Positions 1 through 32,787 of a stretch of DNA of 32,787 nucleotides are shown here, piece by piece. Both the position numbers and the translations under genes were made by a program. How positions within the stretch are numbered: position 1 is the first letter of the stretch; the number at the start of each line of letters is the position of its first letter. The notes under the pieces were generated by a model. The model saw only the letters and a program-made list of their open reading frames with translations. It was not told where the DNA came from and did not search any database. Origin of the DNA: a virus; IMG/VR virus record IMGVR_UViG_3300034175_000001, positions 1-32,787 of that record. One strand, written 5' to 3'.

Positions 1-134
1 TGCTGTGGGTCTACATCACAGTATTGGTCATCTAGCATTCGCTTGTAGTGGTATGCCGTATTGGCATTATCGAATGTCTCATAGACTAGATACACGTTCT
101 TGAATACGTCTTTTACTTCAACGATATAATCCAC
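1..134 (-). CDS. Partial hypothetical protein, C-terminus cut by the window edge
   Basis: An open frame runs from a GTG at 134 to the left edge with no stop, encoding at least 44 residues starting MDYIVEVKDVFKNVYLVYE. An in-frame TGA lies a few codons upstream of the GTG, and a GAGGT ribosome-binding sequence sits about 10 bases before it, which supports this start. A consensus promoter at 178-206 lies immediately upstream, with a leader of about 37 bases. I recognise no family. Its own strong promoter suggests an early-expressed gene that starts a new transcription unit. Confidence 0.6.
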   Translation of the reverse strand, partial: MDYIVEVKDVFKNVYLVYETFDNANTAYHYKRMLDDQYCDVDPQ

Positions 135-177
135 TAGTGCTTGACCTCAGATACTATTGTTTTCTTCTTGTATAACT

Positions 178-206
178 CTTATACACTAGTACTCAGGAAA
201 TGTCAA
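178..206 (-). promoter_or_regulatory. sigma70-type early promoter (P1)
   Basis: Read on the minus strand: TTGACA (206-201), a 17-bp spacer beginning TTTCC, then TATAAG (183-178). This is 6/6 for the -35 and 5/6 for the -10. It lies in the only non-coding gap of this stretch, between the 106-residue gene ending at 213 and the partial gene starting at 134. It shares the TTGACATTT...TATAAG form with several promoters in the window. Confidence 0.8.
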
Positions 207-212
207 GGACTT

Positions 213-533
213 TTAGGGTTTCGTTTTAAGTCTCAATTTTTCGACTACATCTTTGTAGTAGCCTGCAGCGAAAGTATAAGACCCATCAGTCTTGTATACG
301 TGCATCACCTCTGCTAGGAGTTCAACACACGGTACTTTACGGTCATATCCTACGATCATCCCTTGAGCACTGATAGGATCACCGAAGAGAGGTGTAGTCT
401 CATCAATAGTCCACACGTAATTATATCCGCCGGAATCACGATCAACTCCGACATTGGCCACAGCAATAGTGACCAGCCTCTTCTCTTGAGACTGATCACC
501 AAAGGGCCACAGCGATACTGTAGCGATTAACAT
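213..533 (-). CDS. Hypothetical protein (106 aa)
   Basis: A 106-residue frame whose ATG overlaps the stop of the upstream gene as TAATG, the junction style used across this genome. The protein is soluble with mixed alpha/beta composition. It contains the stretch VTIAVANVGVDRDSGGYNY and ends KLRLKTKP. No family is recognised. It is the last gene of the clamp-loader/regA string, followed by promoter P1. Coding status is supported by dense coupling and by the absence of a better frame; function is unknown. Confidence 0.6.
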   Translation of the reverse strand: MLIATVSLWPFGDQSQEKRLVTIAVANVGVDRDSGGYNYVWTIDETTPLFGDPISAQGMIVGYDRKVPCVELLAEVMHVYKTDGSYTFAAGYYKDVVEKLRLKTKP

Positions 534-877
534 TACTTCTTCTTTAGTTGAAGATCAAACTTTACTTCGAGCTCTTGCGCTTCGAAGACTTTGATAGACT
601 TGAGACGTCCACTGGCATTGAGCAGATAGTCGTTCAATTTCTTAGTGCCAGTGATATATTCGACTCTAGTGCGAGTAGACAGACTATGACCACCCTCCTG
701 GATAGATTCGATGATGACGTAGAACTTTTCAGGCTCTACTTCGCCATACGACTGTTCATAAGTCGGATTACCGAATAATTCTTTAACTGTGTCACGTATA
801 GTAGACGTGAACACGCCACTACCAGTAGCAATAGTCGGGCCTGCTCCCATGTCGCCGAGGCCTTCATAACCAATCAT
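533..877 (-). CDS. Hypothetical protein downstream of regA (114 aa)
   Basis: This small gene follows regA directly. The frame could open at a TTG at 901, overlapping regA by 20 bases, but the ATG at 877 (MIGYEGLGDMGAGPT) sits just past the regA stop and is my preferred start. The product is a mixed beta-rich protein ending in a lysine tail (FDLQLKKK). No motif or family is recognised. Its stop is fused to the next start as TAATG, so it is probably co-translated with its neighbours. Confidence 0.6.
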   Translation of the reverse strand: MIGYEGLGDMGAGPTIATGSGVFTSTIRDTVKELFGNPTYEQSYGEVEPEKFYVIIESIQEGGHSLSTRTRVEYITGTKKLNDYLLNASGRLKSIKVFEAQELEVKFDLQLKKK

Positions 878-881
878 GATA

Positions 882-1280
882 TTATACTTTCTTACGACCA
901 ATCGAATACTTGGTCACGAGTTCCCAGGCGTTCTTGTCCTTGAACGGAAGGATCTTGATCTGACTCAGTGAAGCGCGGTTGTCTTCAAACTTATCAGCAT
1001 CGACCAGACGAATCAGACCCCACTCCTGTAGAAGGAATGAGATGGCGTTACGACGGCCTTGATCTTCATTGGTGAAGTCGTTGGGTTTGCCATCAAGGGC
1101 GAATAGCTCCTTGAAGTGGACGATATAGTACTTACCCTGCTTATGCAGAATGTGGCAAGACTGATACAGCTTCTTTTCTTTGCGGCTAGCTACGCCGATA
1201 CGTGTAAGGGTCTCTTTGATCTTAAGAAAATCTTCGTCTTCTTTAAGCGTAACCTCTACAAATGATTCTACTAAACTCAT
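882..1280 (-). CDS. regA: RegA, early-mRNA translational repressor
   Basis: The protein aligns throughout with T4 RegA (122 aa). Shared stretches include EDFLKIKETLTRIGVA, LYQSCHILHKQGKYYIVHFKE and the C-terminal WELVTKYSIG. RegA binds ribosome-initiation regions of early mRNAs, including its own and those of replication genes, and blocks translation. This copy is 132 residues, with about five extra N-terminal residues and a basic KKV end. Its ATG overlaps the gp62 stop (ATGA), and the order gp44-gp62-regA matches T4, so the identification is secure. Confidence 0.95.
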   Translation of the reverse strand: MSLVESFVEVTLKEDEDFLKIKETLTRIGVASRKEKKLYQSCHILHKQGKYYIVHFKELFALDGKPNDFTNEDQGRRNAISFLLQEWGLIRLVDADKFEDNRASLSQIKILPFKDKNAWELVTKYSIGRKKV

Positions 1281-1669
1281 GGTTTCCCACCCTTGTTAAG
1301 CAACTGCTTAATTTGTTCAATTTGAGGGGTGGAAAGAACAGAGAGAGCTTGTTGTGCCTTTTTGTATCCATAACCAAAATACTCAACCACTACGTCAAGA
1401 TCACTATCTTCCCGTCTCTTAGCCCATTTGCTGAAACGCTTCCTGGGCCTGATACTATTTATCAGATAGTCAAATTGAAGAAGCTTATCTAGGTGTGCTA
1501 AGCCGTTGAGTTCATTAGCATACATGATCGTATCTGGGAAGTACGACAAGCCACGGTTGACCATGAACGGTGGGTAGTCCTTCTCAACTTGAGCGGGATC
1601 ATCCGCTTCTGCAATGATGTTCTTGCCACCATTGATAGCGTTGAGGTAATCAAACGGATTTGCCGCCAT
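1277..1669 (-). CDS. 62: gp62, clamp-loader small subunit
   Basis: T4 gp62 joins four gp44 subunits to load the gp45 clamp. The region FMVNRGLSYFPDTIMYANEL, followed by FDYLINSIRPRKRFSKWAK, matches gp62 in order (T4 has a KFMVENALSQFPE-like segment and PRGKRYGKWAK). The frame is open further upstream, but I take the ATG at 1669 (MAANPFDYLNAINGG), which forms TAATG with the preceding stop and gives 130 residues. That is shorter than T4 (187 aa), mainly at the C-terminus. Unusually, it is separated from gp44 by a small membrane-protein gene. Confidence 0.88.
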   Translation of the reverse strand: MAANPFDYLNAINGGKNIIAEADDPAQVEKDYPPFMVNRGLSYFPDTIMYANELNGLAHLDKLLQFDYLINSIRPRKRFSKWAKRREDSDLDVVVEYFGYGYKKAQQALSVLSTPQIEQIKQLLNKGGKP

Positions 1670-1869
1670 TACATAACAACTTTCAAAACTGCTCCCAGTG
1701 TACCACAGGCATATAGACCTCCAATGGCCACTAGGATCCCGCAGAACCCTGCTAGAATGGCCATACATCCAGCTTCACTGGCTCCATCCATCTCAGCAAT
1801 AGCCCATACTAGAATGACAGAAGCTGCACCGAGGATACAGAACAACACTGTGCCGATCGTAGCTAGCAT
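1669..1869 (-). CDS. Small two-helix membrane protein between gp44 and gp62
   Basis: A 66-residue, very hydrophobic protein with two predicted membrane helices, at roughly residues 3-25 and 36-62, joined by a short acidic loop (AEMDGASEAG). Both ends are coupled: its ATG overlaps the gp44 stop and its TAA overlaps the gp62 start. In T4 these two clamp-loader genes are adjacent, so this is an insertion into a replication operon. No family is recognised. Strict coupling argues that it is translated; the role is unknown. Confidence 0.65.
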   Translation of the reverse strand: MLATIGTVLFCILGAASVILVWAIAEMDGASEAGCMAILAGFCGILVAIGGLYACGTLGAVLKVVM

Positions 1870-2810
1870 TATACGAACTCACAATCAACCATGATCTCAA
1901 CCATGCAAGCAGCAAGATTGATCTCTGCATCAGCGACAAAAGCGGCCTGGTACTGGTACTTACCGAGGATGATCACCAACTGTGGGATAGTACCCTTGGT
2001 GATATACGATGCGGCAGTATCATAGAAGGAACGGAAGACGGCTACCTGGTCACCATCCGAGTTCTCACCAACCCACTTACGCACGTTGGTAAAGTCCTTC
2101 TCCTTCATGAAGCCGATCAGCCCCTTAACTGAAACTTCTTTAAGATCGGATAGAATCCCAGAATCGATCCGGCCAGTAGCGGAGTAACGCTGTAGCTCGT
2201 TAAGGACACGACGCCAGTCAGGAAAATGTTTAGTGATAACCTCAGCAATAACACCATCAGTATATTCAATCCGCTCTTGGTCAAGTATCATCTTGACACG
2301 CTTCATGAATTCCATGGCAAGCTTCGGCATCATCTTCTTCTCGATCTTGAAGTCGATAACCGAACACCTGGAGTGCAGAGGCTCGATGAGTCGATTCAAG
2401 AAGTTACAAGTAAGAATGAAACCGCAGTTACGTGAAAACTCTTCCATGAAGTTACGAAGAGCCGGCTGGGTCGAATTGGCGTTTAGATAATCTGCCTCGT
2501 CTAGGATGACATACTTACGACCACCCATAAGGGAGACCGAAGATGCAAAGTTAAGGATCTCGTTACGCAATGTATCGATGTTACCATTCATCGATCCATT
2601 GATAACTATATAGTCACAGCCAAGCTGTTCTAGCATCGCTTTTGCAACAGTAGTTTTACCTACGCCTGCTTTACCTGTCAGAATGAGGTTGGGAATGTTC
2701 TCATTGTCGACGAACTGTTGAAAGGTTGCCTTCAACTCAGCTGGGAGGATAGCTTCAGCAACAGTCTGGGGACGATACTTCTCGACCCACAGGAAGTCAG
2801 TGTTAATCAT
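1869..2810 (-). CDS. 44: gp44, clamp-loader ATPase large subunit
   Basis: An AAA+ clamp-loader subunit of 313 residues (T4: 319). It opens with WVEKYRPQT, typical of RFC/gp44 proteins. The Walker A motif is GKAGVGKTT (46-54), Walker B is LDEAD (103-107), and the SRC motif with its arginine finger is at 147-149. With gp62 it uses ATP to load the gp45 clamp at primer ends. The gene sits downstream of gp45 in the T4 order, with only a small unknown gene and a hairpin between them. Confidence 0.96.
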   Translation of the reverse strand: MINTDFLWVEKYRPQTVAEAILPAELKATFQQFVDNENIPNLILTGKAGVGKTTVAKAMLEQLGCDYIVINGSMNGNIDTLRNEILNFASSVSLMGGRKYVILDEADYLNANSTQPALRNFMEEFSRNCGFILTCNFLNRLIEPLHSRCSVIDFKIEKKMMPKLAMEFMKRVKMILDQERIEYTDGVIAEVITKHFPDWRRVLNELQRYSATGRIDSGILSDLKEVSVKGLIGFMKEKDFTNVRKWVGENSDGDQVAVFRSFYDTAASYITKGTIPQLVIILGKYQYQAAFVADAEINLAACMVEIMVDCEFV

Positions 2811-3001
2811 TACGAATCTTTCTTCATATCAATAAGGACCCAACCATTGTTCATGAATCGGTGTCCAGTTAGCCGCAGTGCTTCACGTGCCGTTCCGATC
2901 ATCTCGTCACGGTCATACTCGGGTGTGCCCATCTTAATGACACCACCACGAGGGTAGGATGCGATCTCTTTGAGAGCATCCATTATCACTTTATCGTTCA
3001 T
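2810..3001 (-). CDS. Hypothetical protein between gp45 and gp44 (63 aa)
   Basis: A 63-residue frame starting at the ATG at 3001, preceded by GGAG seven bases upstream, so it has a good ribosome-binding site of its own. Its stop overlaps the gp44 start (TAATG). The sequence is mixed and charged (ALKEIASYPRGGVIKMG ... GHRFMNNGWVLIDMKKDS) and matches no family I know. It is the first gene after the hairpin that follows gp45, so it may serve as the ribosome entry point that couples translation into gp44. Confidence 0.6.
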   Translation of the reverse strand: MNDKVIMDALKEIASYPRGGVIKMGTPEYDRDEMIGTAREALRLTGHRFMNNGWVLIDMKKDS

Positions 3002-3024
3002 TGTATAGCTCCATAAACAAAAAT

Positions 3025-3062
3025 GGAGCGTCAGCGGATTTCTGCAGTACCACTGACGCTCC
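3025..3062 (-). terminator. Stem-loop after gp45, candidate terminator or attenuator
   Basis: On the minus strand, GGAGCGTCAG (3062-3053) pairs perfectly over 10 bp with CTGACGCTCC (3034-3025) across an 18-base loop. It is followed by ATTTTTGTTT. This fits an intrinsic terminator, with a moderate T-tract. The next gene starts 24 bases downstream and no promoter is visible between, so partial read-through (attenuation) is likely. Confidence 0.75.
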
Positions 3063-3105
3063 CTGATCTGACTGGGGCGGTTAAGTCTAGATCAGTATCA
3101 GCGGC

Positions 3106-3768
3106 TTACGCGCCGAACTTGCTATTCGCCTCGATAGCAATGTAGTACTCGACATCCTTCGAGGTGAACCTCGAGATGCCAGCACTAGCGATCTCAACCT
3201 GATACGTATCAGGGAGAAGGCGAAGATTCTCAGACTTGAAGATGAAGTTGAAGGTCTTATCGGTGGTGCCAACTTCTACCGAGTAAACATCGGAGGTTGG
3301 ATCCTTTGAATTGACCGTCTGGAGGGTGATAGTCTCACCATCGCCAACAACTGCGATCTCAGGCTGACGAAGAACACCGAGTGCCTTAGTGACATCAGCA
3401 AGAGCTTCGTTAGTTAGCTCGAAGCTAACATCAGCAGTTGGGAACTTGATCTCCTTATCGTCCTTAGGTGCAACGATAGTATTCGGATCTGCGAATACGT
3501 AGTTGACCTTCTTGCCACCAGACTTGATGGTAAGCGACTTGGAACCGATCTGAAGCTCAGGATCGTCGAAGAGGCTAAGGACCGAAAGGAACTTAGACAG
3601 ATCATAGATGGCGAACGAGGATGGGAACTCCTGCTCAAGAGTAGCCTTAGCAAGGATCGTCTTGGTAGGAGTGATGGTACGAAGAGTGTTGCCTGCACGG
3701 AACAGAATGCTCGGATTGATACCAGCAAAGTTCTTCAGTACCTGAATGGTACGTTGGTCGAGTTTCAT
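3106..3768 (-). CDS. 45: gp45, sliding clamp
   Basis: A 220-residue protein (T4: 228) that fits the trimeric phage DNA clamp: it starts MKLDQRTIQVLKNFAGIN and has clamp-like beta-rich halves (SIL FRAGNTLRTITPTKTILAKA; SFAIYDLSKFLSVLSLFDDP), as in T4 gp45. The clamp tethers the DNA polymerase and, in T4, also activates late transcription through gp55 and gp33, which bind it by short C-terminal peptides. Position next to gp44/gp62/regA confirms the call. The start is ATG with a weak ribosome-binding site. Confidence 0.93.
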   Translation of the reverse strand: MKLDQRTIQVLKNFAGINPSILFRAGNTLRTITPTKTILAKATLEQEFPSSFAIYDLSKFLSVLSLFDDPELQIGSKSLTIKSGGKKVNYVFADPNTIVAPKDDKEIKFPTADVSFELTNEALADVTKALGVLRQPEIAVVGDGETITLQTVNSKDPTSDVYSVEVGTTDKTFNFIFKSENLRLLPDTYQVEIASAGISRFTSKDVEYYIAIEANSKFGA

Positions 3769-3785
3769 ATTCTAACTTATACGCC

Positions 3786-4073
3786 TTAGTTAACTGCGCC
3801 TTCGCGCTCACGCTTTACGCGATTCTTGATGTCCTTGAAGGTGCCACCGAAGTACGAGTTAGCCTTCACACGATAGAAGAGACGATTGGTCTCGTTCTTG
3901 TTGCTGTTAGCAACAGTGATCCAAGGGTTCTTACCGGCGCGCCATGCTTCAGTCTTGGCAGTAGCGACCTCAGCATGAGTACGCTCTGCGCGTACAGCCT
4001 GGACGAGACCAGGATTGATCGAAGGACGCAGACCCTTCGACGACTTAGCCTTACGCGTACGCTTCTTACCCAT
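3786..4073 (-). CDS. Small basic protein upstream of gp45
   Basis: A 95-residue, strongly basic protein. The N-terminus (MGKKRTRKAKSSKGLRP) is a lysine/arginine patch, followed by a predicted helix (LVQAVRAERTHAEVATAKTEAW) and a basic end (FKDIKNRVKREREG). It could bind nucleic acid or RNA polymerase. In T4 the corresponding slot upstream of gene 45 holds rpbA (RNA-polymerase-binding protein), but I see no sequence match, so this is positional inference only. It is driven by the strong promoter at 4109-4137. Confidence 0.7.
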   Translation of the reverse strand: MGKKRTRKAKSSKGLRPSINPGLVQAVRAERTHAEVATAKTEAWRAGKNPWITVANSNKNETNRLFYRVKANSYFGGTFKDIKNRVKREREGAVN

Positions 4074-4108
4074 AATATATGCTCCAAAGATGTAGGGATT
4101 GTGATTTT

Positions 4109-4137
4109 CTTATATACTAAGTGATCAAAAATGTCAA
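4109..4137 (-). promoter_or_regulatory. sigma70-type early promoter (P2) for the clamp operon
   Basis: Minus strand: TTGACA (4137-4132), 17-bp spacer, TATAAG (4114-4109). It lies in the 79-base gap upstream of the basic protein and gp45, so it is the likely entry promoter for the replication genes. A perfect inverted repeat (4115-4147) overlaps its -35 and spacer. Confidence 0.82.
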
Positions 4138-4147
4138 TCACTTAGTA
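4115..4147. repeat. Perfect 11-bp inverted repeat overlapping promoter P2
   Basis: TACTAAGTGAT (4115-4125) and ATCACTTAGTA (4137-4147) are exact reverse complements around an 11-base centre. The repeat covers the whole -35 box and spacer of P2. It has no T-run after it on the minus strand, so it looks more like an operator than a terminator, although it also follows a gene end (4153). Confidence 0.7.
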
Positions 4148-4152
4148 CTAAA

Positions 4153-5013
4153 TTACTTCTTTTTCTTGTTTCGCAAGATCTCACTAGAGTCTGCAGTAGC
4201 CGAAGCTCCAATAGATGCTAGATGAGCTAGTGAACCACCAAAGATATAACTGCCGACGTGCTGCATCTGCATCCATGGGCAGAACCAGACCTTACGACCC
4301 ATCTTCTGTACGTTGTAGCAGAACATGTAGTCTTCAGACAGATAACGCTTGGTGTCTGGATCGATGATCGTATCGAAGTACGCATGGATCATACGACTAC
4401 CATCAAAAGCTGCAGTACGAACATGATCTGGCTTGTAACGAAGATCAGGATATGCCGCCTCATACTCAGAGAGCGTATCCTTAGTCATCATCATGAAGCC
4501 GGTACCGATCTCCATGACTTCGACTGGCTCATTCAGAGGGATCGACTGTTGTCCACCCTTCGGATTGAAGACGTAGTCACCAACGAAGTTCTCGAGGTTC
4601 TGCGGATCTTCATCTGCAAGACCCTTATCGACTGCCAGCTTGATCTTCTCCCAAGAGATGCACTTCTTCGGATAAGGACCACCGATGACGTGATATTCTG
4701 GGTTGGTGATCGACAGAGCCAGTAGGGCGATGACATCATTCGGATTGAAGCCGATGTCAGAGTCGATGAACATCAGATGAGTTGCATCACTACGCATGAA
4801 TTCATCGCAGCAGTAGTTGCGAGCCCGCGTGATCAGTGATTCATTGAAGAGATAATAGAGCTGAAGTCCAATACCATACTGAGTGCACAGCGATGATAGA
4901 TCAGCAATAGAACGTGTGTACATACCAGCGCACTGGCCGCCGTACATTGGCGTTGCCACGAAGAGCTTGTACTTCCTAAGCTCTTCGATCGGCACGTTAA
5001 TTTGAGTTGACAT
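4153..5013 (-). CDS. GT-A-like glycosyltransferase
   Basis: A 286-residue protein resembling phage family-2-type (GT-A fold) transferases. The N-terminal segment KLFVATPMYGGQCAGMY leads to SLITRARNYCCDEFMRS. It is followed by HLMFIDSDIGF, whose DSD is a plausible metal/nucleotide-sugar site, then IGGPYPKK and IGTGFMMMTKDTL, and LSEDYMFCYNVQKMG as the acceptor-side acidic motif. The C-terminus is a lysine run (RNKKKK). It ends the string of DNA-modification genes, so it could glycosylate modified bases, but sugar transfer to protein or envelope is equally possible from sequence. Start ATG is fused to the upstream stop. Confidence 0.75.
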   Translation of the reverse strand: MSTQINVPIEELRKYKLFVATPMYGGQCAGMYTRSIADLSSLCTQYGIGLQLYYLFNESLITRARNYCCDEFMRSDATHLMFIDSDIGFNPNDVIALLALSITNPEYHVIGGPYPKKCISWEKIKLAVDKGLADEDPQNLENFVGDYVFNPKGGQQSIPLNEPVEVMEIGTGFMMMTKDTLSEYEAAYPDLRYKPDHVRTAAFDGSRMIHAYFDTIIDPDTKRYLSEDYMFCYNVQKMGRKVWFCPWMQMQHVGSYIFGGSLAHLASIGASATADSSEILRNKKKK

Positions 5014-5600
5014 TAGTTCTTCTTAGCAGCTCGTGTACGATCAGAGTCAGTGAACACCGAGCGGGTTCCGGCAGTAGCATATGCCGTGGTATAGCTTGCG
5101 AGGTTAGTGAACTCTTGAGCCATGTTACCCTTTGCAAAGTTGATGGTCTTCTCGAGGCCAAGACCCATAGCAGCCGAGGTGTGAGCAACCTTATCGAAGT
5201 TAGCACCGAGGAAGATGACTTCCCAGTTCTTCTTCTCGACTTCTGCAAGGAGAGCCTTAACAGCAGCCTGGTTGTAGTGACGAGACATATTCTCTTCACC
5301 GTCGGTCATGATGACGACGTAGGTCTTCTCATCATTCTCGTCGATGGCGTGATGGAGAAGGCGTACAGCCGAGTCATACAGAGGAGTCGAACCACGTGGG
5401 CTTACTTCCTCAGCATGGATGTCCTTCCAGCCCTTGACGGTAGTGTTACGAATTACGGTGTAGTCGATAGAATCGAAGGCAGCAAGAACGACCTTAGTGT
5501 CGCCTGCTAGCTTGCCGACATACCCGTTGATCGATCCAACAGCTTCTGACATCAAAGATGACATCGAACCTGAACGATCGAGTAGCATGAAAACGCGCAT
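5013..5600 (-). CDS. von Willebrand factor A (vWA) domain protein
   Basis: A 195-residue protein that is essentially a single vWA domain. The metal-ion-dependent adhesion site is intact: DRSGS (D8, S10, S12), the threonine in RGSTPLYDSA, and the aspartate in VVIMTDGEEN. vWA domains mediate metal-dependent protein contacts, and stand-alone forms occur in phages and TerY-like systems. No signal peptide is seen, so it is intracellular. The C-terminus is basic (RTRAAKKN). It sits between a DUF3310 gene and a glycosyltransferase, each coupled. Partner unknown. Confidence 0.85.
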   Translation of the reverse strand: MRVFMLLDRSGSMSSLMSEAVGSINGYVGKLAGDTKVVLAAFDSIDYTVIRNTTVKGWKDIHAEEVSPRGSTPLYDSAVRLLHHAIDENDEKTYVVIMTDGEENMSRHYNQAAVKALLAEVEKKNWEVIFLGANFDKVAHTSAAMGLGLEKTINFAKGNMAQEFTNLASYTTAYATAGTRSVFTDSDRTRAAKKN

Positions 5601-5899
5601 TATATAGTATCCTGTGATTGTGTATCTGATTCGATGTCATGGACATACAACATCATCAGTGCGTAGTGGAGGACCTTCATGAGGTCGTCTCTGTTATAAC
5701 CAGCTTTCTGTCCATATCGCTTAGCGTACTTGATTACGTTACCACGAGTAAAGCCTAGACCATCGCCCATGTCGATGATAAACTCGGTAGCCTGTAGCTT
5801 ACCGACGGCGTAATGCTGATTATAGGTTTTGTCGACGTATGCTTTGAGCTGGGCTATGTAGTTGCCCTCGTCGAATTTATAGTCCGGTTGCGGATCCAT
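5600..5899 (-). CDS. DUF3310-family protein
   Basis: A 99-residue protein with the DUF3310 pattern: an N-terminal HYAVGKLQATEFI (the usual HY...EFI), GFTRGNVIKYAKRYGQK (the GN-IKY-RY-K core) and a C-terminal helix DDLMKVLHYALMMLY. The family is very common in phages near nucleotide-metabolism genes, and its biochemical role is not settled. The ATG at 5899 has a weak GAG ribosome-binding site. A T4-type late promoter sequence lies only about 10 bases upstream. The acidic tail ESDTQSQDTI ends at the vWA gene start. Confidence 0.85.
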   Translation of the reverse strand: MDPQPDYKFDEGNYIAQLKAYVDKTYNQHYAVGKLQATEFIIDMGDGLGFTRGNVIKYAKRYGQKAGYNRDDLMKVLHYALMMLYVHDIESDTQSQDTI

Positions 5900-5909
5900 T
5901 ATCTAACTC

Positions 5910-5917
5910 TATTTATA
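5910..5917 (-). promoter_or_regulatory. Possible T4-type late promoter TATAAATA
   Basis: An exact TATAAATA on the minus strand in the 20-base gap between the methyltransferase stop and the DUF3310 start. A start site a few bases downstream would leave a leader of about five bases, so it is either nearly leaderless, serves genes further on, or is a chance match. Confidence 0.4.
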
Positions 5918-5919
5918 GT

Positions 5920-7140
5920 TTACGAGAGGAAGTCTACCAAAGTCTTCGACTCTTTTTCCTCCCAGACTTCATGCTTACGATGCACGTTCTGCTGGTAGGT
6001 GTAGTTGCTATCGATCCACTCACGCTTGCCTTCTAGCACAGCGTTAACTTCAGTAGCCATATCAAGGGCGGTCTTGACAGGAACGTTCTGGCAGATATGA
6101 TTAGCCGACTTCTTCGGGCTCAGCAGCTCGAAGTTAGTTGGCATACCCATGATGCTCAGCGCTTCGCGGTAATTGATGTACCGATCAGCATCAGGGTGAG
6201 TAAGCATACTTGGATAATGACCAACGAATGCGCCAATGAAGTCCTTAGGCACAATTGTCCCACGGCGCATAACATTACCGCCAGCAGCAAGCTTCGCATA
6301 CTTGTACTTACACTTTTCTACTTCGCGCTCATAGCCCTCTTTCTCGAGCCATGCACCGACTTGGTTGTAGTCATATCCACGCTGCTCGATGAACGAGAAG
6401 GTGTCATTAGAACGGACCTTCAGGAAGTCCATCTTCTCATTAGAGAACTCGTAGTGACTGATGCCACCAAACATCTCTTCAAGAATGAAGCGATAGTAAG
6501 GATCATCTTTCGAAGGAGTCTTAGAGCTGATCGGCTCCTGCATCGTATTGCTTCGTGCATTACGAATGACATCCTCGATCTTCTCCCATGGACGGTTGTA
6601 GTAACCCAAGAGCGGAGTCTTGTCGCCCTTCCAGAAGAAGTAGAAGCTGCGTTCACGTACCTGAGCGGTACCATGAAGCAGAGACTTGGTGCGGTAGATC
6701 GACATAGAGTAGCCATTGTCACGGCCAATCTTACGAACCTGCTCACGAATAGCTTTGCCGATCTTGCCAGCAAAACCAGGAGCGTTCTCACCCCAGAATA
6801 CGGTCGGCTTTAGTTCGCCTAGAACGTATTCAGCGGTCTTGATCATCCACTGGTTGTTTACATTATGCTCGCCAAAGCCATGACTGAGCTGAGATAGCCC
6901 AGCACAAGGACAGGTAGTGTTGACCACATCCACCGACTTGGAAGGCCTATCACCACGATCAATGTAATGATAAGGTACATCAGCGTTATGAACATCTCGC
7001 AGATGATGAATAAGATGCTGCTCATTGTCTTGGAAACCCGTGTAGGTCATTAGGTATTCAGGCAAACTATCATTAGCTTGCATCTGAGCAATAGTCATGC
7101 CGCCGATGAGCGGGATGATGCTCGCGTGTGTAATTGTCAA
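5920..7140 (-). CDS. DNA (cytosine-5) methyltransferase
   Basis: A 406-residue C5-MTase with the motifs in order: SAM-binding motif I (IIPLIGGMTIA, 8-18), catalytic PC motif TCPCAGLSQL (Cys79), ENAP for the ENV motif (118-121), QVRER (160-164) and the C-terminal QNVPVKTALDMA. It would methylate C5 of cytosine in DNA. The start is a TTG at 7140 overlapping the upstream stop (TTGA); the next ATG (7098) would cut into motif I. The gene sits with a dCMP hydroxymethylase and pyrophosphorylase-like gene, so the real substrate or group transferred may be unusual. The C-terminus KTLVDFLS resembles a clamp-binding peptide. Confidence 0.88.
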   Translation of the reverse strand: MTITHASIIPLIGGMTIAQMQANDSLPEYLMTYTGFQDNEQHLIHHLRDVHNADVPYHYIDRGDRPSKSVDVVNTTCPCAGLSQLSHGFGEHNVNNQWMIKTAEYVLGELKPTVFWGENAPGFAGKIGKAIREQVRKIGRDNGYSMSIYRTKSLLHGTAQVRERSFYFFWKGDKTPLLGYYNRPWEKIEDVIRNARSNTMQEPISSKTPSKDDPYYRFILEEMFGGISHYEFSNEKMDFLKVRSNDTFSFIEQRGYDYNQVGAWLEKEGYEREVEKCKYKYAKLAAGGNVMRRGTIVPKDFIGAFVGHYPSMLTHPDADRYINYREALSIMGMPTNFELLSPKKSANHICQNVPVKTALDMATEVNAVLEGKREWIDSNYTYQQNVHRKHEVWEEKESKTLVDFLS

Positions 7141-8291
7141 AAGAAAGATTCCAGTGATACGCTAGGTGGACGTACGACGTTTGCAGGTAGTCCCTGCTTC
7201 TTCGGATCCTTGATCTGAGTCGTGTTGTAGTCGACTCCGTTCCAGTGAGGATACGCCATACGTGAGAGATGGACGGACTTCTTATACTCCATCGCGTGGA
7301 GGTTTAGTTCGCCCTTCTTATTTAGAAGGTACTCGGTCCAACGATAGAAGGTGACCCCATTGTCGATACGACCACAGAGCATCTCTAGACGGTCATTGAA
7401 CTCTTTGCGTGCAGCCATGCGCTCTTCCCAGGTACCCCAGAACGGCTTCTTCATGAAGTAACCAGACTGCGGTAGCTTGCGAGCTTCTTCTTCACATGGC
7501 ATTAGTTCATAGAGAACTACCGACTTGAGATTCTCGATACCCTGACATGCATACAAGGATGTAGCGTGCATGTAGTACTGATCAGCTAGTTCAGTAGGAG
7601 TCGGCCACAGTTCAGTGCCTTCCTTAGTCTCCTTACGACAGAGGTGATGCCTCAGATCGATGTTACCAAAGTTGAGCTCGATGTGTTCAACCATGTGAAG
7701 ATCTTCGCCGTAGACCTCTATGAGAGGCGCTACTAGTCCTCGCTTAAGCTGTCCCCGTAGGGTTCGCATAGGCGTACTATGAATAGTCCAACCAGGACGA
7801 TAAAGAGAAACGCCGTGACTATCACCGATAGCAATAGACCCAGTACGATTAGGATGAACGAGAACAGGTGCAGTTTCCATGCGCTTGAGGTTGTCCCAGT
7901 CGATATCATCGAAAGCTGGATCAGGAATACGACCATTGCCGCGGTCTTGAGCTAGCTTCTCGGTCAGCTGACGATGATAGTCAGGGAACGGAATAGCTAG
8001 AGAGACGACTGGACCTTTGAAGTGTGTGAGGTTACGGAAGTTCCAAGCATATGGAAAGCCTGCCGTACCGCCATACAAGTTTAGTCCACCCGACCAGTCA
8101 TTGCCGTGGTAGACGTACACCTTATCGAAGTCATTGAAGTCATGCGTGACATTACCACCGAAGTTGATGGTAACATCTTCACCAGTACCTTGAGCGATCA
8201 TATCAGCATATACAACACCCTGAGCAGCACGATGGCTGGCCATGAACGCCGCAATAGGAATGAACGGAGCTACGACTAGAGACTTAGTCAT
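7137..8291 (-). CDS. GDSH-motif (SGNH-hydrolase-like) phage protein with SLESFF tail
   Basis: A 384-residue protein. GDSH at 156-159, within a hydrophobic strand (SIAIGDSHG), resembles block I of SGNH/GDSL esterases, and FGNIDLRHH (208-216) could be the later Asn/His block. Fold assignment is tentative. The N-terminal 150 residues carry KVYVYHGNDWSGGLNLYGG and match nothing I know. The C-terminus ends SVSLESFF, nearly identical to the end of the pyrophosphorylase-like protein two small genes upstream. Its location between that gene and a C5-MTase suggests a role in base modification or in removing a protecting group; this is inference. Confidence 0.65.
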   Translation of the reverse strand: MTKSLVVAPFIPIAAFMASHRAAQGVVYADMIAQGTGEDVTINFGGNVTHDFNDFDKVYVYHGNDWSGGLNLYGGTAGFPYAWNFRNLTHFKGPVVSLAIPFPDYHRQLTEKLAQDRGNGRIPDPAFDDIDWDNLKRMETAPVLVHPNRTGSIAIGDSHGVSLYRPGWTIHSTPMRTLRGQLKRGLVAPLIEVYGEDLHMVEHIELNFGNIDLRHHLCRKETKEGTELWPTPTELADQYYMHATSLYACQGIENLKSVVLYELMPCEEEARKLPQSGYFMKKPFWGTWEERMAARKEFNDRLEMLCGRIDNGVTFYRWTEYLLNKKGELNLHAMEYKKSVHLSRMAYPHWNGVDYNTTQIKDPKKQGLPANVVRPPSVSLESFF

Positions 8292-8446
8292 TATTACGAT
8301 CTTTCAAATAAGTGTCTCGGACAGACTTAAGAGTACTACTGAAGTAGCCGTACTTGGTGCCCTCTGGATACGCATAGTATATCATGACTCTTTTGCCCTT
8401 CTCTTTTTCAAGAGACAGCTCGTCATGTCCGACCCACTTAGTCATT
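8282..8446. repeat. 11-bp direct repeats bracketing the 53-aa gene
   Basis: ACTTAGTCATT occurs at 8282-8292 and again at 8436-8446 (plus strand). Each copy holds the stop of one gene and the start of the next, reading AATGACTAAGT on the minus strand. Confidence 0.75.
8284..8445 (-). CDS. Hypothetical 53-aa protein flanked by 11-bp direct repeats
   Basis: A short frame from ATG 8445 to TAA 8284, coding MTKWVGHDELSLEKEKGKRV followed by MIYYAYPEGTKYGYFSSTLK and a charged end. The start overlaps the upstream stop and the stop overlaps the next start in the same sequence, AATGACTAAGT, so the gene is exactly bracketed by two copies of it. It has sensible composition and good coupling. No family is recognised. 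Confidence 0.6.
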   Translation of the reverse strand: MTKWVGHDELSLEKEKGKRVMIYYAYPEGTKYGYFSSTLKSVRDTYLKDRNND

Positions 8447-8635
8447 GTCCTTACGCCACAAAAGACCTATGCGGCTTACTGGTTTGTAGCCCATAGCTGT
8501 CAGCTGGTCATTGCTATGTTCACCCTTCAATACGAAGTTAGGCATAGGCTGGACACTGACAATATCTCGAGCTACAAGGTCAGCAAAAGTAAGTCGAGTC
8601 TGCTTCATAAGCTGCTCGATTTCAGATTTATCCAA
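8438..8635 (-). CDS. Hypothetical protein (65 aa)
   Basis: The frame runs through the end of the upstream gene. I choose the TTG at 8635, which has GGAG seven bases upstream and overlaps the preceding stop (8628), giving MDKSEIEQLMKQTRLTFADL and onward. An ATG at 8608 is the alternative (56 aa). The product is a small charged protein with an N-terminal helix and a beta-like C-terminal half (NFVLKGEHSNDQLTAMGYK). No family is known. It would be the first gene expressed from the internal promoter at 8814-8842. Confidence 0.55.
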   Translation of the reverse strand: MDKSEIEQLMKQTRLTFADLVARDIVSVQPMPNFVLKGEHSNDQLTAMGYKPVSRIGLLWRKDND

Positions 8636-9908
8636 AGAAGGACTCCAATGATGTAGATCCACCCTTGCCTGCCTCTTTCGAGATAGGTGCGTTAGCACGA
8701 TTAGCAGCTGTTGATGGACTGTCTTTTAGACGATTGAAGACATTGTACTGGCAACAGCCGATCTCAATGCCAAAGGTTGTGAACCTACCAAGCTCTGAAG
8801 CTTCTGTGAGGTACTTATAATCCATTTCTGAAGAAATGTCAAAGTATTTTTCTTGATTGTTCCTGATCGACAGGATCATTCTCATAGTCGTTCTAGGATT
8901 GATTGGAAAAGCGTTCCACAACGACTTAAGAGTAGCACATGCGCCCGGACCAGCAACGACGTAATCTGCGTTTTCATCCAGATTACCATGGCGGATATCT
9001 GGGTCATGATCGCGAAGAAGATTAAACCGATGCCCATGCTCATGCTCGATAAGAGCAGCAGAACCAATACTAGGCATACGTGCAAGGTTGCTAGAAAAGT
9101 GGTACCCATAGTACGGACCGATTCCAGGATACGATGTAAGGAAGGCATATGACTTTTCCATATCTGGTTTAGTCGAATAGAATGAAACCCAGTCCTGAGT
9201 CAGACTCTTGATCCAAGCGATCATATCTGACGTACGCATCTTACGTTCTTTAGAAGCTGAGTTAGGCGCTATTACTTGCGCGCCAGTACGAGGGTCGCTA
9301 ACGCCCCGTATATCAATAGCGGTAGGATTAAGACGAGCATGATCTCTAGATGACTTCTGTAGCGAGGTACGTAGTTCGGTGGTGCCCCAGAGCTGTGTCT
9401 TGTTATAAGACGCTAGCTCAATATTACGCATTACTGTGTATTCATATTCCGCATCGCTTCGCAGTCGATCAAAGTCAACGTAGGGCGTACCGGTCGGGGT
9501 GAGGTACGGAAGATCGGTTGCGGTGCCGGTGATAATATCGAGGGTTCGGCTAGGTCCATAGAACTTGACGATAGCAGAGTTGACGAGTCGGTTTGTAAAC
9601 GAGACCTTGTTGTTGTAATAAAGGTGTTCGTTAAGCCAGATGATCTCATCATGGAAGCTTCGATTGGGGTGAAAGTACGGAATAGGTCTTCCGTTGACCA
9701 CGAACCCAGTCCCAAATTCTTCACGGTGCTCGTATCCGCGTTGTGTATAATCTTCAAATGACTCATGGGTCTTACCAATTCTAACCGACCACTCCCTCTT
9801 GTTGAACTCACGAATGAACGAGCCAAGTGATGCTCGAACAGTATGATCGCAGTGGTCCCAGAGTTGGTTGTCAGTTAGTGAAACTACTTCAGATGTTGTC
9901 AGGGCCAT
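8628..9908 (-). CDS. Alpha-glutamyl/putrescinyl-thymine pyrophosphorylase-like protein
   Basis: A 426-residue protein. Its central segment YPGIGPYYGYHFSSNLAR followed by DENADYVVAGPGACATLKSLW fits the PGxGxF...DL...AGPG pattern of the aGPT-pyrophosphorylase family, which resembles helix-hairpin-helix DNA glycosylases. In known phages these act in thymidine hypermodification by replacing a pyrophosphate on activated 5-hydroxymethyl pyrimidines in DNA. The assignment is by motif memory, not alignment. A dCMP hydroxymethylase lies upstream in the same block, so the substrate might be a cytosine derivative here. The C-terminus STSLESFFG looks like a clamp-binding tail. An early promoter is embedded in its 3' third. 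Confidence 0.68.
   Translation of the reverse strand: MALTTSEVVSLTDNQLWDHCDHTVRASLGSFIREFNKREWSVRIGKTHESFEDYTQRGYEHREEFGTGFVVNGRPIPYFHPNRSFHDEIIWLNEHLYYNNKVSFTNRLVNSAIVKFYGPSRTLDIITGTATDLPYLTPTGTPYVDFDRLRSDAEYEYTVMRNIELASYNKTQLWGTTELRTSLQKSSRDHARLNPTAIDIRGVSDPRTGAQVIAPNSASKERKMRTSDMIAWIKSLTQDWVSFYSTKPDMEKSYAFLTSYPGIGPYYGYHFSSNLARMPSIGSAALIEHEHGHRFNLLRDHDPDIRHGNLDENADYVVAGPGACATLKSLWNAFPINPRTTMRMILSIRNNQEKYFDISSEMDYKYLTEASELGRFTTFGIEIGCCQYNVFNRLKDSPSTAANRANAPISKEAGKGGSTSLESFFG
8814..8842 (-). promoter_or_regulatory. sigma70-type promoter (P3) inside the pyrophosphorylase-like gene
   Basis: Minus strand: TTGACA (8842-8837), 17-bp spacer starting TTTCTTC, TATAAG (8819-8814), lying wholly in codons for FDISSEMDYK. 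The -35 extension and -10 are the same as in intergenic promoters P1 and P2. It would drive the 65-aa, 53-aa, GDSH and methyltransferase genes. Confidence 0.72.
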
Positions 9909-10287
9909 GCCAGACGTTTTCCTTCTCGACTAGATCATGAACGATCCGGACTACCTTAATCGGAGTCTCTTTCTCGATGATCGCAGCCTGAATCTCATCA
10001 TCTTCAAAGTGAAGACCGATATCATAGCCGATGTCGAGGAGTTCATTGATGGTCCTTGCTTTGTGATAGCCGGACTTCTCACGAGTCTTTTCATCAAACG
10101 GAATGTTATTGAAGAAGACGCGATTGTGGATATCATGGAGCTTCAGCCAGTGAAGAGTATAGTTAGCCTCTTCAAGGGCGCGCCCAGTGATGATAACATC
10201 GTAGTGGGCTGGGCGAAGACCAGTGTATTCGCCCAGGTTAATCACACCATCGATATCAAAAGTATTGATCCTCAAAAGATGGTCCAT
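9889..10287 (-). CDS. HAD-superfamily phosphatase, small
   Basis: A 132-residue HAD-type hydrolase. Motif I is DIDGV (D11, D13: nucleophile and acid/base), motif II is ITGR (T34), motif III is probably K76 in SGYHKAR, and motif IV is FEDDE (E95-D97). It lacks a large cap domain, so it could act on a nucleotide or on the end of a nucleic acid. The setting among deoxynucleotide-modifying genes favours a nucleotide monophosphate, but the substrate is not readable from sequence. Start ATG overlaps the upstream gene by 16 bases. Confidence 0.8.
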   Translation of the reverse strand: MDHLLRINTFDIDGVINLGEYTGLRPAHYDVIITGRALEEANYTLHWLKLHDIHNRVFFNNIPFDEKTREKSGYHKARTINELLDIGYDIGLHFEDDEIQAAIIEKETPIKVVRIVHDLVEKENVWHGPDNI

Positions 10288-10547
10288 TCGTATTCAGAGT
10301 TACCGGTCTTGAACCGGACGTAGTCTTCACGCTCTTCGAGGATCTCAGTAACGTAAGTAGTCTGCCAGTAGTCCTGCTCAACGAACGACCTAGCACCGAA
10401 AGAGCCAACTTGGACGCCCCAACCGACACGTGGCTTTACATCGCGAACAAACTCGTATTCACTGGTCTCTGGATGACGACGGTTGATGATCATCGATGAA
10501 CCAGAGTCACCAGCACCATCACGAGTACGACGAAGAGAATAAGTCAC
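10272..10547 (-). CDS. Hypothetical protein (91 aa)
   Basis: A 91-residue frame starting at GTG 10547, which overlaps the upstream stop as GTGA and has AGGA nine bases before it. The protein is rich in aromatic and charged residues (VGWGVQVGSFGARSF, EILEEREDYVRFKTGN), suggesting a small beta-barrel-like fold that ends EYEWTIF. It begins with an arginine-rich segment (SLRRTRDGAGDSG). No family is recognised. Coupling on both sides supports translation. Confidence 0.6.
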   Translation of the reverse strand: MTYSLRRTRDGAGDSGSSMIINRRHPETSEYEFVRDVKPRVGWGVQVGSFGARSFVEQDYWQTTYVTEILEEREDYVRFKTGNSEYEWTIF

Positions 10548-10999
10548 AGAATTGCTTCCTTAATATAGTCGATCATATCACCGATGTAATTAAAAAGTGG
10601 CAGTGCATAACGATCACATACCATCTCGATGTTACCACGACGCCAGAAGCCTTCGGGGCAGCATACTACGATGTCCTTACCAGACATAGCGAAGAGACCG
10701 AGTTCCATGAGAGTGATCGGTGCCTTACCAGCTGGATCGAAGTAATAGCAGATGATGTCTGCCTTTTCGAGATGCTCGAGCTCCCACGTAACCTGTTCAT
10801 TGAACTGTGGATCGTTAATGCTCTGCACCCAGCTACTGTCCCAGTCATCACGACGGGGATTGTAGATGACTACTGGTTTATCAGCTAGTGCCTTAGTTAC
10901 TGCCTCTTGCCAGTTAACGGCAGCACCCATATCGATGCTGCCTGCAAGAAATACCGACTTACAAGGAGTCGGCTGTGGGGCGAAGTAGACTTCAGCCAT
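10544..10999 (-). CDS. Nucleoside 2-deoxyribosyltransferase-like protein
   Basis: A 151-residue protein with the pattern of the Nuc_deoxyri_tr2 family: SVFLAGSIDMG near the N-terminus, VVIYNPRRDDWDSSW, FNEQVTWELEHLEKADIICYYF and PITLMELGLFA (the ELG-type catalytic glutamate), then CCPEGFWRRGN. Family members cleave or exchange the base of (deoxy)nucleosides or nucleotides, and they recur beside DNA-modification and nucleotide-salvage genes in phages. It overlaps MIPS by 8 bases. The substrate is unknown. Confidence 0.82.
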   Translation of the reverse strand: MAEVYFAPQPTPCKSVFLAGSIDMGAAVNWQEAVTKALADKPVVIYNPRRDDWDSSWVQSINDPQFNEQVTWELEHLEKADIICYYFDPAGKAPITLMELGLFAMSGKDIVVCCPEGFWRRGNIEMVCDRYALPLFNYIGDMIDYIKEAIL

Positions 11000-12167
11000 T
11001 TGCTTCTACGCTCTCACGCATCTGGTTGTGCTTGCTGGTCTGTGCAGTCCACTCACGATTTGCAAGTGCTTCACATTCAGCGTGAGCTTCCTGGATCATC
11101 AGCTGCGTTGGCGGAGTCTTCTGAGTAGCAGCCGAAGGACCACGAAGCGATCCGACCATACCCATCTCCTTAGCTACCGTTACATAACGGACAGCATCGA
11201 TAACTACGCCGGCCGAGTTAGGAGAGTCCTGAACTGAGAGACGAGCATCAAAGATAACAGGAGCGCCGCCAAAGCCTTCAGCTTCGATACGGAAGTGAGC
11301 GACCTTGTTATCGCCATGGTAAGCGATATAGCTCGACGGACCTGCATAGATACCGTTCTTTGGAACTGGGATACCGCGAATATCGTTCTGTGAACGAATC
11401 ACGTTCTCCTTAGAGATCTTCTTCGAAGCAAGACGGCTTTGATCCATCATGTTCAAGAAGTCGGTGTTACCACCATGGTTGGTCTGCTCGTGGAACTTGA
11501 TATGCATTCCACGGTTGAAGAACAGTTCCTGCAACGCCTGGCTGAGTACCGAAGCACCGAGCTGTGAACGCATATCATCACCGATAGCCGGGATACCAGC
11601 TTCGATAATGCGCTGCTCCCAGATAGGATCAGATACGATGAAGACTGGAATACAATTGACGAAAGGAACCTTAGCCTCGAGACAGCCCTCGACATAGAAC
11701 TCGGTAGCTTCCTGCGAACCTACTGGGAGATAGTTGAGGAGAACATCGACATCGTTCTCACGAAGATCACTGACCAGCTGCTCACGACTAAGTTCAGTCG
11801 ACCAATCATCGAGACGGAACGACTCATCAGCATCATGCTTGAGCATATGAGGAGCAACGCCGTCAAGGATGCGACCCATCTTAACGATGGTGTCACCACA
11901 CACGCCGTCGAGGTCATCCATAACTACATCAAAATCGATAGCGCAGTTTGGCTTGGTCGAGATAGCGCTAGACAGCATGTCGTTGACCTTACGCGGGTCA
12001 ACGTCGTATGCTAGTACGAACTCGATATCTTCTGGCTTGTATCCGCCGATCTCTGGAAAGGCTAGACCGTCTACGCGACCGGTCTTAGTATAGAGTGCAA
12101 CGCCTTCAATGAGGCTCTTAGCACAGTTACCGACACCTACGACGGCAACGCGAATCTTCTTATTCAT
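10992..12167 (-). CDS. myo-Inositol-3-phosphate synthase
   Basis: A 391-residue protein. The NAD-binding loop VVGVGNCAKSLIEG is at residues 9-22. Typical synthase segments follow: LAYDVDPRKV, VLLNYLPVGSQEAT, FVNCIPVFIVSDP, GDDMRSQLGASVL and NHGGNTDFLNM (catalytic region), with KIGIY-type binding in GIYAGPSSYIAYHGDNKVA. The length matches the prokaryotic form. The enzyme isomerises glucose-6-phosphate to inositol-phosphate using NAD. It is rare in phages. AGGA lies six bases before the ATG. The 87-base upstream leader holds a late-promoter-like box, and P4 lies inside the previous gene. The product might feed a base modification or alter host envelope lipids. Confidence 0.9.
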   Translation of the reverse strand: MNKKIRVAVVGVGNCAKSLIEGVALYTKTGRVDGLAFPEIGGYKPEDIEFVLAYDVDPRKVNDMLSSAISTKPNCAIDFDVVMDDLDGVCGDTIVKMGRILDGVAPHMLKHDADESFRLDDWSTELSREQLVSDLRENDVDVLLNYLPVGSQEATEFYVEGCLEAKVPFVNCIPVFIVSDPIWEQRIIEAGIPAIGDDMRSQLGASVLSQALQELFFNRGMHIKFHEQTNHGGNTDFLNMMDQSRLASKKISKENVIRSQNDIRGIPVPKNGIYAGPSSYIAYHGDNKVAHFRIEAEGFGGAPVIFDARLSVQDSPNSAGVVIDAVRYVTVAKEMGMVGSLRGPSAATQKTPPTQLMIQEAHAECEALANREWTAQTSKHNQMRESVEANG

Positions 12168-12246
12168 TCATATTCCTATTTCAGTTTTTAACGAGCAATT
12201 TTGGTCCTCGGATGAGGGGTAGGCCCGACGATATGGATCGTAACTG

Positions 12247-12254
12247 TATTTATG
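12247..12254 (-). promoter_or_regulatory. T4-type late promoter-like CATAAATA upstream of MIPS
   Basis: CATAAATA on the minus strand, immediately after the UDG-like stop and 80 bases before the inositol-phosphate synthase ATG. It is 7/8 of T4 consensus and identical to the box before the 171-aa tail protein. The leader between (12246-12168) holds small hairpins (CCTC-ATCC-GAGG) but no clear terminator. Confidence 0.5.
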
Positions 12255-12680
12255 TTATTTCGAGAGGTATTGTCGGCATTGTGACAGAGCATTAGAAATA
12301 AATTGCTTGTCGTTTATCTGCCTGTTCAGAGGCGAAGGATGGGGTAGCTTGAAATGATCACATCCGATGGAGGTAAGAGCTTCCGAAGCAAAGTTACCTA
12401 GGGCTACCACCTTAGAGAAACTATATACAGCTTTCCTTAAATTGTCAAGGTCTACTTGGGCTTTTGTTACTTTACCTGGTACTGAACACGCGTTTACGAA
12501 GCCATACATGTCGATACCAAGATCAGCCGTCCACTCATTCAGACGATCAAAAGTAGTATTCTTACTTGCTGGCTTTGCCGATGGGTTCTGACCGACAAAG
12601 AGTACGTCAAGCTTGCCTGGATTGTTGATGTCCCTAGCCCATAAGAGGCCGTTCATCGTAGATCCGATCTCAATACTCAC
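12255..12680 (-). CDS. Uracil-DNA-glycosylase-superfamily protein
   Basis: A 141-residue protein with a UDG-like fold signature: VLFVGQNPSA (30-34, in place of the GxDPY water-activating motif), GFVNACSVPG, VVALGNFASEAL and LPHPSPLNR (HPSPLN, 114-119, the DNA-intercalation motif). The catalytic acid of family-1 UDG is not evident; the GQNPS form suggests a diverged family that may act on another base. The start is GTG 12680 (GGAG nine bases upstream) or ATG 12656. In a phage making hydroxymethyl-dC it might excise deaminated or host-type bases; inference. Confidence 0.8.
   Translation of the reverse strand: MSIEIGSTMNGLLWARDINNPGKLDVLFVGQNPSAKPASKNTTFDRLNEWTADLGIDMYGFVNACSVPGKVTKAQVDLDNLRKAVYSFSKVVALGNFASEALTSIGCDHFKLPHPSPLNRQINDKQFISNALSQCRQYLSK
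12420..12448 (-). promoter_or_regulatory. sigma70-type promoter (P4) inside the UDG-like gene
   Basis: Minus strand: TTGACA (12448-12443), 17-bp spacer, TATAGT (12425-12420). 6/6 and 5/6 to consensus. It is internal to the UDG-like coding sequence and points at the inositol-phosphate synthase gene. The spacer begins ATTT rather than TTT, so it is slightly outside the main promoter family. Confidence 0.6.
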
Positions 12681-13107
12681 TGACTTCGACTCCGGCTTCC
12701 ATGAAGTAGTCCTTCGACTTATTAGTCGATTCTAACCAACGCTCTTCTAGATAGATCGGCAGCTTACGTGATACTACACGTTTGATGCCATACGAGATCA
12801 TATGAACAGCACAGCGATCACACGACATGAACGGCCAAGTGTATAGAGTGCAACCCTTGACGGGTCGAGGCGAGTTAATACACGCGTTCATCTCGCCATG
12901 GATGGTCATACTGTACTTAGTCGGCCGATCTATAAGACGGTTGGTGTCATCGCCGAGTGCTGCCGGGAAACCATTGTACCCGACAGAAACAATCTTACGA
13001 TCATCATCGACGATGACAGCACCAATCTGCGTAGAAGGATCTTTGCTCCAACTAGCGATATTCTCAGCTAGATCGAGGAACCTATAGTCCCACTTTAGGC
13101 TTATCAT
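12670..13107 (-). CDS. cd: Deoxycytidylate (dCMP) deaminase
   Basis: A 145-residue zinc-dependent deaminase converting dCMP to dUMP, the precursor for thymidylate. Zinc and catalytic residues are visible: HGEMNA (H70, E72) and PFMSCDRC (C96, C99). It also has DPSTQIGAVIVDDD and GYNGFP near the N-terminus, typical of dCMP deaminases. It is shorter than T4 Cd (193 aa) but complete for the core domain. It is encoded just after the dCMP hydroxymethylase, so the two enzymes compete for dCMP and could set the ratio of modified C to T precursors. Confidence 0.93.
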   Translation of the reverse strand: MISLKWDYRFLDLAENIASWSKDPSTQIGAVIVDDDRKIVSVGYNGFPAALGDDTNRLIDRPTKYSMTIHGEMNACINSPRPVKGCTLYTWPFMSCDRCAVHMISYGIKRVVSRKLPIYLEERWLESTNKSKDYFMEAGVEVSEY

Positions 13108-13351
13108 CTTCTTCTTCTACCTCGATCACTTCTTCTGCTGGGTTGAAAGTAATAGCCAACTTAGTGAAGTCCATCGCACCATCATGCAGATCGAAGAAGA
13201 TCTGGATGAACAGCCACACTATGACGATAGTATGACGGGTTGGCATAACTTCAGTTGGACCATCATATCCGAAGGCAGGCAACCAAGTCCAGTTGAACGG
13301 ATTGAGATTGACGCGTGCCGAGATATCAGAGTTGGTTAGGTACTTGATCAT
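13082..13351 (-). CDS. Hypothetical membrane-associated protein (89 aa)
   Basis: An 89-residue protein with one hydrophobic stretch (TIVIVWLFIQIFFDL, about residues 41-55) that could be a membrane helix, followed by an acidic tail (EEVIEVEEEDDKPK). The ATG overlaps the upstream dCMP hydroxymethylase stop (ATGA), and its 3' end overlaps the deaminase start by 26 bases. No family is recognised. It sits between two dCMP-using enzymes, so a link to precursor synthesis is possible but unsupported. Confidence 0.6.
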   Translation of the reverse strand: MIKYLTNSDISARVNLNPFNWTWLPAFGYDGPTEVMPTRHTIVIVWLFIQIFFDLHDGAMDFTKLAITFNPAEEVIEVEEEDDKPKVGL

Positions 13352-14004
13352 TTTACGAGTCCAAAATGCTTTTCATAGACGTGGAGGCTTCCGACCTGCC
13401 AATGGATGTGACCTGGAAGCAGTTTAAGATCATCTGCCAGCTTGGTCTGTACGTGCTTCTGCCACGCATAGTCATTCTTGTAGCCGAAGACTACATCATT
13501 GCTACGCATCTGCACGACTGCATGCAAGTAACCGTTACGAGCGAGGTATTGTACAGTGTTAGTGCACATAAAGTCGCTCATACCATCGGTATTGAACTCA
13601 CTCTGCATAGATGGTCGAGTGTAGATCATAACTGCACGACGAGACTCGAGGTCATTTCGAAGTGTCGAGTAGCAGTTCAGATACTGATTCTGGTTCTCTT
13701 CCGAGTAGATGCACCAACCGTAGTTGCTATTGATGCGACCGTCGGGTGTAGCGACAGCCTTCCAGATAGCTGGAACAGGCGCCGGGATGTCGTTCACATT
13801 ACGTGACTGACCTTCGTACCAAGTGATCTCACGATTGATGTAGTCTTCACTCGGAGTACCGAAGATGGCTGGTTCATCAGCAATGAAACAGGCGCCAGGT
13901 ATCTCGATCATCTTGCAGCCGGTCTTGTCGGTTACAAACTGTTCAGAGTAGAGTAGATGCTTGAGAGTCTCGCGAATATGGCGGGTCTTATTAGTCACAT
14001 ACAT
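13348..14004 (-). CDS. 42: Deoxycytidylate 5-hydroxymethylase
   Basis: A 218-residue thymidylate-synthase-family protein aligning with T4 gp42 nearly residue for residue (FVTDKTGCKMIEIPGACF; EPAIFGTPSEDYINREITWY; YTRPSMQSEFNTDGMSDFMC). The catalytic cysteine is C147 (T4 C148). D178 in FGYKNDYAW corresponds to T4 D179, the residue that selects cytosine where thymidylate synthases have asparagine. So it should make 5-hydroxymethyl-dCMP from dCMP and methylene-tetrahydrofolate, not hmdUMP. It lacks about 28 residues of the T4 C-terminus. It implies hydroxymethylcytosine-derived DNA. Confidence 0.92.
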   Translation of the reverse strand: MYVTNKTRHIRETLKHLLYSEQFVTDKTGCKMIEIPGACFIADEPAIFGTPSEDYINREITWYEGQSRNVNDIPAPVPAIWKAVATPDGRINSNYGWCIYSEENQNQYLNCYSTLRNDLESRRAVMIYTRPSMQSEFNTDGMSDFMCTNTVQYLARNGYLHAVVQMRSNDVVFGYKNDYAWQKHVQTKLADDLKLLPGHIHWQVGSLHVYEKHFGLVK

Positions 14005-14471
14005 TAGTAGGTAATCTTCTCGCCAAATACGTTCTTATACTCACGAGGAATGTTGAGCGACATGACCTCGTTGTCCATACGATCCAATACATCTTCAGTG
14101 AGAAGCTGCGGCTTCGTAACAACCGGCTTAGATATAGTAGAACGATTCAGCATGTCCCGCTGAATAGCCTGACCTTCCATACGACCACGCATATAAGCTA
14201 CTGCGAAAGAACAGTAGTTGATCATGTCCTTGTACGTATCCTCGAGGCTCTCGAAGTTAGGCTGGACACCGTCACCCTGCTCAGCTACTTCAAGGAGCGA
14301 CTGAGCGCGAAGCAGCTTCTGATGGATCATGTCATGAATGGTCGATACACCACGACGATAGTGCATAGACTGAACAATAGACGAATTGGGATTCTGGTAG
14401 TCGTTAGACTTCTTCTTCTGAAGTTCGATGCACTCTTGCAGTACAACGACTGACTCACGATCAGTTGTCAT
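14004..14471 (-). CDS. Nmad1 (DUF1599)-like protein
   Basis: A 155-residue mainly helical protein. The KKKSNDYQNPNS segment followed by IHDMIHQKLLRAQSLL and SLEDTYKDMINYCSFAVAYM matches the shape of the nucleotide-modification-associated domain 1 (a Kx-DY motif, a K-R helix, and a D-NY helix). These proteins are repeatedly found beside DNA-base-modifying genes; the biochemistry is not established. Family assignment is by pattern. It directly precedes the dCMP hydroxymethylase (TAATG junction), which fits. Promoter P5 in the upstream gene probably drives both. Confidence 0.65.
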   Translation of the reverse strand: MTTDRESVVVLQECIELQKKKSNDYQNPNSSIVQSMHYRRGVSTIHDMIHQKLLRAQSLLEVAEQGDGVQPNFESLEDTYKDMINYCSFAVAYMRGRMEGQAIQRDMLNRSTISKPVVTKPQLLTEDVLDRMDNEVMSLNIPREYKNVFGEKITY

Positions 14472-14926
14472 GCATAACCTTTATATGTTGAAGGTGATAG
14501 CTTCCAAAGCTCATTGGAAACATCATAGTCCCAGATAATACCAAGTTTGGTTAAAGTTGTCAACCGGTAAAATCTACAAAACTCATTGTTGAAGTATTCT
14601 TTGAAGTAGTCTCTATTACCATCTTCGTCCCTCTCACTTTCGTAAAGCTCAAGAGCCTCACCGCCGTTGTTTGGGATCTTCAGAAAGATAAGTCGATCTA
14701 CACTGTCGCACTTAGGACCCTGTTTGAATGGAAGACAAAACGAATTGTACATGTGGATTGGTACTAACGTCTTTACTTCTACAGTCTTACCCTCAACTGT
14801 CATGTCCTTCTTAGAGTCGAACCAATCATCAGTTCTTTCGCCTTGAAGTCCATGATAGTTGAACCATCGTAAGACTGTACGTTCACCTAGATCTCCAAGC
14901 GACAGAATGCGCTCGGATCTGGTCAT
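14468..14926 (-). CDS. Small PD-(D/E)xK nuclease-like protein
   Basis: A 152-residue protein. DSKKDMTVEGKTVEVKTL has the spacing of a PD-(D/E)xK nuclease core (the D of KKD, then E-V-K on the following strand), preceded by an N-terminal helix LGERTVLRWFNYHG that often carries the first catalytic acid. It may cut DNA, for example Holliday junctions, or discriminate unmodified DNA. The fold call rests on this motif only. The ATG is fused to the upstream stop and it contains promoter P5. Confidence 0.55.
   Translation of the reverse strand: MTRSERILSLGDLGERTVLRWFNYHGLQGERTDDWFDSKKDMTVEGKTVEVKTLVPIHMYNSFCLPFKQGPKCDSVDRLIFLKIPNNGGEALELYESERDEDGNRDYFKEYFNNEFCRFYRLTTLTKLGIIWDYDVSNELWKLSPSTYKGYA
14535..14563 (-). 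promoter_or_regulatory. sigma70-type promoter (P5) before the Nmad1/hydroxymethylase genes
   Basis: Minus strand: TTGACA (14563-14558), 17-bp spacer, TATTAT (14540-14535). 6/6 and 5/6 to consensus. It lies inside the nuclease-like gene, about 65 bases upstream of the Nmad1-like start, and would drive the dCMP hydroxymethylase and deaminase. Confidence 0.62.
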
Positions 14927-15399
14927 TAAAACAGCTTTGCAAATGCCTCGTAGTCAATACGATCCAGCATGCCATGGTTACCCTCATGCGAAGGTGCAAC
15001 CCAACCAGCAGGCTTGATCAGATCTGGCAGACCAAGTGGGTTTGGACGCTCAGGCTTGATGCCACGTTGCTTGGACATGTTTGCCATATGGACCTCGTCC
15101 CATGCGATCTGCGAACCTACGCTGAATGCATCAAGAGTACCGATAGCAACGACACAAAGGTCAATGAGTGCATCCACTACGTCTTCAGCAGACTTAGCAG
15201 CCTTCATCTCGTTCAGCTCTTCCTGGAGGAAGTCAACACGGAACTTTAGGAAGGTCTTAAGTTTGTCGTTGTCCAGAGCATCGATGCTCTCATGGAAACC
15301 AAACTTGTCGTGCATGTCGTTTAGATCAACCCACCAAGGAGCGGGCATAGTATCGTAAATTACAGCTTCGTTAAAAAAATCATTATCGTCAGAGAACAT
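14926..15399 (-). CDS. MazG-like / all-alpha NTP pyrophosphatase
   Basis: The frame extends to a TTG at 15429, but the ATG at 15399 has AAGG seven bases upstream and lies just after the preceding stop, so I choose it (157 aa). The helical core RVDFLQEELNEMKAAKSAEDVVDALIDLC has the E-E-x-x-E and later D-x-x-D spacing of MazG/HisE-like NTP pyrophosphohydrolases, with WDEVHMANMSK following. It would hydrolyse NTPs or dNTPs to monophosphates; in this context dCTP or dUTP clearance would help replace cytosine, but specificity cannot be read. The C-terminus EAFAKLF is hydrophobic. Confidence 0.75.
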   Translation of the reverse strand: MFSDDNDFFNEAVIYDTMPAPWWVDLNDMHDKFGFHESIDALDNDKLKTFLKFRVDFLQEELNEMKAAKSAEDVVDALIDLCVVAIGTLDAFSVGSQIAWDEVHMANMSKQRGIKPERPNPLGLPDLIKPAGWVAPSHEGNHGMLDRIDYEAFAKLF

Positions 15400-15407
15400 T
15401 ACTTGCC

Positions 15408-16025
15408 TTAACTCGGAGGCGCGATCCAAGTAGGAGTCGGCCGATTCTTCCAGGTGTGGATATGGGATTTGTACTTGTTATAGTACGCACGGTAGTTATC
15501 TGTAAGCGAACCAATCTTACAGTCATCGGGCATGCAGCTAGGCGCTGGTGTCATGTCCCAATCTTTAAGGTTCATCGGGGGAGTTTGCAGAGTATAGAGA
15601 AGACTAAACGTCTTGTGGACCTTACCATAGCGGTAGGTGTACTCTTGCAGGAGGCCGTCTAGATGATCGACTAGCCATAGGTAGTTCTGGACCGATGTAC
15701 GGCACCAGATGGCGGATGGATGGTTACGGTGAGATGCTCCATAGAGTAGAGCATCGCGGTCATCATCCAACCGCCAGACTTTAACATTGCGCTTCTTATA
15801 GCCCATTATCTTAGTGACAGGCATATAACAATCATGCTCTTCGCTCCACTCTTCGAAGACGTTGCACCATGGCGTCTCTCTGACCTCAATCGCTTCCTTA
15901 CCATCGAGGAGACGATGGGCTGTTGAAAGTAACTGTGCAGTCTCAACTATCATCTTTACGACATGCTTGTCGCAGAGTTCCTGAGCTGCTTGGTAGGCAT
16001 CAAAATGGACGAAGAATATGTTCAC
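15408..16025 (-). CDS. Conserved phage protein, possibly DNA-repair-related
   Basis: A 205-residue protein starting at GTG 16025, overlapping the deformylase stop (GTGA). The N-terminal CDKHVVKMIVETAQLLSTAH, the central HPSAIWCRTSVQNYLWLVDH and the EYTYRYGKVHKTF segment are features of a protein family widespread in tailed phages, usually without function. The DKHVVKMIxExxQ start has been compared with pyrimidine-dimer glycosylases, but I cannot confirm this. It is rich in histidine and tryptophan. It lies between peptide deformylase and a MazG-like gene. Confidence 0.75.
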   Translation of the reverse strand: MNIFFVHFDAYQAAQELCDKHVVKMIVETAQLLSTAHRLLDGKEAIEVRETPWCNVFEEWSEEHDCYMPVTKIMGYKKRNVKVWRLDDDRDALLYGASHRNHPSAIWCRTSVQNYLWLVDHLDGLLQEYTYRYGKVHKTFSLLYTLQTPPMNLKDWDMTPAPSCMPDDCKIGSLTDNYRAYYNKYKSHIHTWKNRPTPTWIAPPS

Positions 16026-16522
16026 TTATCTTTGCGCTTTGCTTGCTTCCACTTCTTAAATGCTTGCTCACGGTGAATGCTGTTAGCACGCTGATAGAAG
16101 TGAAGGCCGTTGAGGTGATCGAGCTCATGTTGGAAGATACGTGCTGTCATTCCGGTGAATGTCTTGGTGTAGACCTCACCGTCAGGACCAGTGAAACGTA
16201 CCTTGATAGACTTGGCTCTCTTTACTTTAACATAAAGCTTAGGAAATGTCAAACAGGCTTCTTCAAGAGTTACCAGTTCGTCACCAAAGACCACGATCTT
16301 CGGGTTGAAGCACGCAAAGGCAGGTTCACCCTCCATCACGAACACTCGATACGGCAAGCCAACTTGATTAGCCGCTAGACCGATGCCGTTGTTATCACGC
16401 ATGTAACTGACTAGTTGCTGGGCCAGCTCTTCTGGATCTACTGGCGGATTGACAAAGTTGAAGTTGTCGATCTCAGTCGTAAGAATCGAGTCGGTAGCTG
16501 GTACGAGAGCTAGATCAGTCAT
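16022..16522 (-). CDS. def: Peptide deformylase
   Basis: The enzyme removes the formyl group from new N-terminal methionines. All three motifs are present (numbering from MTDLALV): GIGLAANQVG (46-55), EEACLTFP with metal-binding C90 (EGCLS in bacteria), and QHELDHL with H132, E133 and H136. The frame is open further upstream, but the ATG at 16522 overlaps the preceding stop and gives 166 residues, the usual size. Phage deformylases are common in marine T4-like phages and are thought to support translation of short-lived proteins. Promoter P7 lies about 70 bases upstream. Confidence 0.93.
   Translation of the reverse strand: MTDLALVPATDSILTTEIDNFNFVNPPVDPEELAQQLVSYMRDNNGIGLAANQVGLPYRVFVMEGEPAFACFNPKIVVFGDELVTLEEACLTFPKLYVKVKRAKSIKVRFTGPDGEVYTKTFTGMTARIFQHELDHLNGLHFYQRANSIHREQAFKKWKQAKRKDK
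16224..16252 (-). promoter_or_regulatory. Weaker sigma70-like promoter (P6) inside the deformylase gene
   Basis: Minus strand: TTGACA (16252-16247) with the same TTTCC extension as P1, 17-bp spacer, TAAAGT (16229-16224), which matches the -10 at only 4/6. It may be active or a decayed member of the TTGACATTT family. Confidence 0.4.
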
Positions 16523-16973
16523 ATGCGGGGTCATCCAAAAACTTAGTGAGCGTGTTAGATACGATCTGACCACTAGGTAGATGCGTAGTAGTCTTATATA
16601 CCATCGGCTCAAAAATGTCAAGGATATATGGCATGTGCCGCTCTTTTAATTGCTTGAGCATGTGTTTCGTACCACGGGAAACACCATCCCAAAGAACAAT
16701 GCCACCGTCCGCAAAGTCTGCCATTTCCACATTACGAACGATGCCTGAAGCTTTACCGTGTAGGTCCCACATCGCGGGAAACTCAGCGACATGAGCTCTG
16801 TTATCCTTAGCCCACTGCTCGCCAAGGAGATCAGGACCAGTTGCACGCCCAGATACAACAATGGTGATCTTACCGTGCTCAAGCTCGAACTTTTTAATCG
16901 CGGTTTCGAGTTTTGCTCTATGATACGGGTGGCTATGATGGATTGTTCTTGAGCCTGCGATAACAACTTTCAT
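16515..16973 (-). CDS. SLOG-domain (YspA/DUF2493-like) protein
   Basis: A 152-residue Rossmann-like protein of the SLOG group: MKVVIAGSRTI at the N-terminus, IVVSGRATGPDLLGEQWAK (the GxxxGxD ligand loop), AEFPAMWDLHGKASGIVRN and IVLWDGVSRGTKHM. SLOG proteins bind nucleotide or nucleic-acid ligands, and phage copies often accompany ADP-ribose or modified-base metabolism; the ligand is unknown here. It contains P7 in its 3' part. The C-terminus TLTKFLDDPAYD resembles the end of gp55 (GVEKFMDDPE), a hint of a shared partner. Confidence 0.85.
   Translation of the reverse strand: MKVVIAGSRTIHHSHPYHRAKLETAIKKFELEHGKITIVVSGRATGPDLLGEQWAKDNRAHVAEFPAMWDLHGKASGIVRNVEMADFADGGIVLWDGVSRGTKHMLKQLKERHMPYILDIFEPMVYKTTTHLPSGQIVSNTLTKFLDDPAYD
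16593..16621 (-). promoter_or_regulatory. sigma70-type promoter (P7) upstream of peptide deformylase
   Basis: Minus strand: TTGACA (16621-16616), 17-bp spacer starting TTTTTGA, TATAAG (16598-16593). It is the same consensus as P1-P3, embedded in the SLOG gene and about 70 bases before the deformylase start. Confidence 0.72.
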
Positions 16974-17329
16974 TCTTCCACCAGATTATAAATGTCTTGT
17001 TTGGCTATGATGCTCTCGATATATCGAATATCGCGAGCGCTGCCATACTCGAAGACGGTATGATCAAAGTACATCTCGAAAGGATCGATGCCCCTCATAT
17101 TGATGACTTGATTAGAAGCAACTGGGTTACAGCGTGCGGCTAGATCAGCACCACGAAGTTCAGCAACACGACTGATGATCGACTTAGCTAGATCGAGGCT
17201 TGGTGCTACGATATAGAGCTGACCATCAAACCAATCAGTCGATGGAAGACTCATGATCATGGAATGAGTACGACCAGACCTACGAGCAGTATTCACGACC
17301 TTATAAACATCACTACGATTTACAAACAT
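16970..17329 (-). CDS. Hypothetical protein with degenerate P-loop-like start (119 aa)
   Basis: A 119-residue protein starting at ATG 17329 (TAATG with the gp46 stop). Residues 13-25 (NTARRSGRTHSMI) look like a decayed nucleotide-binding loop, followed by FDGQLYIVAPSLDLAKSIIS, a strand-helix pattern seen in P-loop ATPases, then an unmatched basic region. It is too short for an active helicase or terminase domain. Position right after gp46/gp47 suggests a phage replication or recombination accessory role. No secure family. Confidence 0.6.
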   Translation of the reverse strand: MFVNRSDVYKVVNTARRSGRTHSMIMSLPSTDWFDGQLYIVAPSLDLAKSIISRVAELRGADLAARCNPVASNQVINMRGIDPFEMYFDHTVFEYGSARDIRYIESIIAKQDIYNLVEE

Positions 17330-19035
17330 TAATCTACCATCTTACTGAAGTTTTTGTGCTTCTCGAATTTGATCACAGAATCAAACTTTTCGAAGAGTGA
17401 GTCTCCCATATGCGAGATGACAAACACGTTAGTGTCTCCCATCGTGCCAAGGATCTGGAAGAACGCGTCCTTAGCATCAGTATCAATCGATCCATCCAAC
17501 ACCTCGTCCATGATAAGCAGGTTGGTGTTGATGGAGTTCCTTAGCTTAGAAACAGCACGCCATGTGAATAGGATGGCCAAGTTGATACGCATCTTCTCAC
17601 CTTCTGAGAACGATCCATACGAGAACTCATCCCTATGACGTGACTTAATAGTCTCTTCGAAAGACTCATTGAGCTCGAAATTAACAAAGAAGTCCATAAT
17701 AGACAAGTACTTGTTAATGAGCTTATTGATAATTGGCACATACTGCCTAACTATCTTGGATTTGATACCACCATCTTTGAGTAGCAATCCACACACCTGG
17801 TAGAGTTGCTTAGTCTCATGCAGCTCGATCAGTGTATCGCCATAACTAACGATCTCTTGTTGAACTGCTTCAAGCTCAGTGGTGTCAACCTTCTTAGCCG
17901 TCTTGTTTAGATTAGCGATCTCAGCATCTAGCTGATGAACGTACTCATGCCAACCAGCGATCTTGGTGTTGAGCACCTTAAGCTCTAGGTTGCGATCAGT
18001 GACATCCATCTGGACTGCCGAGATCTCTTGCATACGCTTAGAAGTCTTAGCGTATTCTTGCTCGAGCTGTGCCAGTCCCTCCTTGGTATGATTGATCTTT
18101 GAAGTACGATCTGCTATGGTCGTAGTCTTGAAGTCTTCATCGATAGTCTGCTGACAGGTTGGGCAGTTATCGTAGTCGTGGAAGAACCCGACCTCCTTGC
18201 TGAACAGATGGATCTTCGAAGTGATCTTAGTACGTAGCTCATCGAGACTACGGATCTTCTTAGAGATGCTCTGCTGATCTGCGATAGAGTCTGTTAGCTG
18301 GCTGATCTCGTGAAAGAGGTCTTCGATCTGATGACCGGTAGCCTCGATCTGAGCTTCAGTAGAAGCGATGTTCTCCTTCTTCTCATGGATCAACTGATCT
18401 ACGTTAGCCTGCATCTCCTGAACATGTCGGCGCATCAGCTTAAGCTTCTGGCCAGACATCTGCTTCTTCGTATCGACCTGGTTGATGTGCCCATTGTTCT
18501 CGTTAGACTTCTGAACGAGAAGCTTGTTCATGATCGTAAAGACTTGAAGGTCTAGTAGGTCTTCGATGATCTCACGACGGTTACCCGCTGGTAGTCCCAT
18601 GAATGGAGAGTACGTCGCGCTACCAAGAATGACGATCTGACAGAAGGACTTGAAGTTGCACTTGATGATCTGTTTCTCAAGGGTTTCTTGATACTCAGTA
18701 TTTTTAGCATTCTGATTTAATAGCTTTCCATCTTGCCAGACTTCGAAGATGCCCGGTCTATCGCCGCGGCGAAGGACATAAGGTACACCGTTGATCTTAA
18801 GCTCGCATTCGACTAGTAGACCCTTGCGAGTAATACTGTTGTGAAGCTGTGGCTTATTGATTTTACGGAATGGCTTACCAAACAGAGCGTACGTAATAGC
18901 ATCTAGAAGGGTAGACTTACCGGCGCCGTTCTTACCTACGATCAGTGTAGTGCGATGGCGATTAAGCTGTACTTCAGTCCATTGATTGCCGGTACTTAAG
19001 AAGTTTTTCCAACGGATCTTTTCAAACTCTAGCAT
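17329..19035 (-). CDS. 46: gp46, SbcC/Rad50-like recombination nuclease subunit
   Basis: A 568-residue SMC-type ATPase (T4: 560). Walker A is GKNGAGKST (34-42). The zinc hook CPTC is at 291-294 between long coiled-coil arms (about 170-280 and 300-400). The ABC signature FSEGEKMRINLA and Walker B LLIMDEVLDG (D510, E511) are near the C-terminus. With gp47 it resects DNA ends for recombination-dependent replication and helps degrade host DNA. The start overlaps the gp47 stop (TAATG). All parts are intact. Confidence 0.97.
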   Translation of the reverse strand: MLEFEKIRWKNFLSTGNQWTEVQLNRHRTTLIVGKNGAGKSTLLDAITYALFGKPFRKINKPQLHNSITRKGLLVECELKINGVPYVLRRGDRPGIFEVWQDGKLLNQNAKNTEYQETLEKQIIKCNFKSFCQIVILGSATYSPFMGLPAGNRREIIEDLLDLQVFTIMNKLLVQKSNENNGHINQVDTKKQMSGQKLKLMRRHVQEMQANVDQLIHEKKENIASTEAQIEATGHQIEDLFHEISQLTDSIADQQSISKKIRSLDELRTKITSKIHLFSKEVGFFHDYDNCPTCQQTIDEDFKTTTIADRTSKINHTKEGLAQLEQEYAKTSKRMQEISAVQMDVTDRNLELKVLNTKIAGWHEYVHQLDAEIANLNKTAKKVDTTELEAVQQEIVSYGDTLIELHETKQLYQVCGLLLKDGGIKSKIVRQYVPIINKLINKYLSIMDFFVNFELNESFEETIKSRHRDEFSYGSFSEGEKMRINLAILFTWRAVSKLRNSINTNLLIMDEVLDGSIDTDAKDAFFQILGTMGDTNVFVISHMGDSLFEKFDSVIKFEKHKNFSKMVD

Positions 19036-20102
19036 TATTCAACGCTCATTGCCTCATCGTAAAGGTCTGCAATCACACCTTGCAGCTTGTCTTTGTTAAC
19101 ATCCTTCAAATTCATCTGAGCGATGAACTTATTGAAGATAGTCAGCGTATCCTCAGCTTCATCAACGATGTCTTGATCGTCTTCCAGGTTGAGGTTCATA
19201 TGGTCTTCGACTACTTGAAGGTCGATAACACCGGCACCCTCAAGCTTCTCTACGAATACGTCGAACCAATATGGATTGTCTTTGTTCTTAACGACGAGCT
19301 TGACGATAGTCTCTTTGTATTCGCTAACATCAAACTGCATGATCTCTTCGAGAGACATGTCAGAGTCGTCGTACTGGATCTTCTTGAAGATCGTCAGGGG
19401 ATTCTGGATGAACTCCAGTTCACGAGTCTCCGTATCAAATACGTGGAACCCCCGAGGATCATTAAAGTCGCTCCAAGTATACTCACAAGGAGCGCCCAGA
19501 TAATGAATATTGCCTGCGCTAGACCGAGTATGATAATGACCAGAGGCAACAAGATCAAACTTAGAAAAGTGATCTGGGTTCTCGCCTTCCATAGCAGTAT
19601 GACCACGGTACATGGCAAAACCACTAAGCTCCAGGTGTCCAAAAGCAATCTGCGCAGTGGTATCAGAAATGCGTCCCATTGTCTGCTTAAAGTTGTCTGA
19701 GCAGATCCATGGGATGAAGAGGATCTTACATCCGTCAAAGGTTACCTCGGTAGTTTCTGTGTACCACTTAAAGTTCTCGTTCTTGTTCAGCCAGTATAGC
19801 TCTTCGACAGCATTTACTGAGTTAGTGTTCTTATAAAAGGTATCGTGGTTACCAATGATGATGTGCGTATTGAACTCAGCCATCGCCGGTTCCACGAATT
19901 GTTTACGCAACGCTCGAGCCGTCATGAAGTTGATGTACTTCCTGCGGTCTACGATATCACCTAGATGGATGATGTCCTTAATACCGTTTTCACGGAGGTA
20001 AGGAAAGAATACGTTGGTATAGAATCGATCAAAGTAGCGATGAAACGCGGCATGATCATTCCGGACACCCCAGTGAGTATCCGTTACTAGTGCAATCTTC
20101 AT
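19035..20102 (-). CDS. 47: gp47, SbcD/Mre11-like nuclease
   Basis: A 355-residue calcineurin-like nuclease with every phosphoesterase motif: DTHWG (D8, H10), GDIVDRR (48-54), GNHD (84-87), FGHLELSG and SGHYHTR. It partners with gp46 in end resection. The C-terminal 120 residues are acidic and probably bind gp46. The ATG at 20102 lies about 20 bases downstream of the predicted transcription start of P8, so the mRNA leader is short. Confidence 0.97.
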   Translation of the reverse strand: MKIALVTDTHWGVRNDHAAFHRYFDRFYTNVFFPYLRENGIKDIIHLGDIVDRRKYINFMTARALRKQFVEPAMAEFNTHIIIGNHDTFYKNTNSVNAVEELYWLNKNENFKWYTETTEVTFDGCKILFIPWICSDNFKQTMGRISDTTAQIAFGHLELSGFAMYRGHTAMEGENPDHFSKFDLVASGHYHTRSSAGNIHYLGAPCEYTWSDFNDPRGFHVFDTETRELEFIQNPLTIFKKIQYDDSDMSLEEIMQFDVSEYKETIVKLVVKNKDNPYWFDVFVEKLEGAGVIDLQVVEDHMNLNLEDDQDIVDEAEDTLTIFNKFIAQMNLKDVNKDKLQGVIADLYDEAMSVE

Positions 20103-20127
20103 TGGAACTCACTATTGGTATTTTGCC

Positions 20128-20156
20128 AATATATCATAATGACATAGAAATGTCAA
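20128..20156 (-). promoter_or_regulatory. sigma70-type promoter (P8) for gp47-gp46
   Basis: Minus strand: TTGACA (20156-20151), 17-bp spacer starting TTTCTAT, TATATT (20133-20128). It lies between gp55 and gp47. A 6-bp inverted repeat (TATTGG at 20113-20118, CCAATA at 20126-20131) overlaps its -10 and start region. Confidence 0.82.
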
Positions 20157-20159
20157 GGC

Positions 20160-20735
20160 TTATTCAGGATCGTCCATAAACTTCTCAACACCGGTCGTCT
20201 TCGTAACTTTCTTCTTGACCATCTTTGACTCGAAGTTCTCGATGATACGGTTAGAGACGTCGTTGTTGGTCATATCCATTGGTGCTTGACCTTCCCACGC
20301 TGCTGAGTCATACATCTCATAAAGACCCGAGTTGTGGATCGCCTTATGCTTGATGTAGTTGTGCTTGTTCTCTTTCTGGATACGCCTCACGAAGGCCCTC
20401 CATGCGATCAAGCTGAAGTAGCCGAATGGGTTCTGCTTCTGTTCATTTGGATTGAAGTTATCGACTGCTGCTAGGCAGTTCTCGATACCATCTCCCACCA
20501 TCTCCTCACGGAACGAGTAGTTTACGAAGTTTGGTCGATACGACAGCTTCTCACAGAGCATGTAGAAGCAGTGACCGAGGTAGTTGTTGATGCGTGGCTT
20601 AGGCGTACCGTTAGCTTCAGCTTCGATAGCTGCTACTCGGTACTTTGTCATCTCTACATGGAACTTCTTCTTGTCGATGTAGTTATGCGATACACGCTTC
20701 TTCTTAACGATAGGCGTAGGCGTAGGTGGGATCAT
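20160..20735 (-). CDS. 55: gp55, late-transcription sigma factor
   Basis: T4 gp55 recruits host RNA polymerase to TATAAATA late promoters and, through its C-terminal tail, to the gp45 clamp. This 191-residue protein (T4: 185) carries the expected core: NNYLGHCFYMLCEKLSYRPNF, FREEMVGDGIENCLAAVDNFN and FGYFSLIAWRAFVRRIQKE, the sigma-region-2-like part. Its end, TGVEKFMDDPE, fits a clamp-binding peptide. The frame opens at ATG 20771, but ATG 20735 has AGGA nine bases upstream and is preferred. Late promoters before the head genes in this window fit the presence of gp55. Confidence 0.93.
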   Translation of the reverse strand: MIPPTPTPIVKKKRVSHNYIDKKKFHVEMTKYRVAAIEAEANGTPKPRINNYLGHCFYMLCEKLSYRPNFVNYSFREEMVGDGIENCLAAVDNFNPNEQKQNPFGYFSLIAWRAFVRRIQKENKHNYIKHKAIHNSGLYEMYDSAAWEGQAPMDMTNNDVSNRIIENFESKMVKKKVTKTTGVEKFMDDPE

Positions 20736-20749
20736 GATCAAAATTCCTG

Positions 20750-20778
20750 TTGACAATTTGCTGGCTACCATATATAAT
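20750..20778 (+). promoter_or_regulatory. Perfect consensus sigma70 promoter on the plus strand
   Basis: Plus strand: TTGACA (20750-20755), exactly 17 bp, TATAAT (20773-20778). Both boxes match 6/6. It lies upstream of gp55 but reads away from it, antisense to the Sm-like gene and uvsW. No plus-strand open frame begins nearby. Confidence 0.6.
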
Positions 20779-20790
20779 GGCTTTAGCCTT

Positions 20791-21201
20791 TCAATGATAT
20801 GATTCTGTATTATCTAGGGTGAAGTTAAGGGGTTCTTTACCAGCTGTCTTAATGACCTGCAGCTTGAAGTAGATACGTGATGCTGTATCAGTGATCTTAT
20901 CATCGTAGCTCTGTTCAGCTAGTTTGGCGAACTCTACTGCAGCCTTATAGTATGTCTTAAACGGTGGACTCATAGCGGTCATAGCCATGATGTGGCTCTT
21001 GATGACTGGTATCTTACGTTCATGTGACTTCTTACAGAACTTGATCAGAGCCGATGTGGTTGATCCATCCTCATTGAAGTATTCTTCTTCGATTAGTGGA
21101 TCTTCCAAGAGTAGTACCGGTGAGCCTTCGTTCACATCCTCTGGGACACGAGCGTAGACTTCTTCTCCGTTGCTGAGCTTGATGATTGAGTAAAGCTTCA
21201 T
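20791..21201 (-). CDS. Sm-like small protein between uvsW and gp55
   Basis: A 136-residue protein whose first 50 residues (IIKLSNGEEVYARVPEDV ... VLLLEDPLIEEE) have the strand pattern of an Sm/LSm-like barrel; the remainder is helical (FKTYYKAAVEFAKLAEQSYDD). Genes of this kind occur beside uvsW in many marine T4-like phages with no known role. RNA binding is plausible from the fold alone. The start overlaps the uvsW stop (ATGA). A perfect promoter on the opposite strand points into its 3' end. Confidence 0.72.
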   Translation of the reverse strand: MKLYSIIKLSNGEEVYARVPEDVNEGSPVLLLEDPLIEEEYFNEDGSTTSALIKFCKKSHERKIPVIKSHIMAMTAMSPPFKTYYKAAVEFAKLAEQSYDDKITDTASRIYFKLQVIKTAGKEPLNFTLDNTESYH

Positions 21202-22646
21202 ACGTTAAGGTTCACTTTATGGATACGGTATTCGAACTGCTCTTCAGCGTAGATCTTAATGCGCTCTACGAAGTGACGAAGAGTATGGTTCTGTTTTGAC
21301 TTCCAACTAAGGTCGTCAGCGATATCATAGAGCGTCATATTCAGCTTAGTAGTCGACTTCCTAAGTCCTCGGCCGATGCTCTGAAGCACCTTGATGCGAG
21401 CCTTAGAAGGCGATGAGAATACAACGTTATGCAGATTCTTGATGTTGATGCCGGTTGAGAATGTTCCGCTTGAACAGACTGCAATGGCATTACTCTCGGT
21501 CTCGAGGATCTTACGAATGACCTCACGAGCATCTGCATCCACCTTACCAGAGACGAAGTAGACCGGACGGTCCGTCGTGTCCTTGATCAGTTTAGCTAAT
21601 GGTTCGCCGTGCTTTTCCACGAACTGGAACAAGATGAGGGTGTTACCCTTAAGGTTTGCAGCCAGATTGCGAATGAATTTGTTACGTGCTTCGCTAGTAA
21701 CGATGTAGTTCAGCTCATCGTCGTATGCTCCGTTGGCTGCCGTCATCTTGCAGATCTCATCTGGGTGACGAAGGACTAGAGCTTCTACCTGGAGCTTAGC
21801 GATAACACCCTGGTCCATCAGTTCCTTAGTCGTAATGACCTTATGGACCTGGCCGAATAGACCTTCGAGGACTAGCTTGTTAGTCTCTGTTCCGTCCAGA
21901 GTACCAGTTAGACCGACACGGTACGGACAATCAGTTAGCTTAGTCATAAGGGTCGTTAGAGACTTCGCTTTGAAGCCGTGTGCTTCGTCTCCGATAACCA
22001 GCTTAAAGCGATTGAACCAAGTCTTTGGAAGCTGATACACTGACTGCCAAGTGGTTACGACTACTGGCTTGTCGGTGTTTTTGTCGTGCCCTGAGTAGAT
22101 CCGATGCACGTTCTTCTCAGAGTTAAATCCATACTCTTCGAAGTCTCCGAACATCTGATTAACGAGTGACGTGGTAGGCACTACGACTAGAGTTGGTACG
22201 TTGAAGTAACGAATCAGCAGATAGATGATGAAGCTCTTACCCGAAGCAGTCGGTGAGAGCAACAGTGTCCTACGCTTCTGAACCGCCTTAATGAAAGCGT
22301 CCATCTGGTGACCGTGAGGAGTGAGGGTTGGATTGAGCTTCTGTACGAAAGCAAGAGCATCATCCATATTGAATGGAGTGTCTCTAAACTTCGGTGGAAT
22401 GACAAGCATGTACTGTCGCTCATAACAGAACTTAGCGAGCTTTGGAAGTAAACCAGCATAGAGGAGGGCATTATAAGGATTAAAGAGCCTTATCTTGCCA
22501 TCCCACATGCCACATTTGAACTTAGGCATGAACTTGTAACCAGGTACGAAGAAAGTGAAGTAGTCACTGACTTCCTGAGCGATACCAGCGTCGCATACTA
22601 CGCGAAGGTTAACATCGTCAATGTACTCAATTGTAATCGTATCCAA
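21198..22646 (-). CDS. uvsW: UvsW, recombination helicase
   Basis: A superfamily-2 helicase of 482 residues (T4: 503). Motif I SPTASGKS is at 131-138, motif II DEAH at 220-223, motif VI QSIGRGLRK near residue 428. T4 UvsW unwinds branched DNA and R-loops and controls the switch from origin- to recombination-dependent replication. The TTG start (22646) is supported because the first 60 residues align with T4 UvsW (YIDDVNLRVVCD; FTFFVPGYKFMPKFKCGMWDGKIRL), and the next methionine is 39 residues on. GGA lies seven bases upstream. Confidence 0.95.
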   Translation of the reverse strand: MDTITIEYIDDVNLRVVCDAGIAQEVSDYFTFFVPGYKFMPKFKCGMWDGKIRLFNPYNALLYAGLLPKLAKFCYERQYMLVIPPKFRDTPFNMDDALAFVQKLNPTLTPHGHQMDAFIKAVQKRRTLLLSPTASGKSFIIYLLIRYFNVPTLVVVPTTSLVNQMFGDFEEYGFNSEKNVHRIYSGHDKNTDKPVVVTTWQSVYQLPKTWFNRFKLVIGDEAHGFKAKSLTTLMTKLTDCPYRVGLTGTLDGTETNKLVLEGLFGQVHKVITTKELMDQGVIAKLQVEALVLRHPDEICKMTAANGAYDDELNYIVTSEARNKFIRNLAANLKGNTLILFQFVEKHGEPLAKLIKDTTDRPVYFVSGKVDADAREVIRKILETESNAIAVCSSGTFSTGINIKNLHNVVFSSPSKARIKVLQSIGRGLRKSTTKLNMTLYDIADDLSWKSKQNHTLRHFVERIKIYAEEQFEYRIHKVNLNV

Positions 22647-22647
22647 C

Positions 22648-23082
22648 TTATGATCCGTTCATGAACCTCATATAGTCGACGGCTGTTTTAACTTGGAACC
22701 CGAGTCGTTGGATAACTTCCATGATAGACTTAAGAGTCTCGACTTTCTCGTTTTGCATGCCAATCTTAAGACTGAGTGTGATCATGTCTTTATCAGCATC
22801 GATCCAAGGACCTACATCGGACTTAATGATTCGGCCCTTAGGAGGTAGCACCCAACCCTTATCGTGTTGCTCTTGGGTTGGACCATCGATATAGAATAAT
22901 TGTTTGTCTAACTTAAGCTCTTTGAGCTCTGCTTCGTATTTCTTAAGTAGCAGTCTCTCGTGAGAGAGGATCTTAGCGTACTTGGCGTGCATCTGAGGAA
23001 TGCCTAGGGCAACTACATCGAGTTTGCCTTTGTCCAGCTGAGAGTCTTGGTCCCACTCTGTGAAGATGTCTTCTAGTTTCAT
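22648..23082 (-). CDS. uvsY: UvsY, recombination mediator
   Basis: A 144-residue protein (T4: 137) starting MKLEDIFTEWDQDSQLDKGKL. It keeps the T4 UvsY layout: N-terminal MKLEDI, a helical region MHAKYAKILSHERLLLKKYEAEL, an SADKDM-like patch (DADKDMITLSLKIG) and C-terminal RLGFQVKTAVDYMRFMNG. UvsY loads UvsX recombinase on gp32-covered single strands. Promoter P9 lies upstream. The order uvsY-uvsW-gp55-gp47-gp46 resembles that of cyanophages. Confidence 0.93.
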   Translation of the reverse strand: MKLEDIFTEWDQDSQLDKGKLDVVALGIPQMHAKYAKILSHERLLLKKYEAELKELKLDKQLFYIDGPTQEQHDKGWVLPPKGRIIKSDVGPWIDADKDMITLSLKIGMQNEKVETLKSIMEVIQRLGFQVKTAVDYMRFMNGS

Positions 23083-23109
23083 GATGTCCGTTTGTCAATA
23101 TCTAATCAT

Positions 23110-23138
23110 TATATAACATACTTTCGTCAAAATGTCAA
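23110..23138 (-). promoter_or_regulatory. sigma70-type promoter (P9) for uvsY-uvsW
   Basis: Minus strand: TTGACA (23138-23133), 17-bp spacer starting TTTTGAC, TATATA (23115-23110), with TATAAT two bases further on. Its -35 overlaps the stop codon of the tail-tube-like gene. It separates late structural genes from recombination genes. Confidence 0.75.
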
Positions 23139-23647
23139 CTGTTTTTTACAGATGCAACAACAAAATCGGTGTATGTAAATGTAGCTTGACATGTTATGAC
23201 CGGCACACCTTCAGTTACAGAGGTAAGAGTTGGTGCAGTCAGAACAATTGGGAAAGCATCTTGGAATGTAAAGCGCATGTTCTTATTACGCATACCAGTC
23301 ATAGTACTGACAGTGATATCAGATGTAGTCTTCACCCAGCGTGATGTAAGAATCTCATCAGTGACACGTTCTTTGTATTCATCAAAGGTGCTAGGGAATC
23401 CTAGTCCACGCATCCAGTCATGGATCTCCATATAGCCGCTAAGATCTTCATCGACTATAAAGGTAACGTTGAGGTCACCATAGTTCAGATGATCGCCTGG
23501 AACTGGAATCGTGTTGAATGGATTCTCAGTATCAGCCACACCCAGTGAGAGTGATGGTAGGGATATCGTCTGTGTAAAGAACGTGAGATATGGAGCCTCA
23601 GCAATATGGAACTGAAAGTTATTTCCGTTCAACAGATTGTAGTTCAT
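23135..23647 (-). CDS. Tail-tube-like virion protein
   Basis: A 170-residue protein. NFQFHIAEAPYLTFFTQTISLP, IPVPGDHLNYGDLNVTFIVDED and YMEIHDWMRGLGFP form a phage tail-tube-type beta pattern: N-terminal strand with aromatic face, IP..G..L.Y..L.VTF..DE, then a Y-EI-W helix. It may be the tail tube (gp19-like) or a related baseplate/tail-terminus component; sequence identity to T4 gp19 is not visible. I place the start at the second of two adjacent ATGs (23647), seven bases after AGGAG. It has its own late promoter and follows the gp23 terminator, so it is probably transcribed separately. Confidence 0.6.
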   Translation of the reverse strand: MNYNLLNGNNFQFHIAEAPYLTFFTQTISLPSLSLGVADTENPFNTIPVPGDHLNYGDLNVTFIVDEDLSGYMEIHDWMRGLGFPSTFDEYKERVTDEILTSRWVKTTSDITVSTMTGMRNKNMRFTFQDAFPIVLTAPTLTSVTEGVPVITCQATFTYTDFVVASVKNS

Positions 23648-23665
23648 CATAGTCTCCTTTCCAGC

Positions 23666-23673
23666 TATTTATG
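23666..23673 (-). promoter_or_regulatory. T4-type late promoter CATAAATA
   Basis: CATAAATA on the minus strand, downstream of the gp23 terminator and 26 bases before the tail-tube-like gene, with AGGAG following. It is well placed for gp55-dependent late transcription. Confidence 0.75.
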
Positions 23674-23676
23674 CAC

Positions 23677-23709
23677 AAAAAAAGAGGGACCCGGTTTCCC
23701 GAGCCCCTC
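23677..23709 (-). terminator. Strong intrinsic terminator after gp23
   Basis: Minus strand: an 11-bp stem (GAGGGGCTCGG at 23709-23699 with CCGGGTCCCTC at 23694-23684, two wobble pairs) closes a GAAA tetraloop and is followed by seven Ts. Textbook rho-independent terminator isolating the highly expressed capsid gene. Confidence 0.92.
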
Positions 23710-23736
23710 CAAGTTTTCGTCTGGTTAACCCAGATC

Positions 23737-25080
23737 TTACATTAGGTTCGCGACTGCGATACGACGGTAGTAGACGTTCGCGTTAGCGTTAAGAGCACCA
23801 AGACCCTTGGTTAGACCTTCTGCGTATGGGTTTGCAACCATACCGTAGCGGGTCTTGAAACCGATCTTTGGCTGGAAGCTCTGTGGATCGATTGCCTTGA
23901 CCATCTGTAGTGGTACGTATGGGCAATAGAACAGACCAGCGTCGAATGGGTTGGTTCCCTTGAAGCCGACAGTCAGATAGTTACCACCGATCGCGTATGG
24001 ATCGATATAAACCTTAAGACGACCGTTAAGAACACCTGCGAAGGTGTTGCCGGTATCGTCAATCGTCATGTTGTTGTTACGGTCAAGAGCTGGGGTGTAA
24101 TCCAGAACACCTGCCATCTGAAGAGCAGAAGCTACGTCTGCAGAACAGATAACGATGTTACCCTTACCACGACGAGTGTCCTTAGCGATCTGGTTAGCTT
24201 CACGCTCAAGCTGGAACATAAGACCCTTGAACTTCTCTACTGACCAACGGCCGTTAGAATCGGTATCAAGATCGAATACGCCTGCAGTTGCAGTGTCTAC
24301 CTGTGCGCCTGGCTTTGCGATGATGTTGACAGTACGTACAACTTCACGGTTGATCTCAGCTAGGATCTCGGTTGAGAGGATATTTGAAAGCTCAGTTTCA
24401 GCATCCAGACCGTGAACAGCCTTAAGATCCTGTGCGAGCTCCATGCTGTACTCAGCCTTCAGCGCACGGCCACCAGCAGTTACAGTAACCTTCTCGATGC
24501 TGAATGCCATTTCAGCGAATGCTGCGTTAGCGTCAGTACCAAGTGCCTCGAGCTGTGCAGTGCCCATCGTCGAACCGGTGTTGTAGGTATTAACTACGCC
24601 AGTTGGAAGAGTACCGACATGCTTCTGACCTACGGTGTTAGCACCTGAGGTTACAGAAGAGAATGCAGTGTTAACTTCGTTGTAGAAGGTTTCTGCACCA
24701 GTCTGGTTCGTGTAGCGCGAACGCATTGCGAAGATAAGACCGGTTGGACCGCTCATTGGCTGAACACCAGCAATGTCGTATGCCATAAGGTTAGGCATCG
24801 AACGGCGAACTAGTGAGATGAGAATTGGGTCGAATGCATTGATGTTACCACCAGTGCCGCCGTTTGCAGAAGAGTTACCCCAGTTGTTAGTTGAGATTGG
24901 CTGCTCTGAAAGTAGGCTTGATGATTGACCGTGTGCAGCGTCATCACGAAGAGCACGCTCGGTGTTCTCCAGAATCTGTGCAGTTACGGAACGACGGTGT
25001 GCGTCCTTGATTGGTGCTAGATCCTCGTGCTCAAGAATCGGCGCCCACTTCTTTTGAGTTTCCTCAGTTAGGCTAAACAT
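23737..25080 (-). CDS. 23: gp23, major capsid protein
   Basis: A 447-residue major head protein of the T4 type. It starts MFSLTEETQKKWAPILEHED at ATG 25080, seven bases after GGGAG; a TTG further upstream lies inside the late promoter and is rejected. DPILISLVRRSMPNLMAYDI and GVQPMSGPTGLIFAMRSRY are hallmark gp23 segments. An LSE site at residues 57-59 fits the gp21 prohead-protease consensus (L/I-x-E), so the first 59 residues are probably removed, close to the T4 cut after residue 65. Late promoter upstream, strong terminator downstream. Confidence 0.97.
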   Translation of the reverse strand: MFSLTEETQKKWAPILEHEDLAPIKDAHRRSVTAQILENTERALRDDAAHGQSSSLLSEQPISTNNWGNSSANGGTGGNINAFDPILISLVRRSMPNLMAYDIAGVQPMSGPTGLIFAMRSRYTNQTGAETFYNEVNTAFSSVTSGANTVGQKHVGTLPTGVVNTYNTGSTMGTAQLEALGTDANAAFAEMAFSIEKVTVTAGGRALKAEYSMELAQDLKAVHGLDAETELSNILSTEILAEINREVVRTVNIIAKPGAQVDTATAGVFDLDTDSNGRWSVEKFKGLMFQLEREANQIAKDTRRGKGNIVICSADVASALQMAGVLDYTPALDRNNNMTIDDTGNTFAGVLNGRLKVYIDPYAIGGNYLTVGFKGTNPFDAGLFYCPYVPLQMVKAIDPQSFQPKIGFKTRYGMVANPYAEGLTKGLGALNANANVYYRRIAVANLM

Positions 25081-25112
25081 TAGTTGCTCCCTTAAATCCT
25101 GGGTGTTTCTTT

Positions 25113-25120
25113 TATTTATA
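25113..25120 (-). promoter_or_regulatory. T4 late promoter TATAAATA for gp23
   Basis: An exact T4 late-promoter consensus on the minus strand between gp22 and gp23, 33 bases before the gp23 ATG, followed by GGGAG. Confidence 0.9.
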
Positions 25121-25140
25121 CTCAGCAATTCTTAAGCGGC

Positions 25141-26130
25141 TTATTGGCCACGAACGCTGCGTGAGATTGCTGCCTTGTAACGGGCTACGTCTGAGTCTAG
25201 AACTACTTCTGGTGCATTTGCGCCAGCTGCAGTTGCTGGGTCAGACTCTTCGACTAGGATACCAGTTGATGAAGCGGTCTTCGCACCAACAACAGACTCC
25301 TTGATGATGTTTACCGATGCCGTGAATGCATCGATGTCGCCGTTAAATTCAACAGCCTCAACGAGTGAACGTAGCTTTTCAGATGAGGTAAGTGCTAGGC
25401 CTTCGCACACTGAATTAACCAGTTCATTCTTCTGACTCTCAAGGACACTGCCCTTAAGTTCAGCATTCTCGGTTAGTGACGCATCCAAGCGAGTCTCAAG
25501 ATCAGCGACCTTGGTTGCAAGCTCTTCAACAACATCAACCTTATCCTCTGGCATATTGATGTAATGCTCAGCGAATAGATTCTTTAGACCGTCCATGAAG
25601 TCTTCCATGAGCTCGTTACGTAGCGCAGACTCAACTGCTACTTCGTTTTCTGCGAGCCATGACTCTACAACAGCGTCTAGATAAGCGTCTACCTTAGTAG
25701 CCATCTCTTCTTCAAGCTGGATGTATGCTTCATCGAGCTTAGTGTTCATCTCGTCGATGAGCTCTTCACGCTCAACTACAAGACGTGACTCTAGGGCAGC
25801 CTCGAATAGGGTGGAAACCGAAGTCTTAACTTCTTCTGAAAGGTCTTCACCTTCGCCAAAGATTAGACCTAGGTCTTCCTTAACAGACTCCTTCATAGCA
25901 GTCGATGCAGCCGATGGCTTCATGTTGAGCGTTGACTGGTTTGAACCAGATACATTGCCAACACCGTCAGCTTCGTGACCGATCTGTGCTTGAACGTCAT
26001 TAAGGTAATGCGATAGATCCTCAATGCTCATGCCTGAAAGCTTCAGGATAGCTTTGTTGAGCATCTCAGTCTTGTTCTGCGGGCGAAGGGTTGCCTGCGC
26101 CGCCGAATCTTCTTGAACTTGCTTCGTCAT
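25141..26130 (-). CDS. 22: gp22-like prohead core scaffold
   Basis: A 329-residue, acidic, largely helical protein located exactly between gp21 and gp23, the T4 slot for scaffold gp22 (269 aa). Residues about 95-245 are rich in E, L and K with heptad-like spacing (SRLVVEREELIDEMNTKLDE; EELATKVADLETRLDA), fitting a coiled-coil core protein that gp21 later degrades. Identification rests on position and composition more than on residue identity. AAGGA precedes the ATG, and a TATAAATA box lies 26 bases upstream. Confidence 0.85.
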   Translation of the reverse strand: MTKQVQEDSAAQATLRPQNKTEMLNKAILKLSGMSIEDLSHYLNDVQAQIGHEADGVGNVSGSNQSTLNMKPSAASTAMKESVKEDLGLIFGEGEDLSEEVKTSVSTLFEAALESRLVVEREELIDEMNTKLDEAYIQLEEEMATKVDAYLDAVVESWLAENEVAVESALRNELMEDFMDGLKNLFAEHYINMPEDKVDVVEELATKVADLETRLDASLTENAELKGSVLESQKNELVNSVCEGLALTSSEKLRSLVEAVEFNGDIDAFTASVNIIKESVVGAKTASSTGILVEESDPATAAGANAPEVVLDSDVARYKAAISRSVRGQ

Positions 26131-26155
26131 CGAAGGGTTTCCTTTGATTTTCTAG

Positions 26156-26163
26156 TATTTATA
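26156..26163 (-). promoter_or_regulatory. T4 late promoter TATAAATA for gp22
   Basis: An exact TATAAATA on the minus strand in the 45-base gap between gp21 and gp22, with AAGGA and the ATG following. Confidence 0.88.
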
Positions 26164-26175
26164 AGTTGTGTTATT

Positions 26176-26844
26176 TTAACGCGAACGATTGCTGATCGTG
26201 GCTAGGAACCTCTCAAAGAGCTGTACCTTACGCTCAGCGATCATCTTTGCTGGCATCTTCTTCATCGACTCAGCAAGCCTTTCAATCGGCTGCTCCGACC
26301 ATGTAGCACTAATCGGATCAAAGATCCAGTTAACACCCTCCATGATACCTTCTACGAAAGCATCTGGAGCTGAAGGATCTGCTACGACATCAGCCGCAGT
26401 AGCTAGACGGAAGTCACTCTGGACTCGCATCACGCCTTCAACCATCTTTAGACTTCCCATGCCACGAGATGAAACACCAAGTGATCCACCAGCATTTAGA
26501 AGACCTTCAACGATCTTACCCATAGGCAGATCGGTTAGAACCTTAGACTTACCGATGAAGTTATCACCATCACGGCGCATCGACTCGTGCATAACACAGA
26601 CTCGATCAAAGTTAATGGCAGGACCATCCGGATGACCTAGTTCACCCCATGCGCGCTTCTTTTCGATATTCTCGCGCATGTAGCGATTTACTTCAGTCTC
26701 TAGTACGGCAGTATCATACACTCGACCGTTACGGTTCTTGAGGTTACCTTGTAGATAGGTCCCCTCAAGATAAAGATGCTTCTTACCGCCAACTTCCTCA
26801 GTAATGAACTTAGTATCTTCGAGAGTCTCGCAGATAAGTTTCAT
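26176..26844 (-). CDS. 21: gp21, prohead protease
   Basis: A 222-residue protein (T4: 212) of the herpesvirus-assemblin-like prohead protease family. RNGRVYDTAVLETEVNRYM, GELGHPDGPAINFDRV (likely catalytic H71) and GGSLGVSSRGMGSL (candidate nucleophile S125 or S126) are the conserved blocks. It cleaves scaffold and capsid proteins at L/I-x-E sites during head maturation. GAGGA lies eight bases before the ATG. It is followed by gp22 and gp23 in T4 order. Confidence 0.94.
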   Translation of the reverse strand: MKLICETLEDTKFITEEVGGKKHLYLEGTYLQGNLKNRNGRVYDTAVLETEVNRYMRENIEKKRAWGELGHPDGPAINFDRVCVMHESMRRDGDNFIGKSKVLTDLPMGKIVEGLLNAGGSLGVSSRGMGSLKMVEGVMRVQSDFRLATAADVVADPSAPDAFVEGIMEGVNWIFDPISATWSEQPIERLAESMKKMPAKMIAERKVQLFERFLATISNRSR

Positions 26845-26864
26845 TTTAGTTTCCTCTTTTGTTT

Positions 26865-26872
26865 TATTTATC
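26865..26872 (-). promoter_or_regulatory. T4-type late promoter GATAAATA for gp21
   Basis: GATAAATA (7/8) on the minus strand in the 39-base gap between the giant adhesin and gp21, with GAGGA and the ATG following. Confidence 0.75.
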
Positions 26873-26883
26873 GGAACTATTAC

Positions 26884-29800
26884 TTAAGGAGTTACTGCAC
26901 CAAACGATACGTCATCGAAGGCTACGCCAAGCCTATTCCAGAACCTTACATAACCACGACCTGGAGCTCCAGGGTTCGCTGGGAACAGGTTAACACCACC
27001 ATTCAGATGCAGGGTAGCCGTGGTAGCATTCGGGAATCGAATCTCGACACGATCACCAGATGCAAGAAGCTTAGGCCATGGCACAAAGTTGATGTTGTTC
27101 ATCACGGTTGCTACGTTATTAGCTACAACGAAGTTGCTGAAACGATCACCAGCCTGGGATAGCCTCATACCGTTAGCACCAGTAGCATCACTGTTGTAAC
27201 CAATGTTGTAACCACCCGGAGACACACCGTCTGGGATGGTGAAGCCGATAGCAGCTGGGAAGGTGTTACCAATCGATACCCAACCAGTATCAGCCGTAGT
27301 CTGACCTGCACCGAACTTCTTGAGCGTTACTGAGATAGCAATGGTGCTCGAGTTGTTGTTAACACTATCAAATGCCCTTACGATAACATTGTAGATATTA
27401 TCCTTACCGACATCTTCAGGAGTTGCATAGGTCTTTACACCGTTGTCCTTCCAACGAAGGATGTTACCGCTTACTTCGAAGTGAGTAGCATCTTCACCAC
27501 CATCGACAGACCATGTAACAGTCTTAGACGTAGTCAGAGTGACTGCTAGCGGTAGACCCTCGTACAGCCTTACAGCTGGTGTCGTAGTGATGACTGGCGG
27601 TGACTGATCGATGATTGGATATCCAGCCTGAACTTCAGCTGTAGTTGAGATCATCGAAACTAGACCACCAGGACCGGATACACCGACCTGACAGGTTACT
27701 ACACCAATGATCTGAACATTAGCTGCAATAGGATTGTTCAGAGCCACCTGACGTACACCGTTAACACTCCACTCAGTTGAGAAGACGTTACCGTTAATTG
27801 TGTTAGCGTTTACAGTAAACGTACTACCAGGACCACCGATAAGTGGCGTGATAGATGGCTGACTTACAAAGGCTGGCTTTGGTAGAGTTGAACCCTCAAG
27901 CTGCAGCTTCTTGTTACGGATAGTCATATAACGAGGAGAAGCACGATCACCAGTCCAACGATTAGAGATCCAGCTACCATACTGAACAGAGCCGTAGTTG
28001 ATATCAGAAGTGATACTGTACCAGCAGAACTCGTTACCAACAGCGCTTTCAATCCTATCAAGATAGGTCCTCATAACCTCGCCGATACGTGGATCCTGCC
28101 ACCAAGCGATCATAGCTCGGACGACGTTTGGATGGATGCCTGCGCCTCCGCCCTTTGCTCCCCAGTTACGACTCTCGAAGAAGAGATGCTGGTTAGCTTC
28201 GTAAGCCATAAGCTTAATAGCGTTTGGACTTAGACCATTATCGATGCAGAGCTGCTTGATCTGATCCTTATTTGCCACGTATGAATTAGCAACCGGACCT
28301 GCTGCCATAGTGATATGAGTGAATAGATCAGTCTTCCAAGTCTCGATATCAGTGTTACTACCGAATACATTGTCCTTACGAGCAGGAGCTGGACCGTTCC
28401 AGAATGGAGAAGGATTATTGTACTTAGAAGGAGAATATGATTCTACACTGTTACCACCAACACCATCGCCGATGTATGGAGCGACAGCAATACGCTTAGT
28501 GTAAGCGGCTGCATTGTTGAAGGTGAACCTGGTCGCCTGCCCCTGGATGCTTCCGGTCTGTCCACCAATAACGGTAATCAGATCGTCTGGCTTGTCTGCG
28601 TAGATCGGCTGAGCGAGCATAAAGATCTCTTTACTACGCTGAGCCTGCATCTTCATACGAGCCTGACCACCATCCTGCTCTTGGACGTACCAAGGATTAT
28701 ATGATGGCTTACCATTGAAGTAGTTAACGCCATTGATACTTGGCATCCAAGAAACAGTTAGTGCTGCACCTGGAGCTGGTTCGTTGCGCCACTTGTAGTA
28801 AGTTGGAACATTGTTAGCATTGTTAGAGACATAACCCCAGAAGATATCTGTCTTAGCAATGGTGCCGTTGTTGTTGGCATCAACCATCTGCGTACCATCT
28901 GCGTTCATCACGTAAGTATCAGCAGTGGTGAAGTCCTGGTTCTCACGATAACCATCTGCAAGAGTCTGACGGTAGTATGAGTTACCATTAGTGTCAGTGA
29001 TCTTACCAACAGTTAGCCACTTATTCGACCAATCATTGACGATAGTCGTTGAGTCGGTGTGAATAGCATTAGTAGCCGTCGACGTAGTATGAGTGATAGT
29101 CTCAGTACGCTGAACAGTAATTGGCTGAGTAGTCTTAGCTAGCCAGAAGCCAGTGATGACAGGAGTATCAGCTGGGAACAGAGCTGCTGGATCCCAGAAC
29201 TTAAGCTTAGTGATGTCACCATTGATTGGAATAGTACCACCGCCGTAGTTACGAGCGAATCCATCATAACGAACCTGGTTGGTCTGTGAGAACAGATCGT
29301 TCCAAAGCTCGTTAGAGTACTCGACGAAGAGCCTTAGACCATTAGCAAGACCGTCATGGAAGGTCTGGATGCAGTCTTGGACATACGCGTCTGAAGTGCT
29401 GTATGGAATGGTTACATAAGCATCACAGTTGGTCTTGTTGCAAAGATCGATCATGGTCTCGAATGACCAAGCAGCCCTTACGTTACCAATACCACGACCG
29501 CGATCAGCTGGGGTAGAAAGATAAGGAGCAACCTTGCCTTTGTATATGTTACAACCGTTACCACCCATAAGATCCATGAAACGGATACCTACGCACTGGC
29601 TCTTGTAGTCCTCTAGATACAGTGGCTGCCATACACCAGATACGTTCTGCTCACTCTCACCATCCTTGATGATCTGACACAGAATACCTTCTGGCGGAAC
29701 TGGTACACCCTCGTCCTTGAACTGCACACTAAAGATACCATTGATCGACGAGTCCTGAAGCAAGACCCTCTGGGTATATACACCATTAACTAGCGTACGC

Positions 29801-31773
29801 GGCGTGTAAGTGTAGACACTACTAATGCTAAACGGCAGCTTAGACGTAACAGTGTACCAACCCCAGAAAGCTTGAGGGAAAGGCGCTCTCATAACTAGGC
29901 AGTTTAGCTGCTGAGTACCATTGAACTTGTGCGGGATGTTGCTCGAGTCATAACCCCATGCTGCAACTTGCTCTTCGCGTGTAGCAAACGATGTTGGCGT
30001 CTGAATTGGAGCTGAACGGAACAGGTCAATGAATGGCAATACGCCGCCGAAATAACCACCACCAGATGCGTTCATGAAGATCTTAAGTGGAGCTGGGTAG
30101 TCGACTAGCTTACTAACAACCTGCGTGATATCATTCTTCTGACGGATTGAAACATTCAGTGAACCACCGGTCTTAGCGACTAGAGTATCGACCATATCGA
30201 TACTGTCGATATCAATCTTACTTGGCACATCGTTGCTGTTGATGATCGCGTCGGTCCAGTCACTGATGACAACGTTGTCAAGCATGACCTTTATCTGATA
30301 ACCAGATGGTGAGCCCGAGTAGATACCATCAATGTGAATGTTGAACTTGCCAACTTTCTTGTTGAGTAGCGTCTGAGTTACACGTAGCGGAACCTTAATA
30401 GGTCCGTACGTAAACGTACCAGGCATAGGAGTGTTGTTGTATGATACTGTACGACACGAAACCTTGGTGCCAGTTGGATCACTGAAACCACGCGAGAAGT
30501 TCGTGATGTTAATACCACCAGCAAACTCTGGAACGCCGTTAACTAGAAGTGTTCCTGTAAAATCTTCGTTCTGACGGAACTCGATGACAGATCCGACTGG
30601 CGGCTGTCCACCTTGATATGGAGCATAGGCGATCAGCTGATCAGCAGTACCAACACGAGCGTTAATCAGATAGTTTGTGTTGGTTGACTTAAGAGAGTAC
30701 CAACGTGCGTTAGCCTGATTAGTAGAGTTAGCTAGGCCGGCATCATTAATGCCTACGTGAATATCAAACGAGAAGAAGTTACTTGGCTGAATTGTAATTC
30801 GGCCAAAGTTAGAGATAGACCTAGTTTCTAGATCACCAGTGTTGTAGATTGGACCATTGATAAACTTCGGATCATCCAGGATGAACGGAGTAAGCGGAAG
30901 CTGAGCAGTAGATGCATTAACCTGAATGAACAGTGGTGATGCACGGTTGTTGTTGCTCGATCCTGCTAGAGTCTCAACTAGGTTGAAGTTGAAAGTGTTT
31001 ACAGCAGTTGGAATTCCGGTGATAGTACGAGCAGCGCTATTAAGCGTCATACCAGTAGGAATACCCGAAGCAATAGATAGCGTTGAACCAGCTTTTGCAC
31101 CAATGATGTTGATCGTGTAGTTACCACCAACTTCAACAGTCGTAGAACTTAGAGTCAGTGCACCGAGCGTTACAGGCGGCGCCTGTACGACTACAGCGAA
31201 TGCAGAAGTCTTAGGTGAGTTTGGCGAACCAGCTAGAGTCTCAACAAGAGAGAAGTTGAAGATTCCAGTAGTGGTTGGCGTTCCAGTGATAGTACGACCA
31301 ACGTTATTGATGCTCATACCAGCTGGTACGTTACCAGTGATCAGTGACCCTGGCGTGGTATCATTGATAGCAATAGTCGCAGCAATACCCTGAGTCAGTG
31401 TAGGAACTGACAGAGAGATGTCACGGAGATCTGGAACAGCAGGAGCGCCGGTAGCAGCAAAGGTGAACGTATCACCATAGATCTTCTTACCGTCGCCTGA
31501 AGTTGCAGCAATACCAACCGAGTAGCTCGTGTTAGTGGTTGCAGCGACACCAGTGTATACCGAGTTACCGCGAAGTACGATCTGAGGAACAGCTGATCCA
31601 AAGATAGAATATACGGTATTACCACTGTTAGTTCCCGCAAACGGGTCTGACATGGTCGCAATTAGTGTATTTGAGCTTGCACTAACTAGAAATGACAGCT
31701 TGCTAGCCGTCATCTTAGATGCGCCGCCCGAGCTACCGCCGCCACCGACGCCTAGACCGATTCCAATACGCAT
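26884..31773 (-). CDS. Giant adhesin / receptor-binding protein with glycosidase-like domain
   Basis: A 1629-residue virion protein. A glycine-rich start (GLGVGGGGSSGG) leads to a beta domain, then two He_PIG/Ig-like repeats (about 100-290) ending in near-identical LVETLAGS segments. A jelly-roll-like region follows (about 290-480). Residues about 600-1290 look like a TIM-barrel glycosidase of clan GH-A type: WSFETMIDLCNKTNCDAYVTIP, VEYSNELWN (E822, candidate acid/base) and LMAYEANQHL (E1192, candidate nucleophile). Further Ig-like modules and a C-terminal lectin-like domain (about 1490-1629) end the protein. It likely binds and trims a surface polysaccharide. It is coupled to the spike-base-like gene by TAATG. 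Confidence 0.82.
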   Translation of the reverse strand: MRIGIGLGVGGGGSSGGASKMTASKLSFLVSASSNTLIATMSDPFAGTNSGNTVYSIFGSAVPQIVLRGNSVYTGVAATTNTSYSVGIAATSGDGKKIYGDTFTFAATGAPAVPDLRDISLSVPTLTQGIAATIAINDTTPGSLITGNVPAGMSINNVGRTITGTPTTTGIFNFSLVETLAGSPNSPKTSAFAVVVQAPPVTLGALTLSSTTVEVGGNYTINIIGAKAGSTLSIASGIPTGMTLNSAARTITGIPTAVNTFNFNLVETLAGSSNNNRASPLFIQVNASTAQLPLTPFILDDPKFINGPIYNTGDLETRSISNFGRITIQPSNFFSFDIHVGINDAGLANSTNQANARWYSLKSTNTNYLINARVGTADQLIAYAPYQGGQPPVGSVIEFRQNEDFTGTLLVNGVPEFAGGINITNFSRGFSDPTGTKVSCRTVSYNNTPMPGTFTYGPIKVPLRVTQTLLNKKVGKFNIHIDGIYSGSPSGYQIKVMLDNVVISDWTDAIINSNDVPSKIDIDSIDMVDTLVAKTGGSLNVSIRQKNDITQVVSKLVDYPAPLKIFMNASGGGYFGGVLPFIDLFRSAPIQTPTSFATREEQVAAWGYDSSNIPHKFNGTQQLNCLVMRAPFPQAFWGWYTVTSKLPFSISSVYTYTPRTLVNGVYTQRVLLQDSSINGIFSVQFKDEGVPVPPEGILCQIIKDGESEQNVSGVWQPLYLEDYKSQCVGIRFMDLMGGNGCNIYKGKVAPYLSTPADRGRGIGNVRAAWSFETMIDLCNKTNCDAYVTIPYSTSDAYVQDCIQTFHDGLANGLRLFVEYSNELWNDLFSQTNQVRYDGFARNYGGGTIPINGDITKLKFWDPAALFPADTPVITGFWLAKTTQPITVQRTETITHTTSTATNAIHTDSTTIVNDWSNKWLTVGKITDTNGNSYYRQTLADGYRENQDFTTADTYVMNADGTQMVDANNNGTIAKTDIFWGYVSNNANNVPTYYKWRNEPAPGAALTVSWMPSINGVNYFNGKPSYNPWYVQEQDGGQARMKMQAQRSKEIFMLAQPIYADKPDDLITVIGGQTGSIQGQATRFTFNNAAAYTKRIAVAPYIGDGVGGNSVESYSPSKYNNPSPFWNGPAPARKDNVFGSNTDIETWKTDLFTHITMAAGPVANSYVANKDQIKQLCIDNGLSPNAIKLMAYEANQHLFFESRNWGAKGGGAGIHPNVVRAMIAWWQDPRIGEVMRTYLDRIESAVGNEFCWYSITSDINYGSVQYGSWISNRWTGDRASPRYMTIRNKKLQLEGSTLPKPAFVSQPSITPLIGGPGSTFTVNANTINGNVFSTEWSVNGVRQVALNNPIAANVQIIGVVTCQVGVSGPGGLVSMISTTAEVQAGYPIIDQSPPVITTTPAVRLYEGLPLAVTLTTSKTVTWSVDGGEDATHFEVSGNILRWKDNGVKTYATPEDVGKDNIYNVIVRAFDSVNNNSSTIAISVTLKKFGAGQTTADTGWVSIGNTFPAAIGFTIPDGVSPGGYNIGYNSDATGANGMRLSQAGDRFSNFVVANNVATVMNNINFVPWPKLLASGDRVEIRFPNATTATLHLNGGVNLFPANPGAPGRGYVRFWNRLGVAFDDVSFGAVTP

Positions 31774-32045
31774 TAATAGAGTCCGATGAAGTTAGAGGCT
31801 GTCGTACCAAGGTCCCAGATCTTACGAACTCGGACTGGAAGGAGTGAACCATCAGGAATGTTAGTGAAGATGACAAAAGCGCCTGGTGCCATACCAGTTA
31901 GCTCAACCTTCAGTGAACCACCAGTTCCGATATACAGAGCCTTAGTGGTATTAGCGACATCGCCTGTGTCGCTTGCAGTGATCGCAGCAGCCCTCGAGGC
32001 CGGCGCATCAATGCTATTTGCATTACGTGAGTATAGATCAGCCAT
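31773..32045 (-). CDS. Spike-base-like protein (RcGTA rcc01079 type)
   Basis: A 90-residue protein with an N-terminal AAAITASDTGDVANTTKALYIG, a central GSLKVELTGM and a C-terminal LLPVRVRKIWDLGTTASNFIGLY. This PSDT...ALYVG...PVRV...GTTA pattern is that of the small spike base proteins of gene transfer agents and related tailed phages, which link tail and receptor-binding spike. Assignment is by pattern memory. AAGGAC precedes the ATG. It sits directly before the giant adhesin, which it may anchor. Confidence 0.72.
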   Translation of the reverse strand: MADLYSRNANSIDAPASRAAAITASDTGDVANTTKALYIGTGGSLKVELTGMAPGAFVIFTNIPDGSLLPVRVRKIWDLGTTASNFIGLY

Positions 32046-32067
32046 ACTTTGTCCTTATCAATCGTAG

Positions 32068-32075
32068 TATTTATC
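32068..32075 (-). promoter_or_regulatory. T4-type late promoter GATAAATA for the spike genes
   Basis: GATAAATA on the minus strand in the 30-base gap before the spike-base-like gene, immediately after the stop of the repeat protein. Same form as the box before gp21. Confidence 0.7.
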
Positions 32076-32787
32076 TTAAGAAATACGATAGGTAACAGAG
32101 ACGTCAACGTTGAATGCATCGATAGCACCACGAAGCTTAGCGCTCCATACGTTGTTAGCCGTTGTTTGGAACAGACCCTCATTCCAGACTAGCTGACGAG
32201 TGTCAACAGCTGGGACTACTACAGTCTGAATAATCGTACCATTAAGAGCATCACGGATATCTACTACGGCTGGCAGTGTGTCTGCATTAGCGATAGTGAG
32301 CGACTCAACGATGGTCTTCTGAGTACCGTTAGCTGGGACTAGAACAGTCTCAGAGGTAGTTGCAATTGATACTCGGTTAGTTGCCTTACCGACCTGATAC
32401 CTGGTGGTATAGATTGGGTTGCTATTAGCAATACTTACTGGAAGTGTTACTGTGTTAGCAATGTTGATCGGCGCGTTGATCTGAGTCAGTACCGTGCCAG
32501 AGACAGTAACAGCAACCGTGTTAGCGATGCTGACTGGAACAGTCTGGTTCAGTGTGACTGGCATCACAACAGTGTTTGAGAAGGTTACTGAAACAGTATT
32601 AGCAACACTAACAGGAACCGTCTGGTTTAGTGAGACTGGAACCGTGTTCGAATAGGTTACTGTAACTGTGTTAGCGATAGTAACAGGAACCGGAGCCATG
32701 ACAATAACAGGCTGTGGATTCGTGTTGCTGTATGGAATACCATTAGCTGATGCTGGTACTTGAACTGCGACACGGAAGCCATCCGCG
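32076..32787 (-). CDS. Partial repeat-rich virion protein, N-terminus beyond the window
   Basis: The frame stays open to the right edge (ADGFRVAVQVPASANG precedes the internal methionine at 32699), so at least 236 codons are present and the true start lies outside. The N-terminal half is a run of Val/Thr/Asn/Ser repeats of the type TVPVS-ANTV-VT-SNTV, likely a beta-structured fibre or stalk. The C-terminal 100 residues form a compact beta domain (ETVLVPANGTQKTIVESLTI ... AKLRGAIDAFNVDVSVTYRI). It precedes the spike genes, so a virion/tail role is likely. Confidence 0.75.
   Translation of the reverse strand, partial: ADGFRVAVQVPASANGIPYSNTNPQPVIVMAPVPVTIANTVTVTYSNTVPVSLNQTVPVSVANTVSVTFSNTVVMPVTLNQTVPVSIANTVAVTVSGTVLTQINAPINIANTVTLPVSIANSNPIYTTRYQVGKATNRVSIATTSETVLVPANGTQKTIVESLTIANADTLPAVVDIRDALNGTIIQTVVVPAVDTRQLVWNEGLFQTTANNVWSAKLRGAIDAFNVDVSVTYRIS
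32430..32700 (-). repeat. Degenerate tandem repeats encoding VPVS-ANTV / TVSNTV units
   Basis: About ten imperfect units of roughly 8-12 codons, visible as recurring GTGTTAGC, ACTGGAAC and GTCTGGTT on the plus strand. They encode alternating ANTV, SNTV and LNQTVPVS segments. The repetition is at DNA and protein level, so copy number may vary. Confidence 0.7.

Follow-up and report, generated by a model that had tools for sequence, protein, structure and literature searches.

In Bacillus subtilis, a strong antisense promoter is set against a weak sense promoter at helD (PMC12802891), and the same article cites phage 186 as a precedent for such a pairing. In bacteriophage T4, the RNA made from a promoter at the origin oriF primes replication, and UvsW, which is made late, from a late promoter, acts in unwinding (PMC3016281). 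The T4 genes alt, modA, modB, motA and asi are missing from T4-like cyanophages (PMC2984593), which raises the question of how these phages time early, middle and late expression.

The locus described here lies in a window of 32,787 nucleotides (the whole stretch of viral DNA that was analysed), which represents part of the genome of a T4-like phage. Its gene order uvsY-uvsW-Sm-like-gp55-gp47-gp46 is shared with Kyanoviridae, S-PM2 and Mosig among them. The initial annotation had placed every gene on the minus strand, which holds for the apparent protein-coding genes between 16.5 and 25 kb, and had reported a perfect plus-strand TTGACA-17-TATAAT promoter at 20750-20778, which is present exactly as claimed. 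It matches the consensus at 12 of 12 positions and is the sole perfect site in the 32.8-kb window, where 0.005 exact matches are expected (first-order Markov model, both strands). The features of the locus are as follows.

20128 to 20156, minus strand: leftward gp47 promoter, TTGACA-17-TATATT, by consensus match
20160 to 20735, minus strand: gp55, the late sigma factor (phrog_234, 1e-48), start re-assigned to 20735
20750 to 20755, plus strand: -35 hexamer TTGACA, with TTGACAATTT invariant in five close relatives
20773 to 20778, plus strand: -10 hexamer TATAAT, after a spacer of 17 bp
20779 to 20788, plus strand: start-site dyad GGCtttaGCC, a short inverted repeat that covaries in relatives, where its loop usually holds TGT
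20785, plus strand: predicted transcription start, 7 nt past the -10 box, with a conserved TG at the equivalent place in relatives
20791 to 21201, minus strand: Sm-like or 'methylamine utilization' gene (phrog_471; PF16243 below the cut-off), the first that an antisense RNA would cross
21198 to 22646, minus strand: uvsW helicase, the likely target of antisense interference
22648 to 23082, minus strand: uvsY recombination mediator
23110 to 23138, minus strand: facing leftward promoter of uvsY-uvsW-Sm-gp55, TTGACA-17-TATATA, 10/12 by consensus match

The promoter is wholly intergenic and fills the 55-nt gap (20736-20790) between gp55 and the Sm-like gene. The longer open reading frame of gp55 starts at ATG 20771, but the N-termini of its relatives align from about 20735 only, and the start is therefore most likely ATG 20735, with an AGGA ribosome-binding site at 20748-20745. 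With gp55 starting there, coding constraint as the cause of the promoter's conservation is excluded in the window, and is possible only for a lineage, discussed below, in which the element lies inside uvsW. The predicted start at about 20785, placed by the spacing rule of 7 nt after the -10 box, is 6 nt ahead of the Sm-like stop codon, so that an RNA beginning there would be antisense to the Sm-like gene, uvsW and uvsY and would not run over gp55. As noted previously, no plus-strand gene starts nearby in the open reading frame listing; there is no plus-strand reading frame directly downstream of the promoter in the window, which rules out a small gene of this kind as its target. An intrinsic terminator is likewise absent directly downstream of the window site. 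The possibility that a late (gp55) promoter had been mistaken for a sigma70 promoter is disfavoured by the -35 box and by the spacing of 16-17.

The surroundings hold further features. A second promoter class, TTGACATTT-17-TATAAG/TATATA, stands ahead of many genes, and its -10 box usually lacks the final T. It is found on the minus strand of the window at 23138-23110, 20156-20128, 16621-16593 and 4137-4109 as well as in L070-L078, with a variant -10 box, TAGAAT, at 93-102 kb of a close relative; some of the matches in the window (8842, 12448) fall within conserved coding sequence. The minus-strand gene at 8628-9908 has a weak Pfam match, below the cut-off, to the 5-hmdU DNA kinase helical domain (PF18723), which hints at hypermodified DNA, and a C5 cytosine methylase is encoded near it (5920-7140). 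A gene for myo-inositol-1-phosphate synthase, an unusual phage metabolic gene, lies at 10992-12167 (minus strand), and a peptide deformylase gene at 16022-16621.

Conservation of the boxes in related phages, which the initial annotation had proposed as a check, is observed: in close relatives, neither TTGACAATTT nor TATAAT changes, while most of the spacer varies. In the first scan of viral contigs, which gave 58 gp55 loci, a 12/12 antisense promoter was found just upstream of gp55 in 14, all five closest relatives included, and a near-perfect one in two more. Later scans and named genomes extended the set to 243 non-redundant loci, related by descent and thus contributing non-independent events, in which there are 49 perfect antisense sites in 68 kb beside gp55 and 15 in 1,338 kb elsewhere in these loci, a 64-fold enrichment; for antisense sites with a single mismatch, the enrichment beside gp55 is 31-fold. 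A stricter test, which leaves the window's own clade uncounted because its dyad arms are 3 bp long and without TGT, places the element upstream of gp55 in antisense orientation at roughly two thirds of the loci (145/228), compared to 19/228 on the sense strand and 4/180 antisense downstream in matched controls. The expectation that such a site is unlikely by chance is thus borne out, and the alternative that the site has no role and is a fortuitous match or a by-product of AT-rich intergenic sequence, which the count expected for the window, the family-wide enrichment and the matched controls contradict at the sequence level, is highly improbable.

The carriers include cyanophages, and those with names comprise S-PM2 (element at AJ630128 84438-84474, minus strand), S-SSM5 (NC_015289 121328-121364, minus strand), ACG-2014i, ACG-2014f, the SAR11 phage Mosig (MT647606 21318-21353, plus strand) and phiN3 of Sinorhizobium (NC_028945 24954-24990, plus strand), among others. 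In many carriers, a sense gp55 promoter stands back-to-back with the antisense one, and the window's clade has no clear sense member. In the closest large relative (173 kb), the element is the one perfect plus-strand promoter within the long run of minus-strand genes. A separate case is Ochrobactrum phage OC (L087), where a perfect antisense promoter with a CGC/GCG dyad is found at about position 1389, upstream of uvsY and not beside gp55. The spacing of the boxes (17 bp, within the 16-18 bp of sigma70 promoters) and their conservation next to a variable spacer strongly support a sigma70-type promoter antisense to the neighbouring genes. In our best reading, it is a genuine and strong promoter recognised by the host RNA polymerase in its unmodified, sigma70-bearing form, and we infer transcription from it. 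The distribution points to an element that has spread widely through the family and for which we propose a role in early-infection control. It is apparently undescribed: the open-access literature that we searched contained no report of an antisense promoter at gp55/uvsW.

What, then, is its target? Where genes are inserted between the Sm-like gene and gp55, the element lies about 300-950 nt from gp55, and in an inspected example (L272) it adjoins the 3′ end of the Sm-like gene. A lineage without the gap (L034, L035, L037, L041, L043, L051) has an equivalent TTGACC-17-TGTGTATAAT with a dyad, also antisense, at a distance of approximately 1,250-1,340 nt from gp55 on the upstream side; in L035, this position falls within uvsW. 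The orientation toward uvsW/uvsY is what stays constant across lineages. Since the element stays by the Sm-like gene despite insertions, and since its equivalent can be inside uvsW, the likely target is uvsW/uvsY rather than gp55. The earlier suggestion that the promoter tunes gp55 or UvsW thus needs to be narrowed: an effect on gp55 would be less direct, as the promoter points away from it, while uvsW and uvsY are retained as the shared targets by position.

We tentatively favour a reading, to which we assign a probability of roughly 0.45, in which a sigma70 promoter fixed antisense to Sm-like-uvsW-uvsY represses uvsY-uvsW-(gp55) early and is silent after the sigma switch. The uvsY promoter opposes the antisense promoter at a distance of about 2.3 kb and is the weaker of the two, with 10/12 versus 12/12 matches (strength being judged by consensus only). 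Early in infection, the rightward antisense promoter would fire against it, and polymerase collision and/or antisense RNA would hold down uvsY-uvsW-Sm-like and the read-through into gp55. Once gp55 takes over the polymerase, we infer, the sigma70 antisense promoter would fall quiet and the leftward unit be released. Such early antisense interference with uvsY-uvsW would fit the orientation, the asymmetry in strength and the shared target, and occlusion of leftward transcription, already raised in the initial annotation, is plausible as the leading mechanism. Two observations count against the model: around one third of the sampled loci have no recognisable element, and most cyanophages have their own sense gp55 promoter, such that gp55 there need not rely on read-through.

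The family-wide spread, and likewise a dyad at the start site, go beyond the initial annotation. The -10 box is followed straight away by a short inverted repeat whose loop usually contains TGT; of the 137 elements that bear TGT, 133 have it at offset 5-6. A stem of 4 bp or more is seen in 57 of 158 elements, compared to an expectation of 14 when columns are shuffled and a maximum of 26 over 200 such shuffles, and the arms covary (AACAG/CTGTT, AACTG/CAGTT, AACCT/AGGTT, GGACT/AGTCC, CAGGA/TCCTG). If G.T pairs on the antisense strand are allowed, stems of at least 4 bp increase from 49 to 74 of 93, a gain that stems largely from one cyanophage group, whereas allowing A.C gives only 50. The dyad is not a general feature of phage promoters, since 4-6% of sense promoters have a stem of 4 bp or more, versus 41% here. 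Palindromes of the type GCGAAGC were also seen in L044, L062 and L082, where they lie in non-coding DNA immediately past the antisense promoter.

Because the dyad straddles the expected start, an RNA from the normal start would hold one arm only; the pairing would have to take place within the non-template strand of the DNA, unless the dyad serves as an operator for a protein. In that case, the site would be an operator first and a promoter second, binding a putative phage regulator of a small set of early promoters, and the antisense copy would either be autoregulatory or have been inherited as a by-product that affects uvsW little. Dyads do differ between phages and match within a genome: the word of the gp55 copy recurs at one to three other sigma70-like promoters in five of six genomes, with totals of 2 in S-PM2, 3 in S-SSM5, 2 in phiN3, 3 in Melnitz and one in Mosig, and 4 copies of GCTTTGG in the 173-kb close relative (the L011 relative). 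Several other copies stand ahead of genes in sense orientation, CP12 in S-SSM5 being an example, and the second copy of phiN3 is again antisense, in a gap. These matches suggest a common trans-acting factor or copied promoter cassettes. However, the dyad is short (9-15 bp), its frequent compensatory pair swaps and G.T wobble resemble strand pairing rather than a protein site, and its fixed place throughout the family speaks against a by-product, so that we regard the operator as quite unlikely. For the interference reading, the dyad might be the point of co-regulation between the antisense promoter and the few promoters of a genome that share it, though its presence in sense before ordinary genes means that it is not specific to interference, which again counts against the model.

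The main rival to interference, though an unlikely one, is a replication origin, in which the promoter RNA would form an R-loop that primes rightward replication through uvsW, as in T4 oriF at uvsY. The dyad would help to keep the displaced strand open, for which the G.T wobble, favouring the non-template/antisense strand, would be suitable, and UvsW, whose gene is overlapped, would later unwind the R-loop. A strong orphan promoter with neither an open reading frame nor a conserved terminator, in the neighbourhood of uvsW and uvsY, agrees with this, as does the uvsY unit of phage T2, which likewise runs toward the 3′ end of uvsW; T4 oriF requires only a promoter and a downstream AT-rich element, and T4 oriE uses an early promoter (PMC3016281). 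However, in six genomes there is no GC-skew switch at the gp55 copy (skew being a weak proxy), downstream AT enrichment is slight or absent (AT content from about 0.01 under to 0.09 over the genome average, a weak test), and elsewhere the same dyad accompanies ordinary promoters in sense orientation.

It is also unlikely that the promoter gives rise to a defined cis-antisense RNA, comparable to CfrI at psbA in S-PM2, that base-pairs with the Sm-like/uvsW mRNA and alters how stable it is or how it is translated. The predicted start close to the Sm-like stop would suit such an RNA, as would its first approximately 20 predicted nucleotides, which are purine-rich and conserved, and antisense RNA is known from S-PM2 (PMC2984593). 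Yet no terminator position is shared across 151 loci, nor does one stand beside the window site; there is no match to an Rfam family, and the equivalent element can lie elsewhere, inside uvsW. A combined scheme, a Kyanoviridae-wide switch in which the orphan RNA from a single sigma70 promoter, with a hairpin at its start site, would prime R-loop replication while antisense transcription silences uvsW and gp55 read-through, with gp55 flipping both by replacing sigma70, strikes us as rather improbable.

A conserved orphan sigma70 promoter beside the genes of the late sigma factor and an R-loop helicase could read the sigma state of the polymerase. If true, this would give the phage timing switch a concrete, testable component, which might also be an origin of replication. 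Direct testing is possible, as several of the carriers are in culture and their hosts are named.

How does the locus compare to known systems? As in helD/pps of B. subtilis and in phage 186, where the output is set by the polymerase state (PMC12802891), a stronger promoter faces a weaker one; unlike there, some 2.3 kb separates the two promoters, the presumed change of state is the switch from sigma70 to gp55, and interference is a proposal. The S-PM2 RNA CfrI is another case of cis-antisense transcription in a T4-like cyanophage, here predicted from the sequence, but CfrI is found at a different place, psbA and a homing endonuclease, and is a defined RNA of approximately 225 nt (PMC2984593). 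With the divergent sigma70 gp55 promoters of cyanophages, the locus shares an arrangement in which the sense member is often back-to-back with the antisense element, whereas the window's clade has no clear sense member and the antisense member has no gene. The likeness to T4 oriF consists of a promoter in the uvsY/uvsW region, a transcript directed toward uvsW and a connection of UvsW to R-loop biology (PMC3016281); at oriF, however, T4 uses a MotA middle promoter, from which uvsY is transcribed as well, while the promoter described here is a sigma70 promoter without a gene, for which an origin role is a candidate.
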